Part shown: positions 1-64,000 of the stretch, in pieces
Position numbering within the stretch: the stretch's first letter is position 1
Layout: each line of letters starts with the position of its first letter
Source: Stenotrophomonas raiganjensis (SeqCode)
Lineage (GTDB): Bacteria; Pseudomonadota; Gammaproteobacteria; Xanthomonadales; Xanthomonadaceae
Direction of reading: 5' to 3'
DNA: 64,000 nucleotides
Assembly: GCF_030658505.1 (NCBI RefSeq)
Contig: NZ_JAUTXR010000109.1
Span: forward strand, 1 to 64,000
Translations under genes and position numbers: made by a program
The notes under the pieces: generated by a model
Seen by the model: the letters and a program-made list of their open reading frames with translations, nothing else
The model's database searches: none
Told to the model about the DNA's origin: nothing

Positions 1-150
1 TTCTCAACTGACGGTGCAAAAAAAGGCCTGGGCGCACGGTCAGGGAGGCGAACCGCCCCAACTTTTGACCCTCCCCCCGCCACCGGACGGTTTCCTGCGA
101 GCGCGGGCAGCGCATCAGCGCGCCGGTGAGGGTTCGGAAAGCGGGTTCTG

Positions 151-213
151 GTAGTGCCGGCCGCTGGCCGGCAATCCGACCATCGCTGAATGCCGGCCAG
201 CGGCCGGCACTAC
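151..213. repeat. SMAG/GTAG-type REP dimer
   Basis: Two facing copies of a 23-bp palindromic unit, GTAGTGCCGGCCGCTGGCCGGCA type (151-173), with its reverse complement at 191-213 ending in CTAC, separated by 17 bases. The GTAG head plus GC-rich stem fits the SMAG elements described in S. maltophilia. As RNA it would fold into two hairpins or one long stem. Bases 1-150 upstream show no gene or clear signal. Confidence 0.85.
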
Positions 214-273
214 CACGTCGCTCCTGCTCCTGCCTTTGACTCCGTCACCGCGCCAGCGCAGGGAGCTGTCCTG

Positions 274-377
274 CAGGGGCTGATGGGTCAGCGCAGGACC
301 GTTGGCGCCATGGATGGCGCCATCGAGCCCCCATGGATGGGTTCACGGCGTGTCCTGCGCTGACCCATCAGCCCCTG
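274..377. repeat. Long inverted repeat with nested hairpin
   Basis: Perfect 26-bp arms (274-299 and 352-377, beginning CAGGGGCTGATGGGTCAGCG) face each other across 52 bases. The loop holds a second perfect hairpin, TGGCGCCA-tgga-TGGCGCCA (303-322), and a CCAT-gg-ATGG stem near 331-340. There is no ORF inside and no obvious T-tract. It is probably a non-autonomous intergenic repeat or a strong structural terminator for the gene to the left; family unknown. Confidence 0.7.
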
Positions 378-429
378 CCTGCCAGGAAGAATCAAGGCGA
401 CGAACGCGCACGCATTTCAATCCCGCCCC

Positions 430-460
430 TTGACCTCAACCAATGTTGAGGTGCGATAAC
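430..460 (+). promoter_or_regulatory. SoxR-type promoter/operator upstream of sodA
   Basis: A TTGACC -35 (430-435) and GATAAC -10 (455-460) are separated by 19 bp. The long spacer carries the dyad CCTCAAC-caat-GTTGAGG (434-451). A 19-bp spacer with a centred CCTCAA/TTGAGG dyad is the hallmark of MerR-family promoters. It closely resembles the known SoxR box (CCTCAAGTTAACTTGAGG) that overlaps the -35 of soxS in E. coli. It lies 50 bp before the sodA start. Binding by SoxR is inferred; no soxR gene is in the window. Confidence 0.65.
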
Positions 461-509
461 AATCTCCCCACGGCCAACCTCTCTGGCCTTCCCCACGGAG
501 ATTGCTTCG

Positions 510-1139
510 ATGTCGTACTCGCTTCCCCCGCTCCCCTATGCCTACGACGCCCTTGAGCCGCATTTCGATGCGCGCACGATGGAGATCCACCACAGCAAGC
601 ACCACCAGACCTACATCAACAACCTCAACGCCGCCATCGAGCAGGCCGGCATCGCCGAGCAGCCGGTCGAGGCGCTGATCGCCAACCTCGATGCCGTGCC
701 CGAGGCGCAGCGTGGCGCGGTCCGTAACAACGGCGGTGGCCACGCCAACCACAGCCTGTTCTGGACCGTACTCAGCACCAACGGTGGTGCACCCGATGAT
801 GAGCTGGCCGCCGCCATCGACCGCGATCTTGGCGGCTTCGATGCCTTCAAGGATGCCTTCACCAAGGCGGCGCAGACCCGCTTCGGCAGCGGCTGGGCCT
901 GGCTGACCAGCGATCGCGATGGCCGCCTGCAGGTGGAAAGCAGCGCCAACCAGGACAGCCCGCTGATGGGTGCAGCCGTGGGCCTGTCCGGCAACACCCC
1001 GATCCTCGCACTGGATGTCTGGGAACACGCCTACTACCTGCACTACCAGAACCGTCGCCCGGACTACATCGGTGCGTTCTTCAACATCATCAACTGGGCC
1101 GAGGTCGGCCGGCGCTACCGCCAGGCCAGGGCCTCATGA
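510..1139 (+). CDS. sodA: Superoxide dismutase, Mn type
   Basis: Converts superoxide to H2O2 and O2 in the cytoplasm. The 209-residue length and N-terminus ([19 protein letters not shown]) are very close to E. coli SodA. Metal ligands are visible at H27 (EIHHSKHH), H81 ([11 protein letters not shown]), D169 and H173 ([10 protein letters not shown]). The GGGH context and the Gln in ANQDSPL are characteristic of manganese rather than iron enzymes. Start supported by CGGAG 9 nt upstream. The next gene overlaps its stop by ATGA, so the two are probably co-translated. A SoxR-type promoter precedes it, pointing to induction by redox-cycling stress. Confidence 0.96.
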
Positions 1140-1711
1140 GCGGCGAGACACTGCCGTACGCCGGGCCGTGGGCGGGGGTCTTCCCCGCCCCGGCCCCGGT
1201 GCCGTCGGTCGAGATGCCGCCGCGTGCCCTGCGGCGGCTGCTCGGCCACTTTCCTACCGGCGTGGCCATCGTCTGCGCACGCGATGCGCAGGGCAACCCC
1301 ATCGGCCTGACCATCAATTCGTTCGTGCCGGTGTCATTGCAGCCGCCATTGGTGCTGTGGAACCTGGCGTTGCATGCGCAGAGCCTGTCCACCTTCCAGC
1401 GCGCCACCCGCTTTGCAATCAGTGTGCTGGCCGCCGACCAGGAAGCGCTGGCCCGGCGCTTCGCCGATCCGCAGGTGCGCGACCGTTTCGACGGCCTGCC
1501 CTTGCTGGACGACGACGCAGAGGCCCCGCCACGCATTGCCGGTGCGGTCGCCCATCTCACCTGTACCCGCCACGCGATGTGGCCGGTGGGCGATCACCTG
1601 CTGCTGGCCGGACGCATCATCGAGGTGCACGAGAACGGCGGCGCGCCGCTGCTGTTCCATCGCGGCCGCTTCCAGCCCGGCCCGGCCGAGCTGCTGGTGG
1701 AGGTGCGCTGA
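1136..1711 (+). CDS. Flavin reductase-like FMN-binding protein
   Basis: A 191-residue protein of the flavin_Reduct family, which binds FMN and usually transfers electrons from NAD(P)H to flavin for a partner oxygenase or supplies reduced flavin. The core begins near residue 24 ([22 protein letters not shown]) and contains the family's PTGV and [16 protein letters not shown] motifs, with FHRGRFQ near the C-terminus. Its ATG overlaps the sodA stop (ATGA) and its own stop overlaps the next ATG, so it lies in a tight operon with sodA. The physiological partner is not evident; a role in oxidative-stress repair is inferred only from context. Confidence 0.85.
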
Positions 1712-2046
1712 TGAACATCGAAGCCCTGGAATGCATGCTTGCCAACGGCAAGGATGGCGCGCTGCTGCGCTTCGGCCTGGGCAAGGGCTGGCTGGATGCC
1801 GGCAACCCGGTACGCGCGGCCACCCACCTGGGTCGGTGCGTGGTGCTTGATCCGCAGTATTCTGCGGCGTGGAAGCTGCTGGGCAAAGCCTGGCTGGCCA
1901 GTGGCCAGCCGCAGGCGGCGCGCGAGGCCTGGCAGCGCGGGCTGAGCGTGGCCGGCAGCAAGGGGGACCAGCAGGCACGCAAGGAAATGCAGGTGTTCCT
2001 GCGCCGCCTGGACCGCGAACAGGCGGCCCTGGCGAAGGCGGGCTGA
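1711..2046 (+). CDS. TPR-repeat protein, small
   Basis: A 111-residue soluble protein starting at the ATG that shares one base with the preceding stop codon (TGATG arrangement). Two tetratricopeptide-like helical hairpins can be seen: residues ~20-50 (RFGLGKGWLDAGNPVRAATHLGRCV) and ~52-85 (DPQYSAAWKLLGKAWLASGQ). The tail is basic and helical. TPRs mediate protein-protein contacts; no catalytic motif is present. It is the third gene of the sodA operon, so it may be co-induced. The partner is unknown. Confidence 0.8.
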   Translation: MNIEALECMLANGKDGALLRFGLGKGWLDAGNPVRAATHLGRCVVLDPQYSAAWKLLGKAWLASGQPQAAREAWQRGLSVAGSKGDQQARKEMQVFLRRLDREQAALAKAG

Positions 2047-2051
2047 GTCGA

Positions 2052-3200
2052 TCAGCCCGCGTTGGCCGATGCCGGTGCGGACATGATGTCCGGCATCGGC
2101 AGGCGGCGCGGCTTGCTCGGGAACGCGTGCCGCAGGATGCGCCAGACCACCTGGCCGAACTGGCGCGGCAGCGAGCCGTTGTTGTAGTGCTGGCCGTAAC
2201 GGCGGCAGATGTCCTTCACTTCCTTGGCGATGGCCGCATAGCGGTTGGCCGGCAGGTCCGGGTAGAAGTGGTGCTCGATCTGGTGGCTGAGGTTGCCCGA
2301 CAGCACGTTGATCAGGAAGCCGCCGCTGATGTTGGACGAACCGCGCAGCTGGCGCAGGTACCAGTGTCCACGCGACTCATTGCGCAGGCACTCCTTCGGG
2401 AAGGTTTCCGACTCGGCGGTGAAGTGGCCGCAGAAGATGATCACGTAGGTCCAGATGTTGCGCAGGCCGTTGGCGACCAGGTTGCCCAGCATCACGGTGA
2501 GGAAGAACGGACCGGCCAGCAGCGGGAAGAACACGTAATCCTTCAGCACCTGGCGCAGCATCTTGCGCGCCACCGGGCGGGTCTGCAGCCACATCGCACG
2601 GCCGCTCATGCGGCCCTTCAGCCAGCGCCCCAGGCGCAGGTCCTGCGCGGCCACGCCCCACTGGAACAGCAGCGCGAAGATCGGCGCGATGATCGGCTGC
2701 AGCAGGTAGAACGGCTTCCAGCGCTGTTCCGGGAAGATGCGCAGCAGGCCGTAGCCGATGTCATCGTCCATGCCGCGCACGTTGGTGTAGGTGTGGTGGC
2801 GGAAATTGTGGGTCTTGCGCCAGTTGTCGGCGGTGGCCACGATGTCCCATTCGTAGGTGTTGCCGTTGAGCTTGGGGTCACCGGTCCAGTCGAACTGGCC
2901 ATGCATGACGTTGTGGCCCAGCTCCATGTTCTCCAGGATCTTCGACAGCGCCAGCAGCAGCGTGCCGGTGATTGCGGCCGGCCACAGCAGCGGCATCCAG
3001 AACAGCGGCGAGAACGCCGCCAGGAACAGCAGGCCACGGCCACCCACGCCGAACCAGCGCACGGCGGCGGCCACGCGGCGGATGTAGCGGGTATCGGAGG
3101 CGCCGAGGCTGCCGATCACACGGTCGCGGATCGCGTCGAGTTCCTCACCGAAGGCATGCATCTCGGCAGTACTCAGGGCACGGTCGGTAGCGCGGGTCAT
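2052..3200 (-). CDS. Membrane fatty-acid (acyl-CoA) desaturase
   Basis: A 382-residue integral membrane di-iron desaturase that introduces a cis double bond into acyl chains using O2 and electrons from a ferredoxin-type reductase. All three histidine boxes are present: HNVMH (~H105), HNFRHH (~H137) and HQIEHHFYP (~H300). Hydrophobic segments precede box 1 and lie between boxes 2 and 3. It sits 11 nt downstream of the reductase gene on the same strand. This pairing plus a divergent TetR gene matches the Pseudomonas DesB/DesC-DesT arrangement. The precise position specificity cannot be read from sequence. Confidence 0.92.
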   Translation of the reverse strand: MTRATDRALSTAEMHAFGEELDAIRDRVIGSLGASDTRYIRRVAAAVRWFGVGGRGLLFLAAFSPLFWMPLLWPAAITGTLLLALSKILENMELGHNVMHGQFDWTGDPKLNGNTYEWDIVATADNWRKTHNFRHHTYTNVRGMDDDIGYGLLRIFPEQRWKPFYLLQPIIAPIFALLFQWGVAAQDLRLGRWLKGRMSGRAMWLQTRPVARKMLRQVLKDYVFFPLLAGPFFLTVMLGNLVANGLRNIWTYVIIFCGHFTAESETFPKECLRNESRGHWYLRQLRGSSNISGGFLINVLSGNLSHQIEHHFYPDLPANRYAAIAKEVKDICRRYGQHYNNGSLPRQFGQVVWRILRHAFPSKPRRLPMPDIMSAPASANAG

Positions 3201-3211
3201 GGCAGGCGTCC

Positions 3212-4282
3212 TCAGAGATCCAGGGTCAGGTCGGTGGTCGGTGCGCTCACGCAGATCCGCACCGGCTGTGCCGATTCGGACTGCAGGTCACCGGTGCGCA
3301 GGTGGCGGGTGGCGCCACTGACGCGGTCACAGGTGCAGGTATTGCAGATGCCCATGCGGCAACCATGCTTGGGCTTGATGCCATGGGCTTCCAGGCTTTC
3401 CAGCAGCGAGCGGCCACGCGGCACGCTCAACTGGCGGCCACTGCGGGCCAGGGTCAGCGACACTTCGCCTTCGCTGCTGGCATCACGCAACGGCGCCGGC
3501 GGGGTGAAGGCTTCGGCCTGGAAACCGGCCACCTGGTGCGCCAGGCGCTCGCGCGCAGCGGCAACGAAGCCGTCCGGGCCGCAGGCCAGCACATGTCGCT
3601 GCGCCAACGGCGTGTCATCGCCGGCCACCTGCAGATCATGGCGATCGATGCGCGCGGCCGGTGCTTCGCCTTCTCGGGTGGTCAGCAGGTGCACGCGCAG
3701 GTTCGGGTGCGCTGCGGCCAGCGCCTGCAGTTCATCACGGAACTGCAGGTGGGCGGCGGTGCGCTCCCAGTAGAACAGGTCCACCGGTGCTGCCAGCGGG
3801 CGCTGGCAGGCGTCGCGCAACAGGCTGCGCATCGGCGTGATGCCACTGCCGGCCGCCAGCAGCAGCACCGGCGCCGCGGCCGGCATATGGAATTCGCCGA
3901 AGGCGGCATCGAGACGGAACAGCTCGCCCGGCTGCGCATGGTTCACCAAGTGCTGGCTGACCCGCCCGCCATCGACCGCCTTGACGGTGATCGCCAGCTC
4001 GTGCGGCCCCAATGCGGTCGGGCTGTAGCTGCGCTGCCACAGGCGCCCTTCAATCTCGACGCCGAGGGTGACGTGCTGGCCGGCACGCATGCCGGCCCAG
4101 TGCCGGTTGGTGCGCAGGACCAGGGTCGCCGCGCCCTCCCCGGCCGGCTCGCGCCGGACCAGGCGGGCCATCGGCTCGCGCAGGGTCCACAGGGGATTGA
4201 GCTGGCCCGCCCAGAAGTCGAACAGCGACGGCGACAGCCAGCGGTACGGAGAGAACAGGGACGGACGGACGGCAGCGCTCAT
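3212..4282 (-). CDS. Ferredoxin reductase with C-terminal 2Fe-2S domain
   Basis: Electron donor, very probably to the neighbouring desaturase. About 356 residues: an FAD-binding domain with RSYSPTA (flavin-binding RxYS, ~80-90), an NAD(P)-binding domain with LLLAAGSGITPMRSLL, and a C-terminal plant-type 2Fe-2S domain with CRMGICNTC and a later Cys in VRICVSAP. A longer reading frame begins at 4321 inside the operator, but ATG 4282 (MSAAVRPS) leaves the intergenic promoter free and is preferred. It is co-directional with the desaturase, with an 11-nt gap. Expression is likely repressed by the divergent TetR protein. Confidence 0.9.
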   Translation of the reverse strand: MSAAVRPSLFSPYRWLSPSLFDFWAGQLNPLWTLREPMARLVRREPAGEGAATLVLRTNRHWAGMRAGQHVTLGVEIEGRLWQRSYSPTALGPHELAITVKAVDGGRVSQHLVNHAQPGELFRLDAAFGEFHMPAAAPVLLLAAGSGITPMRSLLRDACQRPLAAPVDLFYWERTAAHLQFRDELQALAAAHPNLRVHLLTTREGEAPAARIDRHDLQVAGDDTPLAQRHVLACGPDGFVAAARERLAHQVAGFQAEAFTPPAPLRDASSEGEVSLTLARSGRQLSVPRGRSLLESLEAHGIKPKHGCRMGICNTCTCDRVSGATRHLRTGDLQSESAQPVRICVSAPTTDLTLDL

Positions 4283-4303
4283 GGGCGCACTATACGGGCG
4301 CAC

Positions 4304-4327
4304 ATACACCTGTGTATACATGTGTAT
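4304..4327. promoter_or_regulatory. Tandem palindromic operator between desaturase operon and tetR
   Basis: Two overlapping dyads lie in the 62-bp divergent region: ATACAC-CT-GTGTAT (4304-4317, perfect 6-2-6) and ATACA-TG-TGTAT (4316-4327, perfect 5-2-5). The centres are about 11 bp apart, one helical turn. This is the expected size for a TetR-family operator that would control both directions. Binding is inferred. Confidence 0.6.
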
Positions 4328-4344
4328 ATTGAACCGGATTGGGT

Positions 4345-5031
4345 ATGATTCAGCCTCGCCCCACCGGAACCCCCATGGCCGCCGCCACCGCCTTGTCGAC
4401 GCCCGAAGATGCCAACAGCCCGGCCCGCCGTACGGTGAGCCGCGAAGATCTGCTGGCCGCCGCCCTGAAGCTGATCGGGCCGCACCGCAGCCTGTCCACG
4501 CTCAGCCTGCGCGAAGTGGCACGCGAGGCCGGCATCGCGCCGAACAGCTTCTACCGGCAGTTCCGCGACATGGACGAACTGGCCGTGGCGCTGATCGATG
4601 CGGCCGGCCGCTCGCTGCGCACCATCATCGGCGAGGCCCGCCAACGCGCCACCTCCACCGCCACCAGCGTGGTGCGGGTCTCGGTGGAGACCTTCATGGA
4701 ACAGCTGCGCGCCGACGACAAGCTGCTGCACGTGCTGCTGCGCGAGGGCGCAGTCGGCTCGGACGACTTCAAGCACGCGGTCGAACGCGAGCTGCACTAC
4801 TTCGAGGAAGAGCTGCAGCACGATCTGGTGCGCCTGGCCGCACTGGATGGCGCCGTACTGCATGCGCCGGAACTGGTGGCCAAGGCCATCACCCGGCTGG
4901 TGTTCGCGATGGGTGCCACCGCCATGGATCTGCCGCCGGAGAAGGATCCGGAGCTGGTCGAACAGATCTCCACGATGATCCGCATGATCATCGTCGGCGC
5001 CCGCACCCCCGCCGCGTTCCGCCGCGGCTGA
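4345..5031 (+). CDS. TetR regulator, DesT/FabR-like
   Basis: About 228 residues with an N-terminal TetR helix-turn-helix (LSLREVAREAGIAPNSFYRQF, ~residues 58-80) followed by an all-helical ligand domain. The HTH and first core helices (FRDMDELAVALIDAAGRSLR) resemble E. coli FabR and Pseudomonas DesT. Those proteins sense the unsaturated:saturated acyl-CoA/ACP balance and repress unsaturated fatty-acid genes. It is divergent from a desaturase/reductase operon across a double palindrome, which strongly supports that role. ATG 4345 is chosen; ATG 4375 (MAAATALS) is an alternative, and the first 35 residues look unstructured. Confidence 0.88.
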   Translation: MIQPRPTGTPMAAATALSTPEDANSPARRTVSREDLLAAALKLIGPHRSLSTLSLREVAREAGIAPNSFYRQFRDMDELAVALIDAAGRSLRTIIGEARQRATSTATSVVRVSVETFMEQLRADDKLLHVLLREGAVGSDDFKHAVERELHYFEEELQHDLVRLAALDGAVLHAPELVAKAITRLVFAMGATAMDLPPEKDPELVEQISTMIRMIIVGARTPAAFRRG

Positions 5032-5414
5032 TTCCTGCCCGATTGCCGGATCGATGGCGTCCGGCCCTGGCGGCAGACGCTGCGCTCCCCAGTGGGTCTT
5101 CACCTCGATTGTCGCAGCGCAGCGACGGACGCCCGAGCGCCTGCATGAACTGGATCACCCGTCACATATCTACATATGTGAATAGGGTTTCGCGTGGTTC
5201 CGACACGATCTTCATGACGCCCTCACCTGCCGTGCACTATTCCAGCACGGCGACCCATTCAGCTGAATACGTCAGTGAACGGCGTTTGAACCCAATCGGT
5301 GTCGCTGCAGGCGTTTCAGATTAATTGCATGGCCCAGGCAAGACCCGATCCGCACAGTGCCGCCTCCGGCCCTGCGGATGCAGGTCCCACCCAACGTTCC
5401 AAGGAGACACATCC
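5032..5414. promoter_or_regulatory. Intergenic region with two dyads before the autotransporter
   Basis: No credible gene is seen. The region is more AT-rich than its surroundings from about 5160 on. It holds a CACATA-N6-TATGTG inverted repeat (5163-5180) and a perfect 12-bp palindrome ATTCAGCTGAAT (5257-5268). Either could be a regulator site for the downstream autotransporter. An AAGGAG ribosome-binding site (about 5400-5405) precedes ATG 5415. Confidence 0.4.
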
Positions 5415-6011
5415 ATGCGCATGATGCAGTTCACACCGAAGATTGCTTCCACTTTTGTCCGATCACGGCTGAGCCAGATTATTGCCACCGCATTGATTCT
5501 GGCCGGTGGAGCGTCGTGGGCGCAGGCCCAGTCGATCGGCCCGGGGCAGACGCTCGTGATCACGCCGGGCAGCCCTCGCGAAGGCACCCAAGTATCGTTG
5601 GCTGGTGGAACGCTCATTGTTCGCGACGCGAACGTAGGCAGGATCAGTTCGGCTTCAACTGCAGGTGGTCAGCCGTCAAGCATCCAACTGTACGGCGCAA
5701 CGCTCAACAACGCCTCAACAAGCCCGAGCCAGGTTGCAAACAGCAATGCCATCCTTGATAACTCAACAGTTCTCGGCGGCATGACGCTCTCTTCGCAACG
5801 ACATTCCCCCGAGCGCCCCCGCGCTTCAATCACAGCAAACGAAAGCCAGATCAGCGGGCATTCTTTCGCACTCAATGCAAACGCCGGCGGCACCTTGAAT
5901 GCCAGCAGGACACAATTGACCAGCGACATGATTGCCATTCGAATTGGTGCTGCTGCGGTCAACCTTCGGAGTGGATCAGCGCCATTGGCGAAGAAAATGG
6001 CATCAGGATGA
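5415..6011 (+). pseudogene. Autotransporter, N-terminal fragment (frameshifted)
   Basis: Encodes a start with an extended signal peptide (MRMMQFTPKIASTF...ALILAGGASWAQAQ, cleavage near residue 38). It is followed by a Ser/Thr/Asn-rich passenger typical of beta-helix autotransporters (GGTLIVRDANVGR, GATLNNASTS, DNSTVLGGMTLSS). It ends at a TGA at 6009-6011 without a beta-barrel. The remaining protein continues in another frame in the next ORF. In that second frame the reading upstream of its ATG (WISAIGEENGIRMSYSTV) is open and autotransporter-like, so the two parts were once one gene of about 798 codons. The indel lies roughly within 5930-5995. It is either a real inactivation or an assembly error. 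Confidence 0.75.
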
Positions 6012-7810
6012 GCTATTCCACCGTGCTCGCTGCCGAGTCTCCCGACAGCTCCTACTGGGGATTGCTCGTAGATGATTCGCGGCTGGAAGGGCGAGCCGGA
6101 GCCGCATTGTCGCTTGCTGCTGGGACGCACCCTGAAGTCATGCGAGTCGCCCTGCAGAACAATGCCGTTCTGGTCGGAGGCAATGGGAATATCATTGAGA
6201 TCGGTAGCGATGCTGCCTATGACATCACCGCCCGCACCTCCACGCTCAAGGGCGATATCACCATCGCCGATACCGCCACCGGCGCGCTGCGCTTCCTTGA
6301 CGGCCTCGACCTCACCGGCCGCATCCTCGGCCCGGCCGATGTCACCGTCGATCAGGGCGGCCGCTGGACGCTGTCCGGCGACAGCAACACCGGCAACCTC
6401 ACCCTGGGTGCGGGCAGCGACATCTTCCTCGGTGCTGCGGGTACGGCGGCGTATCCGCAGCTGACCGTCAACGGCAACTACGCCGGCAACGGCGGCACCC
6501 TGCACTTCAACACGGTGCTGGCCGGCGACGACGCAGCAAGCTCGCGCATGCACGTGACCGGTGATACCAGCGGCACCACCCAGGTCACCGTCAACAACAT
6601 TGCCGGCGCTGGCGCACAGACCGTCAACGGCATTCCGCTGGTGCAGGTGGACGGTGCCAGCAATGGCCGCCTCGCACTGCAGGGCCGCGCCATCGGTGGC
6701 ATGTACGAGTATTTCCTGCGCAAGGGCACACCCGGCGCGACCAACGGCAACTGGTACCTGACCTCGGCCTACACCGGCGATCCGTGCGACATCAATCCGG
6801 CGCTGCCGGAGTGCAAGCCTGTGGATCCGACCGACCCGACCGACCCGGTTGATCCGGTGGACCCGGAAGTGCCGGTCGACCCGGTCCCCGTGCTGCGTCC
6901 GGAGCCCGGAGCGTACCTGGCCAACCAGGCCGCGGCCGTGCAGATGTTCCAGCTGCGTCGCCACGACCGTGGCGAGCCCGGTTTCGACCGCGCCCGCATC
7001 GGTACCTGGGTGCGCGCCGGGCGTGACCAGCTGCAGGCGAACGTGGCCGGCCAGGTCGATGCCCGCACCCACATCAACACCCTGCAACTGGGCAGTGATG
7101 TCTGGCGCTGGGGCGATGGCCGCGGCCAGGTCGGCGTGATGCTCGGCAGCGGCGAGGCGACCACGCAGGCGGTGTCGACGCTGAGCGGCTATGGCACCCG
7201 CGGCAAGGTCAAGGGCAAGTCGGCCGGTGTCTACCTGGGCTGGGTGCAGGATGCACAGAGCAGTGCCGGCCTGTATGTGGACGGCTGGCTGCAGGCGGCG
7301 CGCTTCGACAACGAGGTGCAGGGCGAAGGCATTGCCCGTGAGACTTACGACTCCAGGACCCGCAGCGCGTCGCTGGAAGCCGGCTATGCCTGGGCCATCC
7401 GCAGCAGCGAGGCCAGCACGCTGTACCTGCAGCCGCAGGCGCAGCTGACCTGGACCGACTACGACGGCGACAGCCTGGTCGAGGCCAATGGCACCACGGT
7501 CGAGGATGGTCGTGGCGGTGGCCTCAACAGCCGCCTCGGCGTGCGCCTGTTTGGCCAGGGCACCCTGCAGGGCAACCGCGTGCAGCCGTTCCTGGCAGCG
7601 AACTGGCTGCGTGGCCAGCGCGATGAGTCGATGCGCTTCAACAGCGAGTCGTTGAGCGCGAAGACGCCGGAGAACCGCTACGAAGTGCAGGCCGGTGCCC
7701 AGCTGCAGCTGGGCCAGCGCTGGAGCGCATGGGGTGACCTGCGCGTGCAGCGTGGCGACAGCGGCTACCGCAACCACGGTGCCCAGGTGGGTCTGCGCGC
7801 CGCCTGGTAA
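6008..7810 (+). pseudogene. Autotransporter, passenger C-terminus and beta-barrel fragment
   Basis: 600 residues in the +2 frame, overlapping the first fragment by ATGA. Residues ~1-250 continue the beta-helical passenger and end in a pertactin-like junction (GNWYLTSAYTGD). Next comes a Pro/Asp/Val linker (PVDPTDPTDPVDPVDPEVPVDP, about 275-300). The last ~290 residues form the autotransporter barrel, starting FQLRRHDRGEPGFDRARIGTWVR and ending in aromatic W (GLRAAW). It has no signal peptide of its own and so could not be exported alone. The intact barrel suggests the frameshift is recent or artefactual. Similar proteins act in adhesion or autoaggregation; no enzymatic passenger motif was found. 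Confidence 0.78.
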
Positions 7811-7863
7811 GGCCCCTCGCCGCCCTGGGCCCCACCCGGGGCGGCGTTCCTCGATGCTCCATC

Positions 7864-7896
7864 GAACCCTGCCGGGCATGACATCCGGCAGGGTTC
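7864..7896 (+). terminator. Hairpin downstream of the autotransporter
   Basis: Perfect 12-bp stem GAACCCTGCCGG / CCGGCAGGGTTC around a 9-nt loop, 54 nt after the autotransporter stop. The following T-tract is weak, so termination efficiency is uncertain. A second GC stem (GCCGCCC/GGGCGGC) lies just before it. Confidence 0.55.
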
Positions 7897-7979
7897 TGGC
7901 GCTTATTTGTAATGTTATAACACTGTCGTCCGCGATGTTCTGATCCCGCTTTCGGCTTCGTGATTGCACGGACTTATTT

Positions 7980-7997
7980 ATATAGCCGTTGCTATAT
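7980..7997. promoter_or_regulatory. MntR box upstream of the TonB receptor
   Basis: Perfect inverted repeat ATATAGC-CGTT-GCTATAT (7-4-7). Its core TAGC-N4-GCTA matches the known E. coli MntR box (AAACATAGC-N4-GCTATGTTT) and the site before mntH at 11414-11429. It lies 75 bp before the receptor ATG in an AT-rich promoter region. Another palindrome, TGTTATAACA (7913-7922), lies 58 bp further upstream. Control by manganese through MntR is inferred from the shared motif and the neighbouring mntR gene. Confidence 0.75.
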
Positions 7998-8071
7998 CTA
8001 TAACCCTCTGCTTTCATATGCGTCAGCCAGGTCGCCCTCGCCGCCTTTCCTCTCCCAAGGACGACGCCTTC

Positions 8072-10231
8072 ATGCCCGTTGCCACACCCCTCTTCCATCG
8101 GCTGCCCCTGGCCGCCGCCATCGCCCTGACCCTGCCGCTGCCCGCACTGGCCGCCACACCGAAGCCGACCGAGCTGGACCGCGTGCAGGTGAAGGTCAGC
8201 ACCGCCACACGCAGCGAACGCCTGCTGTCCGATGTCCCGATCCGCACCGAAGTGCTGCGCAAGGAAGACATCGCGCTGCGCGCGGCCACCGACTTCTCGC
8301 GTGCCGCCGAGCTGATCAACGGCCTGCGCGTGGAAAGCAACTGCCAGAACTGCAACACCAGCGAAGTACAGTTGCTGGGCCTGCCCGGTGCCTACAACCA
8401 GCTGTTGTTCGACGGTATCCCGCTGCTGTCCACGCTGGGCAGCGTGTACGGCCTGGAACAGATCCCGGCCGGGTTCGTCGACCGCATCGAAGTGGTCAAG
8501 GGCGGTGGCTCGGCGCTGTACGGCCCGGGTGCGGTTGCCGGTGTGATCAACCTGATTCCGCCGCTGCCGGCGCGCAGCGGTGGCCATGTGCAGGCCGGCG
8601 TGGATGTCCTGAAAGGCACGCCGCAGAAGAACACCGACGTGCGGCTGGACCTGGTGGCGAAGGACGCCGACGCCGGGCTTTCAGTGATCGCCCAGCGCAA
8701 CTGGAACAGTGGCATCGACTACAACGGTGACGGCTATACCGAGATCACCCGCAAGAACCTCAAGGTCGGCGGACTGCAGGCCTGGTACGCGCCCACGCCG
8801 GGCACGCGGCTGCGCCTGGACCTGCAGGTGACCGATGAAATCCGGCGTGGCGGCAACCGACTGGAGCAGCCGGAATACCTGGCCAACATCGCCGAATCGC
8901 TGGATACGAAATACCGGCGAGGCAGCGTGTCGTGGGACCAGGAGATCAATGCCGACGTCGATTTCCGCCTGGCCTACGCCTTCGCCGACATCGACCGCGA
9001 CAGTTTCTATGGCGGCCTGGGCGACGTCGTCACCGATCCCTCAGCACCCGGCTATGACCCGTCGCAGCTGGACCCCAACGTCGCCGGCAGCGCAGCCTCG
9101 CGTTCGTGGCGCCAGTACGGCCGCACCCACAACCCGCTGCACTACATCGACAGCCAGTTGAACTGGCGGTTGGGCGCGCACGCGCTGGCCTTCGGCGTGC
9201 AGTACAAGCACGAGGCGCTGCGCGACGACAACCGCACCGGTGACGGGCAGCGTATTGCCGTGCTGGAGGATGCGACCTTCCACAACCTGGGCGCCTTCAT
9301 CCAGGACGAGTGGAGCCTGCGCGACAGCGTCGACCTGGTACTGGGTGCGCGCGTGGACAAGAGCTCGGAACTGGACAGCGCAGTGTTCTCGCCGCGCATC
9401 GCGCTGGCCTGGCAGGCCACGCCGAACCTTAAGTGGCGGGCCGGTATCGCCACCGGCTTCCGCGCCCCGGAGATCTTCGTCGAGGATGTGCATGTCGATA
9501 CGCTGGGTGGCGAACAGGTGCGCGTGCGCAACACCGACGGCCTGAAGGAAGAGCGTGCGTTGACCACCCTGTTCGGCTTCGACTGGCGATCGGACCCGGC
9601 CAATCCGGTGTGGAGCTGGGATGCCACCGCCTCGTATGCGCGCATCCGCGACACCTTCGCACTGGGCGAGATCCAGCGCGGTGATGATGGACAGTTGAGC
9701 CAGCTGCGATACAACGCGTCCGGCTCCAACGTGCTGGGCGCGGAAACCAACCTGGGTTGGCAGCCATCGCCGCAATGGCGCCTGACTGCCGGGGCTTCGT
9801 GGTACCGCTCGCGCTTCCGCGAACCACAGCGCATCTTCGACGATACCGGCGATGGTGGCGACACCGTCATCGAAAGCCGCGATTACCTGAAGACCCCGCG
9901 CTGGACCGGCCTTGCCCAGCTAAGCTGGATGCCGGCCGAGCCGTGGGAGACCTTCGTCGCGCTGCGCCACACCGGCCCGATGTCGGTGCTGAACAACCGG
10001 TTGGGCGAACTGCACCGCACGCGTTCATTCCTGGTGACCGACCTGGGTGCGCGCTGGCATCGTCACCTGGGCGCGCAGGCGCAGCAGGAAGTGTCGGTGG
10101 CCGCAGGCGTCAAGAACGTGTTCGATCAGCGCCAGAAGGATCTGGAAGTCGGCGCGCTGCGCGACAGCGACTATGTCTATGGGCCGCGTTTCGCGCGCTC
10201 GTGGTACGTCAACCTGCGCTATGCGTTCTGA
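8072..10231 (+). CDS. TonB-dependent receptor, probable Mn(II) outer-membrane importer
   Basis: 719 residues: signal peptide (cleavage ~ALA-A28), plug domain ~45-160 and a 22-strand barrel ending in F (NLRYAF). Plug motifs include RAAELINGLRVE, LLFDGIPLL and VDRIEVVKGGGSALYGPGAVAGVINLI. The only two cysteines form a CxxC (C91QNC94) in the plug. GFRAPEIFVEDVHV is the usual TonB-receptor barrel motif. The upstream MntR box, and the linked redoxin, mntR and mntH genes, suggest manganese as substrate rather than iron; no Fur box was seen. Its stop overlaps the next gene. Substrate assignment is inference; a cobalamin or siderophore receptor is the alternative. Confidence 0.85.
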   Translation: MPVATPLFHRLPLAAAIALTLPLPALAATPKPTELDRVQVKVSTATRSERLLSDVPIRTEVLRKEDIALRAATDFSRAAELINGLRVESNCQNCNTSEVQLLGLPGAYNQLLFDGIPLLSTLGSVYGLEQIPAGFVDRIEVVKGGGSALYGPGAVAGVINLIPPLPARSGGHVQAGVDVLKGTPQKNTDVRLDLVAKDADAGLSVIAQRNWNSGIDYNGDGYTEITRKNLKVGGLQAWYAPTPGTRLRLDLQVTDEIRRGGNRLEQPEYLANIAESLDTKYRRGSVSWDQEINADVDFRLAYAFADIDRDSFYGGLGDVVTDPSAPGYDPSQLDPNVAGSAASRSWRQYGRTHNPLHYIDSQLNWRLGAHALAFGVQYKHEALRDDNRTGDGQRIAVLEDATFHNLGAFIQDEWSLRDSVDLVLGARVDKSSELDSAVFSPRIALAWQATPNLKWRAGIATGFRAPEIFVEDVHVDTLGGEQVRVRNTDGLKEERALTTLFGFDWRSDPANPVWSWDATASYARIRDTFALGEIQRGDDGQLSQLRYNASGSNVLGAETNLGWQPSPQWRLTAGASWYRSRFREPQRIFDDTGDGGDTVIESRDYLKTPRWTGLAQLSWMPAEPWETFVALRHTGPMSVLNNRLGELHRTRSFLVTDLGARWHRHLGAQAQQEVSVAAGVKNVFDQRQKDLEVGALRDSDYVYGPRFARSWYVNLRYAF

Positions 10232-10781
10232 TCCACTACGAGCGTTGTTGCTGGCCTGTGCCGTGCTGCTGGCCGCACCGGCGATGGCTGCGGACCTGCA
10301 TGCGCAGGTCTCGACCTCGCTGATGCGGCCGGAACAGCGCTCGCTGCGGCCGATGCAGTGGCCATCGCCACCCAAGCTGGTGGCGTTGTACTTCGGCGCC
10401 GACTGGTGCGCGCCCTGCCATGCTTTCGTACCCACCCTGCGCAGCGTGCGTGATGCGCTGCGCGAGGCCGGCGCCGATACCGAAGTGGTGTACGTCAGCC
10501 TGGATGAGAGCGAGAGCGCGCTGCGCCGCTACATGCACGCGCAGGACATGCCATGGCCGGTGCTGGACCCCCGCCGCGCCGCGCGCATGCCCACGCTACA
10601 GGCATTGGCCGGATTGGCACCGCCGAACCTGGTGCTGATCGATGCCGACGGCACGGTGCTGGCCAATGGCTGGCAAGGCCGGCGCTATGAAGGCCTGCAG
10701 CCGGTGTTGAAGGAATGGGCGAAGCAGGCGTGTGCGCAGCAGCAGGCCCGTTGTCCCAACGCCGGCATCCAATCGCGGTAG
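10221..10781 (+). CDS. Periplasmic thioredoxin-like (nucleoredoxin-type) protein
   Basis: 186 residues with a signal peptide (MRSDPLRALLLACAVLLAAPAMA-AD). The thioredoxin fold has the redox motif WCAPC (C63, C66), followed by FVPTLRSVRDALREAGADTEVVYVSLDESE and a cis-Pro region (APPNLVLIDADG), the TlpA/tryparedoxin pattern. Its ATG lies 11 bp inside the receptor gene, so the two are translationally coupled and share the MntR box. The receptor's only cysteines are a plug-domain CxxC, so a redox partnership is plausible but unproven. The TAG stop codon is the TAG of a GTAG repeat element. Confidence 0.85.
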   Translation: MRSDPLRALLLACAVLLAAPAMAADLHAQVSTSLMRPEQRSLRPMQWPSPPKLVALYFGADWCAPCHAFVPTLRSVRDALREAGADTEVVYVSLDESESALRRYMHAQDMPWPVLDPRRAARMPTLQALAGLAPPNLVLIDADGTVLANGWQGRRYEGLQPVLKEWAKQACAQQQARCPNAGIQSR

Positions 10782-10848
10782 CGCCGGTCCATGCCCGGCG
10801 AAAGCCATGAAGGCGGCGACGCGCCCGCCGGGCATCGCCCGGCGCTAC
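10778..10848. repeat. GTAG-type REP dimer between redoxin and mntR
   Basis: GTAGCGCCGGTCCATGCCCGGCG facing GCCGGGCATCGCCCGGCGCTAC gives two complementary arms around a short spacer with an extra GGCGGCGACGCGCCCGCC stem. It separates the convergent redoxin and mntR genes and probably acts as a bidirectional terminator. The left GTAG supplies the redoxin stop codon, and a further GTAG (10851-10854, minus strand) supplies the mntR stop. Confidence 0.75.
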
Positions 10849-10850
10849 CG

Positions 10851-11321
10851 CTACGGCGCCCCGCCCTCGGCCTTGCGCACGAACGCTTCGAACAATGCCA
10901 GCGTCTGTTCGCTGACATGGTGCTCGATGCCCTCGGCATCACGCCGCGCGGTATCCGCGTCCACGCCCAGTGCCAGCAGGAAACGCTCCACGGTCTGGTG
11001 ACGCTGGCGGCTGGCATGGGCCAGCGCCTCGCCTTCCGGGGTCAGGAACACGCCACGATACGGGCGCTGCACCACCCAGCCATCACGAGCCAACCGCCGC
11101 AGCATCTTCGCCACCGTGGGCTGGGCCACGCCCAGGCGGGTGGCGATATCGACCTGGCGGGCCTCGCCGCCATCGGCCAGCAGGTCCGAGATCAGCTCGA
11201 CATAGTCCTCCACCAGCTCCATCCGGTGCGCCTCGCGCACTTGCCGGAAGCTCTCGACCTGGCGCTCGGCCTCGATCAAGGGGGTGCTTTTCAGCGATGT
11301 CGAATCGTCGGTCTTGCCCAC
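10851..11321 (-). CDS. mntR: Manganese-responsive DtxR-family repressor
   Basis: 156 residues, almost the same length as E. coli MntR (155). A winged helix occupies ~50-105, with the recognition helix in [26 protein letters not shown]. Metal-binding acidic/His residues are seen in [11 protein letters not shown] and GIEHHVSE, as in the MntR subgroup; no SH3-like third domain is present. It is divergent from mntH, and their shared 117-bp region holds an MntR box. It probably represses mntH and the TonB receptor when Mn(II) is replete. The start codon is an ATG followed by a 30-residue polar extension typical of proteobacterial MntR. Confidence 0.93.
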
Positions 11322-11413
11322 GCCTGCGCCTGTCCTTCCGGGGTGATCCGGTGTTGAACCTGAATTCTGGACCAGTAACGCGATAAAGACGATTGTTTCA
11401 CATTGCTAATGAC

Positions 11414-11429
11414 TATAGCAGGAGCTATA
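11414..11429. promoter_or_regulatory. MntR box upstream of mntH
   Basis: TATAGC-AGGA-GCTATA, a perfect 6-4-6 inverted repeat nearly identical to the site at 7980-7997. It ends 9 bp before the mntH ATG. Its spacer contains the AGGAG that probably serves as ribosome-binding site, so bound MntR would cover the -10/transcription start zone. A weak TTGTTT (11393-11398) could be the -35. Confidence 0.75.
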
Positions 11430-11438
11430 TTCGGACCC

Positions 11439-12770
11439 ATGAACACCCTGGCGCCCCGCGACCCTTCGGCCCCCACCCCGGCCAGCCTGGGCGCGCTCAA
11501 CGCCTCGGTGGCGGTGCCCGACAAGGGCCACTGGTGGTTCCGCCTGCTGGCCTTCCTCGGCCCGGGCTACATGATCTCGGTCGGCTACATGGACCCGGGC
11601 AACTGGGCCACCGACCTCGCCGGCGGTTCGCGCTTCGGCTACCTGCTGCTGTCGGTCATCCTCATCTCCAACCTGATGGCGGTGATCCTGCAGGCGCTGT
11701 CGGCACGGCTCGGCATCGCCACCGGCATGGACCTCGCGCAGGCCTGCCGCGCCCGCTACCCGAAGCCGGTGAACCTGGCACTTTGGGCGCTGTGCGAGGC
11801 GGCGATCATCGCCTGCGACCTGGCCGAAGTGATCGGCACCGCCATCGCATTGAAGCTGCTGTTCGATCTGCCCCTGCTCTGGGGTGCGGTCATCACCGCG
11901 CTGGATACCCTGCTGGTGCTGCTGCTGATGAACCGCGGCTTCCGCGCACTGGAAGCGTTCGTGATCGCGCTGCTGATGGTGATCTTTGCCTGCTTCATGG
12001 TGCAGATCGCGATGGCGGCGCCGCCGGTGATGGCGGTGCTGGGCGGCTTCATTCCGCGAGCACAGGTGGTGACCGATCCACACGCGCTGTACATCGCCAT
12101 CGGCATCATTGGTGCGACAGTGATGCCGCACAACCTCTATCTGCATTCGTCCATCGTGCAGACCCGCGCCTACCCGCGCACCGATGAAGGTCGCCGCAGC
12201 GCCCTGCGCTGGGCAGTGACCGACAGCACCCTTGCGCTGACCCTGGCACTGTTCATCAACGCCAGCATCCTGATCCTGGCGGCAGCCGTGTTCCATGCCA
12301 ATGGCCGATTCGATGTGGAAGACATCGAACAGGCCCACCAGCTGCTGGCGCCGATGCTGGGCGTGGGCGCGGCGGCGACGTTGTTCGCGGTGGCGCTGCT
12401 GGCCTCGGGCCTGAATTCGACAGTGACCGCCACCCTGGCCGGCCAGATCGTGATGGAAGGTTTCCTGCACCTGCGCCTGCCGCCGTGGCTGCGACGGCTG
12501 ATCACCCGTGCGCTGGCGATCATCCCCGTGGTGGTGGTGATCATGCTGTTCGGGGACCAGGGCGCGGTGAAGCTGCTGGTACTGAGCCAGGTGGTGCTGT
12601 CGATGCAGCTGCCGTTCGCGATCATCCCGCTGGTGCGGATCGTGACCGACAAGGTGACGATGGGCGCACTGGTGGCGCCGCGTTGGCTGGGCGCGATGGC
12701 CTGGGTGATCGCGCTGGTGATCGTGGTGTTGAACGTGAAGCTGCTGGTGGATACCTTCAGCGGCGGATAG
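11439..12770 (+). CDS. mntH: NRAMP Mn(II)/H+ symporter
   Basis: Imports Mn(II) across the inner membrane using the proton gradient. 443 residues with about 11 membrane helices. The NRAMP metal-site motifs are exact: DPGN at 52-55 in helix 1 and MPHN at 229-232 in helix 6 ([17 protein letters not shown]). ATG 11439 is chosen; an in-frame upstream ATG at 11403 would run through the MntR box. It is divergent from mntR and preceded by an MntR box. Together with the TonB receptor it would give a two-membrane Mn route. Confidence 0.95.
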
Positions 12771-12792
12771 CGCGAAATGCCAGGGACGCCGC

Positions 12793-12862
12793 TGTAGAGT
12801 CGAGCCATGCTCGACTCATCGCACCCGGCACGAACAGCAGCCGAGCATGGCTCGGCTCTACA
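12793..12862. repeat. GTAG-type REP dimer between mntH and the nrd operon
   Basis: TGTAGAGTCGAGCCATGCTCGACT faces AGCCGAGCATGGCTCGGCTCTACA, the GTAGAGCCGAGC variant of the element. It lies between the convergent mntH and thioredoxin genes and likely terminates both. Its CTAC end overlaps the thioredoxin stop codon (TAG on the minus strand). Confidence 0.8.
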
Positions 12863-13184
12863 AATGCAGCGCGATCGCGGCCTCGATCTGCTGCGGCGAC
12901 TGGAACCCGGCAAGGCGCGTGCGTTCGTCGCCGTCACGGAACAACGCCAGCGTAGGCGTCTGGCGCAGGCCCAGCTGCCTGAAGAACGCCTCGCCCAGCA
13001 CCTCCAACTGCACGCGCAACAGGGTGGTGCCCTGCCCCGCCACGCTGTTGGCCACGCGATGCAGCGACATCTCCAGCATCCGGCAGCCGGGGCACTGGTC
13101 CTTGTGGAAATCCACCAGCACCCGCGGGTGTTCGGCCAGCAGCCGCTGGAACTGCTCAGGCGTGGTGGCGTCGATGATCTGCAT
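12858..13184 (-). CDS. Thioredoxin-family protein of the nrd operon
   Basis: 108 residues, cytoplasmic, thioredoxin fold with VLVDFHKDQCPGCRML: the active site is CPGC rather than WCGPC. A cis-Pro follows in LRQTPTLALFRDGDE, and a C-terminal helix ends in IALHL. Start taken at the ATG giving MQIIDATTPEQ; upstream in-frame codons overlap the flavodoxin gene. As last gene of nrdA-nrdB-flavodoxin-thioredoxin it is probably the dedicated disulfide reductant for ribonucleotide reductase, by analogy with NrdH. The missing Trp before the CxxC is unusual for a general thioredoxin. Confidence 0.85.
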   Translation of the reverse strand: MQIIDATTPEQFQRLLAEHPRVLVDFHKDQCPGCRMLEMSLHRVANSVAGQGTTLLRVQLEVLGEAFFRQLGLRQTPTLALFRDGDERTRLAGFQSPQQIEAAIALHL

Positions 13185-13698
13185 CGGTGTTGCTCCAGTA
13201 GTGGGCCAGGACCGCATCGGTCCACGCATTGATGGCCTCGGCGTGGCGAACGCCATGCGGCATCTGTTCGATCTCCAGCGGCGGGTAGTCGCTGTGGAAG
13301 TAGCGGATCAGCCGGTGCACGGCGCCGCAGTAGTACTCCTGCCCCCACTGCGTCTCGCCGGTGCCGAACACCGCCAGCTGCCGCGGCCGCTCGCCGCGTT
13401 CGGCAATACCGGCCACCCACGCCTTCATCTCCGACGGCGTGCGGCCGCCGTTGTCAGTCCAGCAGCCCAGCAGCACCAGGTCGGCCTCATCGGCCGCCAG
13501 TGGCGGCGCCTGGCGCAGGTCGTCCGCCTCCTGCCAGTGCACCGCATGGCCGGCGGCGCGGCAGCGCTCGACGATCTGCCGGCCGAGTTCGCGGGTGTTG
13601 CCGCTCAAGGAGGCGACCACCACCAGGATGCTCAGCGCGGCGCTGGGCTCAGAGGTCGTCGAAGCCGTTGTCGACGTTGGTCTTCTTGTAACTTGCAT
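13156..13698 (-). CDS. Flavodoxin (NrdI-like role) in the nrd operon
   Basis: A flavodoxin-fold protein with the FMN phosphate loop ASLSGNTRELG and later flavin-contacting loops LLGCWTDNGGRTPSEMKAWV and AVFGTGETQWGQEYYCGAV. The only in-frame ATG (13698) lies 49 bp inside nrdB. The homologous part begins around ALSILVVVAS, about 22 codons later, so a GTG/CTG start near 13630 is possible. Its end overlaps the thioredoxin start by 29 bp. In class Ib systems the flavodoxin NrdI activates the Mn cofactor of NrdF. Here a different-looking flavodoxin sits in the same operon position with nrdAB. A specific NrdI function is inference. Confidence 0.8.
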   Translation of the reverse strand: MQVTRRPTSTTASTTSEPSAALSILVVVASLSGNTRELGRQIVERCRAAGHAVHWQEADDLRQAPPLAADEADLVLLGCWTDNGGRTPSEMKAWVAGIAERGERPRQLAVFGTGETQWGQEYYCGAVHRLIRYFHSDYPPLEIEQMPHGVRHAEAINAWTDAVLAHYWSNTDADHRRHHA

Positions 13699-14689
13699 TG
13701 CGCATCTCGAAGAAGTCGGTCTTGGTTTCGGTGAAGTTGTCGGCGTAGGCCTTGATCCACGGCATCACGTTGTCGGCGGTGTCGCTGTACAGGCGCTCGA
13801 TGCCGAGCATGCCGGCCATCTTGTTGGCGCGGTACTTCACGTAGCGCACCATCTCGTCCACATCGATGCCGTCGATGCCATCCAGCACCTCCGACGACCA
13901 CTGCGTCTCCAGCTCGATGGCATGCTCGAACGATTGGTGCACATAGGCAGTCAACTCGTTGGTCTGCAGCTCCGGGTTCTCGCCGATGATGGCGCGGATC
14001 AGCTCGCTGATGAACTTCGTGTGCGCCAGCTCGTCACGGTTGATGAAGCTGATGATCTTGCCGGTGCCGTTCATGCGGTTCTGCCGCACCATGTTGTAGA
14101 AGTACGCGAACCCGGAATAGAAATTGATGCCCTCCAGGATCGAGGACTGGATCAACGACTTCAGCAGGGTCTCGGCGGTCTTCTCGCGCATGAAATCGTC
14201 ATACGCCCCCATGATCGGCGCATTGCGCTTGATGATGGTCGGGTGAGTACGGGCGATCTCGAAGATGCGGTTCTGGTTCGGCAGGTCGGTGATCGAGGCC
14301 AGCACGTAACTGTAGCTCTCGTTGTGGATCACTTCCTGCTGCCCGATGATCGCCGCATTGGCGTGCGCGGCCGGGTCGGTGATGTACTCGGCCACGTTGT
14401 AGATGAAGCGCGTCTGCGGTGAATCGAGCGTGGCGAGCAGGCCGATGATCGAGTCGTAGGCGTTCTTCTCGCGCGCGTTGAGCTCGCCGTACTGGCGGGC
14501 ATCCAGCTTCATGTCGACCTCGTCGGGAATCCAGAAGTTGGTCGACAGCTCCTTGTAGGCCCGATAGAACGACGGGTACGGGATGTCGTTCCAGTTGAGG
14601 ATGCCGCTGGTGCGGCCGTTGATGATGCCGGTGCTGCGGTTGGGATGGCGCGGTTCGAGGATCTTGATGCGGTCGAGGGGGGTTGCCAT
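13649..14689 (-). CDS. nrdB: Ribonucleoside-diphosphate reductase, beta (radical) subunit
   Basis: Holds the dimetal-tyrosyl radical that starts reduction of ribonucleotides. 346 residues. First-half ligands D89, E119 and H122 and the radical tyrosine Y126 (EVIHNESY) keep the spacing of E. coli R2 D84/E115/H118/Y122. The second set is in SSILEGINFYSGF and NRDELAH. The radical Tyr excludes the Tyr-modified or radical-less subclasses that lack it. The C-terminal tail (NVDNGFDDL) is the usual R1-docking acidic peptide. Downstream of nrdA with one repeat element in the gap; overlaps the flavodoxin ORF. Confidence 0.95.
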   Translation of the reverse strand: MATPLDRIKILEPRHPNRSTGIINGRTSGILNWNDIPYPSFYRAYKELSTNFWIPDEVDMKLDARQYGELNAREKNAYDSIIGLLATLDSPQTRFIYNVAEYITDPAAHANAAIIGQQEVIHNESYSYVLASITDLPNQNRIFEIARTHPTIIKRNAPIMGAYDDFMREKTAETLLKSLIQSSILEGINFYSGFAYFYNMVRQNRMNGTGKIISFINRDELAHTKFISELIRAIIGENPELQTNELTAYVHQSFEHAIELETQWSSEVLDGIDGIDVDEMVRYVKYRANKMAGMLGIERLYSDTADNVMPWIKAYADNFTETKTDFFEMRNASYKKTNVDNGFDDL

Positions 14690-14721
14690 GGGTTTCTGCC
14701 TTCGTTCTCTTTCTATCGTGT

Positions 14722-14744
14722 TGCCGGCCAGCGGCCGGCACTAC
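14722..14744. repeat. Single GTAG-type REP unit between nrdA and nrdB
   Basis: TGCCGGCCAGCGGCCGGCACTAC, one unit of the same family as 151-213, inside the 61-bp nrdA-nrdB gap. On the nrd transcript it would form one hairpin, possibly setting the ratio of the two subunits by attenuation or mRNA protection. Confidence 0.8.
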
Positions 14745-14750
14745 CATTGA

Positions 14751-17114
14751 TCAGCTGGAGCACCACTCGCATTCGCTGATGTCGATGTCGTTGGAGCGCA
14801 CGTAGTAGGTGGTCTTCAGGCCCTCGCGCCAGGCGCTCAGGTGCAGCTCCAGCAAGGTGCTGGCGCGGATGGTGCTGGGCACGTACAGGTTGAAGCTGAT
14901 CGACTGGTCGACATGGCGCTGGCGGCGCGCGTTCTGGCGCACGCTGGCGAACTGGTCGACCTTGTAGGCACCCTTCTCGTAGTACGGCCAGGTTTCCAGC
15001 GACAGGCCCGGCGCCGCCACCGGCCGCCGGAAGTCCTTCTTTTCCTCGTAGTAGAACGCGCTGTAGATCGGGTCGATCGAGGCCGTGGAGCCTGCAATCT
15101 GCGCGGTGCTCATATTCGGCGCCACCGCCAGCAGCCAGCCGTTGCGCAGGCCGTGCGTGGCCACTTCGTGGGCCAGGCTGTCCCACGCGGCGCCACTGTA
15201 GTCGCGGTCACGGAAGTAACGCCCGTTGTGCCAGTCACTACCCGCGAACATCGGGTAGCTGCCCTTCTCCTTCGCCAGCTGCGCGCTGGCCTGGATGGTC
15301 AGGAAATTGATGCGTTCGTAGAGCCGGTCGGCCAACGCCTCGGCATCCGGTGATTCCCAATGGATCGCCTGCTGCGCCAGCAGGTGGTGCCAACCGAACG
15401 TGCCCAGGCCGATGGCGCGGTACTTGCGGTTGGTGATCGTGGCCTGCGGCACCGGCAGCGCGTTGAGGTCGATCACGTTGTCGAGCATGCGCACCTGGAT
15501 CGGGATCAGGCGCTCCAGCACATCGGTGGCCAGCAGGTCATCCGGCGCGCTGATCGCGCGGCCGAGGTTGATCGAGGACAGGTTGCAGACCACGAAGTCA
15601 CCGGCACGGCGTGTGGTGACGATCTGGTCACCGCTGACGATCTCCTGGATCATCCGCGTCGGGCTCATGTTCTGCAGGATCTCGGTGCACAGGTTGCTGG
15701 AATAGACCATGCCCGCGTGCTTGTTCGGATTCCTGCGATTGACCTCGTCGCGGTAGAACAGGAACGGATTGCCGGTTTCCAGCTGGCTGAGCATGATCCG
15801 CTTGAACAGATCGATGGCCTTCACCGTGCGCCGGCTGATGCGCTCATCGGCCACCAGCTCGGCGTAGCGGTCGCGGAAGCTGCCCGCGCCGCGCTTTTCA
15901 TCGTAGAAGTCCTGCAGGTACCAGCCTTTGGCGCTCTTCACTTCGTGCGGATCGAACAGGTACCAGTCGGCGCGGCGTTCGACCGCTTCCATGAACAGAT
16001 CGGGCACGCACACCGAGGTGAACACATCGTGCGCACGCAGGCGCTGGTCGCCGTTGTTCAGGCGCAGATCGAGGAAGGCTTCGATATCGCGGTGCCAGAT
16101 GTCCAGGTACACCGCCACCGCGCCCTTGCGCTGGCCGAGCTGGTCCACTGACACAGCGGTGTTGTTGAGCTGCTTGATCCACGGCACCACGCCGCCGGAC
16201 GAATTCGGCACCCCGCGGATCGGCGCACCGCTGCTGCGCACATAGCCCAGGTAGGCACCCACGCCGCCGCCATGCTTGGAAACACGGGCGATATCGGTAT
16301 TGGAGTCATAGATGCCCTGCAGGCTGTCATCCACCGTGTCGATGAAGCAGCTGGACAGTTGGCCGCCCAACTTGCCGGCGTTGGCGAGGGTTGGCGTGGC
16401 CACCGTCATGTACAGGTTGGACAGCGCCCAGTACGCCTCGCCGACCAGCTGCATGCGGCGTTCTCGTGGCTTCTCTTCCTGCATCAGGTACAGCGCGATG
16501 GTCAGCCAGCGTTCCTGCGGCAGTTCGTAGACCTCGCGGCTGCGATCGCTGGCCAGGTAGCGCGTGGCCAGCAGGTACAGGCCGTTGTAGGCGAACAGGC
16601 GATCGCGCTCCGGGTCGATCATCTCGCCGGCCTGCTGCAGTTCTTCCTTGGAATAGCAGCGCAGGATGTCGTTGCTGTAGATGCCGCGGTCGGCCAGGCT
16701 TTCCTGCAGGCCCACGTAGGAGCCGTACTTCAGGCTGACATCGTAGAAGCGGTTGCGGCTGGCGCGCTTGTACAGGCGGCGCAGGTAGATGCGGGCGGCG
16801 AACTGTTCCCACTCCGGCGCGACCAGGTCCACGCGCGACTCGGCCTCGCGGATCAGCAGGTCGACCAGGTCATCGGCACTGAGGCTGGGCTTGCGCTCGA
16901 CCATCGCCTGCACCACGCGGCGGTAGTCGCTGACATCCAACTGCGGGAACTCGGCATGCACGGTGTCGATGCTGCGTTGCAGGCGCTCGGCGTCGAACGG
17001 CAGGCGGCGGTTGCCGGCCTCCTTGGTGATCCAGGTCGGCACGCGCTCGCCACCAGCGCGCAAGGCGTCGCCAGCGCCGGCCAGATCGGCCACGCGGAAG
17101 GTACTGTCGGTCAT
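14751..17114 (-). CDS. nrdA: Ribonucleoside-diphosphate reductase, alpha (catalytic) subunit
   Basis: Reduces NDPs to dNDPs. 787 residues from ATG 17114 (MTDSTFRVADLAGAG). An N-terminal ATP cone starts at PTWITKEAGNRRLPFDAERLQ, giving allosteric control by ATP/dATP. Catalytic residues: a Cys in GGQLSSCFIDTV, the N-x-C-x-E triad in SSNLCTEILQN, and a partner Cys in VVCNLSSINLGR. The C-terminal CEWC pair shuttles electrons from thioredoxin. It is the first gene of nrdA-nrdB-flavodoxin-thioredoxin. A longer frame upstream (to 17441) has no homology and is rejected. Confidence 0.96.
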   Translation of the reverse strand: MTDSTFRVADLAGAGDALRAGGERVPTWITKEAGNRRLPFDAERLQRSIDTVHAEFPQLDVSDYRRVVQAMVERKPSLSADDLVDLLIREAESRVDLVAPEWEQFAARIYLRRLYKRASRNRFYDVSLKYGSYVGLQESLADRGIYSNDILRCYSKEELQQAGEMIDPERDRLFAYNGLYLLATRYLASDRSREVYELPQERWLTIALYLMQEEKPRERRMQLVGEAYWALSNLYMTVATPTLANAGKLGGQLSSCFIDTVDDSLQGIYDSNTDIARVSKHGGGVGAYLGYVRSSGAPIRGVPNSSGGVVPWIKQLNNTAVSVDQLGQRKGAVAVYLDIWHRDIEAFLDLRLNNGDQRLRAHDVFTSVCVPDLFMEAVERRADWYLFDPHEVKSAKGWYLQDFYDEKRGAGSFRDRYAELVADERISRRTVKAIDLFKRIMLSQLETGNPFLFYRDEVNRRNPNKHAGMVYSSNLCTEILQNMSPTRMIQEIVSGDQIVTTRRAGDFVVCNLSSINLGRAISAPDDLLATDVLERLIPIQVRMLDNVIDLNALPVPQATITNRKYRAIGLGTFGWHHLLAQQAIHWESPDAEALADRLYERINFLTIQASAQLAKEKGSYPMFAGSDWHNGRYFRDRDYSGAAWDSLAHEVATHGLRNGWLLAVAPNMSTAQIAGSTASIDPIYSAFYYEEKKDFRRPVAAPGLSLETWPYYEKGAYKVDQFASVRQNARRQRHVDQSISFNLYVPSTIRASTLLELHLSAWREGLKTTYYVRSNDIDISECEWCSS

Positions 17115-17386
17115 GGTGGTGGAACTCCAGGCTCGCACGCGCGTTGGCGGTCGATGCCGTGGCGGCCCTGCACGCGATACCGGCGCACGGGGCGATCGGG
17201 GTGGGATGCCAAAGCGCGGGAACACCAGGTCGTCGGCAAAATTGCCTGCGCCTGCGGCCGGTATCCGGGCCGTGGGGGCGATCTGGGTCCGCACGATGGC
17301 GGCCGCGTCGACACGGCAAGCCTTCAGGGGCGGGCCGCGGGACGTTTGCTGCATGTCCGGCGGCGGCGGCTGACCGGGAGTGACGG

Positions 17387-17434
17387 CCACAACATAGTGG
17401 GGATATCCCGAACCGTCAACACAAGATGCGGTAA
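17387..17434 (-). promoter_or_regulatory. Candidate pair of NrdR boxes and nrdA leader
   Basis: CCACAACATAGTGGGG (17387-17402) and ACACAAGATGCGGTAA (17419-17434) each resemble the NrdR consensus acaCwAtATaTwGtgt (about 11 and 10 of 16 matches by eye). They start 32 bp apart, the three-helical-turn spacing usual for NrdR pairs upstream of nrd genes. They lie 270-320 bp before the nrdA ATG, leaving a long GC-rich leader (17115-17386) in which I see no gene. The match is partial. Confidence 0.42.
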
Positions 17435-17548
17435 TCAACACCTGTCGCGACGATCAGTCGCAGGATGCCGTGTTGCACCTGCATCGCCTTGTCGACCGCG
17501 CGCGCATCCCCAGTTCGGTACAACATCCACTTTCCCCGGAACACCGCC

Positions 17549-18526
17549 ATGCGCGCTGCCCAGTACCCCTCCTTCGGCGATCCGGCCGACGTCCTCGCCA
17601 TCGCCGAGACGCCCCTGCCCGAGCCCGGCCCCGGCGAGGTGCGGATCCGCACCGTGCTGGCGTCCATCCACAATCACGACCTGCTGACCGTGCGAGGCCT
17701 GTACGGCTACAAGCCGACACTGCCGGCGATCGGGGGCAGTGAAGCGCTGGGAGTGATCGATGCCCTTGGCGACGGTGTCGACGGCCTGCAGATCGGCCAG
17801 CGCGTCGCCGCTGCCTCGGTGCACGGCACCTGGGCCGAGGCATTCATTGCACCGGCACGCATGGTGATTCCGATGCCGGAGGCGATCCCCGACGAGATGG
17901 CCGCACAGCTGATCGCGATGCCGCTGAGCGCGCTGATGCTGCTGGAATTCCTGCGCGTCGAGCCGGGCCAGTGGATCGTGCAGAACACCGCCAACGGCGC
18001 GGTCGGCAAGTCGCTGGCGATGCTGGCAAAGGCACGCGGCGTGTACGTGGCCAACCTGGTGCGCAACGCCGCGGCCGTGGCGCAGTTGCAGGCGCTGGGC
18101 ATCGATCATGTGTTCGACACCTCGGTGGACGGCTGGAAGGACCGCGTGCGCGAAGCGACCGGCGAAGCACAGGCCGCCGCTGCGGTCGATTCCATCGGCG
18201 GTGAAGCCAGCGCCGACCTGGTCGATCTGCTCGGCCACCACGGAACCCTGGTCTCGTTCGGCGTGATGAGTGGCGAACCCATGCGCATTCCTGCCGGAGG
18301 CCTGATCTACAAGGAGGCCACGGTGAAGGGCTTCTGGGGCAGCAAGGTCAGCCAGGCAATGGCGGTGGAGGACAAGCGCCGGCTGGTCGGCGAACTGCTG
18401 GCGCGAGCCGCTGGCGGCGAGCTGACCCTGCCGGTGGAGCAGGTCTTCGCATTGGACGACATCGCGCAGGCGTCGAAGGCCGGCGCGGGGTCGGGCCGCA
18501 ACGGCAAGGTGCTGCTGCGGCCTTGA
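17549..18526 (+). CDS. Zinc-less MDR oxidoreductase (quinone reductase/ADH-like)
   Basis: 325 residues of the medium-chain dehydrogenase/reductase superfamily. The N-terminal GroES-like domain has PLPEPGPGEVRIRTVLASIHNHD and GSEALGVIDALGDGV. The Rossmann domain has a variant nucleotide loop NTANGAVGKSLAMLAK in place of GxxGxxG. A C-terminal segment GKVLLRP closes the fold. No zinc-ligand pattern is seen. Likely an NADPH-dependent quinone or enone reductase; the substrate is unknown. It stands alone and is divergent from nrdA. ATG 17549 is the first codon giving the family N-terminus (MRAAQYPSFGDP). Confidence 0.87.
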   Translation: MRAAQYPSFGDPADVLAIAETPLPEPGPGEVRIRTVLASIHNHDLLTVRGLYGYKPTLPAIGGSEALGVIDALGDGVDGLQIGQRVAAASVHGTWAEAFIAPARMVIPMPEAIPDEMAAQLIAMPLSALMLLEFLRVEPGQWIVQNTANGAVGKSLAMLAKARGVYVANLVRNAAAVAQLQALGIDHVFDTSVDGWKDRVREATGEAQAAAAVDSIGGEASADLVDLLGHHGTLVSFGVMSGEPMRIPAGGLIYKEATVKGFWGSKVSQAMAVEDKRRLVGELLARAAGGELTLPVEQVFALDDIAQASKAGAGSGRNGKVLLRP

Positions 18527-18534
18527 TGGTCTCC

Positions 18535-18603
18535 GGGTCAGATCCCTTTCCACAAGGAAAGGGCGCTGACCCTGCAGGGGGTGTGCGGACCAACGGTCCG
18601 CAC
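18535..18603. repeat. Two intergenic hairpins after the oxidoreductase gene
   Basis: First hairpin: GGGTCAG-a-TCCCTTTCC / GGAAAGGG-cg-CTGACCC (18535-18572). Second: GTGCGGACC-AAC-GGTCCGCAC (18583-18603). The second sequence recurs exactly at 21431-21451, so it is a dispersed repeat. Both follow the oxidoreductase stop closely and may terminate transcription. The rest of the gap to 18723 holds the promoter region of the next gene, with nothing clear. Confidence 0.75.
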
Positions 18604-18723
18604 CCACCGAGCCGGTTCGTTAAGAACCTGTGATGTATAACTGAATGCGCTTTCGTCATTGGATGGCGCGTGCGGTCGCATGCGGTACTGACGGCTCCTC
18701 CCCCGTTCGGCGTTGTCGCTTCC

Positions 18724-21351
18724 ATGTACCGCACCACCCTGAACCTGCTTGCCGGCGCGATCGCGCTGGGCCTCACTGCCGGCGCTGCCGGCGCCGCTGA
18801 AACCGCCGACACCGGCAAGGACAGCACCACCCTCGGCGCCGTGCTGGTGACCGGCTCCAACATCAAGCGCAGCGATACCGCCGGGCCGAACCCGGTGCAG
18901 ATCGTCAGCCGCGAACAGATCGAACAGACCGGGCGTTCGACCCTCACCGACGTGTTGCGCAATCTGTCGGCCAATGCCGGCAACAGCTTCGACGAGCAGT
19001 ACACCGGCAGCTTCGCCGCGGGTTCGGCGTCGATTGGCCTGCGTGGCCTGTCGCCGAAGAACACGCTGGTGCTGGTCAATGGCTACCGCGTATCCAACTT
19101 CGGCTTCGCGCTCAACACCCAGGACACCTTCGTCGACCTCAACGCACTGCCGATCAGCGCGGTCGAGCGCATTGAAGTACTCAAGGATGGTGCCTCGGCG
19201 GTGTACGGTTCCGATGCCATCGCAGGCGTCATCAACATCATCCTGCGCAGGAACTTCCAGGGCGTGGAGGTCGGTGGCGGCTTCGGTACTGCCACCCAGG
19301 GTGGCTTGAACGAACGCAAGGCCAACCTGCTGGCCGGCTTCGGCGACCTGGAACAGCAGGGCTGGAACGTGCTGTTCGGGTTGGACCTGCTCAAGCGCGA
19401 CCGCCTGGATGCCGACCAGCGCGCCTACACCCGCAGTGGCGATTTCCGCGACAAGCCCGGTGGCCGCCTGGCCGGTTGGTCCACCGCCGGTGGCAACTGG
19501 CTGTCCAACCCGCGCGCGCCGCAGCCGTTCGCCAACTGCCCCGAGGGCAGCCAGCTGCGCCCGTACAGCGACTTCGGCAGCACCCTGCCCGGCCAGGCCT
19601 GCGCCTTCAACGCGCAGCCGTTCAAGACCCTGCAGCCTGGCGCGGAGCGCCTGCAGGCATCGTTGAGCGCCACCTACCGCTTCAACGACAGCATCGAGGC
19701 GTTCGCCGACGTGCTGTACAGCCACAACAAGGCCGACCAGATCTTCAGTGCACCGCTGACCGTCGGCCCCGGCCTGCGCGCGTACAACCCGGCCACCGGC
19801 ACGCTCATTGACGTGCCGGCGGTGCTGCCGGTCGGCCACCCGAACAACCCGGGCAGCACGCCGCTGCCGTTCGAGTACACCTTCTTCGATCTCGGCCCGC
19901 GCCTGAAGGACAACACCCAGGTGTTCTACCGTGCCCTGGCCGGCGTGCGCGGCAGTGGCGAGCGCTGGGACTGGGAAGTGGCGGCGCTGACCTCGCAGAG
20001 CGCGCAGCGCGAATACGTCGACAACTTCGTCAACCGCTATGCGTTCGAGCAGATCCTCCGCGACGGCAGCTACAACTTCCTCAACCCGTCCGCCACGCCG
20101 GGCGCGCTGGATGCACTGCGCCTGCAGACCAAGCGGCCAGGCTGGTACAAGCTGCACGCGCTGAACCTGAAGGCCTCGACCTCGCTGTGGGAGCTGCCGG
20201 CCGGTGCGGTGGGCTTCGCCTGGGGTGCCGAGTTCCGCAAGGAATCGCTGGACGCGCGCACCAGCGCGCAGGTGCTGTCGGGCACCGAACTGCGCCCGGC
20301 CATCAACGTGGTCAACGGCGAGCGCCAGGTCAGTGCTGCCTACGCCGAGCTGAGCGTGCCGCTGCACCGCACCCTGGAACTGCAGGTGGCCGGCCGTGGC
20401 GACCACTACGACGACTTCGGCAAGGCATTCTCGCCGAAGGTGGCGCTGCGCTGGCAGCCGCTGGACAGCCTGCTGCTGCGCGGCTCGTTCTCGCGCGGCT
20501 TCCGTGCACCGTCGCTGCCGGAAATCGCGCCGGGCCAGACCGTCAGCTACGGCTCGGTGATCGATCCGCTGGATCCGCTGCAACCCGGCGGCAGCCGTGG
20601 CGTCACCAACATCCGTACCGGCAACCCCGACCTGAAGGCCGAGCGCTCGCGCAACTTCAACGTGGGCGCGGTGTGGTCGCCGGATGCCGATACCAGCATC
20701 GGCCTGGACTGGTACCGCATCGAGCAGGACAACCTGGTCAAGCCGGACAGCGCGCAGTTCATCGTCGACAATCCGACGCTGTTCCCGGGCCGGGTGCAAC
20801 GTGATGCGCAGGGACGCATCCAGTTCATCACCAACCAGTATGCCAACCAGGGCGAGTTGACCACCTCGGGCCTGGACCTGGACGCCAGCCGTACCTTCCG
20901 CACCGACGGCTGGGGCAACTTCACCGTGGCCGGCAGCTGGACCCACCTGCTCAGCTTCAAGCAGCCGCTGGTGGCCGGCCAGGCACCGTATGACGGCGCC
21001 GGCAACAACCGCCACGGCGCACTGCCGCGCACCCGCGGCACCACCTCGCTGAACTGGGCGGTCGGCGACTGGAGCAGCACGCTGAGCCTGCAGTACGTGA
21101 GCGGCTACGACCAGCGCGTGGCGACTGCGACCAGCAACCCGGGCCTGCGCGACCGCATCAAGCCGTATCACCAGCTGGACCTGTACGTGGCGTACGAAGG
21201 CATTCCGAATACCACGCTGTCGCTGTCGGTGCTGAACCTGACCGACAAGGAGCCGCCGTTCGATCCGGCCGGCGGATCCAATGGTTTCGACATCAGCCAG
21301 TACAACCTGCGCGGGCAGTTCGTCTCGTTGGGGGCGCGCTACCGGTTCTGA
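18724..21351 (+). CDS. TonB-dependent receptor (VTGSNIKR plug type)
   Basis: 875 residues. Signal peptide MYRTTLNLLAGAIALGLTAGAAGA-AE, then a plug starting LGAVLVTGSNIKRSDTAGPNPVQIVSREQIEQTGRST. Plug landmarks are IGLRGLSPKNTLVLVNGYRVS and VERIEVLKDGASAVYGSDAIAGVINIILR. The barrel carries SRGFRAPSLPEIAPGQT and NPDLKAERSRNFNVG and ends in F (LGARYRF). This subfamily is abundant in Xanthomonadaceae; substrates are often peptides or carbohydrates, but nothing here fixes the ligand. No Fur or MntR box was found. ATG 18724 is chosen because upstream codons do not encode a signal peptide. Confidence 0.9.
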   Translation: MYRTTLNLLAGAIALGLTAGAAGAAETADTGKDSTTLGAVLVTGSNIKRSDTAGPNPVQIVSREQIEQTGRSTLTDVLRNLSANAGNSFDEQYTGSFAAGSASIGLRGLSPKNTLVLVNGYRVSNFGFALNTQDTFVDLNALPISAVERIEVLKDGASAVYGSDAIAGVINIILRRNFQGVEVGGGFGTATQGGLNERKANLLAGFGDLEQQGWNVLFGLDLLKRDRLDADQRAYTRSGDFRDKPGGRLAGWSTAGGNWLSNPRAPQPFANCPEGSQLRPYSDFGSTLPGQACAFNAQPFKTLQPGAERLQASLSATYRFNDSIEAFADVLYSHNKADQIFSAPLTVGPGLRAYNPATGTLIDVPAVLPVGHPNNPGSTPLPFEYTFFDLGPRLKDNTQVFYRALAGVRGSGERWDWEVAALTSQSAQREYVDNFVNRYAFEQILRDGSYNFLNPSATPGALDALRLQTKRPGWYKLHALNLKASTSLWELPAGAVGFAWGAEFRKESLDARTSAQVLSGTELRPAINVVNGERQVSAAYAELSVPLHRTLELQVAGRGDHYDDFGKAFSPKVALRWQPLDSLLLRGSFSRGFRAPSLPEIAPGQTVSYGSVIDPLDPLQPGGSRGVTNIRTGNPDLKAERSRNFNVGAVWSPDADTSIGLDWYRIEQDNLVKPDSAQFIVDNPTLFPGRVQRDAQGRIQFITNQYANQGELTTSGLDLDASRTFRTDGWGNFTVAGSWTHLLSFKQPLVAGQAPYDGAGNNRHGALPRTRGTTSLNWAVGDWSSTLSLQYVSGYDQRVATATSNPGLRDRIKPYHQLDLYVAYEGIPNTTLSLSVLNLTDKEPPFDPAGGSNGFDISQYNLRGQFVSLGARYRF

Positions 21352-21358
21352 TGGTCGC

Positions 21359-21451
21359 TGTAGAGCCGAGCCACGCTCGGCTGCTCTTCCGGCATCACGC
21401 AGCCGAGCGTGGGCTCGGCTCTACAGGGGTGTGCGGACCAACGGTCCGCAC
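21359..21451. repeat. GTAG-type REP dimer followed by GTGCGGACC hairpin
   Basis: TGTAGAGCCGAGCCACGCTCGGCT faces AGCCGAGCGTGGGCTCGGCTCTACA (21359-21425). Immediately after is a second exact copy of GTGCGGACC-AAC-GGTCCGCAC (21431-21451). Both lie between the convergent TonB receptor and BCCT genes, consistent with bidirectional termination. Confidence 0.85.
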
Positions 21452-21459
21452 CCACCGCA

Positions 21460-23439
21460 TCACCGGCTCAGGTGCAGGAACTGCAGGTGCCGTTCGTACT
21501 GGCTGATGATGTCGTTGATGATCTGCTTGCGGCTGTAGCCCACCAGGTCGTAGTCCTGGCTGCCTTCGAACAGATGCACTTCAGCGCGGTAGTAGCGCTG
21601 GTTGCGCAGCTGCTGGGCGGCGAACGACGGGGTCAGGTAGCCGCTCAGGATCACCCGGTACAGGAAGTCCTGCTGCTCGCCGTGATTGACCGTCAGCTCC
21701 ATGTCGCCGGCCTCGAAGCGGGTGGATACATCCCAACCCTGCCCGCGCAGCTGTTCGGCCACCGCTTCCATCGCCGGCTTCACCGTATCGTCCATGAAGC
21801 GGTAGACCTGGTCGCGCACCGGGAAGTGCATGGCCTGGCTCAGGCGCTGGCGCCAGCCCTGGTGATGGCGATCGTCGCCGATCAGCGGCGAGGGCCGGTA
21901 CTGCAGCGCGCGCTTGCGGTGCGACTCGTCACTGAAGGCGCGGGTCAGGCCCCACATCATCAGCAGCAGGATCGCCGAGAACGGCAGCGAGGCCAGCACC
22001 ACCGCCGATTTCAGCGCATCGATGCTCCCAGCCAGCAGCAGCCCGGCGGTCAGCACGGCGATCACCGTGCCCCAGAACACACGCAGCCAACGCGGACCAT
22101 CATCCTCCGGTGCACCGCCATGCGAGGACAGCGTGGACAACACCACCGCCCCCGAGTCGGCCGAGGTCACAAAGAAGATGAAGCTGACCAGCACCGTCAC
22201 CGCGATCACCGTGCGGCTCCACGGGTAGCCATCCAACAATGCATACAGCACCGTCGGTGGATCATCCACCGCCAGCTGTGCCAACTGCTGCTGGCCGTGG
22301 TGCAGGACCTGGTCCAGCGCGCTGTTGCCGAAGATCGACAGCCAGGCCAGGGTGAAGCCCAGCGGGATCAGCAGCACGCCGAACACGAATTCGCGGATGG
22401 TGCGGCCACGTGAGATGCGCGCGATGAACAGGCCGACGAACGGCGCCCAGCCGATCCACCATGCCCAGTAGAACACCGTCCAGCCGCCCAGCCATTCCGG
22501 TCGGCCGCCATAGGCGTACACATCAAAACTCTTGCCGACCACGCTGCCCAGGTAGTCGCCCAGGTTCTGCATCAGCGTGCTGAACAGGTACTGCGTCGGC
22601 CCGGCAAACAGCATGAACAGCACCAGCGCGATCGCCAGCAGCATGTTGATGTTGGCCATCCAGCGCACGCCCTTCTCCACGCCGGAGACGGCCACGGCCA
22701 CCGCCGCGCCCATCATGCTGACCACCAGGATGATCTGCACCAGGTTGGAATGCGGGATGTTGAACAGGTGCGCAAGGCCGGCATTCAGGTGCAGCACCCC
22801 GAAGCCCATGTCGGCACCAATGCCGAACACGGTGGCGACGATGCCCAGCGCGTCTACGGTGTAGCCGATCGGGCCGTTGATGCGCTTGCCGATCAGCGGG
22901 TACAGCGCCGAGCGCAGGGCCAGTGGCAGGTTGTGGCGATAGGCGAAGTAGGCCATCGCCATCGCCGCCAGCGCGAACACGCCCCAGCCGTGCAGGCCCC
23001 AGTGCAGGAACAGCAGCTGCATGGCCTGGCGCGCGCCAGCCTCGCCTGCAGCTGGATCGCCCTGCGGCGGCTGCAGGTAGTGGGTCAGCGGTTCGGAGAC
23101 GCAGAAGAAGAACAGGGTGATGCTGATGCCGGCGGCGAACAGCATGCCGGCCCACGAGAGGTAACTGAACTCCGGCTCGTCATGGTCAGCACCCAGCTTA
23201 ATGCCGCCGTACTTGGACAATGCCACGCCGACCACGAACACCAGGTACAGGGTCATGGCCAGGAGGTAGTACCAGCCGACGTTGAGGGCGGCCCAGTCCT
23301 GTGCCTTGAGCAGAAGGCGGCCCGCGCCGAGCGGGAACAGGCTGACGAACAGCGCGAACGCCACGACAACGATCGCCGCGAAGGCGAACACAGGCCGAAG
23401 GGTGCGCACCGGGGATTGTTGCGGCTCCAATACTTCCAT
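21460..23439 (-). CDS. betT: BCCT transporter, BetT-like, with long C-terminal domain
   Basis: 659 residues with 12 membrane helices; imports choline or betaine-type quaternary amines. The BCCT signature is clear in TVFYWAWWIGWAPFVGLFIARISRGRTIREF, and GIGADMGFGVLHLNAGL lies in the substrate-site region. About 150 residues after the last helix (from RAFSDESHRKRALQYRP) form a cytoplasmic domain as in E. coli BetT, where it senses osmolarity. The N-terminus MEVLEPQQSPVRTLRPVFAF fits BetT length. No bet catabolic genes are adjacent, so osmoprotectant uptake is the safe reading. The 196 bases upstream (23440-23635) show no feature. Confidence 0.9.
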   Translation of the reverse strand: MEVLEPQQSPVRTLRPVFAFAAIVVVAFALFVSLFPLGAGRLLLKAQDWAALNVGWYYLLAMTLYLVFVVGVALSKYGGIKLGADHDEPEFSYLSWAGMLFAAGISITLFFFCVSEPLTHYLQPPQGDPAAGEAGARQAMQLLFLHWGLHGWGVFALAAMAMAYFAYRHNLPLALRSALYPLIGKRINGPIGYTVDALGIVATVFGIGADMGFGVLHLNAGLAHLFNIPHSNLVQIILVVSMMGAAVAVAVSGVEKGVRWMANINMLLAIALVLFMLFAGPTQYLFSTLMQNLGDYLGSVVGKSFDVYAYGGRPEWLGGWTVFYWAWWIGWAPFVGLFIARISRGRTIREFVFGVLLIPLGFTLAWLSIFGNSALDQVLHHGQQQLAQLAVDDPPTVLYALLDGYPWSRTVIAVTVLVSFIFFVTSADSGAVVLSTLSSHGGAPEDDGPRWLRVFWGTVIAVLTAGLLLAGSIDALKSAVVLASLPFSAILLLMMWGLTRAFSDESHRKRALQYRPSPLIGDDRHHQGWRQRLSQAMHFPVRDQVYRFMDDTVKPAMEAVAEQLRGQGWDVSTRFEAGDMELTVNHGEQQDFLYRVILSGYLTPSFAAQQLRNQRYYRAEVHLFEGSQDYDLVGYSRKQIINDIISQYERHLQFLHLSR

Positions 23440-23635
23440 GGGGCGGCGTTCTCCGGTAGATCAAGGGGTTAGCCGACCAATTCTGGCTGAACCGCAGTGG
23501 ACAGAGCATGAAGTTGCGGCCTGCGGTCGCAGGCCCGTCCGCTCATTCCGTGGTATCACGCGCGCGCTGCAACGCACCTTTGCTGGCGCGGGCCGCGCGC
23601 ACCGCCTGCGGCGCGGCCACGCGCATCCTGTCCGA

Positions 23636-24016
23636 TCACGACATTACATGCACCGCACACAGCTTGTTGCCATCCGGGTCACGCAGATAGGCCAGGAACA
23701 GCTGGCGCCCGGCCATGTTGCGGATGCCGGCCGGGTCTTCGATGGCGGTGCCACCATGGGCCACGCCCGCATCCTGCCAGCCACGCACCGCCTCGGCGCT
23801 GTCGAGGGTGAAACCAATCGTGCCGCCGTTGGCATGGCACGCCGGCTGCCCATCGATCGGAGCAGTGACGATGAACATGCGGCCATCCTTGAAGTACACC
23901 AGTCGCCCCTTGTCATCGAAGACCCCCGGACGGGCGCCCAATGCGGTGAACAGGGCATCGTAGAAGCGATGCGCGACGTCCATATCGTTCGTTCCAACGG
24001 TGATGTGGCTGAACAT
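23636..24016 (-). CDS. VOC-family (glyoxalase/bleomycin-resistance-like) protein
   Basis: 126 residues, one vicinal-oxygen-chelate domain: N-terminal MFSHITVGTNDMDVAHRFYDALFTALG and C-terminal AYLRDPDGNKLCAVHV. The conserved metal-site positions are His4 and the Glu/Asp-equivalent near DPDGN. A strong AAGGAG sits 6 nt before ATG 24016. Members include glyoxalase I-like enzymes, dioxygenases and drug-binding proteins. Nothing here identifies the substrate. It is divergent from the fecI-type gene and may share the Fur-controlled region. Confidence 0.85.
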   Translation of the reverse strand: MFSHITVGTNDMDVAHRFYDALFTALGARPGVFDDKGRLVYFKDGRMFIVTAPIDGQPACHANGGTIGFTLDSAEAVRGWQDAGVAHGGTAIEDPAGIRNMAGRQLFLAYLRDPDGNKLCAVHVMS

Positions 24017-24133
24017 GCGGGCACTCCTTGTGGAAAACCGCAGTGTCGACGAGCGGGGCGGGCATCGCAAATGCACGCCTCCGGCCTGCTGCTGCGTGCG
24101 CAGGGTTTGTCGTGCGCCGCTCGACCACCCTAT

Positions 24134-24152
24134 AATGGGAATCATTCTCATT
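24134..24152. promoter_or_regulatory. Fur box before the FecI-like gene
   Basis: AATGGGAATCATTCTCATT fits the 7-1-7 Fur model (TGATAAT-N-ATTATCA) with about 11 of 14 matches, and ends 8 bp before the sigma-factor ATG. It should derepress the signalling genes under iron limitation. Confidence 0.75.
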
Positions 24153-24160
24153 AATGATCG

Positions 24161-24685
24161 ATGCCGATGGCCGTGCCCGCCGCCTCCAGCACCGCGCTGG
24201 CGGGGTTCTACCGCGAACACCATGGCTGGCTGCTGGGCTGGCTGCGCCGCCGCACCCACAACGCCGACTGCGCCGCCGACCTGACCCAGGATACGTTCCT
24301 GCGCCTGCTCAGCCGTCGTGTCGATCCCTCCGAGCTACGCCTGCCACGCGCCTACCTCAGCACCATCGCGCATGCGCTGCTGGTCAACCACTGGCAGCGC
24401 GCGGACCTGGAGCGCGCCTACCTGGCCGCACTGGCTGCGCAACCGGAGTCGGTGCACCCGTCTGCGGAGGAGCGCACACAGGCACTGCAGCTGCTGCATG
24501 CCGTCGCCGACATGCTGTCCGGCCTGGCCGAGCGCCCGCGACGCGCCTTCCTGCTGGCACGGTTGTCCGGCCTGGGCTATGCGGAGATCGGCCAACAGCT
24601 GGGCGTGTCCGAACGCATGGTCAAGAAGTACATGGCGCAGGCGATGCTGCATTGCCTGCGCCTGTCCGGCGACGCCAAGGCATGA
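24161..24685 (+). CDS. fecI: ECF sigma factor, FecI type
   Basis: 174 residues. Region 2 spans ~15-80 (FYREHHGWLLGWLRRRTHNADCAADLTQDTFLRLL) and region 4 ~115-165 (LSGLGYAEIGQQLGVSERMVKKYMAQAMLHC), the FecI pattern of iron-starvation sigma factors. With the anti-sigma FecR and an STN-bearing TonB receptor directly downstream it forms a cell-surface signalling cascade: ligand-bound receptor, then FecR, then FecI, then receptor transcription. It overlaps the fecR start by ATGA. A Fur box covers its promoter. Confidence 0.92.
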   Translation: MPMAVPAASSTALAGFYREHHGWLLGWLRRRTHNADCAADLTQDTFLRLLSRRVDPSELRLPRAYLSTIAHALLVNHWQRADLERAYLAALAAQPESVHPSAEERTQALQLLHAVADMLSGLAERPRRAFLLARLSGLGYAEIGQQLGVSERMVKKYMAQAMLHCLRLSGDAKA

Positions 24686-25626
24686 GCACCGCACTGACCG
24701 GCCCGGCGCTGGAGCAGGCCGCCGAATGGTTCGCGCTGCGCCAGCAAGGCTGGAGCGACGAAGACCGGCAGCACTGGCAGGCCTGGCTGCACGCCGATGC
24801 CACGCATGCCAACGCGTGGCACCGCGTCGAGGCGGTCTGGCAATCCTTTGCTCCGCTGTCGGCACCGGCCGCTGCCACGGCGCTCGGTGCCGCAGGCCGC
24901 CGCCGCCGGCAGGCACTACGCGCCCTCGGTGGCGCACTGGGCATCGGTGCGGTATCACTGCTGGGCCTGCATGGACTGCAGGCGCAACGCGCCCTGCAGA
25001 CACAGCGCACTGCTGCCGGCCATACCGGGCACTGGACGCTCCTCGATGGCAGCCAACTGTGGCTCAACGCCGACAGCGAAGTCACGATCGACATCGGCAA
25101 CGGTCGCCGTGCCCTGCATCTGCTGCGCGGCGAACTGCTGCTGCAGACCGGTCACCATCCGGCGTTCGTCGGCCAGCCCTTGACCGTGCATGTGCCGGGC
25201 GCACGCCTGCAGCCGATCGGCACCCGCTTCGCGGTCGGCCGCCAGGCACAGGACAGCCGCCTGGATGTGTTCGAGGGCGTGGTGCGATGCCTGCCGCTCT
25301 TTGGCCCCTCCCGCGATGTGCCTGCAGGCAGCGGTGCGCGGATCAGCCCGATGGGCGGCCTGGTGGCGGTCGAGGCCGATCCACTGCGCGGTGACTGGAA
25401 CAACGGTCGCCTCCAGGTACGGGATGCAGCGTTGATCCGGGTCATCGATGAACTGGCACGCCATCATCGCGGCTACCTCGGTTGCGATCCGGCCGTTGCG
25501 GCGCTGAAAGTCACTGCGGTGCTGCCACGACTGGACAGTGCACAGGCCTTGCGGTTGCTGGCGCGCGCCCTGCCGTTGCGGCTCGAGCAGCGCTGGCCGT
25601 GGTGGACCGTCGTGCGCCCGCTCTGA
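24682..25626 (+). CDS. fecR: FecR-type anti-sigma/signal transducer
   Basis: 314 residues. An N-terminal cytoplasmic DUF4880-like segment (LEQAAEWFALRQQGWSDEDRQHWQAWL, WHRVEAVWQSF) binds the sigma factor. A membrane helix lies around 75-95 (LGGALGIGAVSLLGLHGL). The periplasmic FecR domain (HWTLLDGSQLWLNADSEV, LLRGELLLQTGHHP, VPGARLQPIGTRFAV) contacts the receptor's STN domain, followed by a DUF4974-like tail. ATGA overlap with fecI shows translational coupling. Confidence 0.92.
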   Translation: MSTALTGPALEQAAEWFALRQQGWSDEDRQHWQAWLHADATHANAWHRVEAVWQSFAPLSAPAAATALGAAGRRRRQALRALGGALGIGAVSLLGLHGLQAQRALQTQRTAAGHTGHWTLLDGSQLWLNADSEVTIDIGNGRRALHLLRGELLLQTGHHPAFVGQPLTVHVPGARLQPIGTRFAVGRQAQDSRLDVFEGVVRCLPLFGPSRDVPAGSGARISPMGGLVAVEADPLRGDWNNGRLQVRDAALIRVIDELARHHRGYLGCDPAVAALKVTAVLPRLDSAQALRLLARALPLRLEQRWPWWTVVRPL

Positions 25627-25695
25627 AAACGCGGTTCCCCTTTTTCGCGCTCACCGGGCAGTACAGGGGAACCCATTGCGGATGTTGCCGCCTCC

Positions 25696-28644
25696 ATGAA
25701 ACTGCCTTGCCCCTCCCCTCGCCCTCTGGCCATTGCCCTGTGCCTGGCCCTGGCCACGCCCGCCCTGCTGCCGGCCGCTGCCCACGCACAGGCGTCTACC
25801 GCTGCGGTCCGCTGGCAGATCGCCGCCGGCCCGCTCGACCAGGCCCTGACCGCGTTCGGCCAGCAATCGGGGCTGTCCATCGCCGCTGATGCACGCCTGA
25901 CCCGTAGCCGCCACAGCAATGGCGTGCAGGCCACGCTCGATACCGACGCGGCATTGGCGCAGCTGCTGGCCGGTACCGGCCTGACCTTCCAGCGTGATGC
26001 CAATGGCGTGGTGCTGCAGGCGGCACCCGACGCTGAAGCCGGCGTGCGCCAGATCGGCACGCTGCGCGTGGCCGGCCAGGCCAGCGAAGGTGCTTCGCCG
26101 TGGGGCCTGGCCGATGCCGATGCGGTCTACCGCGACAGCGGCTCGCGCGTGCACCTGGACCGCCAGCAGCTGGAGCGGTTCCGCGGCCAGTCGATCGGCG
26201 ATGTGCTGGCCGGCGCGGTCGGCGTGCACACCGGAGATGTGCGCAATGGCGGCGCACTGGACGTCAACATCCGTGGCCTGCAGGGCCAGGCCCGCGTGCC
26301 GGTGATCATCGACGGTGGCCAACAGGCCATCGACGTGTACCGCGGCTATGCCGGCGTGCAGCAGCGCAGCTACCTCGACCCGGACCTGATCAGCGCGGTC
26401 AGCATCGAGAAGGGGCCGAGCCTGGCCGCCAACGCCGCCAGCGCGATCGGTGGTGTGGTCTACATGGAAACGCTGAACGTCGATGACGTCCTCGACGACA
26501 ACCAGGCCTGGGGGCTGCGTGTGCGCGGTGGTATGGCCGACAACAGCATCGACCGCACCCGCACCTTCAAGCAGATCGCGCGCGGCAGCGACAACCGCAA
26601 CAGCCTGCGCGATCCGCGCGACTGGAACGGCAGCGTGGCCTTCGCCCAGCGCGGTGCCGACTGGCAGCTGGTGGCCGCCTATGCGCGGCGGCGCCAGGGC
26701 AACTACTTCGCCGGCAGCAAGGGCGCCCACCGCTACGACGGCCAGCACCTTTCCAGTGGCGGTACCGGCATGTCCAGCCAGGCGGTGTCGGACATGTACC
26801 ACCCCGGCGATGAGGTACTCAACACGCATACCGACAATGAATCGGCACTGCTGAAGTTCACCTGGACGCCCAGCCCCGACCAGCGCCTGGAGCTGAGCCA
26901 CCGCTACTTCAATTCGAGTTTCGGCGAGATCATGCCGTCGGCGATCGGCCGCGTCGGCGAGTCCAACGAATGGGTGACCTACGTGGACAAGGCCAACACC
27001 ATGTTCCAGTTCGAACCCGGGAAAATGCGGCTCAATGCCACCTCGCTGCGCCACCGCTACCGGCCCGCGGCACACCCGTGGCTGGACCTGAGCAGCACGC
27101 TGTGGTTCACCACCGCCACCAGCCGCATGTTCAACAGCAACATCGCCAATACACCGCTGTTCAAGGACGTACCCAACGACCAGATGCCGGACACGCTGGG
27201 CGAAACCTATGGCCCGGGCCTGCAGTCGGACGTGAAGACCCGGCGCTGGGGCGTGGACAGCAGCAACACCACGCGCTTCAGCAATGACCTGGGCGACTGG
27301 ACGCTGCGCTATGGCGCGTCCTTCCAGCACGAAGACACTGCACCGAACTCGCCGGTGCTGCCGGTGGACTACAACAACAACCGCTACCTGCGCTCGGGCA
27401 CGCGCCGCGAGGCCAGCGCGGTGGCATCACTGCAATGGCGGCCGTGGGACTGGCTGTCGCTGACCGCGGGTGGCCGCTTCATCGACTACCGTACCCGTGA
27501 CCGCAACCGCGTCGCCTTCGTCAGTGAATCGCGCGACCTGCGCTACACCTTCGCGCGCCTCAGCAAGGGCGGCCAGTTGCTGCCGGGCTGGTACAAGGAG
27601 TGGTACCCGGATGCACAGGGCAACTACACCTACGACTCGCTGCGGGCCACGCCCTACGGCGACAGCACGCTGGGCCAGAGCTACGACTTCGACGGCTTCA
27701 TTCCCGACCCGCGCGGCGCCAATGGTTTCTACACCAAGCAGATTCCTACCGCCTGGGGCTACAAGCCGGCGATCCGGCGCTCGGGCCACGGATTCGCGCC
27801 GTATGCCGAGGCGCGCTTCAACCTCGACGCAGACACGTTCTTCTACGTGAAGTACGCGCAGGGCTGGAAAATGCCCAGCCTGTTCGAATCGACGCTGGGC
27901 AACAGCACCTCGGCGCCGGTGGCCGGCCTGAAGCCGGAAAAGAACCGCTCCTGGGACATCGGCTTCAGCCTGCTCAAGCAGGACCTGTGGCGCGACGGCG
28001 ACCGCCTGGCGTTCAAGCTGGCCTGGTTCAAGAACGATATCGACAACGCGATCACCCGCCGCTTCGACTCCAGCAACTGGGCCTTCTACGTGGACAACGT
28101 CGACAACTACACAGTGTCGGGCTACGAGCTGCAGTCCGGCTATGACGCCGGCATCGCCTACCTGGATCTGTCGGCCAGCTACTACCAGCGCGCGCGCACC
28201 TGCGACGCGGCCACCGCCAAGCGCCTGCGCGAAGACCCGTATGCGAAATGGAGCAAGCTGGACACCACGCCGGACTGCGTGGACGGCGGCTTTGGCACCT
28301 CGTTCGTCAACGCGCAGAACCCGCCGAAGCACTCGATCCACAGCACGCTGGGCTTCCGCCTGTTCGACAAGCGGCTGGATACCGGCATCCGCCGCACCTA
28401 CAACAGCGGGCCCACCCACGAACTGGACAAGCCCTGGAGTACCACCGGCTCGACCGGTCTGCAGAACATCTACCTGCCGACCGCGATCTATGACTTCTAT
28501 GCGCGCTGGCAGTTCACCCCGAAGGCCGAAGTGGAACTGGTGGTCAGCAACCTGCGCAACACCTACTACATGGACACGCTGGCGATGAGCCTGATGCCCG
28601 GCCCGGGCCGTACCACGCGATTGAACTTCACCGCACGCTTCTGA
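25696..28644 (+). CDS. TonB-dependent receptor with N-terminal STN signalling domain
   Basis: 982 residues: signal peptide to about AHA-QA32, STN (secretin/TonB short N-terminal) domain ~37-112 (WQIAAGPLDQALTAFGQQSGLSIA), then plug ~140-260 with DVLAGAVGVHTGDVRNGGALDVNIRG and DLISAVSIEKGPS, then barrel ending in F (LNFTARF). The STN plus fecI-fecR upstream identifies a transducing receptor for a ferric chelate or heme. The usual FRAP/NPNL heme-receptor motifs are replaced by WKMPSLFE and GLKPEKN. Size and GYAGVQQRSYLDP recall large hemophore/heme-type receptors, but the ligand is undetermined. Confidence 0.9.
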   Translation: MKLPCPSPRPLAIALCLALATPALLPAAAHAQASTAAVRWQIAAGPLDQALTAFGQQSGLSIAADARLTRSRHSNGVQATLDTDAALAQLLAGTGLTFQRDANGVVLQAAPDAEAGVRQIGTLRVAGQASEGASPWGLADADAVYRDSGSRVHLDRQQLERFRGQSIGDVLAGAVGVHTGDVRNGGALDVNIRGLQGQARVPVIIDGGQQAIDVYRGYAGVQQRSYLDPDLISAVSIEKGPSLAANAASAIGGVVYMETLNVDDVLDDNQAWGLRVRGGMADNSIDRTRTFKQIARGSDNRNSLRDPRDWNGSVAFAQRGADWQLVAAYARRRQGNYFAGSKGAHRYDGQHLSSGGTGMSSQAVSDMYHPGDEVLNTHTDNESALLKFTWTPSPDQRLELSHRYFNSSFGEIMPSAIGRVGESNEWVTYVDKANTMFQFEPGKMRLNATSLRHRYRPAAHPWLDLSSTLWFTTATSRMFNSNIANTPLFKDVPNDQMPDTLGETYGPGLQSDVKTRRWGVDSSNTTRFSNDLGDWTLRYGASFQHEDTAPNSPVLPVDYNNNRYLRSGTRREASAVASLQWRPWDWLSLTAGGRFIDYRTRDRNRVAFVSESRDLRYTFARLSKGGQLLPGWYKEWYPDAQGNYTYDSLRATPYGDSTLGQSYDFDGFIPDPRGANGFYTKQIPTAWGYKPAIRRSGHGFAPYAEARFNLDADTFFYVKYAQGWKMPSLFESTLGNSTSAPVAGLKPEKNRSWDIGFSLLKQDLWRDGDRLAFKLAWFKNDIDNAITRRFDSSNWAFYVDNVDNYTVSGYELQSGYDAGIAYLDLSASYYQRARTCDAATAKRLREDPYAKWSKLDTTPDCVDGGFGTSFVNAQNPPKHSIHSTLGFRLFDKRLDTGIRRTYNSGPTHELDKPWSTTGSTGLQNIYLPTAIYDFYARWQFTPKAEVELVVSNLRNTYYMDTLAMSLMPGPGRTTRLNFTARF

Positions 28645-28662
28645 CCGCTGCAGAAACAGCAA

Positions 28663-28689
28663 CGCCCCGGGAAGATCATTCCCGGGGCG
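28663..28689 (+). terminator. Rho-independent-type hairpin after the STN receptor
   Basis: CGCCCCGGGAA-gatca-TTCCCGGGGCG, perfect 11-bp stem, 19 nt after the receptor stop, followed by a T-containing CTTGCTTGC. Likely ends the fec-type operon. Confidence 0.75.
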
Positions 28690-28713
28690 CTTGCTTGCGG
28701 CGGCTCAGCACTG

Positions 28714-28737
28714 GTAGGTGCCAACCTTGGTTGGCAC
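28714..28737. repeat. GTAG-type REP unit (GTAGGTGCCAACC variant)
   Basis: GTAG-GTGCCAACC-TT-GGTTGGCAC: another stem variant with the GTAG head, placed just beyond the end of the SMR genes. It probably terminates the minus-strand mdtJI transcript. Confidence 0.65.
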
Positions 28738-28746
28738 GGCGACACG

Positions 28747-29070
28747 TTACTTCGCAGTACTCAGCAGCAGCACCGCAACAGTGACCAGACCGATACCGAT
28801 CCAGCCGATCGGGCGCAGGCGGTTGCCGAACAACAGGCGGCCGCAGGTGGCGGTACCGATCACGCCGATCGCCCCCCACATCGCATAGGCGGTGGCCAGG
28901 TCCATGTAGCGCACTGCCTGGCCGAGCAGGGCGAAGGCGATCCAGACCATGACGATCGCGCCGACGCCCCAGCGCCAGCGGCGGAAGCCTTCGGACTTGG
29001 CCACCATCATGTTGGCGGCGACGTCGATCAGCGCCGAGCAGATCACGAAAAACAGGGCCAGGGTGTTCAT
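28747..29070 (-). CDS. mdtI: SMR-family exporter subunit, MdtI-like
   Basis: 107 residues, four membrane helices. It aligns with E. coli MdtI over SEGFRRWRWGVGAI, LLGQAVRYMDLATAYAMWGAIG and LFGNRLRPIGWIGIGLV. MdtI pairs with MdtJ as a spermidine exporter. The membrane Glu of helix 1, essential in SMR proteins, is replaced by Asp here (D16 in ALIDVAANMMV). It begins at the last base of the upstream partner's stop, so the two are made together. Confidence 0.82.
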   Translation of the reverse strand: MNTLALFFVICSALIDVAANMMVAKSEGFRRWRWGVGAIVMVWIAFALLGQAVRYMDLATAYAMWGAIGVIGTATCGRLLFGNRLRPIGWIGIGLVTVAVLLLSTAK

Positions 29071-29423
29071 CAGTGTGCCTCCCCGAGGGTGACACAGACG
29101 ATGCCCACCACCGCCAGCACCAGGCCGGCCAGCTGCTGCAGCGACAGGCTTTCACCGAAGACGGTGAGGCCGACCACGGTCAACAGGGTGAGGCCGAGGC
29201 CTTCCCACACGGCGTAGGCCACGCCGACGGCGATGCGGCGCACCGACTGCGCGAGGAAGAAGTAGGACAGCGCCAGCGCGCCGGCCATGATCAGGTAGCC
29301 GCTCCAGCCGCCATCGCGGGCGGCATGGGCCATGAACGAGGTGCCGACCACTTCGGCGACGATCGCCACGGTCAGGCAGGCCCACGCGACCAGCGCGCCG
29401 CGGGCGGAAACAGTACGGGACAT
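29070..29423 (-). CDS. mdtJ: SMR-family exporter subunit, MdtJ-like
   Basis: 117 residues, four helices, with the SMR catalytic glutamate at E24 (LTVAIVAEVVGTSF) and RIAVGVAYAVWEGLGLTLLTVVG in helices 2-3. With the MdtI-like partner it probably forms a heteromeric exporter of spermidine or other cations. The longer frame to 29531 is not used because AAGGAG lies directly upstream of ATG 29423. It is divergent from a LysR gene, its probable regulator. Confidence 0.85.
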   Translation of the reverse strand: MSRTVSARGALVAWACLTVAIVAEVVGTSFMAHAARDGGWSGYLIMAGALALSYFFLAQSVRRIAVGVAYAVWEGLGLTLLTVVGLTVFGESLSLQQLAGLVLAVVGIVCVTLGEAH

Positions 29424-29583
29424 GTGAAACTCCTTGCAGGACGGGGACCGCACCGCCTCATCAATAGATCCACGGCATGCGTGGAGGGTCCGGAACGCCC
29501 CGCAGACAGGGGCGACGGCGGCCAGTATCATCGCCTTTTACGTTGGTATCAAAATGGATCCCATCGATAGGAGCGATGGATCA

Positions 29584-30435
29584 ATGCCTTATTCCCCTGA
29601 GTCCCTGCAGGCCTTCGTGGAAGCTGCGGCACTGGGCTCGTTCTCCGCAGCGGCGCGCCGCCTGCGCAAGACCCAGTCAACGGTCAGTACCGCCATTGCC
29701 CATCTGGAGGCCGACCTCGGGGTGAGCCTGTTCAACCGCAGCGGGCGCTACCCGCAGTTGACCGAGGCCGGGCGCCAGGTACTCGGCCATGCCCAGGAAA
29801 TCCTCGCCGCCGATGCCCGCCTGCAGCAGTTGAGTGTGCGCCTGGCCGCGCCGGTCGAAGCGCGGCTGACCGTGGTGTTCTCCGACGTGTACCAGCTCGA
29901 TCCGGAGCAGCGCGTGCTGCAGCGCTTTGCCGAAGCATTCCCGGAGATCGAACTGGAATGGCTGGATGCCGAAGGCGATGACGTGCTGGAGCTGGTCGGC
30001 AGCGGCCGCGCCGCGCTGGGCCTGCTGCCGCAACAGGACGGCTATCCGGATGGCCTGATGGCCCGGCCGTTGGCCCATCACAGCGAACTGTCGGTGTACG
30101 TGGCGCGCGAGCATCCGCTGGCCAGCGCCGGCCGTCGCGCGGCCGCTCAGCTGGCGCGGCACCGGCAGGTACGCTTGAGCGCCGAAGTCGACCAGGCACG
30201 CGTGGTCACCGGCCTGGCCTGGACCGCCACCGACTACCTGATGGTGATGGAAATGGCCGAGGACGGTCTCGGCTGGGCCGAACTGCCGCGGGCGCTGGTG
30301 CAGCGCTATGACCGCGGGCGGCTGGTGGAACTGGTACTGCCCGGCTGGCCACGGCGCATCCACAGCGACCTGCTGTGGCGCCGCGACGCGCCGCCGGGGC
30401 CGGCAGCCCTCTGGTGGGCCGAGGCGCTGGGGTGA
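29584..30435 (+). CDS. LysR-type transcriptional regulator
   Basis: 283 residues from ATG 29584 (MPYSPESLQAFV), with AGGAG 10 nt upstream. The N-terminal HTH is canonical (LQAFVEAAALGSFSAAARRLRKTQSTVSTAIAHLEADLGVSLFNRSGR). The effector domain starts near residue 92 (ARLTVVFSDVYQLDPEQ). It is divergent from mdtJI across 160 bp containing an imperfect dyad (GGATCCCATCG...CGATGGATC, 29555-29582) at the start of the gene. It likely controls the exporter and itself; the inducer is unknown. Confidence 0.9.
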   Translation: MPYSPESLQAFVEAAALGSFSAAARRLRKTQSTVSTAIAHLEADLGVSLFNRSGRYPQLTEAGRQVLGHAQEILAADARLQQLSVRLAAPVEARLTVVFSDVYQLDPEQRVLQRFAEAFPEIELEWLDAEGDDVLELVGSGRAALGLLPQQDGYPDGLMARPLAHHSELSVYVAREHPLASAGRRAAAQLARHRQVRLSAEVDQARVVTGLAWTATDYLMVMEMAEDGLGWAELPRALVQRYDRGRLVELVLPGWPRRIHSDLLWRRDAPPGPAALWWAEALG

Positions 30436-30464
30436 GGTTGTGCCGGTGCTCCCGCCACGACCTG

Positions 30465-31817
30465 CTACTCCGTCGCAACCCCACTGTCACCCGTGCTGGT
30501 CTCTGCCGGCGCGGGGGCGGCGCGCACGACGGTTCTCCATCCCGGCAGTGCGTCCGCCAGCGCGTCCTGCAACAGCGCCAGTGGCGCCTCGTCCTCTCCA
30601 GCCCGCTCAAGAAGCGTAGCCGATACCCACAGCTGTTCTGCGTTCACTTCAAGTGCTACGAGCCGGTCACCCAGTACACCCCGGGCCCGCTCGCGCACAT
30701 GCAACGCTGAGATCGAGCGCATCTGCTGCACCTGATCGGACAACGCACCAACGGCAACCCTCAGCCCGGCCAGGTCGGCACGATCATGCCGCCCGGCATC
30801 GCTCGCCTCCAGCGTCTGCCTTACCCGCAATCGCGGCGTCACCGGCAGCCGCTGCGCCAGCAGGGACTGCAGTACCGCCTGCGCGTCCGGATGGAAATCG
30901 GGCACCATCGCGACCAGATCCACCTGCAGTCCGCTCGCGCTGCGCTTCACCTCCAGCTGCTGGATGCTCCCGCCCTGGCCGTCAAGATAGCCCTGCACGA
31001 CCGAGCGCACCTGCGTTTCATTCCAGGCCTGGCGACCGATGTCACGCAGTGCGACGCCCAGCGGCACCGCCAGCATCGCGAACGTGCCCACGATCACCGC
31101 GCCCTGCCACATCGCATGGCCGGTGCGCTTGCGCGATCCAAACCCGTACCAGCGCGCAATGACGGTGACACTGAAGGCAATGGCCAGCAGATTGGTCATG
31201 AACAGGAAGCCCGCACCCTTGGCGATCTGCAGTTCTCCCGTTGCCAGCCCATAGGCGACGACCGCCAGCGGCGGCATCAGCGCAGTGGCGATCGCCACGC
31301 CAACGATGGCCTCCCCTTTCCGGGTGATGACCGCGTAGCCACCTGCGAGACCCGAAAAGACCGCCACCAGAAGATCGAACAGGGTCGGCTGGGTCCGTGC
31401 CAGGATTTCACTCGTGGCCACCCGCAACGGCGACAGCCACACAATCAGCATTGCCGTGCCGAGTGCCAGCGCTACCCCGCACACAAGGGCGGACAGGGAG
31501 CGCCCCATCATGCGGAAATCGACCACGCTGAGCGAGAAGCCCAGCTGGACGATCGGGCCCATCAGCGGCGATATCAGCATCGCACCGATGACCACCGCCG
31601 CCGACGACTGCAACAGGCCGAGAATCGCGATGCCGCAGGACATCACTGCCATGAAGGCGTAGCGGGGGCTGAGGCCGCCACCATCGGTGACGTCATCCAT
31701 CACCGCCGAATGCGAGGTCGCCTCGATCAGGCGTTCACGGAGCCCATATGAAGCACGGGCGGCGTTGCGGGTCAGTTGGCCGCAACGTCGCACCACAGAC
31801 CGGCGCGCATTGTTCAT
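30465..31817 (-). CDS. DUF389-family membrane protein
   Basis: 450 residues from ATG 31817 (MNNARRSVVRRCGQLTRNAARASYGLRERLIEATSHSAVMDDVTDG). The DUF389 membrane domain occupies ~50-260 with six or so helices (AVVIGAMLISPLMGPIVQLGFSLSVVD is the family signature, followed by ITRKGEAIVGVAIATALMPPLAVVAYGLA). The C-terminal ~180 residues are soluble, with alternating beta/helical segments. The function of the family is unknown; many members are called hydrophobic-domain or TIGR00341 proteins. It is convergent with the LysR gene, 29 bp apart. Confidence 0.85.
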   Translation of the reverse strand: MNNARRSVVRRCGQLTRNAARASYGLRERLIEATSHSAVMDDVTDGGGLSPRYAFMAVMSCGIAILGLLQSSAAVVIGAMLISPLMGPIVQLGFSLSVVDFRMMGRSLSALVCGVALALGTAMLIVWLSPLRVATSEILARTQPTLFDLLVAVFSGLAGGYAVITRKGEAIVGVAIATALMPPLAVVAYGLATGELQIAKGAGFLFMTNLLAIAFSVTVIARWYGFGSRKRTGHAMWQGAVIVGTFAMLAVPLGVALRDIGRQAWNETQVRSVVQGYLDGQGGSIQQLEVKRSASGLQVDLVAMVPDFHPDAQAVLQSLLAQRLPVTPRLRVRQTLEASDAGRHDRADLAGLRVAVGALSDQVQQMRSISALHVRERARGVLGDRLVALEVNAEQLWVSATLLERAGEDEAPLALLQDALADALPGWRTVVRAAPAPAETSTGDSGVATE

Positions 31818-31975
31818 TTTCGCCACTTGCTGTCGGAGAGGGCTGCATGATCGACAGCAACGAAGATGAATAGAATGAAAGAACTTGCAGATCGCTGCGC
31901 GACCGCATTCCATTCAGCGAGCGGACAGTCCCTACCGGAAGTGCCAGGCTCGGTCAGCGCATTCGGGCAAGGTCC

Positions 31976-31998
31976 TGCCGGCCAGCGGCCGGCACGAC
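31976..31998. repeat. Degenerate GTAG-type REP unit
   Basis: TGCCGGCCAGCGGCCGGCACGAC, identical in stem to 14722-14744 but with CGAC in place of CTAC. It sits 3 bp beyond the stop of the M14 enzyme gene. The rest of 31818-31975 shows nothing distinctive. Confidence 0.7.
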
Positions 31999-32001
31999 CG
32001 G

Positions 32002-32922
32002 TCAGCGATGGGCGAGCGCGTAGTCCAGCGCCGAGCACACCGCCGCCACCTGCGCGTCATTGCACTGCTGCGGCGTGGCGCGCGGGCTGTCCGGGTAGAC
32101 CTCGGTGGTGGTGGTGTACGTCGCACCGGTGATGCCGGCACACAGGCCAAGCTTCACCAGCGGGTACTCGATCACGCCGTGCGCCACGACCGGCGAACCG
32201 ATGATCTCGTTCTTGTCGTCGGCCGGCGCAATATGGGTGACCTTCTCCACTGCCGCGATCACCGCCTGCTGGAAGGCCGGCTGCGGGTTCTCGCTGTCGT
32301 CCACCAGATAGAAACCATCCGGGATCAGGCCCGGCTCGAATGGCTTGCCATCACGTGCGGCGAGCGCCGGGCGGAACTCGCTCTCGTCGCTGTCGGTGGT
32401 CTCGTGCAGGTCGATGTGCAGCACGAACTGGCCCCTGTACGGCGCGATCAGTTCGATGACGGCGGTCGATTCACGGGCCGGGCCGTCGGCGCGGAAGTTG
32501 CGGTTCGGATCGATCGCATCGAAGTTCCAGCGGTTGATGCGCTCGAAGCCCCACGGGTTCACGCACGGCGCCACCAGCAGGTTGGCCTTGCCGGCATAGT
32601 CGGCGGCGTGCTTTTCGAGGAACTCCAGCGCGCCCATCACGCCGCTGGTTTCATAGCCATGCACGCCGCCGGTGACCAGCGCCGCCGGCAATGCCGGATT
32701 CCAGTCGCGGCTGCGCAGGGCAAACAGGGTGTAGGTCTCGCCGGCATAGTCGAGCTGGCCATAGGCCACCTTGTCGAAGCGCGGGGCCAGCGCCTCGATA
32801 CGCGGCAGCACCTCTTCGTCATAGCGACGCAGGCGCTGCTGGCGGCCACGCCACGCCTCCCGCTCCGCCGCTCCCCACGGCTGGCCAGGGGTTCCGACGG
32901 GGTAGAAAGCGACTTGGGACAT
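32002..32922 (-). CDS. M14-family zinc peptidase/succinylglutamate desuccinylase-like
   Basis: 306 residues from ATG 32922 (MSQVAFYPVGTPGQPW). The zinc site is visible as HxxE in GGVHGYETSGVMGALEFLE plus a third His in VLHIDLHETTDSDESE. NRNFRADGP supplies substrate-binding Asn-Arg as in carboxypeptidases. The likely catalytic Glu is in TTTTEVYPDSPRATP. Such proteins hydrolyse peptides or N-acyl amino acids; the exact substrate is unclear. No signal peptide, so cytoplasmic. Confidence 0.82.
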   Translation of the reverse strand: MSQVAFYPVGTPGQPWGAAEREAWRGRQQRLRRYDEEVLPRIEALAPRFDKVAYGQLDYAGETYTLFALRSRDWNPALPAALVTGGVHGYETSGVMGALEFLEKHAADYAGKANLLVAPCVNPWGFERINRWNFDAIDPNRNFRADGPARESTAVIELIAPYRGQFVLHIDLHETTDSDESEFRPALAARDGKPFEPGLIPDGFYLVDDSENPQPAFQQAVIAAVEKVTHIAPADDKNEIIGSPVVAHGVIEYPLVKLGLCAGITGATYTTTTEVYPDSPRATPQQCNDAQVAAVCSALDYALAHR

Positions 32923-33012
32923 GGCGGATCTCAGCGGGTCAGGAAGCAATCCCCCACTCTACCATCAGGGCATCGGCATGAATCGGAGGCGCATTCCATT
33001 GGCGAATGGAAT

Positions 33013-33027
33013 CAGCAATAATTCTCA
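33013..33027. promoter_or_regulatory. Weak Fur-like box before the TonB receptor
   Basis: CAGCAAT-A-ATTCTCA matches about 9 of 14 positions of TGATAAT-N-ATTATCA. The right half-site ATTCTCA is identical to that of the stronger box at 24144-24150. It lies 26 bp before ATG 33054. Confidence 0.5.
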
Positions 33028-33053
33028 TTTACAACCTTCCACAGCCCGCTCCA

Positions 33054-35135
33054 ATGCCCATCCCTGCCCTGCAACCGGCCCGCTTGCCGCTGGCTGCCGC
33101 CCTCACCCTGTGCCTGCTTCCCGCTGCCAGCGCCCTTGCCCAGGACAGCACCACCACACTGGACAGCATCCAGGTCTCCGGCAGCTGGCTGGGCACCGGC
33201 CTGCATGACAGCGTGAAGAGCTTCGCCGGCGCGCGCACCGTGGTCGACCGCCAGCGCATCGAGGCCAGTGGCGCGGCCAGCATCGGCGATGCCATGCGCC
33301 GCATCCCCGGCGTGCAGGTCACCGACAACTCCGGCACCGCCGGCAGTTCGGTGTCGCTGAACATCGGCGTGCGCGGCCTGACCGGCCGCTACTCGCCGCG
33401 CTCGACCGTGCTGCTCGATGGCGTGCCGCTGGCGGTGGCGCCGTATGGCCAGCCGCAGCTGTCGTTCGCACCGACCAGCCTGTCCAACATCGAGTCGATC
33501 GACGTGGTGCGCGGCGGCGGCGCGGTGCGCTACGGGCCGCAGAACGTGGGCGGCATCATCAACTTCAGCACACGCGCCATTCCCACCGAGGCCGGCCTGC
33601 ACGGCGAAGCGGGCGTGCGCCATACCGCCTACGATCATGGCAGCGGTGACAGCACCCAGTACAACGCCTTCCTCGGCGGTACCGCTGGCAACGGGCTGGG
33701 CGCCGCCCTGCTCTACTCCGGCCAGGACGGCCGCGGCTGGCGCCAGGGCAGCGGCGACCGTTTCAACGATCTCGCGCTGAAGTTCGCCTACGCCATCGAC
33801 GAACAGCAGGAACTGCGTGCCAAGCTGTCCTACTACGATGTGCGCTCGTTGACCCCAGGCGGCTTGACCCGTGCGCAATACGAGGCCGATCCGTTCCAGA
33901 ACACCCGCCCGACCGACTTCTGGAAGGGCCATCGCACCGGCATCGACCTGGGCTACACCAACACGTTGTCGGCCAACAGTGAATTCGAGGTGCTGGCCTA
34001 TTACAACGAGAGCAGCCGCGCCAGCTCGCTGATCAACGCCGCCAACACCCAGCTGACCGTGCAACCGCGCGACTACCGCGTGCTGGGCATCGAGCCGCGC
34101 TATACCCAGCGCCTGCACTGGGGCAGCACGGTGCATGACGTCACCGCCGGTTACCGCTTCCTGCGCGAGCGTGGCAACGACCGCAGCTACACCGTCACCC
34201 GTCGCACCGGCGTGGCCGGCGCGACCACCCGCTTCGACAACGCCACCGACGCGCACTCCTTCTACATCGATGACCGCATCGCGATCGGCCAGTGGCGGAT
34301 CACCCCGGGCGTGCGCATGGAATGGATCGACATGGACCGCCGCCAGGCCGGGGGCACGGCGACCTTCAGCAGCCGCAACGACAAGGCGCTGCCCTCGATC
34401 AACATCGCCTACCTGCTGACCCCGCAGCTGACCGTATTCGGCAACTACACCACCTCGTTCGGGCCGGTGCAGAACATCCAGCTGAATTCGCAGAGCGCCC
34501 GCAATCCGCTGAACCCGGAGGTGGCAAGGACCGCTGAACTGGGCGCGCGCTGGCAGGACGGTGCACTGCTCGCGGAAGTGACCGTGTTCAAGATGCGCTT
34601 CGACAACCAGATCCTGCAGGTGCCTGGGATCACCCCACCGACCTTCCAGAACATCGGTGCCACCGACCACAAGGGTGTGGAAAGCGCGCTGGAGTACCAC
34701 TTCGCCGAGGACAGTGCGCTGGCCGGGCTGGAGCTGTACGCCAACTACACCTGGACCAAGGCGATCCAGCAGTCCGGCGACAACCGTGGCCTGGACGTGC
34801 CGTTCTACGCGCGCGACACCGACAGCGTCGGCGCCCGCTACGCGCTGGCCGGCTGGACCTTCAATGTCTCCAGCACCCACCAGAGCGGCCAGTTCTCCGA
34901 TGCCGCCAACACCTGGGACGAGACTGCCGATGCGCGCGTGGGCCGCGTGCCGGGCGTGCGGCTGTGGAACGCGCAGGTGGCCTGGCAGGTACCGGGCCTG
35001 GGTGACAGCGAACTCGCGCTGGGCGTGAACAACCTGGCCGACAAGCGCTGGTACACCCGCAACGTCGATGGCAACGCCGGCCGCATGGTGGCCGCACCGC
35101 GCACGTTCTACGTGCAGGGCCGCTACCGCTTCTGA
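33054..35135 (+). CDS. TonB-dependent receptor, FecA/siderophore type
   Basis: 693 residues, without an STN domain. Signal peptide MPIPALQPARLPLAAALTLCLLPAASALAQ, plug ~45-165 (IGDAMRRIPGVQVTDNSGTAGSSVSLNIGVRGL, IESIDVVRGGGAVRYGPQNVGGIINFSTR), 22-strand barrel ending in F (VQGRYRF). FGNYTTSFGPVQNIQLN and ELGARWQDG fall in the FRAP/NPNL zone and are typical of ferric-citrate/siderophore receptors. The Fur-like site upstream supports iron control. ATG 33054 gives the signal peptide; the longer frame from 33006 overlaps the Fur-like box. Confidence 0.9.
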   Translation: MPIPALQPARLPLAAALTLCLLPAASALAQDSTTTLDSIQVSGSWLGTGLHDSVKSFAGARTVVDRQRIEASGAASIGDAMRRIPGVQVTDNSGTAGSSVSLNIGVRGLTGRYSPRSTVLLDGVPLAVAPYGQPQLSFAPTSLSNIESIDVVRGGGAVRYGPQNVGGIINFSTRAIPTEAGLHGEAGVRHTAYDHGSGDSTQYNAFLGGTAGNGLGAALLYSGQDGRGWRQGSGDRFNDLALKFAYAIDEQQELRAKLSYYDVRSLTPGGLTRAQYEADPFQNTRPTDFWKGHRTGIDLGYTNTLSANSEFEVLAYYNESSRASSLINAANTQLTVQPRDYRVLGIEPRYTQRLHWGSTVHDVTAGYRFLRERGNDRSYTVTRRTGVAGATTRFDNATDAHSFYIDDRIAIGQWRITPGVRMEWIDMDRRQAGGTATFSSRNDKALPSINIAYLLTPQLTVFGNYTTSFGPVQNIQLNSQSARNPLNPEVARTAELGARWQDGALLAEVTVFKMRFDNQILQVPGITPPTFQNIGATDHKGVESALEYHFAEDSALAGLELYANYTWTKAIQQSGDNRGLDVPFYARDTDSVGARYALAGWTFNVSSTHQSGQFSDAANTWDETADARVGRVPGVRLWNAQVAWQVPGLGDSELALGVNNLADKRWYTRNVDGNAGRMVAAPRTFYVQGRYRF

Positions 35136-35197
35136 AGCCGTAGCCGCCCGATGCAGTGACGGCGGCGATCACGGTGGCGGCGTATCATGCCGCCACC

Positions 35198-36970
35198 ATG
35201 TCATTGCCCGTTTCGCCATCGCGCCTGCATCTGGCCTTCCAGGGCCTGCGCCTGCGGCTGCGTGGCAGTGACCTGTGGTTCATTGCGCTTGCCCTGCTGG
35301 TCGGCCTGATCGCCGGCTACCTGACCCTGCTGCAGTCGGGTATCGCACGCTGGTTGCAGGGCACCCTGTACGGGCTGGACGACGGCATGCGCCTGAGCTC
35401 CCTGCCCTCGCTGACCTGGACCGCGTTGCTGGTGCTGCCACTGGGTGGCCTGCTGGTTGGCCTGGTCAGCCTGGCCGCGACCCGGCTCAAACGTCCCCTG
35501 CTGGATGCGGTGGAAGCCAACGCCCTGCACGGCGGCCGCATGTCGATGCGCGACAACCTGATCGTGCTGACCCAGACCCTGTTGTCCAACGGCTGCGGCG
35601 CCTCGGTCGGGCTGGAAGCCTCATACACGCAGATGGGCGCCGGCAGCGGCTCGCAGTTGGGTCGGGTGATGCGCCTGCGCCGCAACGACGTGCGCATCCT
35701 GGTCGGCGCCGGTGCCGCCGGTGCCATCGCCGCCGCGTTCGGGGCACCGTTGGCGGGTGCGTTCTATGCCTTCGAGATCGTGATCGGCGCCTATACCCCG
35801 GCTGCACTGGCGCCGGTGGCGGTAGCCGCCCTGGCTGGCGCCTTCGTGGCCGACCAGGCTGGGATCGAGGCCTACCTGCTGCCCGCCGCCGCGACCATCG
35901 ACGTGCGTGCCGCCGACTATGCCATCTACGGCCTGCTCGGCTGCTGCTGCGCGATGGTCGGTATCGTCATCATGCGCCTGATCGCCTCGATTGAAGGCAC
36001 GGTCAAGCGCAGCCCGCTGCCTGCCTGGGGGCGGCCGGTGGTCGGTGGCCTGCTGCTGATTCCACTGGCACTGGCCAGCCCGCAGGTACTGTCGTCCGGA
36101 CACGGCGCGCTGCACCTGGACCTGACCACGCATCTGCCGCTGGTCTGGATCGGTGGCCTGCTGACCCTGAAGTGCCTGGCCTCGGGTATCTCGCTGGGCT
36201 TCGGCTTCCGCGGCGGCCTGTTCTTCGCCTCACTGTTCATGGGCACCCTGGTCGGTGCGCTGTTTGCCGGCCTGCTGGCGCTGGCCACCGGTGTGCCGGT
36301 GATCGATGCCACATCGGCCGCGCTGGCGGGCATGGCGGCATTGGCTGCTGCGGTGGTAGGTGCGCCGATGACGATGGCCATGCTGGTGCTGGAGGGCACC
36401 CATGACTTCCTGCTGACCAGCGTGGTGATGAGCGCGGTGCTGGTCTCCAGCACGCTGGTGCGGCAGTGGTTCGGCTATTCGTTCTCGACCTGGCGCATGC
36501 ATCTGCGCGGTGAAACCATCAGGAGTGCCCGCGACGTGGGCTGGGTGCAGAACCTCAATGCTGGCCGGCTGATGCGCAAGGGGGTTGCCACCGCTCCGGC
36601 CGATATCGATGCTGCCGCCTTCCGCCAACGCTTTCCGCTGGGCTCGGGCAGCCGGGTGATCCTGATCGACAGCGAAGGCCATTATGCCGGCATCGTACAG
36701 ATCCCGCGCGTCTACGGTGATGGGGTGAAGCCGGAGACCATGATCGGCGAGCTTGCCGAGAACCGGGACATATCTCTGTCGCCGGCCGCCGACGTGGTCA
36801 GCGTGATGCAGCGCTTCGACCAGACCCAGGCCGACGAACTGGCCGTGGTCGCCGCCGACGGCCAGGTGCTGGGCGTCGTCTCCGAAGCTTTCGTGCGCAA
36901 GCGCTACGCCGAAGAACTGGACAAGCGCCAACGCGAGCTGATGGGCGAGCGGGTCGAGGACACCGACTGA
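35198..36970 (+). CDS. ClC-type chloride channel/antiporter with CBS-like tail
   Basis: 590 residues from ATG 35198 (MSLPVSPSRLHLAF). About 420 residues of ClC membrane core: GASVGLEASYTQMGAGSGSQLGR matches the GREGP region and keeps its gating Glu; AAAFGAPLAGAFYAFE is the classic AFNAPLAG segment; GFGFRGGLFFASLFMG matches GxFxP. The GSGIP motif is not conserved. The C-terminal ~130 residues resemble a CBS pair (VILIDSEGHYAGIVQIPRVY, ELAVVAADGQVLGVVSEAFVRKRY). Cl-/H+ exchange versus channel cannot be settled. Follows the TonB receptor by 62 bp. Confidence 0.88.
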   Translation: MSLPVSPSRLHLAFQGLRLRLRGSDLWFIALALLVGLIAGYLTLLQSGIARWLQGTLYGLDDGMRLSSLPSLTWTALLVLPLGGLLVGLVSLAATRLKRPLLDAVEANALHGGRMSMRDNLIVLTQTLLSNGCGASVGLEASYTQMGAGSGSQLGRVMRLRRNDVRILVGAGAAGAIAAAFGAPLAGAFYAFEIVIGAYTPAALAPVAVAALAGAFVADQAGIEAYLLPAAATIDVRAADYAIYGLLGCCCAMVGIVIMRLIASIEGTVKRSPLPAWGRPVVGGLLLIPLALASPQVLSSGHGALHLDLTTHLPLVWIGGLLTLKCLASGISLGFGFRGGLFFASLFMGTLVGALFAGLLALATGVPVIDATSAALAGMAALAAAVVGAPMTMAMLVLEGTHDFLLTSVVMSAVLVSSTLVRQWFGYSFSTWRMHLRGETIRSARDVGWVQNLNAGRLMRKGVATAPADIDAAAFRQRFPLGSGSRVILIDSEGHYAGIVQIPRVYGDGVKPETMIGELAENRDISLSPAADVVSVMQRFDQTQADELAVVAADGQVLGVVSEAFVRKRYAEELDKRQRELMGERVEDTD

Positions 36971-36982
36971 CCCCGAAAAAGC

Positions 36983-36995
36983 GGACGGAGGGGAT
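36983..36995. repeat. Half copy of the GGACGGAGGGGAT element
   Basis: GGACGGAGGGGAT, followed by TTGGTCGTTTTT, just after the ClC stop. It is the left arm of the palindrome found complete at 39120-39183, here without its partner arm. The run of T may still give weak termination. Confidence 0.6.
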
Positions 36996-37071
36996 TTGGT
37001 CGTTTTTGGCACATCCGGATCTCCATGCAGGGCGTGGTTCCACCGTCACATGGCCGAGGTAGACTCCGGCC

Positions 37072-37788
37072 ATGCGCTTCATTGAAACCTTCCAGGCCGG
37101 CCCCTTCGCCGACACCGTGGTCAGTCTGCTGGCCGCCTTCGTGCTGGGCACACTGATCGGAGCCGAGCGCCAGTACCGGCAGCGCACCGCCGGCCTGCGC
37201 ACCAACGTACTGGTTGCGGTGGGTGCCGCCGCCTTCGTCGACCTGGGCATGCGCATCGCCGGCAGCGCCGAGGCGGTGCGGGTGATTTCCTACGTGGTCT
37301 CCGGCGTCGGTTTCCTCGGCGCCGGCGTGATCATGAAGGAAGGCATGAACGTGCGTGGCCTCAACACCGCCGCCACGTTGTGGTGCTCGGCGGCCGTGGG
37401 CAGCTGCACCGGTGCCGACATGCTGGCCGAGGGCGTACTGCTGACCGTGCTGATCATCGCCGGCAACACCCTGCTGCGGCCGCTGGTGAATGCGATCAAC
37501 CGCATCCCGATCAACGAGGCGGCGACCGAAGCCACCTACGAAGTGCGCCTGAGCGTGGATGCCGAAGCCGTGCCGCGGGTGCGCGAGCGCCTGGTCGATG
37601 CGCTGGAAGCGGCGCAGTATCCGGTCGGTGACGTGCAGGTGGTCGAGCATGCCGATGCGCCCACCGACGTGATCGCCGTGCTGGTCAGTACTGCGGTCAG
37701 TGCCGACGAGCTGGACGTGGTGCTGGCGCGGATGGAGCACGTGCCGGGCGTACTGCACGCCACCTGGGAAGTCAGTACCCGGGACTGA
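37072..37788 (+). CDS. MgtC/SapB-family membrane protein
   Basis: 238 residues. Four to five N-terminal helices (~1-140) carry the MgtC signature: LGTLIGAERQYRQRTAGLRTNVLVAVGAA and GVGFLGAGVIMKEGMNVRGLNTAATLWCSAAVG. The C-terminal ~90 residues form an ACT-like soluble domain (ATYEVRLSVDAEAVPRVRERLVDAL). MgtC is linked to survival at low Mg and modulation of ATP synthase in some pathogens; the role here is unknown. A TAGACT -10-like hexamer lies about 15 bp before the ATG. Confidence 0.9.
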   Translation: MRFIETFQAGPFADTVVSLLAAFVLGTLIGAERQYRQRTAGLRTNVLVAVGAAAFVDLGMRIAGSAEAVRVISYVVSGVGFLGAGVIMKEGMNVRGLNTAATLWCSAAVGSCTGADMLAEGVLLTVLIIAGNTLLRPLVNAINRIPINEAATEATYEVRLSVDAEAVPRVRERLVDALEAAQYPVGDVQVVEHADAPTDVIAVLVSTAVSADELDVVLARMEHVPGVLHATWEVSTRD

Positions 37789-37819
37789 TTCATCCACGCA
37801 TGGCGTGGATGCTCTTCCC

Positions 37820-38221
37820 TCACCCTCCCATGCGCTGCTGCGCACGCAGCAGTTTCCGGAACGAAGCGCACTTCCGGGCATCCTCTGCCTGCGGGCACGC
37901 CGCCGCACGCTGCAGATGCCGTCGCACCCGCTGCAGCTGGGTGATCTGCCGCTGCAGCACCTCGGCCTGCGCCAACAAGGCATCGCGGTCCAGGGTAATG
38001 CTTCCTCTCCGGGGCAATGACAACGCGATCTGCTGCAGCGACATCCCGGCCGCCTGGCCGAGACCGATCAGCGCCAGCCGTTCCAGCACCTGCTCGTCAT
38101 ACTGCCGGCGCAGGCCGCGACGGCCCAGCACCTGCAGCAACCCCAGCTGTTCGTAGTAACGCAGGGTCGAGGCCGGCACGCCACTGCGCTTCACCACTTC
38201 GCCGATATCCAGTTCACGCAC
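37820..38221 (-). CDS. MerR-family regulator
   Basis: 133 residues starting at a GTG. N-terminal MerR winged helix: DIGEVVKRSGVPASTLRYYEQLGLLQVLGRRGLRRQYDEQVLERLALI. A dimerization helix follows (~75-110). The C-terminus has two cysteines in ACPQAEDARKCASF that could bind metal or sense redox. It lacks the four-Cys cluster of SoxR. Divergent from a methyltransferase over 63 bp containing a 19-bp-spacer promoter, so it probably activates that gene by DNA untwisting. Effector unknown. Confidence 0.88.
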   Translation of the reverse strand: MRELDIGEVVKRSGVPASTLRYYEQLGLLQVLGRRGLRRQYDEQVLERLALIGLGQAAGMSLQQIALSLPRRGSITLDRDALLAQAEVLQRQITQLQRVRRHLQRAAACPQAEDARKCASFRKLLRAQQRMGG

Positions 38222-38225
38222 GAGC

Positions 38226-38256
38226 TTGACCTCAAGTCGCCTTCAAGCATCAACCT
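38226..38256 (+). promoter_or_regulatory. MerR-type promoter with 19-bp spacer
   Basis: TTGACC (-35, 38226-38231), 19-bp spacer, then a weak CAACCT -10. The spacer carries CCTCAAGTCGCCTTCAAG, matching 13 of 18 positions of the SoxR box and similar to the site before sodA. It lies between the MerR GTG and the methyltransferase ATG. Confidence 0.55.
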
Positions 38257-38284
38257 ATGGGCAACTTCGCAGCAGGACAAGGTC

Positions 38285-39112
38285 ATGCCCCACACATCCC
38301 CCGTTGACCAGAACGCGCTCTGGAATGGCAGCAGCGGCCACGCCTGGGTCGCCCAGCAGGCCATCCTTGATGGCCTGTTCCAGCCGATGGCCGACCTGCT
38401 GGTGGCCGAACTTCCGGATACCGTCACGCAACTGCTGGATGTTGGCTGTGGCACCGGCGCCAGCCTGCTGGCATCGGCGACGGCGCGCCCAGCGGCGCAC
38501 AGCACCGGCCTGGACATCTCTGCACCGATGCTGGCGCTGGCGCGCCAGCGCGCCGAGGCGGCGGGGCTGCACGCGGACTTCATCGTGGCGGACGCGCAGC
38601 GGCATCCACTGCCCCCTGTGCACTTCGATTGGATCCAGTCGCGGCTGGGGGTGATGTTCTTCGAGGATACCGGGGCCGCCTTCGCCAACCTGCATCGCGC
38701 AGCGCGCCCCGGCGCCGGGCTTCGCTTCATTGCGTGGCGCGGCGCCGAGGAGAATCCGTTCATGACCACCGCCGAGCGCGCCATCGGCGATGCACTGGAA
38801 CTGCCGCCGCGGGTGCCCGGCATGCCGGGGCAGTTCGCCTTCGCCGATGGCGAACGCGTACGGCACCTGCTGCGGCTGGCAGGCTGGCACGACGTGGAGG
38901 TCACCGCAGTGGACCTGCCGTGCTCGATCGCACGCAAGGACCTGCCAGCCTACATCGGCCAGCTGGGCCCGTTGGGACTCGCCCTGCGATCGATGCCGAA
39001 GGAACGCGCCGAACCCCTGCTGGCCAGGGCGCTATCCGCATTCGCACCGTTCATCGCGGGCGACCGCGTACGTGTGGACGCAGCCTGCTGGCGGGTCCGC
39101 GCCCGCGCCTGA
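38285..39112 (+). CDS. Class I SAM-dependent methyltransferase
   Basis: 275 residues with methyltransferase motif I LLDVGCGTGASLLAS (~50-64), motif II acidic LDISAPMLALARQRA, and FIVADAQRHPLPPVHFDWIQSRLGVMFFEDT for motifs III-IV. The N-terminus MPHTSPVDQNALWNGSSGHAWV resembles methyltransferases that act on small molecules (ubiquinone/arsenite-like group), but it lacks arsenite-binding cysteines. Likely controlled by the divergent MerR regulator; the substrate may be a toxic compound sensed by it (inference). Confidence 0.85.
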   Translation: MPHTSPVDQNALWNGSSGHAWVAQQAILDGLFQPMADLLVAELPDTVTQLLDVGCGTGASLLASATARPAAHSTGLDISAPMLALARQRAEAAGLHADFIVADAQRHPLPPVHFDWIQSRLGVMFFEDTGAAFANLHRAARPGAGLRFIAWRGAEENPFMTTAERAIGDALELPPRVPGMPGQFAFADGERVRHLLRLAGWHDVEVTAVDLPCSIARKDLPAYIGQLGPLGLALRSMPKERAEPLLARALSAFAPFIAGDRVRVDAACWRVRARA

Positions 39113-39119
39113 AAAATGC

Positions 39120-39183
39120 GGACGGAGGGGATCAAGTCGCACATGCCCCGGTTGTGCCGGAGACGACTTAATCCCCTCCGTCC
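39120..39183. terminator. Bidirectional terminator, GGACGGAGGGGAT palindrome
   Basis: Twenty-bp arms (39120-39139 and 39164-39183) with one mismatch enclose a 24-nt loop. AAAAA precedes the left arm and TTTTT follows the right arm, so either strand gives hairpin plus U-tract. It lies between the convergent methyltransferase and DUF6959-like genes. Confidence 0.85.
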
Positions 39184-39192
39184 CTTTTTCTG

Positions 39193-39483
39193 CTAGAGCG
39201 CCTCGCCGGCGTCGGCCAAGCGCGATTCGATCAGTGCGTACCACTGCTGCAGCACGTCGATCAGCATGTCCAGCTCGGCATCGGTGCGCTGTGCGCGGCC
39301 GCTGCGCAGGCAAGCCTGGGCTTCCTGCAGCTGGGCCAGGAACCCGGCCACGGTGTCGGCCTGCAGGATCAGACCCGGCAGGCGCCGCCCGGGTATGCGC
39401 ACCACGGCATGATTGCCGAGCTGTCCATACACACTCAGTGTGGTTTCCGTCTTCATGGAAAGTGGCAGGAATTGGGCGTTCAT
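39193..39483 (-). CDS. Small conserved protein, DUF6959-like
   Basis: About 96 residues (start MNAQFLPLSMKTETT at 39483, or MKTETT at 39456). The core VYGQLGNHAVVRIPGRRLPGLILQADTVAGFLAQLQEAQ has the PGR(R/K)xPGxxxQxD pattern I associate with DUF6959; the C-terminal half is helical (DAELDMLIDVLQQWYALIESRL). No catalytic motif. Function unknown; it stands alone between two terminator-like elements. Confidence 0.65.
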   Translation of the reverse strand: MNAQFLPLSMKTETTLSVYGQLGNHAVVRIPGRRLPGLILQADTVAGFLAQLQEAQACLRSGRAQRTDAELDMLIDVLQQWYALIESRLADAGEAL

Positions 39484-39604
39484 CGCAGGCACCGTGGAAA
39501 ACCTGAGCCGCCGGCAGGCATGGTCAACGGGGGAGACGTAACCATGTCCTGCCGACGGTCAGGGGGGACTCGGGATACGGGGGTGCGGCCCCGGCGTAGG
39601 TCGG

Positions 39605-40441
39605 TCAGCGCGGCTGGGCCATTCCGGCGATCTGCACGCGCCGGTTCGGCGCCAGGCAGGCGATCAGTTCGCGACGATTGCGCTGCTCGCACTGCACGAT
39701 CGGCTCGGCGGCGCCGCGCCCTTCGGCGCTGATGCTGGCGGCGGGCACCCCGCCCTGCACCAGCGCGCTGCGCACCGCTTCGGCGCGGCGCTGCGACAAG
39801 GACTGGTTGTAGCTGGCACTGCCGATACGGTCGGTATATCCAGTCACCCGGATCGACTGCACCTGCGAAGCTTCGCGAACCTGTGCCAGGATGCCCTGCA
39901 CCGCCTGCTGGCCCTCGGCGCTGAGCACGGCACTGTCGAAGCCGAACAGCGCATCGGCCGACAGTCGCAAGGGCTGCTCCGGCAGCGGTGCGGGTGCCGG
40001 CGGTGCCGGCGGCCGCGGCGGTTCGAGTACGGCCGCACACGACTCCGGCTTCCAATAGCCGCCCTGCGCGATGCCCTTGCCGTCGAAGCGGACCTGGAAC
40101 TGGCAGGTGAAGTACTCCGCGCCCTGTGCGGTACGGAAGTTGAACAGGTAGTTCCACTCGCGCACGCCCCACATGCCTTCATTGAAATGCGGCGTGCCCA
40201 GCAGCGTGTACAGCTGGCGCTTGGTCATGCCCGGCGCGAAGCGGCGCAGGTCGGCGACGTCGGGATAGGTGCCTTCCTTCAGCGACGCCTTGGAGGCCTC
40301 GGGGAAGTGCACGGCCGTAGCTTCGGCAGGGCCATCGGCGGCCGGCGCATGGCTGCGGCAGGCGGCCAGCAGGCCCATCCCCAGGATCAGGCCCAGCATG
40401 GCGGTCATCTGGCCGCTGCGGGCGATGCAATGCTGTTTCAT
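39605..40441 (-). CDS. TpgA-like lipoprotein: BamE/SmpA domain fused to OmpA C-terminal domain
   Basis: 278 residues. A lipoprotein signal ends LLAAC (Cys28). Residues ~45-125 are BamE/SmpA-OmlA-like (RRFAPGMTKRQLYTLLGTPHFNEGMWGVREWNYLFNFRT). A Pro-rich linker (PPRPPAPPAPAPLPE) leads to an OmpA C-terminal peptidoglycan-binding domain (VTGYTDRIGSASYNQSLSQRRAEAVRSAL). This architecture is that of TpgA, which helps the Acinetobacter trimeric autotransporter AtaA assemble on the surface. It lies 61 bp downstream of the giant adhesin gene on the same strand, so it is its likely dedicated assembly partner. Confidence 0.88.
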   Translation of the reverse strand: MKQHCIARSGQMTAMLGLILGMGLLAACRSHAPAADGPAEATAVHFPEASKASLKEGTYPDVADLRRFAPGMTKRQLYTLLGTPHFNEGMWGVREWNYLFNFRTAQGAEYFTCQFQVRFDGKGIAQGGYWKPESCAAVLEPPRPPAPPAPAPLPEQPLRLSADALFGFDSAVLSAEGQQAVQGILAQVREASQVQSIRVTGYTDRIGSASYNQSLSQRRAEAVRSALVQGGVPAASISAEGRGAAEPIVQCEQRNRRELIACLAPNRRVQIAGMAQPR

Positions 40442-40502
40442 GTCAGTCCCCCTATGGACGGTTCCGCGATGCCGGGCCGCGGCTGCGGCCCGGCGGCGGC
40501 GA

Positions 40503-43500
40503 TCACCACTGGATGCCGGCACCGACGGCCACACCGGCCTCGCCGCGGCTGTTGGTGGAACCACTGAACTTGTAGATCCAGCGGCCACCCTCGGAAACGC
40601 CCGAGATACCGACCGCCACGCCCGATTCACCGTTGTAGCTGCCGGCCGCGATCGAGGCCATGCTGCGGCCAGCTTCACTGGGCTGCGGCAGCGCCGCGGT
40701 GGCCATCGCCGAAGCGATACCGGCCGAGGCACGATTGTCGGTCTTGCGCAGGTCCCGCTCGAAGCCGCCCATGCGCTCGTCGGTGTAGGCCTTCGACCAG
40801 TCCAGGGTCTGCGCCATGCCCGACTTCAACTGGTCGACGTTGACCGCGTCGGTGCCGGCGGTGCCGGCAGCAACGTTGCGCACCGTGGTCGGGCCGCTGC
40901 TGGTGCTGCCAAGGGTAACGCTGTTGTAGTTGGTGGCACCGTTGGTGGTGGTGTCGTAGCGGATCGTGCCCTGCTGCGAGGCCTGCAGCTGGCGCACGTT
41001 GACCGCATCGGTGGCCTGCGAACCGTCGGCCACGTTGACCACCTGGCGTTCGGCACCGGCGGCACCGACCGAGACCGTGTTGGCCCGGTTCGCCACCGAA
41101 CCCGCACCCAGGGCCACCGAGTTGTCGGCCTGCGCCTGCGAACCATTGCCCAGCGCGGTGGAGTTGGCACCGGCTGCGGTGGAGCCTGCGCCACCGGCGG
41201 CCGAGTTGGCACCGCTGGCGGACGGATCAGCCAGGTTGTTGGTGTTGTTGGCACGGAAGCTGCCAGCCACGTTGGTGATGTTCTGGATCTTCTGGTCGGT
41301 GTAGGACTTGGACTGGTCGATGGCGTAGTTCACGCCATTCTTCAGCTGGCCGACGTTGGTTGCATCGTGATCGTCGGAGCCATCGGCGACGTGAGTGATC
41401 TTGCGCTCGCTGCCGGTGCTGCCGACCGAGACCTCACCTGCCGAGTTGCTGGCGCCGGTCTGGCCATAGGCACCGGTGTAGCCGCTCTGTGCACCGACGC
41501 TGGCGACCGAACCGGCACCCAGGGCCACGCTGTTGCCTGCACTGGCGCTGGCACCGTTGCCGACCGCCACGCTGTTCGCGCCCGCAGCGCTCGCCTGCGG
41601 GCCGACCGCCACCGCTTCGGCGCCCGCCGCCGTTGCAGCCGCCGCTGTCGAGTTCACCGCCAGGTAGGCACTGCCACCACCGCCGTTGGTGATGCGCTGG
41701 TTGAGCACCTTCAGCGAGCCATCCACTGCCGTGAAAGCAGCAGTGACATTGTTGTAGTCGCCGCTGGTGAAGGTGCCATCGGTGGCGATGCTGGAGATGC
41801 TGAACTTTGGTGCGGTCCACACGTTGGTGGTGCCGTCGTAGGCGGTGGTGCCGCCGAAGTAGTTGGCGATGGTGCTGTTGGTGCTGAACAGCTGGTCGCC
41901 AGTGATGGCATCACTGCTGCCGGCCTGGATGCTGCCGGCGGCGACGTTGGTGATCTTCACCGCGCCGGTACCGGTCCCCTTCAGTGTCACGCTGTTGAGC
42001 ACGTTGCCGCTGCCGTCGACGTCGTACTTCACGGCCAGCTTGTCGATCTCGCCGGTCTGGTCAGCGACGTTGGCCAGCGAGTTGCTGACGGCATCGAAGG
42101 CGGTACCGACGTCGTTGTAACTGCCCTTGGTGACGGTGCCGTTGGCGGCGACGTTGTTGATCGAGTAGGTCGGTGCGGTCAGTACACCGCTCGCATTGAC
42201 CGCAGCACCACCACCGAGGTGGGTGGCCACGGCCTGGTTGGCGGCGAACAGCTGGGCGCCGTTGATGGCCTCGCTGCTGGTGGCGCTGACCTGGCCCGGG
42301 CCGAGGTTGCGCAGCGTGGTGGCGGTACCGGCCTGCCCCAGCGTAGCGCTGGCGTAGTTGACGCTGCCATCGCCGTTGAGGTCGTAGCGCAGCGCGCCCT
42401 GTTCCGATGCCTGCAGCTGGCCGACATTGACCGCGTCGGTCGCAGCAGTACCGGCCGCCATGTTGGTCACCTGGCGCTCGGCACCGGCGGCGCCGATCGA
42501 GACCGAATTGGCACGGTCAGCGAGGCTGCCGGCACCCACCGCGATGCTGTTGGCGGCGGTGGCGCGTGCGTTGGTACCGACTGCGATCGAGTCGGTGCCG
42601 CTGGCCACGGCCTCGGTTCCGGTCGAATTCACCCGCAGGTACTTGGTGCCGCCGTTGCGGATATCGGTGATCTGCGTGTTGAGGTTGACCAGCGAGCCGT
42701 CGACCGCAGCGAAGGCATCGGTGGCGTTGTCGTACAGGCCCTTGGCGATGGCGCCACTGGTGGAGATGGTGCTGATCTCGAACAGCGGCGCGGTGAAGGC
42801 ACCGCTGGCCGGATCGAACGCTGCACGCCCGCCGAAGAAGCTGGCAATGGCCGCATTGGTCGCCGCCAGCTGGCCACCGTTGACCGCTTCAAGGCTGCCC
42901 GCCGTGATCGCGCCACCGGCCAGGTTGCCGATGGTGGTGGTGCCGGTGCCCGCGCCAAGCGTGACACGACGGTAGTTCGGATTGCCGCCAGCATCCAGGT
43001 CGTAGGTGACGGCGGCATCGGCCACGCCGTTGATCAGGCTGATCGCACCCTTCAACTGGGCCACGTTGACCGCATCGGTGTTGACGCTGCCGGCAGCCAC
43101 GTTGGTGATCTGGCGCTCGCCACCACCCGCAGTGCCCACCGACACTTCACCGGCCGAGACCTGCGGGGCGGTGAGTCCGTAGGCGCTGTAGCTGGCCTGC
43201 GCGCCGCGCAGCGCCGCCGACCGGTAGCCGAGGGCGACCGAGTTGGCCTGGTTGGAGGTCGATTCGGCACCGAGCAGGGTCTGGCCGTTGGCCGTGCCCA
43301 CCGCGCTGTCGCCGACGATCACCGAATGGCCCATGCGTGCAGCGTAGTCGGCGGTCGGCACACCGGTCGGGTTGCTCGGGTCGTTGACCCCATCACCCGG
43401 GAAGGCAACGTTGGCATCAACCTTCGGCAGCTCGTGACGTGCGTTGGCACCGATCACCACTTCCTTCGAACCGTTGGCGAACGCACCGTCGCCCATCAGC

Positions 43501-45557
43501 ACCTGGTAGTCCTGCGCGGCGTTGACCGCCCAGCACGAGATGTCAGCCAGGGCGATGTCCAGGCACTTGGCGGCCCAGGCAGGCGAATCCTTCGGCAGCA
43601 GCAGGCCCAGCAGGCCACCGGGGTTGCCGTTGTTGATGTTGTAGATGTAGCTGTCGGAGGTGACGCCACCGATCAGCGTCAGGTGCGAGCTGCCGCCGGT
43701 GACGGCACCGCCCAGGCCATTGAGCGTGCTGCCGACCGGCGACAGGTTCACCACCGGCAGGCCCAGCACGTTGACCGTCGAATAGGTCTGCATCACGTTG
43801 GCGTTGCTGAGCTTGAGATTGCCGTTGCTCAGGTAGCCGTTGCCGCCGAACAGGCTGGTGGTGGTCGGCCCGATCAGCTGGCCGACGTTGCCGACCAGAC
43901 CGCCGGTGCCGATGATCAGGCCCGCATTCGGATCAGCCGGAGCCGGCGCCTTCGGGCTGGTCGGTGGAATCGCCGAGGGCTTGGTCAGGCCGAGACCGCT
44001 CAGCGTGCCTCCGACCAGGCCACCTACGGCACTGCCGAGATTGCCGATGGTGCCGTTCAGATTGCCGTTGAGCAGGTTGCCCACGGCGCTGCCGACGTTG
44101 CCAAGCGTGTTGCCCAGCAGGCCACCCAGGCCCCCGCTGCTGCCGCCGGTAGCGCCATTGAGCACACCGCCAACGGTGCCGCCCACCGCGCCCACCGTGC
44201 TGTTGAGCGTGCCGCCCACTGCGCCGCCGACTGCGCCGACGGTTCCGTTCAGCGTGCCGCCCACCGTGCCGTTCAGTGCGCCACCCACGGTGCCGCCGAC
44301 GGCACCGACAGTGCCAACCGCGCCGTTGAGCGTACCGCCCACGGTGCTTCCGACTGCACCAACGGTTCCGTTCAGCGCGCCGCCCACCGTGCCGCCGACG
44401 TTGCCGACCGTACCGTTCAGTGCGCCACCTACCGCGCTGCCCACCGTGCCAACGGTGCCGTTGAGTGCGCCGCCAACCGTGCCAACGGTGCCATTCAAAG
44501 CACCGCCGACTGCACTTCCGACAGTACCCACCGTGCCGTTCAGCGCGCCGCCGACTGCACTGCCAGCGGAGCCAACGACGCCGCCCACCAGGCCACCGAC
44601 ACCCAGCGCACTGTTCTGCGCCGCCACAGTGGCCTGGCCCGCGAGCTTGAGGTTGCGGTCGGCCACCACCTCCTGGCCGTCCGGTGCCTGTACGCGTACC
44701 TTGCCGGCCACGCCGGCATCGAAGGCCGCGGTGATCGCACGATCGTGGGTCTCGCCCGGCAGTTCTTCCTTGGCCGGCAACGTGACCGCCGCCGTTGCCC
44801 TGGCCTGGCCCTGGCCATCGATCCGGTGGCCCGCCACCTTCAACTGCGAATCAAGCGTGCCGTCGACCGAGGCCTTCAGGCCAGGCACGGAACCGGCGGA
44901 TGCGCCTCTGATGGCGGCCGCCGCCTTGGCCCCGGCATCGATCGAAGCAACCTGGCTGCCGGCGACACCGACATGGGCTTTCGCCCGCGCATCCGCAGCG
45001 ACTGCGAGCGGCGCATGTGCGGACGGCGCAACCTGTGCCGCCAGCGATGCATCAACCTTCGCGCCATTGGCAGCCGCGTGACCCAACCCCACATTGGCAC
45101 GGACATCGGCCGCCAGCGCCGGAACGGCGACCTGCTTCGGCGCGGCGTTCGCACCCAGCTTCACCTGCACCGTGGCCGGCAGCACGTCGCGCACCACAGG
45201 CAACGCGTTCGTGCTCAGCTGCAGGCCGACACGCGCATCAGCACTGATTGCCGGGGTGCTCTGCGCCTGGCGCGCGGCGGCGGCCAGCGCCACTTCAGCG
45301 TCGACCTTGACCGGCATCGGCTGGGCGTACTTCGCCGCCAGCGCCTGCAGGTCGCGCAGCGACTGATTGGATTCGGATGCTCCTGCATGCCCACTGGCCA
45401 GCGCACACAGCAGGGCCAGGGCCAGTGCGGTCGGCATCAGCAGGACACTGCGCGGATCGCGGGCGGCGCTGCCGCCGCTGTCGCCGGTGGCCAGTTCCGA
45501 GGCCACAACCAGAGCATTGAGCTGGCGGTTCCATACACGCCGGTAGATGCGGTTCAT
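40503..45557 (-). CDS. Trimeric autotransporter adhesin (YadA/Hep_Hag type)
   Basis: 1684 residues. It opens with an ESPR extended signal (MNRIYRRVWNRQLNALVVAS) and an Ala-rich helical stretch (~60-280). A Gly-Leu-Asn repeat tract (~325-465) precedes left-handed YadA-head repeats (ANSVALGYRSAAL, TAANSIAVGAGSLADRANSVSIGAAG) that alternate with five neck motifs of the ERQVTNVA...TDAVNVxQL type. It ends in coiled-coil stalk and the YadA anchor (KAYTDERMGGFERDLRKTDNRASAG...GVAVGAGIQW). It trimerizes and mediates adhesion or biofilm. ATG 45557 is chosen over 45563 for spacing to GGGGGAA. A TpgA-like gene follows and an AraC gene lies upstream. Confidence 0.95.
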   Translation of the reverse strand: MNRIYRRVWNRQLNALVVASELATGDSGGSAARDPRSVLLMPTALALALLCALASGHAGASESNQSLRDLQALAAKYAQPMPVKVDAEVALAAAARQAQSTPAISADARVGLQLSTNALPVVRDVLPATVQVKLGANAAPKQVAVPALAADVRANVGLGHAAANGAKVDASLAAQVAPSAHAPLAVAADARAKAHVGVAGSQVASIDAGAKAAAAIRGASAGSVPGLKASVDGTLDSQLKVAGHRIDGQGQARATAAVTLPAKEELPGETHDRAITAAFDAGVAGKVRVQAPDGQEVVADRNLKLAGQATVAAQNSALGVGGLVGGVVGSAGSAVGGALNGTVGTVGSAVGGALNGTVGTVGGALNGTVGTVGSAVGGALNGTVGNVGGTVGGALNGTVGAVGSTVGGTLNGAVGTVGAVGGTVGGALNGTVGGTLNGTVGAVGGAVGGTLNSTVGAVGGTVGGVLNGATGGSSGGLGGLLGNTLGNVGSAVGNLLNGNLNGTIGNLGSAVGGLVGGTLSGLGLTKPSAIPPTSPKAPAPADPNAGLIIGTGGLVGNVGQLIGPTTTSLFGGNGYLSNGNLKLSNANVMQTYSTVNVLGLPVVNLSPVGSTLNGLGGAVTGGSSHLTLIGGVTSDSYIYNINNGNPGGLLGLLLPKDSPAWAAKCLDIALADISCWAVNAAQDYQVLMGDGAFANGSKEVVIGANARHELPKVDANVAFPGDGVNDPSNPTGVPTADYAARMGHSVIVGDSAVGTANGQTLLGAESTSNQANSVALGYRSAALRGAQASYSAYGLTAPQVSAGEVSVGTAGGGERQITNVAAGSVNTDAVNVAQLKGAISLINGVADAAVTYDLDAGGNPNYRRVTLGAGTGTTTIGNLAGGAITAGSLEAVNGGQLAATNAAIASFFGGRAAFDPASGAFTAPLFEISTISTSGAIAKGLYDNATDAFAAVDGSLVNLNTQITDIRNGGTKYLRVNSTGTEAVASGTDSIAVGTNARATAANSIAVGAGSLADRANSVSIGAAGAERQVTNMAAGTAATDAVNVGQLQASEQGALRYDLNGDGSVNYASATLGQAGTATTLRNLGPGQVSATSSEAINGAQLFAANQAVATHLGGGAAVNASGVLTAPTYSINNVAANGTVTKGSYNDVGTAFDAVSNSLANVADQTGEIDKLAVKYDVDGSGNVLNSVTLKGTGTGAVKITNVAAGSIQAGSSDAITGDQLFSTNSTIANYFGGTTAYDGTTNVWTAPKFSISSIATDGTFTSGDYNNVTAAFTAVDGSLKVLNQRITNGGGGSAYLAVNSTAAAATAAGAEAVAVGPQASAAGANSVAVGNGASASAGNSVALGAGSVASVGAQSGYTGAYGQTGASNSAGEVSVGSTGSERKITHVADGSDDHDATNVGQLKNGVNYAIDQSKSYTDQKIQNITNVAGSFRANNTNNLADPSASGANSAAGGAGSTAAGANSTALGNGSQAQADNSVALGAGSVANRANTVSVGAAGAERQVVNVADGSQATDAVNVRQLQASQQGTIRYDTTTNGATNYNSVTLGSTSSGPTTVRNVAAGTAGTDAVNVDQLKSGMAQTLDWSKAYTDERMGGFERDLRKTDNRASAGIASAMATAALPQPSEAGRSMASIAAGSYNGESGVAVGISGVSEGGRWIYKFSGSTNSRGEAGVAVGAGIQW
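44158..44590 (-). repeat. Coding tandem repeats, GxLNGTVG type, in the adhesin
   Basis: About ten irregular copies of a G(A/T/V)LN(G/S)TVG-xVG-xxVG module, 7 to 17 codons each, with closely similar DNA. The mixed 21-, 30- and 42-bp unit sizes invite slipped-strand expansion or contraction in frame. The tract lies between the N-terminal helical region and the first head repeats. Confidence 0.85.
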
Positions 45558-45655
45558 GAGCATTTCCCCCGTAGGCGAACAACTGGAATGTCAGTGGACT
45601 TGCCGCTAGGCAGGTGACTGACATTTCAGCGTCTGCAACGGTGGCCGCGCACTTC

Positions 45656-45760
45656 ATTCCGGCACGGCAATCGCGCATTCCGGCAAATCCACGGCCGGAT
45701 TCGGCAGCCGGTTATGCAGAAGCGGCAACCATATCGGCAAGCGGATATGCAATTCCGGCA
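45656..45760. promoter_or_regulatory. Phased ATTC(C)GGCA direct repeats, likely AraC-type operator array
   Basis: ATTCCGGCA at 45656-45664, 45677-45685 and 45752-45760, and ATTCGGCA at 45699-45706. The first three start 21 and 22 bp apart, two helical turns. A perfect CATATC-N8-GATATG inverted repeat (45730-45749) lies within. The array fills the 235-bp space between the adhesin start and the 3' end of the AraC gene, where the adhesin promoter must be. Direct repeats at two-turn spacing are typical AraC-family sites. Binding is inferred. Confidence 0.5.
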
Positions 45761-45792
45761 GAAAGGACTTGGAAACCCTTGTGGCGCTTCGC

Positions 45793-46776
45793 TCAGGCCG
45801 GCTGGCCGATCTGCGCCGGTGCACGCATCAGCGTGTCGCGGGGAAGTTCGCCGAACACCTTGCGGTAGTTGTCGGCGAAGCGGGACAGGTCCCACAGGCC
45901 GCAGCTGAGGGCGATGGCCTTCACCGAGCGGCGGCTGGAATCGGCCATCGACAGGCTGCGGCAGGCGGCACACAGGCGCAGCATCGACAGGTAGCGGTTG
46001 GGCGAGGTGCCGAACAGATCCTCGAAGGCATAGCGCAGGCCACGCTCGCTGACGCCCGCGGCATCGCAGATTTCATTCATGTAGATATTGCGGCGCAGGT
46101 TGAGCCGCATGAAATTCTCCGCCCGCTGCGCGATCAGATAATGGGTACGCCGCGCGCGGCTGCATCCAGGCCGATCAGCAGCACCGGCACCGAGCAGGGC
46201 CTGCACGTGTTCGTGCAGCAGCCTCTCGGTTTCTTCCGGCTGCAGGCTCGCACCCTGCCCCAACTGCAGGTGCAGCTGCTGGTAATGCTGCGCGAGCGGG
46301 ATGGTTTCGCTGGCCAGATTGAACAACGACAGCGCCTGGCCTGCCGGAGGCGTACTGCGCAGGCTCAGTTCGGTCAGCTTGCGCTGCACCCGTGCCACCG
46401 GCACCAGCATCAACGTCATGTGCGTTCCCGGGCTGAGCGTGAACTCGCTGATGCCTTCGGGCATCACCGTCAACGCCATGCCGGGGGTAAGCGGCACGCC
46501 GTGGCACCAGCTCAGCGTTTCATCGGTTGCGTGCAGATACCCCAGCATCGCCCAGTCCGGCGGCAGCATGAATCGGCCACGGCAATGGAAGCCGCAGCTG
46601 ATGCTGCAGAACAAGGCCTCTTCATGCACGCGCGAAGCGAAGGCCGCCCGGGGGCCGTTGCCATCGAGCAGAAGCAGTTCGACATCGCACACACGAAGCA
46701 CGCCGCTCAGCGTCGCCAGGTCGATCGACCGCAGGCCGCTGTCGTCGCTGTCTCCTACCCCACCACCATCGACCAT
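45793..46776 (-). CDS. AraC-family regulator
   Basis: About 327 residues from ATG 46776 (MVDGGGVGDSDD). The C-terminal AraC HTH pair (~225-325) is clear: NIYMNEICDAAGVSERGLRYAFEDLFGTSPNRYLSMLRL and SVKAIALSCGLWDLSRFADNYRKVFGELPRDTL. The N-terminal ~200 residues form a cupin-like sensor resembling EutR-type regulators; no ligand residues can be assigned. It sits upstream of, and co-directional with, the trimeric adhesin, with phased repeats between them. Control of the adhesin is likely. The reading frame upstream to 47046 has no homology and is left out. Confidence 0.85.
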   Translation of the reverse strand: MVDGGGVGDSDDSGLRSIDLATLSGVLRVCDVELLLLDGNGPRAAFASRVHEEALFCSISCGFHCRGRFMLPPDWAMLGYLHATDETLSWCHGVPLTPGMALTVMPEGISEFTLSPGTHMTLMLVPVARVQRKLTELSLRSTPPAGQALSLFNLASETIPLAQHYQQLHLQLGQGASLQPEETERLLHEHVQALLGAGAADRPGCSRARRTHYLIAQRAENFMRLNLRRNIYMNEICDAAGVSERGLRYAFEDLFGTSPNRYLSMLRLCAACRSLSMADSSRRSVKAIALSCGLWDLSRFADNYRKVFGELPRDTLMRAPAQIGQPA

Positions 46777-47464
46777 GACAGTGTCGTCCCCCCGTTGATC
46801 CGCCACACGGTGCAGCCCCCACTGCCTGACAGGGCCACGCCATTCCAGGAACCGCTGCTGCTGCCCGGGCGGCTGCGGCCGATGCCACGCGGCCACCCAG
46901 GAGAATACGAGAGCTTGAATACGAGTATGCCCGATAATCCATCCCGGCAAACCCGAAAGCCTGCAATGAAGAAAACAGATACACAGGTGAAGAAAATGTC
47001 CGCGGCACTGGCACGGTTTTCGCATGCGCCAACAAAGTGGAATCACATTATCTACACGTCGATGAATCGTTTTGCATGGGAACGGATTGCCGTCACAGAA
47101 AAGGACTGAAGATTTAAGGGCAGGCGAGTTTCTGCCGAATTTGCATATAGGTTCCGGTTGCAGCCAACCGCCATTCAGGCAAAGTCGATATCACGGTGAT
47201 CCGGTCGTCAGGACGGCCGCACCCAGGGGGACAGCATGGCCATGCACATATCGCTCGATACCACGACCACCGGCCCCACGCCGCGCGGTCGCGATCGCGC
47301 GAACGGCGTCCCGCCTGGAAGCGATCACCCTGCTTGAGCACAGCGGGCCTGTCCCGCCGTGCCTCCTCCGCCAGGACGAGCGGAGGTCCACGGACGATCC
47401 CGGCGGAGCCGGGCCACCGCCCAACAGGTGTCCTGTAGCAGACAGGTAGAGGGAGACAAACGTC
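46777..47464. promoter_or_regulatory. Long AT-richer intergenic region before the Tad operon
   Basis: No well-supported gene in 688 bp between divergent araC and flp. About 46900-47170 is clearly less GC-rich than the rest of the window. TGGCACG-GTTT-TCGCA (47009-47024) has GG and GC 12 bp apart, as in sigma-54 promoters, on the flp strand, but 440 bp from flp and with an imperfect -12. A 60-codon plus-strand ORF (46927-47109) is possible but has no good ribosome-binding site. The flp start has GGGAGA about 9 nt upstream. Confidence 0.4.
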
Positions 47465-47650
47465 ATGAACGCATCGATCCGCAAGTTCCTGAAGGAAGAA
47501 GATGGCGTCACCGCACTCGAATATGGGCTGCTCGCTGCGGTGATCGCTGGCGTCCTGATCGCGCTGGGCAGCACGCAGATCCAGACTTTCTTCAGCACGC
47601 TGTTTGAAAATCTCACCAAGCTCGCCAACAAAGCGTCAGGCACCACCTGA
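47465..47650 (+). CDS. flp: Flp-family type IVb major pilin
   Basis: 61 residues. The prepilin leader MNASIRKFLKEEDG is cut by the CpaA peptidase before VTALEYGLLAAVIAGVLIALG. This gives the mature pilin with the family Glu-Tyr pair (ALEYGLLAA) that starts the hydrophobic assembly helix. It is the structural subunit of the Tad pilus used for tight surface adhesion. First gene of the operon; 76 bp separate it from cpaA, with a small GC hairpin that may keep pilin expression higher than the machinery. Confidence 0.95.
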   Translation: MNASIRKFLKEEDGVTALEYGLLAAVIAGVLIALGSTQIQTFFSTLFENLTKLANKASGTT

Positions 47651-47726
47651 AGCGCGGGGGGACTGCGGGTCCATCCCGGGTCGGGAGCGTCTGCTGACTG
47701 TCCAGTGACGGACGAGGGAGAGCACG

Positions 47727-48272
47727 ATGACACTGCTGGGGTTGTTGGCCATTGCCCTGTGCCTGCGGATCACCATCAGTGACCTGTACGCACGCCGCGT
47801 GCCCAATGCCTGGCTGCTGGCCACATCCGCACTTGCCGTCCTGCTGCTTGTCACCGGCCAGTTCAACGCGCCGCGCCTGCCGTGGTTGCCCCACGTTGCC
47901 GGCGCGGCGCTGGGCCTGATGGCACTGCTGCCGTTCTACGCGTTGCGATGGATGGGCGCCGGCGATGTCAAGTTCTTCTGCGTACTGGGACTGATGCTGG
48001 GCTGGCAGGCGTTGCTGCCGATCTGGATCGCAGCCAGCCTGGCCGCCGGCGCACATGCAGCGCTGGTGCTGGCTTCGCGCCGGCTGCGCTGGATGCTGCC
48101 GCTCGGGCTGCAGGCCCAGGTAAGCCGAGCCAATGCACATTGGCATTCGCATCCGGCGCTTCGCGGCATGCAGAGCGCGCGGCAGGGACGACGCGGCATT
48201 CCCTACGCCGCCTACCTGGCACTGGCCGCCATCGGTTGGATCCTCTTCAGTACGTACGGAGGCCTGGCATGA
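47727..48272 (+). CDS. cpaA: Prepilin peptidase CpaA/TadV
   Basis: 181 residues, inner-membrane aspartyl protease that cleaves Flp and pseudopilin leaders. The two catalytic aspartates are in ITISDLYARRVPN and MGAGDVKFF, the GxGD pattern of type IV prepilin peptidases. It lacks the N-methylase domain, as usual in Tad systems. The C-terminal ~60 residues after the last helix are longer than typical. ATGA overlap with tadE. Confidence 0.93.
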   Translation: MTLLGLLAIALCLRITISDLYARRVPNAWLLATSALAVLLLVTGQFNAPRLPWLPHVAGAALGLMALLPFYALRWMGAGDVKFFCVLGLMLGWQALLPIWIAASLAAGAHAALVLASRRLRWMLPLGLQAQVSRANAHWHSHPALRGMQSARQGRRGIPYAAYLALAAIGWILFSTYGGLA

Positions 48273-48745
48273 ACATCCAACGTCCACGGCTGCAACGAGG
48301 CGTGATCAGCATCGAGTTCGCCCTGATGCTGATGCTGGGCCTGCTGCCGCTGCTGCTGTTCACCTTCTCCGGCGTGATGATCATGGCGGCGCAGCAGACC
48401 CTGGCGACGGCCTCCGCCGAAGGGGCGCGCGCATCACTGCGCTACGGCACGGCCAGTGAACGGCGCACGGCAGCCTGCATTGCGGCCCGCAGTTCAATGC
48501 AGTGGCTGCTGAACTTCTCCGGACAGCCCGTCGATTGCAGCAACGGCGGCAGCAATGCCATCACGGTATCCGCACAGGCCCCCTGCGCCGGTCTGGCCAG
48601 CGCCCAGTGCATGACCGTGACGGTCAGCTACGACTACGCCAGCCATCCCTTCCTGCCCGGCACCGCCACGCTCTACAAGTGGGTGATGCGGGCTCCCATC
48701 CGCAGCGTCGCAGTCGCCCAGCTCGACCTTGGCAGCGGCAACTGA
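48269..48745 (+). CDS. tadE: TadE-like pseudopilin
   Basis: 158 residues. The prepilin-like N-terminus (LQRGVISIEFALMLMLGLLPLLLFTFSGV) keeps the Glu at +5 after the cleavage glycine. The C-terminal domain has four cysteines (IAARS..., PVDCSN, APCAG, AQCMT) probably forming disulfides in the periplasm. It is a minor component or pilus initiator. Start shares ATGA with the cpaA stop; cpaB follows after 22 bp. Confidence 0.9.
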   Translation: MNIQRPRLQRGVISIEFALMLMLGLLPLLLFTFSGVMIMAAQQTLATASAEGARASLRYGTASERRTAACIAARSSMQWLLNFSGQPVDCSNGGSNAITVSAQAPCAGLASAQCMTVTVSYDYASHPFLPGTATLYKWVMRAPIRSVAVAQLDLGSGN

Positions 48746-48767
48746 CGATCGGTACAGGAGACGGTTC

Positions 48768-49805
48768 ATGCTCAAGTTGACCCGCATCGCCGCCATCGCC
48801 CTGATCGGGCTGGCTGTGCTGCTGGCCCTGGTGGCCCTGATGATCGGGCGCAAGCCGGCGGCGCCCACCACGGTCACCGCGGTTGCCCCCAGCGAAGCCC
48901 AGGCCATCACCGTGGTCGAAGCCGTTGCGCGCCTCCCGGCCGGCGAACCGATCACTGCCAATGGCGTGCGCCTCGCGCGGCGCAACGCACCTGTCGCTGG
49001 CGCCGCCTCCAGCGTTTCCGCAGTGATCGGCAAGGTGCCGGTGCAGGATATCGCCGAAGGTACCGCGATCAGCACCAGCGGCCTCGCGCAGGGATTTTCG
49101 CTGCAGCTGCGTCCGGGCGAGCGTGCACTGGCCGTTCCGGTGGATGAACTGGTGGGCGCCGGCAACCGCATCCTGCCGGGGGATTTCGTCGACGTCTTCC
49201 TCAACCTGCGCAACGCCCAGCCCAACGCCAACGGTCCGGGCGAAGCTGCACAGACCCGCCTGTTGCTCTCACGGCTGAGAGTACTGAGCTATGGCCAGCA
49301 GGACATCGCGCCGGCCGCCAGCGATACCGTCGCCAGTAGTGAAGGCGACAACCGCAACGATCCGCGCGCCGCGGACATCACTGGCAACGGCGGCAACCAC
49401 GGCACTGGCAACGAGCCCCCGCAGCCGGCGCGCAGTGCGGTGCTGGCCGTACCGGTGGCCGATGCCAACCGGCTGCTGCTGGGCGCGCAGCAGGGCAAGC
49501 TGTTCCTGGCCCTGCGCAATCCCGCCGATACCGGCCTCCCCGACCTCGCCCTGTTCCCGCAGGCGCGCGGGGTCATCGATCCGCTGCGCGGCCTGGACGC
49601 GGAGCAGCAGCTCGCGCTGCAGCGCCCGGAGAACCATGCCTTCGCGGGGATCGATGGCGATGGCCTGGCCGGTCGTGGCAACACGCCGGCGCGCAGCACT
49701 CCGGACACTGCAGCGCGTGCGCCGGCACCACGACGCAGTGCTCCGCGCGCGTCAGGTATCGAGATCATCCGCGGCGACAGTTCCGCCCCACGTGGTTCCC
49801 TTTGA
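48768..49805 (+). CDS. cpaB: Flp pilus assembly protein CpaB/RcpC
   Basis: 345 residues. A membrane anchor (IALIGLAVLLALVALMIG) is followed by an SAF domain (EAVARLPAGEPITANGVRLARRNAP) and the RcpC/CpaB domain (RPGERALAVPVDELVGAGNRILPGDFVDVFLNLR). The region around 185-225 is an insert rich in Asn, Gly and Pro, and the C-terminal ~60 residues are low-complexity. Acts in the periplasm with the secretin. AGGAG 8 nt before ATG 48768 selects this start. Confidence 0.93.
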   Translation: MLKLTRIAAIALIGLAVLLALVALMIGRKPAAPTTVTAVAPSEAQAITVVEAVARLPAGEPITANGVRLARRNAPVAGAASSVSAVIGKVPVQDIAEGTAISTSGLAQGFSLQLRPGERALAVPVDELVGAGNRILPGDFVDVFLNLRNAQPNANGPGEAAQTRLLLSRLRVLSYGQQDIAPAASDTVASSEGDNRNDPRAADITGNGGNHGTGNEPPQPARSAVLAVPVADANRLLLGAQQGKLFLALRNPADTGLPDLALFPQARGVIDPLRGLDAEQQLALQRPENHAFAGIDGDGLAGRGNTPARSTPDTAARAPAPRRSAPRASGIEIIRGDSSAPRGSL

Positions 49806-49823
49806 CCTGCATCGAGCGCATCC

Positions 49824-51182
49824 ATGACCCAACGTCGCCGCAGTCCACGCCGTTCCCCCCGCCAGTGCTGGCTGGCCCTGCTGCTGGTGCTGCTGGCACC
49901 GGCGACAAGCGTGGCCGCCGACGATCTGGTCCTGCAGGCGCGCGAGCAGCGCCCGTGGACGTTGCCCAACGATCTGGAACGGGTCGCGATTGCCGACCCG
50001 GGCGTGGCCGACATCGTGATGCTGCGCGGCCAGCGTCAGGCCCTGCTGGTCGGCAAGGCACCCGGTACGACCACCCTGCTGCTGTGGCACCGCAGGCAGG
50101 CCGAGCCCCAGCGCCTGCAGGTGCGCGTGCAGAGCGCGGTACAGGGTGCCGCCGATGCCGGCGCAAGCGGCCTGGTGTTCACCCAGCAGGACAACCAGGG
50201 CCTGCTGCAGGGAAGCACCGACAGCGTGCTCTCGCACATGCAGGAACAGAAGACCGCCGCCATGGCGCTGGGCAAGGACGGCCTGCTTGCCGATGCCTCG
50301 ACAGTCAGCAGTGGCGGCGTGGTCCAGGTCGAGGTCAAGGTGGTCGAGTTCAACAAGACCGCGCTCAAGCAGATCGGCATCAGCTTCCAGAACCGCAATG
50401 GCAGCTTCGCCTACGGCTTCGCCCGGCCCGGCGGCCAGCTGCCCGGCAACACCGGCATCCTGCCCGGCATGAAGGAAGGCAACTCCAGCAACGAATCCGA
50501 GTCTCCGATCTCGTCGGCCTTCCGGTTGGTGTTCGGCTCGACCAAGGGCCTGTGGAACGCCGACGTCGACCTGCTGCAGAGCAACGGCATGGCACGCGTG
50601 CTGGCCGAACCGACCCTGGTTGCCCTGTCCGGCCAGAGCGCCAGCTTCCTCGCCGGTGGCGAACTGCCGATCCTCGAGCCCCAGGGCCTTGGCACCACCA
50701 CCATCACCTACAAGCCGTTCGGTATCGGCCTGACCGTAACCCCGACGGTGCTGGCGCCCAACCGCATCGCACTGAAGGTGGCGCCGGAAGCCAGCGATCT
50801 GGACTACAGCAACTCCATCGCACTCAACGGGGTGCAGATACCCTCCATCACGACCCGCCGCGCCGACACCACGGTGGAACTGGGCGACGGCGAGAGTTTC
50901 GTGATCGGCGGCCTGGTCAGTTCGAATACGGTCTCCAACGTCGACAAGATCCCCCTGCTGGGTGACCTGCCGATCATCGGCTCGTTCTTCCGCAGCGTTG
51001 ATTACAAGCGCCAGGACAAGGAGCTGGTGATCATCGTCACGCCACGGCTGGTGCAGCCGCTGGCACGCAACACCGAGCTGCCGCTGCCTGGCGAGCGCGA
51101 GGCCAAGCCCCACCTGCCCGAATGGGGCGCGTGGCTGCTTGGCCCGATCAGCCAGGACCCGGTGCCCGGTTTCTCACGCTGA
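49824..51182 (+). CDS. cpaC: Tad pilus secretin CpaC/RcpA
   Basis: 452 residues. Signal peptide (LALLLVLLAPATSVAA), an N-terminal BON/pilus-assembly domain (ERVAIADPGVADIVMLRGQRQALLVGKAPGTTTLLLW) and a secretin core from ~170. The secretin signature VALSGQSASFLAGGELPI and PSITTRRADTTVELGDGESFVIGGLV are plain. It forms the outer-membrane pore for Flp fibres. It lies 18 bp after cpaB. A pilotin is not obvious; the TadD lipoprotein is a candidate. Confidence 0.95.
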   Translation: MTQRRRSPRRSPRQCWLALLLVLLAPATSVAADDLVLQAREQRPWTLPNDLERVAIADPGVADIVMLRGQRQALLVGKAPGTTTLLLWHRRQAEPQRLQVRVQSAVQGAADAGASGLVFTQQDNQGLLQGSTDSVLSHMQEQKTAAMALGKDGLLADASTVSSGGVVQVEVKVVEFNKTALKQIGISFQNRNGSFAYGFARPGGQLPGNTGILPGMKEGNSSNESESPISSAFRLVFGSTKGLWNADVDLLQSNGMARVLAEPTLVALSGQSASFLAGGELPILEPQGLGTTTITYKPFGIGLTVTPTVLAPNRIALKVAPEASDLDYSNSIALNGVQIPSITTRRADTTVELGDGESFVIGGLVSSNTVSNVDKIPLLGDLPIIGSFFRSVDYKRQDKELVIIVTPRLVQPLARNTELPLPGEREAKPHLPEWGAWLLGPISQDPVPGFSR

Positions 51183-51254
51183 TTCCATGATGCCTGCGAT
51201 ACCACGCCCATGCCCTACGCCACCGCCCAGCCACTGCATCCGCAAGGACCACCG

Positions 51255-52466
51255 ATGAATCTGGTCCTGTACGGAATGGATCGCGAACTGCTGCCCCGGC
51301 TGGCGGCCAAGCTGCCGCCGACCACGACCCTGCACTGGCAGGACAGCAGCACCCCGACCTCGGCGCAGGACCTGCAGCGTGGACCGCAGAGCCTGGTGCT
51401 GCTCGATTTCCGCCCGGAGCACGCGGCCGCTTCAAGCGTGCTTGCACAGCAGCTGCAGCAGACCGAACCGGACCTGATGCTGGTTGCTGTCGGTGCCACC
51501 AGCGCCGGCCAGGTGGAAGGCGTGGTCATGGCCCTGCGCGTCGGCCTGCGCGATGTCCTGGACCTGGACAGCGACAACGTCGGCATCGAAGCGGCATTGC
51601 GCCGCGCGCTGTCGCCGCGGCCGGCGGCCGCCGCACAGCATGCGCACAAGGCACGCTTGATCGTGCTGCTGGGCGTACGTGCCGGCGTCGGCACCAGCAC
51701 GCTGGCCGCGCACCTGTCGGTGCTGGCACAGCAGACACGGGCACTGGCCCAGGGCGAATCGCTGCAGCAGGATGGCCTGCTGATGGAACTGGCGCAGCCA
51801 TCGGGCGATCTGGCGCTGTACCTCAACCTGGACAGCCGCTTCCACTACGAAGATGCGCTGCGCAATGCCAGCCGCATCGATGCCACCCTCGCCCGCACCG
51901 CGATGGCGCGCCACGATACCGGGCTGGTCCTGCTGGACCGCGCCAGCGGCAGCGACGCGGTACCGCCCTCCGATCCAGGCGCATTGCTGCAACGCCTGCG
52001 CGGCGTGTTCGCCAGCGTACTGTGCGACGCAGGGGGCTGCCCGCTGCGGCAGCTGCCGCCCCTGCTGCTGGACCAGGCTGACGAGATCTGGCTGGTCACC
52101 GATGCCTCGATCGCCACCCTCGTGTCGCTGGATCAGGCCCTGAAGCACCTGGCCGGCCAGCGCGAGCGCGAGAAGCGGCTGCAACTGGTGATCAACCGCC
52201 ACGACGACAGCAGTGGCATGAGCCCAGAGCAGATCGCGCGCCGCTTCGAGCTGCCACTGCTGGCCACCCTGCCCGAACGCTCGCGCGTGCGCCTGGCCGC
52301 CAGCCAGGGCCACCTGCTGCTGCAGGACGCGCCGCGCGACCCCTATCTGCGTGCCCTCGCCCCGCTCGTCCCGCGCCTGGACCCGGCCGCCTGCCCGGTC
52401 CAGGCGCATGGCCTGCGGGAAAGACTCTCCCTTGCCCTGGGTGGATCGCAATGGAAGACAAGGTAA
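51255..52466 (+). CDS. cpaE: TadZ/CpaE ATPase-like localization protein, degenerate Walker A
   Basis: 403 residues from ATG 51255 (AAGGA 7 nt upstream; 51210 is an alternative). An N-terminal receiver-like domain (~1-120, TLHWQDSS...SLVLLDFRPEH, LRVGLRDVLDLDS) precedes a ParA/MinD-like domain. The Walker A region reads GVRAGVGTST (140-149), so the invariant lysine of GK[ST] is Thr and the signature lysine is Arg; classic ATP hydrolysis is unlikely. TadZ proteins place the pilus machine at the pole. It overlaps cpaF by 16 bp. Confidence 0.9.
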   Translation: MNLVLYGMDRELLPRLAAKLPPTTTLHWQDSSTPTSAQDLQRGPQSLVLLDFRPEHAAASSVLAQQLQQTEPDLMLVAVGATSAGQVEGVVMALRVGLRDVLDLDSDNVGIEAALRRALSPRPAAAAQHAHKARLIVLLGVRAGVGTSTLAAHLSVLAQQTRALAQGESLQQDGLLMELAQPSGDLALYLNLDSRFHYEDALRNASRIDATLARTAMARHDTGLVLLDRASGSDAVPPSDPGALLQRLRGVFASVLCDAGGCPLRQLPPLLLDQADEIWLVTDASIATLVSLDQALKHLAGQREREKRLQLVINRHDDSSGMSPEQIARRFELPLLATLPERSRVRLAASQGHLLLQDAPRDPYLRALAPLVPRLDPAACPVQAHGLRERLSLALGGSQWKTR

Positions 52467-53800
52467 CCCCGTTCCCGCATGCCGCCACCCGCCCGGTGTT
52501 GCCCGACATTGCGCCGGGCCATCTGCCGTTCGCGCAGACCGAGCAGTACCAGAAGGTGCTGTCGGCCGCGCATGAGCACCTGCTCAACAGCATCGAAGAC
52601 GAGCGCATCGACATCGACTCCTGGGCCCCGGACACCATTGCCCGGTGGGTGCAGGTGCAGACCGTGGGCTTCATCCAGGAATGGCGCATTCCGATCAACG
52701 AAGAGGAAATGCAGGTGGTCGCTGAAGGCCTGGTCAAGGAACTGACCGGCTTCGGGCCTCTGGACGACCTGCTGCACGACCCGACCATCGAAGACATCCT
52801 GATCAACGGCTTCAAGGACGTGCACGTCTCGCAGGGCGGGCAGCTCAAGCGCGCCACCCAGCGCTTCACCGACGATACCCACCTGCTGCGCATCCTGCGC
52901 CGGATCCTCGCGCCGCTGGGCCGTCGCCTGGACGATTCCAATCCGATGGTCGACGCGCGCCTGCCCAACGGCGGCCGCCTCAATGCGATCATCTCGCCGC
53001 TGGCGGTGGACGGGCCGATGGTCTCCATCCGCAAGTTCCGCAAGGACCCGTTCACGCCGGATGAACTGCTGGCCAAGGGCACCTTCGACGCGCCGATGCA
53101 GGCGCTGCTGAAAGCGATGGTGCTCGGCCGCTGCAACATTCTGGTATCCGGTGGCACCAGCTCCGGCAAGACCTCGCTGCTCAACGCACTGGCCAGCTAC
53201 GTGCCCCACAACGAGCGCGTGATCACCGTCGAGGACACCGCCGAACTATCACTCAACCATCCGCACGTGGTGCGCTTGGAGAGCCGCATCGGTGGCGCCG
53301 AAGGCCACGGTGCGGTCAGCATCCGCGACCTGGTCCGCAACAGCCTGCGCATGCGACCCGACCGCATCGTGGTCGGCGAAGTACGTGGCGCCGAGGTACT
53401 GGAGATGCTGCAGGCGATGAACACCGGCCACGACGGCTCGATGGCCACCATCCACGCCAACTCGCCGCGTGATTGCCTGTACCGCATCGAGATGCTGGCC
53501 GGATTCGCCGGCTTCCAGGGCAGCGAGGACAGCCTGCGCCGGCAGATCGCCAGTGCAATCGACTTCATCGTGCAGATATCGCGCCTGGGCAGCGGCCGCC
53601 GCGTGCTGGTCTCGATCACCGAGATCACCGGCGTCAGCGACAACCTGATAACCACCCAGGAAATGTTCCGCCACGAGCTGCAGATCGACGGCAACGGCAG
53701 GGAAACCGATCGCTGGATCGGCCTGGGCTTCCAGCCACACTCGCACAAGCTGGAGCCGTTCCGCCAGCAGCTGCGCGAATCGCTGTACGGAGACTTCTGA
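52451..53800 (+). CDS. cpaF: Tad pilus motor ATPase CpaF/TadA
   Basis: 449 residues, type II/IV secretion ATPase. An N-terminal helical domain (~25-110) precedes the catalytic core with Walker A GGTSSGKTSLLNAL, an Asp-box/Walker B segment MRPDRIVVGEVRGAE, and the His-box GHDGSMATIHANSPRDCLYRIEML. It powers both extension and retraction of Tad pili. The start lies 16 bp within cpaE; the next gene begins 2 bp after its stop. Confidence 0.96.
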   Translation: MEDKVTPFPHAATRPVLPDIAPGHLPFAQTEQYQKVLSAAHEHLLNSIEDERIDIDSWAPDTIARWVQVQTVGFIQEWRIPINEEEMQVVAEGLVKELTGFGPLDDLLHDPTIEDILINGFKDVHVSQGGQLKRATQRFTDDTHLLRILRRILAPLGRRLDDSNPMVDARLPNGGRLNAIISPLAVDGPMVSIRKFRKDPFTPDELLAKGTFDAPMQALLKAMVLGRCNILVSGGTSSGKTSLLNALASYVPHNERVITVEDTAELSLNHPHVVRLESRIGGAEGHGAVSIRDLVRNSLRMRPDRIVVGEVRGAEVLEMLQAMNTGHDGSMATIHANSPRDCLYRIEMLAGFAGFQGSEDSLRRQIASAIDFIVQISRLGSGRRVLVSITEITGVSDNLITTQEMFRHELQIDGNGRETDRWIGLGFQPHSHKLEPFRQQLRESLYGDF

Positions 53801-53802
53801 GC

Positions 53803-54759
53803 ATGGGCACGGGCATGCTGCTGGGCGTGTTGAGCATCATCCTGGTGCTGCTGGCGCTGGCGGCATGGCTGTGGGGCACGGCCAGCAGCCGCGAACAGCG
53901 CCAGGCCTCGATGCAGCATGCCGAGCAGCAGCTGGCGCGGGGCGGTGCCGGGGGGGGCATGCCTGCGGGGCCCGCGGTCGCCGCCGCCAATGACCCGGTG
54001 CGGACCACCAGCAGCGCACGGCGCGTACTGCCACTGGACGGCCTGCTCCAGCGTGCCGGCCTGCAGACAGGCTGGAAGCTGCCGATCATGCTGCTGGTAC
54101 CGGGCGTGGTGATCGCGGTGATGGCGGCGCTGCGGCTCGGCACCGCCTGGATGTTCCCGCTGACCCTGTTGCTGTACCTGCTGGGCTGCTGGCTGTGGCT
54201 GATGCGGCGCACCTCGAAGCTGCGCGCGCAGCTGCTGCACCAGCTGCCCGACTTCCTCGACAACCTGGTACGCCTGACCGCGCTCGGCAACAGCCTGCAG
54301 GCTGCCTTCCAGGTCTCTTCAATGCAGACCAGCGCGCCGCTGCGCGGACTGCTGGATACCACGGTGCGCTACGCGCGCAGCGGCATGGACCTGGACCGGG
54401 CCCTGGGCCTGGCAGCACAACCCTACCGGATGGACGTGCTGCGGGTCCTGTCGGTGGTGATCGGCGTGAGCGTGCGCATTGGCGGCCGCTCCGACCAGAT
54501 CCTGCAACGCATGGGCGATTTCATCCGCGATCTTGAACAGGCCCAGCAGGAGCTGGCGGCCACAACATCGGAAACCCGGATGTCGGCGTGGGTCCTTGGC
54601 CTGCTGCCACCGGCCTGCGCGGTACTGATGGCGATCGCCAGCCCGGACTTCTTCCAGCCGGTGCTGCGTGATCCGCTTGGCCACAAGATCCTGCTGATCG
54701 CGCTGGGGCTGGAGCTGGTCGGTGGCTTCCTGCTGTATCGCCTGGCCAAGTCGCTATGA
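53803..54759 (+). CDS. tadB: Tad platform protein TadB
   Basis: 318 residues. An N-terminal helix (GVLSIILVLLALAAWLWG) is followed by a disordered Gly-rich segment (~45-65), two more helices and a T2SF domain (LPDFLDNLVRLTALGNSLQAAFQVSS, TTVRYARSGMDLDRALGLAAQ, SVRIGGRSDQILQRMGDFIRD). C-terminal helices end the protein. It is the inner-membrane base with TadC, coupling CpaF motion to pilin assembly. Confidence 0.92.
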   Translation: MGTGMLLGVLSIILVLLALAAWLWGTASSREQRQASMQHAEQQLARGGAGGGMPAGPAVAAANDPVRTTSSARRVLPLDGLLQRAGLQTGWKLPIMLLVPGVVIAVMAALRLGTAWMFPLTLLLYLLGCWLWLMRRTSKLRAQLLHQLPDFLDNLVRLTALGNSLQAAFQVSSMQTSAPLRGLLDTTVRYARSGMDLDRALGLAAQPYRMDVLRVLSVVIGVSVRIGGRSDQILQRMGDFIRDLEQAQQELAATTSETRMSAWVLGLLPPACAVLMAIASPDFFQPVLRDPLGHKILLIALGLELVGGFLLYRLAKSL

Positions 54760-54787
54760 CCACCGCCATCCACCACGGAGGTGCACG

Positions 54788-55726
54788 ATGAGCGCCAGTG
54801 CCTGGTTCGCCCTTTCGCTGCTGGTGCTCGCAGCCGGCGTTGCCCTGCTCGGCATCGGCGGCTGGGTGCGCAGCCATCGCGAGCACCGCACATCGGCCAC
54901 CTTGAAGACCGCCCTGCAGCCACGTGACGAAGCGCGTGACACCGACGCGGCATCGCCCCGCGATTCCCTTGGCTGGCTGGAACGCTTCGGGCGTGCGCTG
55001 AGTGGCGGCCGCCTGGAAGCGGCACTGCTGGCCAATGAAGACCGGCTGCTGCTGGACCTGGCCGGATGGAACACCCGCCGGGGAACAGCGATCTATCTCG
55101 GCCTGCGCCTGTTGCTGGCGACGCTGGTGCTGGCCCTGGCACTCGCCTTCAGCGACGCGACCGGCCTGGCCCGGATCATGGTGGTGATCGGCGCGCTCGC
55201 CGCAGGCCTGCTGCTGCCCAAATTCATCCTGTCCTCCTGGGTGAAGCGACGCCGGCGTGCGGTCGACAACGAGTTGCCGCTGCTGATCGACCTGCTGCGC
55301 CTGCTGCAGGGCGTGGGCTTCAGCATGGACCAGAGCCTGCAGACGCTGGGTGACAAGCTGCGCGACGCGCTGCCGGTGCTCGGCGGCGAACTGCAGGAGG
55401 CCAACGTGGCCTATACCCACGGCCGCACCCGCGCGCAGTCACTGCGCCGCCTGAGCGAAGTCTATGCCGACGATGACCTCACCAGCCTGATGCAGCTGAT
55501 CCTGCAGGTGCACGCGCATGGCGGCGCGGTGCAGGAACCGCTGCGGCAGTTCAGCGTGCGGCTGCGCGAGCAACGCCGCAACACCCTCAAGGAAAAGGTC
55601 GGCAAGCTCTCGGTGAAGATGACCGTGGTGATGATGCTGACCCTGCTGCCAGCGCTGATGCTGGTCCTTGCCGGCCCGGCGCTGGTCGCGCTGGCCACCA
55701 CCCTGTCCAAGATGGGATCACCCTGA
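54788..55726 (+). CDS. tadC: Tad platform protein TadC
   Basis: 312 residues from ATG 54788 (GGAGGTG 5 nt upstream). A single N-terminal helix, helices around 110-150, and a T2SF domain (VDNELPLLIDLLRLLQGVGFSMDQSLQTLGDKL, LTSLMQLILQVHAHGGAVQEPLRQFSVRLREQRR) then two C-terminal helices (VVMMLTLLPALMLVLAGPALVAL). Partner of TadB. Its stop overlaps tadD by TGATG. Confidence 0.92.
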   Translation: MSASAWFALSLLVLAAGVALLGIGGWVRSHREHRTSATLKTALQPRDEARDTDAASPRDSLGWLERFGRALSGGRLEAALLANEDRLLLDLAGWNTRRGTAIYLGLRLLLATLVLALALAFSDATGLARIMVVIGALAAGLLLPKFILSSWVKRRRRAVDNELPLLIDLLRLLQGVGFSMDQSLQTLGDKLRDALPVLGGELQEANVAYTHGRTRAQSLRRLSEVYADDDLTSLMQLILQVHAHGGAVQEPLRQFSVRLREQRRNTLKEKVGKLSVKMTVVMMLTLLPALMLVLAGPALVALATTLSKMGSP

Positions 55727-56604
55727 TGCCTGCCCTGCGCACCGCCTGCCTGCTGCTTGCCCTTGCCACCGTCGCCGGCGGCTGCGCCTCGACCACGCCG
55801 AAGTACCTGCGCGCGCCCAGCCTGGCCGCGCCTGAACCGGCGCCGCAGGACAGCCGCAATGCGTACCTGGAGCTGATCGAACGCATGCAGCAGCAGGGCG
55901 CCTGGTATGCCTCGCTGGCCCATGTGGATGCCTTCCGCCAACGCTACGGTGACCCGCCGGCACTGCGCCTGCTGCGGGCCGATGCCCTGCGCGAAACCGG
56001 CCAGGCCGACGCGGCGACCGCCCTGTACCGCGATCTGTCGAACGGCCCGCAGGCTGCCGCGGCCGCGCACGGGCTGGGCCTGATCGCCGCGCGCCGCGAT
56101 GACGATGCCGGCAGTGAGCAGGCACTGGCACGCGCGGCACAGCTGCAACCGCTGAACATCAGCTACCTGGGAGACCTGGGCTACGCGCGCCTGCGTGCGG
56201 GCCAGTTCGAGCAGGCACGCGAGCCGCTGGCGAAAGCCCTGGAACTGTCACCGGGCAATGCCAAGGCGACCGCGAACCTGGCGTTGTGGGCGGTACTGCG
56301 TGGCGACACCGCCACCGCCGAACGCCTGGCCGAGCAGGCGAGCCTCAACGAGGATACCCGGCGCAGCATCCAGCAGCAGGCCGCGCAGATCCGTTCCCGC
56401 CTGCAGCAACGCCAGGCTGCAAGCGCAGCTACGACTACCGCCCAGACGCCGCCCCGTGCCGTGGCCCGCAATGCTGCAGGCAGCACACGCCTGGCCGCCG
56501 AACCGCGACGCGAAGCCCGCGACGAGCGTGATCCGCAGCGCCTGCCACCCTCGATGCTGGAACGCTTCAGCTCCTCCGATCACCCCGACGGGAACACGCC
56601 ATGA
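55726..56604 (+). CDS. tadD: TadD-like TPR lipoprotein
   Basis: 292 residues. A lipobox AGGC (Cys20) indicates an outer-membrane lipoprotein. TPR motifs cover ~65-215 (LRLLRADALRETGQADAATALYRDL, AHGLGLIAARRDDDAGSEQALARAAQLQP, LGYARLRAGQFEQAREPLAKALELSPG). A basic low-complexity tail ends in LPPSMLERFSSSD. TadD is needed for secretin assembly in other Tad systems. Overlaps tadC upstream and the DUF3613 gene downstream. Confidence 0.9.
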   Translation: MPALRTACLLLALATVAGGCASTTPKYLRAPSLAAPEPAPQDSRNAYLELIERMQQQGAWYASLAHVDAFRQRYGDPPALRLLRADALRETGQADAATALYRDLSNGPQAAAAAHGLGLIAARRDDDAGSEQALARAAQLQPLNISYLGDLGYARLRAGQFEQAREPLAKALELSPGNAKATANLALWAVLRGDTATAERLAEQASLNEDTRRSIQQQAAQIRSRLQQRQAASAATTTAQTPPRAVARNAAGSTRLAAEPRREARDERDPQRLPPSMLERFSSSDHPDGNTP

Positions 56605-57056
56605 CCGCCACGCTCCAGACCCGACGCCTGTTGCCCGTGCTCGCCTGCCTGTTGATTGCGGGCGCCGCACAGGCCCAGCAACAGCCGTTGACCGGCCAGA
56701 TGCTCGGCGGCAACAGCCCCGCACCGGTCCCGCAACCACTGCAGTCCGAGGCGCTGGCGACGGTGGATCTATCCACGCCCACGCCCCCGCCAGCGGCCGC
56801 GATGCCGGCAGCGGTCGCTACCGGTGAGCCCGCCACGCCTGCAGTCCGTCCAGTGCGCAGCCAGATCGGCGACACCACACGCAGCCTGTTCCGCCTGCAG
56901 GCATCGGGCCAGCAGGCCGGGCAGCACCTGCCGCTGCTCGGCGACCAGGCCACGCTGGGCTACGCCCGCTACATGAAGAGCTTCGAACACGAGATCCCGG
57001 ACTTCTTTGAAACCGATGTCGCCAAGTCCAAGGGATCGTCCTCATCCGGACGCTGA
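56601..57056 (+). CDS. DUF3613-domain secreted protein of the Tad operon
   Basis: 151 residues with a signal peptide (LLPVLACLLIAGAAQA-QQ), a Pro/Ala-rich linker (~25-80) and a C-terminal DUF3613-like domain: IGDTTRSLFRLQASGQQAGQHLPLLGDQATLGYARYMKSFEHEIPDFFE. Members occur in Tad loci of beta- and gammaproteobacteria; the function is unknown. ATGA overlap with tadD, and 8 bp before the next gene, argue for a role in pilus biogenesis. Confidence 0.85.
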   Translation: MTATLQTRRLLPVLACLLIAGAAQAQQQPLTGQMLGGNSPAPVPQPLQSEALATVDLSTPTPPPAAAMPAAVATGEPATPAVRPVRSQIGDTTRSLFRLQASGQQAGQHLPLLGDQATLGYARYMKSFEHEIPDFFETDVAKSKGSSSSGR

Positions 57057-57064
57057 GGTAGGCC

Positions 57065-59215
57065 ATGAAACGCCCACGCCAGTTCAGTTTCAGCCGCCCG
57101 CGCGGCGGCATGTCGATCACCATGATGCTGGTCATGCTGGCATTGCTGGCGATGCTGGGCCTGATCGAAATCGGCTATCTGTTCTGGGCCAAGCGAGACG
57201 CGCAGAAGGTCGCTGACCTGGCCGCACTGGCCGGTGCGCAGCGGCTGGAGCTGTGCACCTCGGACAACAGCGACAACAGCGCAGCGCGGCAAAGCGCGAT
57301 CACCCAGAACAAGTTCGCAGGCACCCTGCAGATCCGCTGCGGCAACTGGAGCGCTGCACGCGGCACGCCGAACCGCTTCGTCACCACCGTGGATGCGAGC
57401 AATCCGCGCAATGCCGTGCAGGTGATCGCGCAACGCAGCGTGCTGCCGTTCTTCGGCCAGAACACCCGCCTGCCCACCGTCAGCGTGGAAGCCGTGGCTC
57501 GCCGCTCGGAACCCACGGCCGTGTTCGCGGTGGGTTCGCAGCTGCTGCGCACCAACGGCGACTCGGTCCTGCTGTCGACCCTGCGCCTGGTGGGCCTGGA
57601 TGTCACCAATGCCACCGTGCTCTCCTATGACGGCCTGGCCCAGGCCAACATCACTCCGTCGGGCCTGCTCAAGGCGTTGAACATCCCGGTCAGTGCCAAT
57701 CTCAGCGTGGCCGACTTCAACCGGCTGCTGTCGGTCAACAAGATCTCGCTGGCACAGCTGGTCGATGCCACCGCTACCGTGGTCGGTCGCGATACCACCG
57801 TGGGCGTGCAGCTGCGCGCCCTGTCCGACCTGGTCGCCACCCAGCTGGACATCAACAAGCTCAACATCGTGCTCGGCAGCCAGTCCGGCGGCGGCGGCCT
57901 GTTCGCCGAAGTCGTATCGCCGGATGGCACCGTCGGCAGCGCACTGGAAACCAAGGTCAACGTCCTCAACCTGATCAGCACCGCCATCTCCATCGCCAAC
58001 GATGGCAACGGTGTGGCAGTGAAGGGACTGGACCTGCTGGGCATCAACATCCAGGCCGGCGTGGTCGAGCCACCCTCGATCGCCATCGGCGGCGTCGGCA
58101 CGCGTGCGTACAACGCGCAGGTGCGGCTGATGGTGGATGTGGACAGCAACAACCTGTTCGCGCTGGGGCCGCTGCTGAATCTGCTCGGCACGCGCCTGCA
58201 CCTGCCGCTGCATGTCGATGTCGCCAACGCGATGGGCACGCTGACCAGCATCCAGTGCGGTGCCAGTCCGCCCAAGGCCACCATCCAGGTCGATTCATCG
58301 GTGCTGCGCGCCTGTGTCGGCAACGTCGATCCCACGCAGCGCTTTTCCAAGAGCAATGTCTGTGATGCGACCCTGCAGAACGAGCAGCTGCTGAAGCTGC
58401 TCGGGCAACCCTTGATCAACGACAGGATCACCCTGCCGGCGCTGACCAGCTCGCAGAACCTGACCCTGGCCGCCGGCGAGACCGGCTCGACCCGGATCAA
58501 CCCGCTGGCACTGGGCAATGCCGTATCGGACCTGGTCAATGAACTGCTGCGCGTGCTGTCGGGCATGCTCAGCTCACCCAAGCAGGGCATGAGCGCCAAC
58601 GACACCGCCAAGGCACTGGCCGACCGCTACCTGCAGGCGGCATTTCCCACGGGCGGGCGCTACAACGTCGATCAGGTCATCCCGTTGCTGCGCGATGGCG
58701 ATCCGTCGCGCAACCTCGCGCCGTTGGGCAACTGGACGGTGAAGAACGGCGTGCCCAAGCCCTGCCTGCTGGGCCTGACCACCTGCTGGGAAGACGGCTC
58801 GGTGTGGACCGGCTACAAGACGACCGTCACCGGACAGGGCCTGGGCCTGCTTGATGGCCTGCTGGGCTCGCTGGTCGGCGGCCTGCTGATCAACCGCTGC
58901 GACAGCCTGCTCGGCAACCTGATCGACTACAACGGCTGCGTGCGCAACAACCTGGCCTCCTACATCCAGACCGCGCCGGCCGGCTTCCTCGATGGCGCCG
59001 GTGGAACCGGCGTCACCAACCCGGACGGCAGCGTGAGCTGCAGCGGCCTGCTGTGCACGCTGCTGAAGCCGATCCTGGCCGCGCTGCGCCCCGTGCTCAA
59101 CAGCGTCGGCACCCTGCTGACCAACCTGCTGGCCAGCGTACTGGGCCTGGAACTGGGGCGGACCGACGTCAACGTGCAGTCGATCCAGTGCAGCGCCGCA
59201 CAGCTGGTCTATTGA
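57065..59215 (+). CDS. tadG: TadG-like protein, large
   Basis: 716 residues. The N-terminal TadE/TadG-like helix (GGMSITMMLVMLALLAMLGLIEIGYLFWAKRDAQKVADLAALAGAQRL) is the family signature. A long periplasmic or secreted part contains Leu/Asn-rich repeats (LNLISTAISIANDGNGVAVKGLDLLGINIQAGV) and the C-terminal stretches LGLLDGLLGSLVGGLLINRC and LGNLIDYNGC. Several cysteines could form disulfides. No von Willebrand domain MIDAS was found. Last gene of the operon; its extra domain may be displayed on the pilus or cell surface. Confidence 0.85.
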   Translation: MKRPRQFSFSRPRGGMSITMMLVMLALLAMLGLIEIGYLFWAKRDAQKVADLAALAGAQRLELCTSDNSDNSAARQSAITQNKFAGTLQIRCGNWSAARGTPNRFVTTVDASNPRNAVQVIAQRSVLPFFGQNTRLPTVSVEAVARRSEPTAVFAVGSQLLRTNGDSVLLSTLRLVGLDVTNATVLSYDGLAQANITPSGLLKALNIPVSANLSVADFNRLLSVNKISLAQLVDATATVVGRDTTVGVQLRALSDLVATQLDINKLNIVLGSQSGGGGLFAEVVSPDGTVGSALETKVNVLNLISTAISIANDGNGVAVKGLDLLGINIQAGVVEPPSIAIGGVGTRAYNAQVRLMVDVDSNNLFALGPLLNLLGTRLHLPLHVDVANAMGTLTSIQCGASPPKATIQVDSSVLRACVGNVDPTQRFSKSNVCDATLQNEQLLKLLGQPLINDRITLPALTSSQNLTLAAGETGSTRINPLALGNAVSDLVNELLRVLSGMLSSPKQGMSANDTAKALADRYLQAAFPTGGRYNVDQVIPLLRDGDPSRNLAPLGNWTVKNGVPKPCLLGLTTCWEDGSVWTGYKTTVTGQGLGLLDGLLGSLVGGLLINRCDSLLGNLIDYNGCVRNNLASYIQTAPAGFLDGAGGTGVTNPDGSVSCSGLLCTLLKPILAALRPVLNSVGTLLTNLLASVLGLELGRTDVNVQSIQCSAAQLVY

Positions 59216-59231
59216 CCCGTGACGGGCGCCC

Positions 59232-59259
59232 TTGGCGGCGCCCGCGCCCATGCTAGACT
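59232..59259 (+). promoter_or_regulatory. Candidate promoter of the DUF2968 gene
   Basis: TTGGCG (59232-59237), 16-bp spacer, TAGACT (59254-59259); GCTAGACT-type -10 elements are common in this genus. It overlaps the GGGCGCC-cttg-GCGGCGCCC hairpin (59224-59243) that follows the Tad operon and may terminate it. Confidence 0.45.
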
Positions 59260-59314
59260 CGCGGCGGGGAACCACCTTCAACTCAACCCACACTCATCCG
59301 TGGATGGTCTAGAC

Positions 59315-60028
59315 ATGCGAGAAACTTCAGGGGGCGCGGTCTTCGCCCGGCACGCGCGCGGCGCGGCACTGCTGGCCGTGGCCATGATGCTGGTGGCGCC
59401 GGTGGCGATGGCTGCCCGTGCTGACCGCGAAGCCGCCGCAGAGCCGGCCACGCGTACTGCACCGGTGGTGCGCAACACGGTAGACGAGCTCAAGCAGCTG
59501 ATGGATGCGCGCCAGCTGACCGAGCTGCGCACGACCTACAACGGCAACTACGGCGCCAGCCTGCTGTTCAACGCCAATACCCTGACCTACTACGTTGCCC
59601 TGTTCCAGGAGAAGAACTTCTGGCGGGTAATCAAGACCGACGCCGTGGACAACGCCGAGCGTGTCTACCGCACCTTTGCCCAGCAGTCGGAGCAGCTGGC
59701 CCAGGTCTACATCGACACCACCCGCCTGGAAGCCGGCAAGCGCTACACCGAGCGCCTGGTCGCCTACAACGAGGAACGCCTGCGCACCCTGCAGCAGGAA
59801 ATGGAACAGCAGCAGGCGCAGTCGGCCCAGGTCAGCGCGGCCCTGCAGCAGGCCCAGCAGCAGGCGGTCAGCCTGAGCAGCGACGTGCAGAGCACCAACA
59901 GCCAGCTGGACGCCCTGCAGCGCCGCATCCAGATCCTGCAGGCCGAACAGGGCAACCCGGAGCTGAGCCTGCCCAAGCCGGACAGCATGCCCTCGCCGGC
60001 ACCGGCGGCGGCCAGCGACGGTCGCTGA
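59315..60028 (+). CDS. DUF2968-family periplasmic coiled-coil protein
   Basis: 237 residues from ATG 59315, with a signal peptide ([20 protein letters not shown]). The domain begins [53 protein letters not shown], characteristic of DUF2968, then a ~90-residue coiled coil ([21 protein letters not shown]...[15 protein letters not shown]). Pro/Ser-rich tail. Function unknown. It has its own promoter but lies directly after the Tad operon. Confidence 0.85.
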
Positions 60029-60050
60029 GGCCCAGCACCCGGTATTTCCA

Positions 60051-60074
60051 CAACGGCGCCCTTGGGCGCCGTTG
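60051..60074 (+). terminator. Rho-independent terminator after the DUF2968 gene
   Basis: CAACGGCGCCC-TT-GGGCGCCGTTG followed by TCGTTT. Perfect 11-bp stem, 22 nt after the stop. It probably also serves the convergent DUF4124 gene. Confidence 0.85.
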
Positions 60075-60095
60075 TCGTTTCCAGCATTACCGGAT

Positions 60096-60491
60096 TCAGC
60101 GGCAGGCGTCGTACACCGCGTCATCCAGTTGGCGGCGTTGCACGAAGTCCAGGCGCTTGGCCCTGGCCAGCACGTTTCCGCGCTGTTGCCGCGCCCGCTC
60201 ACAGGCAGTGGGATCGGTGCTGATGGGTATCAGCGCGGCCTGTGCGCGGCCCGAACGCATGGCGCGCGATGGCGCGGGCACCGTGCTGCCCGCCCTGACT
60301 GCCCTGGGCGCCGGGTCGCGCGACAGGGACGCCTCCACCGGCACCTCCCAGCGCCACTCCGCCCGTCCCTGGCAGGGTGTCTGCTGATACACCGCATGCG
60401 GTCCATCCACGCACTTGTAGACATTGGTCTGCGCGTGCACCGCCGTCACCAGCAGCAGGCCCAGCAGCGGGCTGCATCGCATTCTCGGCAT
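60096..60491 (-). CDS. DUF4124-type secreted protein
   Basis: 131 residues with a signal peptide ([22 protein letters not shown] 60482 or 60491). The DUF4124-like motif [20 protein letters not shown] carries a Cys pair likely disulfide-bonded in the periplasm. The rest is basic and Ala/Arg-rich with a further Cys pair ([17 protein letters not shown]). Function unknown; such proteins are frequent in Xanthomonadaceae. Confidence 0.78.
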
Positions 60492-60677
60492 CGCGGGCTC
60501 CTAGACCAGGCTGCCGCCATCGTCGCCGCGGTGGCCGCTTCATGCCAGAGCGATATGCGTCACAGCCCGGGCAATCCAGCACAGCCGTGCAAGCCGTCCG
60601 ATGTGCGCTGCGATGTACTGCCGAAGGCACTGGCACCGCTGCCAGTACCTTCCCTCCCTTCCTCCAAGGAACCTGCA

Positions 60678-61502
60678 ATGAGCAATTACGTCACCGTCGC
60701 CGATGGCGCCCGCATTTTCTACAAGGATTGGGGCAACGGCCAGCCGATCGTGTTCGCACACGGCTGGCCACTGTCCTCCGATGCCTGGGACCCGCAGATG
60801 CTGTTCATGGGCCAGAACGGCTACCGCGTGATCGCCCACGACCGCCGCAGCCACGGCCGTTCCAGCCAGACCTGGGACGGCAACAACATGGACACCTACG
60901 CCGACGACCTCGCCGCGGTCATCGACGCGCTGGACCTGCAGGACGCGATCCTGGTCGGCCACTCCACCGGCGGCGGCGAAGTGGCCCACTACATCGGCCG
61001 CCACGGCAGCACGCGCGTGGCCAAGGTGGTGCTGGTCGGCGCCGTGCCGCCGCTGATGCTGAAGACCGACACCAATCCGGCCGGCACCCCGCTGGAGGTC
61101 TTCGACGGCATCCGCAAAGGTACCGGCGGCGACCGTTCGCAGTTCTTCAAGGATCTGACCACGCCGTTCTTCGGTGCCAATCGCGACGGCAACGCGGTTA
61201 CCCAGGGCATGCGCGATGCGTTCTGGCTGCAGGGCATGCTCGGCGGCGTCAAGGGCCAGTACGACTGCGTGCACGAATTCTCGGAGGTGGACTACACCGA
61301 GGATCTGAAGAAGATCGATGTGCCCGCGCTGGTGGTGCATGGCGACGACGATCAGATCGTCCCGTTCGATGCCTCGGCCAAGCTGTCCTCGCAGATCATC
61401 AAGGATGCCGAACTGAAGGTGTACGCCGGTGCGCCGCACGGCCTGACCGTCACCCACGCCGACCAGTTCAACGCCGACCTGCTGGCGTTCGCGCGCAAGT
61501 GA
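60678..61502 (+). CDS. Alpha/beta hydrolase, non-heme chloroperoxidase-like
   Basis: 274 residues. The nucleophile elbow is GHSTGG, the oxyanion HG is in [16 protein letters not shown], the acid is in [12 protein letters not shown] and the catalytic His in [10 protein letters not shown], the complete Ser-Asp-His triad of the haloperoxidase/esterase group. AGGAAC lies 8 nt before ATG 60678. Natural activity is probably ester or lactone hydrolysis; perhydrolysis is often a side activity. Cytoplasmic, monocistronic. Confidence 0.9.
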
Positions 61503-61543
61503 GGCACCGCGGCGGCGCCGCAACGGTGCCGCCGCCCCCTTCG

Positions 61544-61617
61544 GTAGTGCCGGCCGCTGGCCGGCAACCCGATCAATCCATCGCGATCCTGCCCAGCCGA
61601 CCAGCGGCCGGCTCTAC
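61544..61617. repeat. SMAG/GTAG-type REP dimer
   Basis: GTAGTGCCGGCCGCTGGCCGGCA (61544-61566) facing a variant second unit GCCGACCAGCGGCCGGCTCTAC (61596-61617). It lies between the convergent hydrolase and MFS genes. A separate GGCGGC/GCCGCC hairpin at 61511-61536 may terminate the hydrolase mRNA. Confidence 0.85.
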
Positions 61618-61627
61618 CAGCGATGGG

Positions 61628-63274
61628 TCAGATGTCGGTGTGGTGATGTGGCACGGAGGCGGGCAGCGGGTCATGCCCCCCGACGAAGTGGCGTACCACC
61701 GGTGCACGCTCACCGCGATGCAGCCCGCGCAGCACTTCCTGGATCGCCTTGTCATCGGCAGTGATGCGTTCGTGCTGGCGCAGATGCTCCAGCCACGACG
61801 GGGTCACGAAATACTCCAGGTGGATGCCCGGGCTGGCCACGTCCTCCACAACACCCCAGACCACCGCGCCATCGCGGCGGCGGATCGTGCCCAGCGCGCG
61901 CATCTGTGCCTGGAATGCAGTGCGATCTGCGGCGTCGATGCGGTACTCGATGGTGACCAGCACCGGGCCGCGATCGTTCGACACCGGCACCGACAGTTCC
62001 GGAGCCGGCCAGTGCCCGGCAGGTCGCAGGTTGAGGTCTTCGGTGCCAGCGATGCGCACCCGCCAGACCAGCAGTCCACCGATCACCGCGCCTGCCGCTG
62101 CCACCAGCAGCGCCAGCTCCGGCGAGGTGCGCTGCGCCAGCGCGCCCCAGCTCAGGCCACCGGCCGCCATGCCCGCCGAGAACACCATGATGTACAGCGC
62201 CAGCGCACGTGCACGCACCCACGCAGGCACCGCGGTCTGCGCGGCGATCTGCAGCGACGACAGCACAGTGATCCAGGCAAAGCCGTTGACCAGCATGACC
62301 AGCGGCAGCACATACCAGCTGCGGGTCAGCGCCAGCCCGACCAGGCTCAAGCCCAGCGACAGCGTGGCCAGCAGCACCAGCAGATCGCGGTCCAGCTGCG
62401 CGCGCAGCTTCGGCAGCAGCAACGCACCGCCCACTGCGCCGATCCCGATGCAGCCCAGCAGCATGCCGTACTGCCCCGCCCCACCCTGCATCTGCCCACG
62501 CACCACCACGGGCAACAGCGCGTTCATTGCCGCGGCGAAGAAGAAGAAGCCGACCGACTTGATCAGCACCGCCTGCAGCCGTCCGGCACGGCTCGCGTAG
62601 CGCAGGCCCGCTTTCAATCCGGCACCAAAGCCTTCCGGCGGCAAGCTCGACTGCTTTGGGTCGCGCTTCCAACCCCACACCACGAACAGCATCGCGGCGA
62701 AGGTGATGGCATTGAAGCCGAACGCCCAGACCGCGCCCAGCTGGGCGACGATCACGCCGCCGATGGCCGGGCCGATCGAACGGGCGATATTGATGCCGAT
62801 CGAGTTCAGCGCCACCGCCGAGGCCAGCATCGGCTGCGGCACCAGTTCAGAGACGATGGCGGCCTGCGCGGGCATTGCCATCGCCGCACCGCAGCCCATG
62901 CAGAAGGTCAGCAGCACCAGCAACTGCGGGGTCAGCAGGTCCATCGCGGTCAACGCTGCCATCGCAGCGGCCACCAGCAGCATCCAGCCCTGGGTCACCA
63001 ACAGGTACTTCCGGCGATCGACGATGTCGGCCAGCGTGCCGGCAGCGAGCGCCAGCAGCACGATCGGCACCGTGGTGGCCGACTGCACCAGCGCCACCAT
63101 CAGCGGCGATCCCGTGCGTTCGGCCATCACCCAGGCGGCGGCAACGTCATTGACCCAGGTACCGATGTTGCTGGCCAGGATCGCCAGCCAGATCGAACGG
63201 AACATCCGGATCTTCAGCGGGGACCAGGCCCCTGCGGCCTGTACGGGGGGTTGCGACGCGGTTGCGTTCACCAT
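61628..63274 (-). CDS. MFS exporter (EntS/MFS_3 type) with C-terminal soluble domain
   Basis: 548 residues from ATG 63274 (GGAG 6 nt upstream; ATG 63280 possible). Twelve helices over ~20-410, with MFS_3 features FRSIWLAILASNIGTWVNDVAAAWVM and AGTLADIVDRRKYLLVTQGW. The last ~130 residues are a soluble dimeric alpha/beta-barrel-like domain (VLVTIEYRIDAADRTAFQAQMRALG, HLEYFVTPSWLEHLRQHERIT), similar to the ABM/monooxygenase-like extension seen in some MFS_3 proteins. The start overlaps the stop of the upstream gene, so they are coupled. Substrate unknown. Confidence 0.87.
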   Translation of the reverse strand: MVNATASQPPVQAAGAWSPLKIRMFRSIWLAILASNIGTWVNDVAAAWVMAERTGSPLMVALVQSATTVPIVLLALAAGTLADIVDRRKYLLVTQGWMLLVAAAMAALTAMDLLTPQLLVLLTFCMGCGAAMAMPAQAAIVSELVPQPMLASAVALNSIGINIARSIGPAIGGVIVAQLGAVWAFGFNAITFAAMLFVVWGWKRDPKQSSLPPEGFGAGLKAGLRYASRAGRLQAVLIKSVGFFFFAAAMNALLPVVVRGQMQGGAGQYGMLLGCIGIGAVGGALLLPKLRAQLDRDLLVLLATLSLGLSLVGLALTRSWYVLPLVMLVNGFAWITVLSSLQIAAQTAVPAWVRARALALYIMVFSAGMAAGGLSWGALAQRTSPELALLVAAAGAVIGGLLVWRVRIAGTEDLNLRPAGHWPAPELSVPVSNDRGPVLVTIEYRIDAADRTAFQAQMRALGTIRRRDGAVVWGVVEDVASPGIHLEYFVTPSWLEHLRQHERITADDKAIQEVLRGLHRGERAPVVRHFVGGHDPLPASVPHHHTDI

Positions 63275-64000
63275 TGCCATGCTCCAACGATCGAGGCGAA
63301 CAGCGTGTCCTGGCCTCCAGCCTGCTTCAGTGCAGGACCGGCATCGACCCAGGCCAGCTGCAGCTGCCATTGCCAGTGTTCGCTGGCCTGCCAGCGGGTT
63401 TCGGATTTGTACTGATTCCCGATGCGGCGCGCGCCGCCGGCGCTGCCCGGCAACGCCACCAGCGGTGCCGGCGTGGTGTAGACGGCATCGGCGCGCCGAT
63501 GCTTCCACGCCATCTGTACGCCCAGCTCCGTCGTCACCGCGTCGTGCAGGCGCAGGGTCAGGGTGGGCTGGATGTCCATCAGGTTGGCCGGGGCCAGCAG
63601 GCTGGCCTCGCTGAAATAGGCCGACTTCGGAAACAAGGCGTTGAAGGTTCCCAGGCGACCGTCATGCAGGTTGCCATCGCCACTGGCGATATCGGCCTTC
63701 AGCCCCAGCCGCGGTTGCAGCGGCAGGTCCGTCCAGCGCCACCCTGTATCGGTCGCCAGCGTCCAGGCGCGGATATCGAGCGTGCCGGCGGTCGTCCGCA
63801 GTTCACCGCCCTGCGCCACCAGCTCACTGTTCCAGTCCAGTGCACCGGCCTGGCCGAACCAGCGCGTGCCCAGGGTCTGCCGACGTTCGGCACCCACACC
63901 CGCGGCGAAGCGCGCGCCGTCGCGGCGGTAGTCCAGCAGGTACATATCCCACTGTCCCGCACCCTGTCCACGTGCCGTGGTGGCATAGGCACCCCACAGG
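63268..64000 (-). CDS. Alginate-export-type outer-membrane porin (partial)
   Basis: The 3' part of a gene whose start lies beyond the right edge; the frame is open through base 64000. The visible ~244 residues are amphipathic beta strands of an alginate_exp-like barrel (MYLLDYRRDGARFAAGVGAERRQTLGTRWFG, LKADIASGDGNLHDGRLGTFNALFPKSAYFSEASLLAPANLMDIQPTLTL) ending in a C-terminal W (SIVGAWQW). Family members are 18-strand porins for alginate or, often, other anionic or aromatic compounds. Its stop overlaps the MFS start, suggesting a two-membrane export or uptake pair. Confidence 0.8.
   Translation of the reverse strand, partial: LWGAYATTARGQGAGQWDMYLLDYRRDGARFAAGVGAERRQTLGTRWFGQAGALDWNSELVAQGGELRTTAGTLDIRAWTLATDTGWRWTDLPLQPRLGLKADIASGDGNLHDGRLGTFNALFPKSAYFSEASLLAPANLMDIQPTLTLRLHDAVTTELGVQMAWKHRRADAVYTTPAPLVALPGSAGGARRIGNQYKSETRWQASEHWQWQLQLAWVDAGPALKQAGGQDTLFASIVGAWQW

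Follow-up and report, generated by a model that had tools for sequence, protein, structure and literature searches.

What does a TonB-dependent receptor import when its gene stands beside the manganese regulator gene mntR, and what controls its production? The question is raised by a 64,000-nucleotide stretch of Stenotrophomonas raiganjensis DNA (the window), in which a receptor gene on the forward strand runs from the ATG at 8072 to 10231 (719 aa). A redoxin gene of the thioredoxin fold follows on the same strand (10221-10781; ATG at 10221, 186 aa), its start overlapping the receptor stop codon. Its product has a CAPC motif and a signal peptide, the latter judged by eye, and matches Pfam Thioredoxin_8 with 50.5 bits (cut-off 27). 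On the reverse strand lies mntR (10851-11321; GTG start at 11321, 156 aa), which scores 248 bits with the NCBIfam equivalog NF008273 (cut-off 153) and can be aligned with E. coli MntR (2h09) across most of its length. It is followed by mntH (11439-12770, forward strand; ATG at 11439, 443 aa), encoding an NRAMP Mn2+ importer (NCBIfam NF001923, 647.1 bits, cut-off 430). The gene set given in the original prediction, with mntR sitting between the receptor and mntH, is confirmed.

That prediction also placed perfect palindromes before the receptor and mntH, and both sites agree with TATAGC-N4-GCTATA without a mismatch. The MntR box of the receptor promoter occupies 7981-7996, 75 bases 5' of the ATG. 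The box of mntH (11414-11429) lies 9 bases 5' of the gene, within a promoter-like TTGCTA-17-TATATT (11403-11431); a scan for a sigma-70-like promoter at the receptor found none. The third match in the window has 3 mismatches. Since shuffles would yield 3.55 matches with up to 3 mismatches allowed, against the three observed, weight can be given to perfect matches only. The whole genome of 4.71 Mb contains exactly three perfect boxes, namely those of the receptor, mntH and an mntP-like gene (L003/L129), the last of which also has an Rfam Mn2+ riboswitch (RF00080, 46.8 bits, cut-off 45). The pattern occurs perfectly 123 times across 91 genomes of the genus, and its reversed form 9 times. A chance origin of the palindromes is ruled out by the genome count and the genus-wide counts.

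Over the same 91 genomes, the number of MntR boxes tracks the presence of the receptor, which was found in 33 and was absent from 58. Three perfect sites occur in 26 of the receptor-bearing genomes, two in 5, one in 1 and none in 1; the corresponding counts for the receptor-less genomes are 0, 11, 12 and 35. Where a receptor genome falls short of three perfect sites, as seven do, the receptor's own box is nevertheless present, with 0 mismatches in L153 and 1 mismatch in L137, L148, L152, L154, L155 and L156.

The locus, its box and the idea of manganese import are already in print, having been described in May 2026 for orf2357-orf2358 (TBDR-pTFP) of S. maltophilia Sm18 (PMC13217887). The present genome is that of another strain, with the same genes, gene order, box, distances, CQNC and CAPC motifs, adjoining mntR-mntH pair and mntP box. 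It thus has the features of a CQNC-type TBDR-pTFP module, i.e., a CQNC plug, a CAPC redoxin downstream and an MntR box about 75 bases upstream. MntR-dependent expression is known from Sm18, where others have shown by reporter fusions in the wild type and an mntR deletion that MntR represses the receptor, so that the originally predicted MntR control is right. The Sm18 promoter answers to nanomolar Mn and to mntR, a Mn response persists without MntR, expression requires Fe and Mn limitation together, and deletion of the receptor or of the redoxin gave no growth phenotype (PMC13217887). The full set was regarded there as exclusive to Stenotrophomonas, whereas we also find it in X. codiaei and Xanthomonas sp. 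Leaf131, with no more than 1 mismatch per box. Neither regulation by zinc nor ABC partners in the operon nor a link to mntR in other phyla is mentioned in the accessible part of that paper. Literature searches on CQNC with TonB returned this paper only, and none was found that joins RegPrecise, MntR and TonB.

The receptor has the Pfam Plug and TonB barrel domains, and the CQNC motif (residues 91-94) is in the plug. Thiols are poor ligands of Mn2+, which counts against manganese at a CQNC receptor. The structure model (pLDDT 85.5, pTM 0.85) is closest to the folds of BtuB, FyuA and CirA, at 16-21% identity in those rows; the shared fold gives no indication of cargo, and the receptor scores far under the family cut-offs for BtuB and CirA. 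It reaches 50.3 bits with the NCBIfam BtuB model TIGR01779 (cut-off 599.7) and 30.5 bits with the TonB-copper model TIGR01778 (cut-off 472.45). CQNC was considered as a mark of manganese receptors and rejected, since the motif is also found in Acidobacteriota, Aminicenantota, Planctomycetota and other loci with no mntR nearby, and it is therefore no manganese signature. In the receptor tree, which included 3 of 15 Stenotrophomonas loci and excluded the split L046, a group of 25 such CQNC rows had 0 neighbours above an MntR cut-off. Two loci (L052, L054) have DtxR-family neighbours that fall below the MntR cut-offs.

A search for the box at related receptors, as originally suggested, gave a divided answer: it is kept in Stenotrophomonas and at three Xanthomonas receptors located away from mntR, and is absent from the receptors of four Lysobacteraceae loci (L021-L024). 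Linkage to mntR extends further. Of 63 non-Stenotrophomonas loci, 17 have mntR no more than 8 kb away from the receptor; they belong to Luteimonas, Alphaproteobacteria and Verrucomicrobiota, and 7 of 9 such or similar regulators tested were above an MntR cut-off. As a rough estimate of how often other TonB receptors would lie near mntR, one mntR per ~4.7 Mb gives 0.4% for 18 kb. Outside Lysobacteraceae, the core TAGC-N4-GCTA is perfect in the mntR-receptor interval of L030, L038 and L039, where at most 0.004 of mononucleotide shuffles were equally good. It has one mismatch in L028, L034, L061 and L065 (shuffle fraction 0.05-0.11) and 2-3 mismatches in L046, L032, L035, L036, L066, L052 and L054 (0.58-1.0). 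Opitutales receptors have a different candidate, TTTTGA-N4-TCAAAA, and the receptor's site is the sole perfect one in two genomes (G259, G260). Another genome (G262) has four sites, one at the receptor and one 5' of an ABC ATPase-permease pair; G261, G263 and G264 each have a single perfect site, away from the receptor.

Four of the mntR-linked non-Stenotrophomonas loci (L027, L030, L046, L061) have a YfeA/MntC-like ABC operon 3' of the receptor, with a binding protein of the Glu (Mn/Fe) type. The top NCBIfam model for the L030 binding protein is the zinc protein AztC, below its cut-off and narrowly over the Mn/Fe protein EfaA. Two distinct thioredoxin families occupy the redoxin position, and two queries found no redoxin beside the receptor in the MntR-linked L028, L030, L046, L061 and L066, which weakens the redoxin as an essential partner; the contig of L065 stops just past the receptor and is uninformative here.

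The main rival to manganese is zinc, with the receptor carrying Zn or both metals, Zur and MntR both acting in Stenotrophomonas, the regulator swapped in relatives, and the redoxin keeping reduced the CQNC thiols that bind Zn2+. We regard this as unlikely. A putative Zur-like element, TGTAATGTTATAACA (7908-7922, forward strand; 2 mismatches in a core of 14), lies 5' of the MntR box. The element TGTRATGTTATAACA is present in 39 of the 41 Stenotrophomonas receptor promoters compared, a set that excluded L011 and several loci from the same genomes, and the copy at the receptor promoter is the sole perfect one in each of 3 genomes. Three of the four Lysobacteraceae loci without an MntR box have a Zur-like one. 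In L021 and L024 it precedes the receptor, with 3 mismatches; in L022 it has 1 mismatch, separates a ZigA-like gene from a MerC-like gene running into the receptor, and is shared with the ZigA-like gene. Because these relatives have a Zur-like instead of an MntR box, zinc or mixed Mn/Zn use is conceivable. The pattern further occurs at zigA-like genes of the present genome (G000) and of G250 and at ZnuD-like receptors of G257 and of G251, but in G253 it also stands beside siderophore-type receptors, which leaves the Zur label uncertain. Moreover, a longer Zur-like pattern allowing 3 mismatches misses 7908-7922 here, although it matches the element in strain D457 (G257). The binding protein of L042/L044 is of the TroA type with His as third ligand, which speaks for zinc, whereas the Glu-type proteins paired with the receptor in four loci speak against it. 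Also against zinc is the answer of the Sm18 promoter to nanomolar Mn and mntR, in a study whose tests did not extend to zinc. A search on Zur, S. maltophilia and TonB found nothing relevant, judged from titles and the opening of abstracts. Zinc receptors under Zur control, such as ZnuD (the Caulobacter Zur regulon is the subject of PMC4176598), are likewise metal-repressed, and a Zur-like box is found at a few relatives of the present receptor; the latter differs in that ZnuD (NF038289) is not among the 23 families matching it at E ≤1e-3.

Less probable again is a chelated cargo, siderophore-bound Mn(III) or Fe(III), with the redoxin aiding reduction and release in the periplasm and Mn limitation as one trigger. 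The joint Fe and Mn limitation required in Sm18 would suit it, as would the multicopper oxidase adjoining the receptor in L035/L036, and the TonB-siderophore model TIGR01783 spans the whole receptor, but with 99.6 bits (cut-off 223.5). The partner importers are of a kind that carries free divalent ions, and no siderophore genes were recognised next to the receptor among the selected neighbours in annotated loci. It is very improbable that the protein is no importer and serves instead in the envelope or in signalling, as a receptor that responds to metal and has a redox role; the silent deletions speak for this, the operons with divalent-metal ABC importers and the recurrent metal-regulator sites against it.

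The best reading is that of a low-manganese divalent-metal receptor, with Mn as its most likely cargo. We put at roughly 0.6 the probability that the receptor-redoxin pair, mntH and mntP form one three-locus MntR regulon and that the receptor imports a divalent metal, Mn2+ or a Mn chelate being the most likely form. When Mn is sufficient, MntR on the box would keep the receptor off; when Mn is short, the receptor would be made and would take the metal through the outer membrane, driven by TonB, and MntH would pass it through the inner membrane. Among relatives, the place of MntH may be taken by a SitABCD-type ABC importer and perhaps also by a ZIP-like protein. For the redoxin, the probable target is the two cysteines of the CQNC motif in the plug. 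We count for manganese the three boxes, the Xanthomonas boxes, the mntR linkage, the ABC operons and the published reporters; against it stand the silent deletions, the MntR-independent Mn response, the AztC match of L030, the Zur-like boxes and the missing redoxins. The original assignment of manganese as cargo is supported indirectly by the nearness of mntR and of divalent-metal importers in relatives, and is weakened by the silent deletions and the Zur-like boxes of relatives. A broader proposal is tentative and, as a whole, doubtful: CQNC receptors would be divalent-metal importers across phyla, with MntR and Zur swapped among close relatives. The Stenotrophomonas promoter would read both regulators, the Zur-like element being a second input left unexplained in PMC13217887, and a plug dithiol served by the redoxin would gate or reduce the cargo.

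Outer-membrane import of scarce manganese in Gram-negative bacteria is thinly documented. MnoT is an outer-membrane Mn transporter in Bradyrhizobium. It is also cited as such for Burkholderia in the accessible part of PMC13217887, and the present protein may be likened to it in being a TonB-type receptor tied to Mn scarcity. New relative to that accessible text are the occurrence of CQNC beyond mntR-linked receptors, the box at Xanthomonas receptors away from mntR, the mntR linkage outside Stenotrophomonas, the ABC operons with a Mn/Fe-type binding protein after the receptor in four relatives, the Zur-like box replacing the MntR box in relatives and the conserved Zur-like element in Stenotrophomonas. 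Predictions on the metals concerned, on a second regulator and on why a single deletion may be silent come directly from the mntR genes and Mn/Fe-type ABC importers that accompany the receptor in other phyla, the Zur-like boxes of close relatives and the conserved second promoter element. If the broader proposal is true, entry of Mn or Zn would be coupled to the redox state of the envelope through the plug dithiol.

The receptor gene (8072-10231, forward strand; Plug and TonB barrel families) forms one operon with a gene for a thioredoxin-fold protein, or redoxin (10221-10781, forward strand; Thioredoxin_8), the two reading frames overlapping at the receptor stop. As originally predicted, mntR (10851-11321, minus strand; MntR family, 248 bits against a cut-off of 153) lies between the receptor and mntH (11439-12770, forward strand; MntH family, 647 bits against a cut-off of 430), and a pattern scan of the window confirmed perfect TATAGC-N4-GCTATA palindromes, the MntR box, before the receptor (7981-7996) and mntH (11414-11429). 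Perfect sites number exactly three in the whole genome; the remaining one precedes an mntP-like gene, which also carries a Mn2+ riboswitch (Rfam). Receptors in S. maltophilia records are 99% identical to that of the window. Upstream, an autotransporter-like gene (5325-7810) is apparently split in two frames, with an ORF at 5325-6011 and an overlapping one at 6008-7810 that carries the autochaperone and autotransporter barrel domains. The genes convergent with mntH (12858-17441, minus strand) encode a thioredoxin-like protein, a flavodoxin of the type associated with ribonucleotide reductases (243 bits against 104), NrdB (496 against 310) and NrdA (1461 against 1057); the pairing of a flavodoxin with a class I reductase is reminiscent of class Ib systems, which use Mn.

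The finding as such is known, since a locus of identical layout in S. maltophilia Sm18 is described in PMC13217887 (12 May 2026). According to the portions of that paper available to us, reporter fusions showed the receptor promoter to be on only without added Mn and Fe and to be silenced by 80 nM Mn; deletion of mntR raised its activity, and the Mn response partly remained. The prediction that MntR regulates the receptor was thus right and already published. Deletion of the Sm18 receptor or redoxin gave no growth phenotype in that account, whose authors suggest an involvement in acquiring metal, state that the function is still to be demonstrated, and propose that the CQNC motif of the receptor might coordinate Mn, with the redoxin as its reductase. 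In Xanthomonas oryzae, according to the part of PMC3136493 available, MntR acts as an activator bound at the mntP (yebN) promoter, and it mediates repression of mntH by Mn. Our model of the window's receptor is a plugged barrel (mean pLDDT 85.5, pTM 0.85), with BtuB, FyuA and CirA tied as nearest folds; CQNC lies at the turn between plug strands 85-91 and 96-101 (mean pLDDT 75 over residues 91-100). Alignment of 35 relatives shows no variation at the first Cys or at the Gln and almost none at the second Cys, for which one relative's receptor (P0112) has His.

The receptor was found in 33 of 91 genomes of the genus and 12 of 247 sampled from the family (E up to 1e-180), and in 2 of 369 sampled from the class and 3 of 398 from the phylum (E up to 1e-150), all of these last being Stenotrophomonas. 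Three perfect boxes were present in 26 of the 33 receptor genomes of the genus (two in 5, one in 1, none in 1) and in 0 of the 58 receptor-less ones (two in 11, one in 12, none in 35); the pattern gave 123 matches across the genus against 9 for its reverse. All 26 Stenotrophomonas receptor loci examined (L131-L156) have the box, with 0 mismatches in 20 and 1 in 6, at 343-353 bases before the plug motif. A box also lies at the receptors of Xanthomonas massiliensis (1 mismatch), X. codiaei (0) and Xanthomonas sp. Leaf131 (0), none of which has mntR within 8 kb of the receptor; four other Lysobacteraceae loci (L021-L024) have receptor and redoxin without it, their best match having 3 to 6 mismatches. 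At up to one mismatch, sites also occur at mntH/mntR in all three Xanthomonas genomes and at mntP in X. codiaei and Leaf131, besides one site per genome without a recognised Mn gene (L125, L109, L123). Therefore two Xanthomonas genomes have all five genes and three boxes, whereas PMC13217887, in the text available, calls the set exclusive to Stenotrophomonas; the motif thresholds differ.

A scan of genomes taken one per species, in which the best 80 of 295 relatives were kept, gave 78 loci (L005-L082). All 15 Stenotrophomonas loci among them have redoxin, mntR and mntH, and an mntR homologue lies within 8 kb in at least 17 of the other 63 (L025-L028, L030, L032-L036, L038-L040, L046, L061, L065, L066), a lower bound because several contigs are short; L035/L036 and L025/L040 are near-copies. 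Seven of nine regulators scanned passed an MntR cut-off; those of L052 and L054, neither among the 17, did not. In the 65-row receptor tree, every MntR-linked row falls within one 40-row group (support 99/98) of Lysobacteraceae, Alphaproteobacteria and Verrucomicrobiota, and none among the remaining 25; the group is a clustering and not a dated origin, because the root serves drawing only. In Aminicenantota, a small CPAC protein precedes the CQNC receptors (L068-L073, L077-L080, L082), without a Pfam match in the copy scanned (L073), and CusB- and TolC-like genes lie near some (L070, L080). The metal that these receptors handle may be a different one, for example copper.

The cargo of the window's receptor is likely to be manganese; comparison with relatives brings up zinc as the rival. 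Of the four loci without an MntR box, L023 and L024 come from genomes in which MntR has no match, and the match in the L021 genome contains an in-frame TGA. In the L022 genome both mntR and mntH are intact, and the box between them has two mismatches; there is no such box at its receptor. L022 has a different box, ATGTTATGTTATAACAT (7419-7435), with a ZigA-like GTPase gene (568 bits, under the cut-off of 600) on one side and, on the other, a gene judged MerC-like by eye that reads into the receptor. Allowing up to 3 mismatches, the pattern ATGTTATANTATAACAT matches 27 times in 8 genomes, and its reversed control 3 times; the 27 take in the L022 site and the L021 and L024 promoters, with no match at the L023 promoter. 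Others lie at a zigA-like gene in another genome (G250; 684.5 bits, above cut-off), at receptors in two more (G257, G251) whose best model is ZnuD, well under its cut-off, and in the window's own genome (G000:C173:16015-16031, L183) between a ZigA-like GTPase gene, which at 578.6 bits falls short of the cut-off of 600, and a gene that looks MerC-like by eye. From the zigA-like and ZnuD-like neighbours, the pattern is probably a Zur box. However, in genome G253 it also adjoins siderophore-type receptors, making the Zur label less sure there, and several matches have no recognised zinc gene.

The window holds a second element, TGTRATGTTATAACA, which precedes the MntR box by ~45-60 bases in 39 of the 41 Stenotrophomonas promoters listed (some of them one genome counted twice); L017 and L156 carry a variant form. 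In each of three genomes this is the sole perfect copy, and it resembles the Zur core, with mismatches at 2 of 14 positions. It could be the second input of the published receptor regulation, but a zinc sensor alone would leave the published Fe and Mn responses unexplained; judged by eye, it could also be read as an extended -10 promoter. A word search of the available text of PMC13217887 did not find Zur.

Inner-membrane partners other than MntH also occur. Genes for a binding protein, an ATPase and two permeases follow the receptor in L030, L046 and L061 and the redoxin in L027; those of L030 were checked as ZnuA, ABC and ABC-3. All four binding proteins carry an [ST/C]EGAF motif whose Glu is the third ligand, which we take to be the Mn/Fe type. 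The L030 protein has YfeA and MntC as its nearest solved structures; its top NCBIfam model, however, is the zinc-type AztC (198.8 bits), with the Mn/Fe-type EfaA (193.1 bits) just behind, both below cut-off. In L042 and L044 the third-ligand residue of a TroA-like protein is His, and a different thioredoxin (Thioredoxin_2/7) lies between this protein and the receptor; similar thioredoxins occur in L043, L047, L056 and L067. The Cephaloticoccus primus receptor (L046:7812-10105) reads as two overlapping ORFs, either a broken gene or a sequencing error. Upstream of the receptor in two loci, a multicopper oxidase gene (L035:3681-4907, L036:5442-6662) lies between mntR and a ZIP-like gene (Pfam Zip 25 bits, under the cut-off of 35.1). 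The ABC operons and ZIP-like neighbours suggest, from gene content, that other divalent-metal importers can take the place of MntH.
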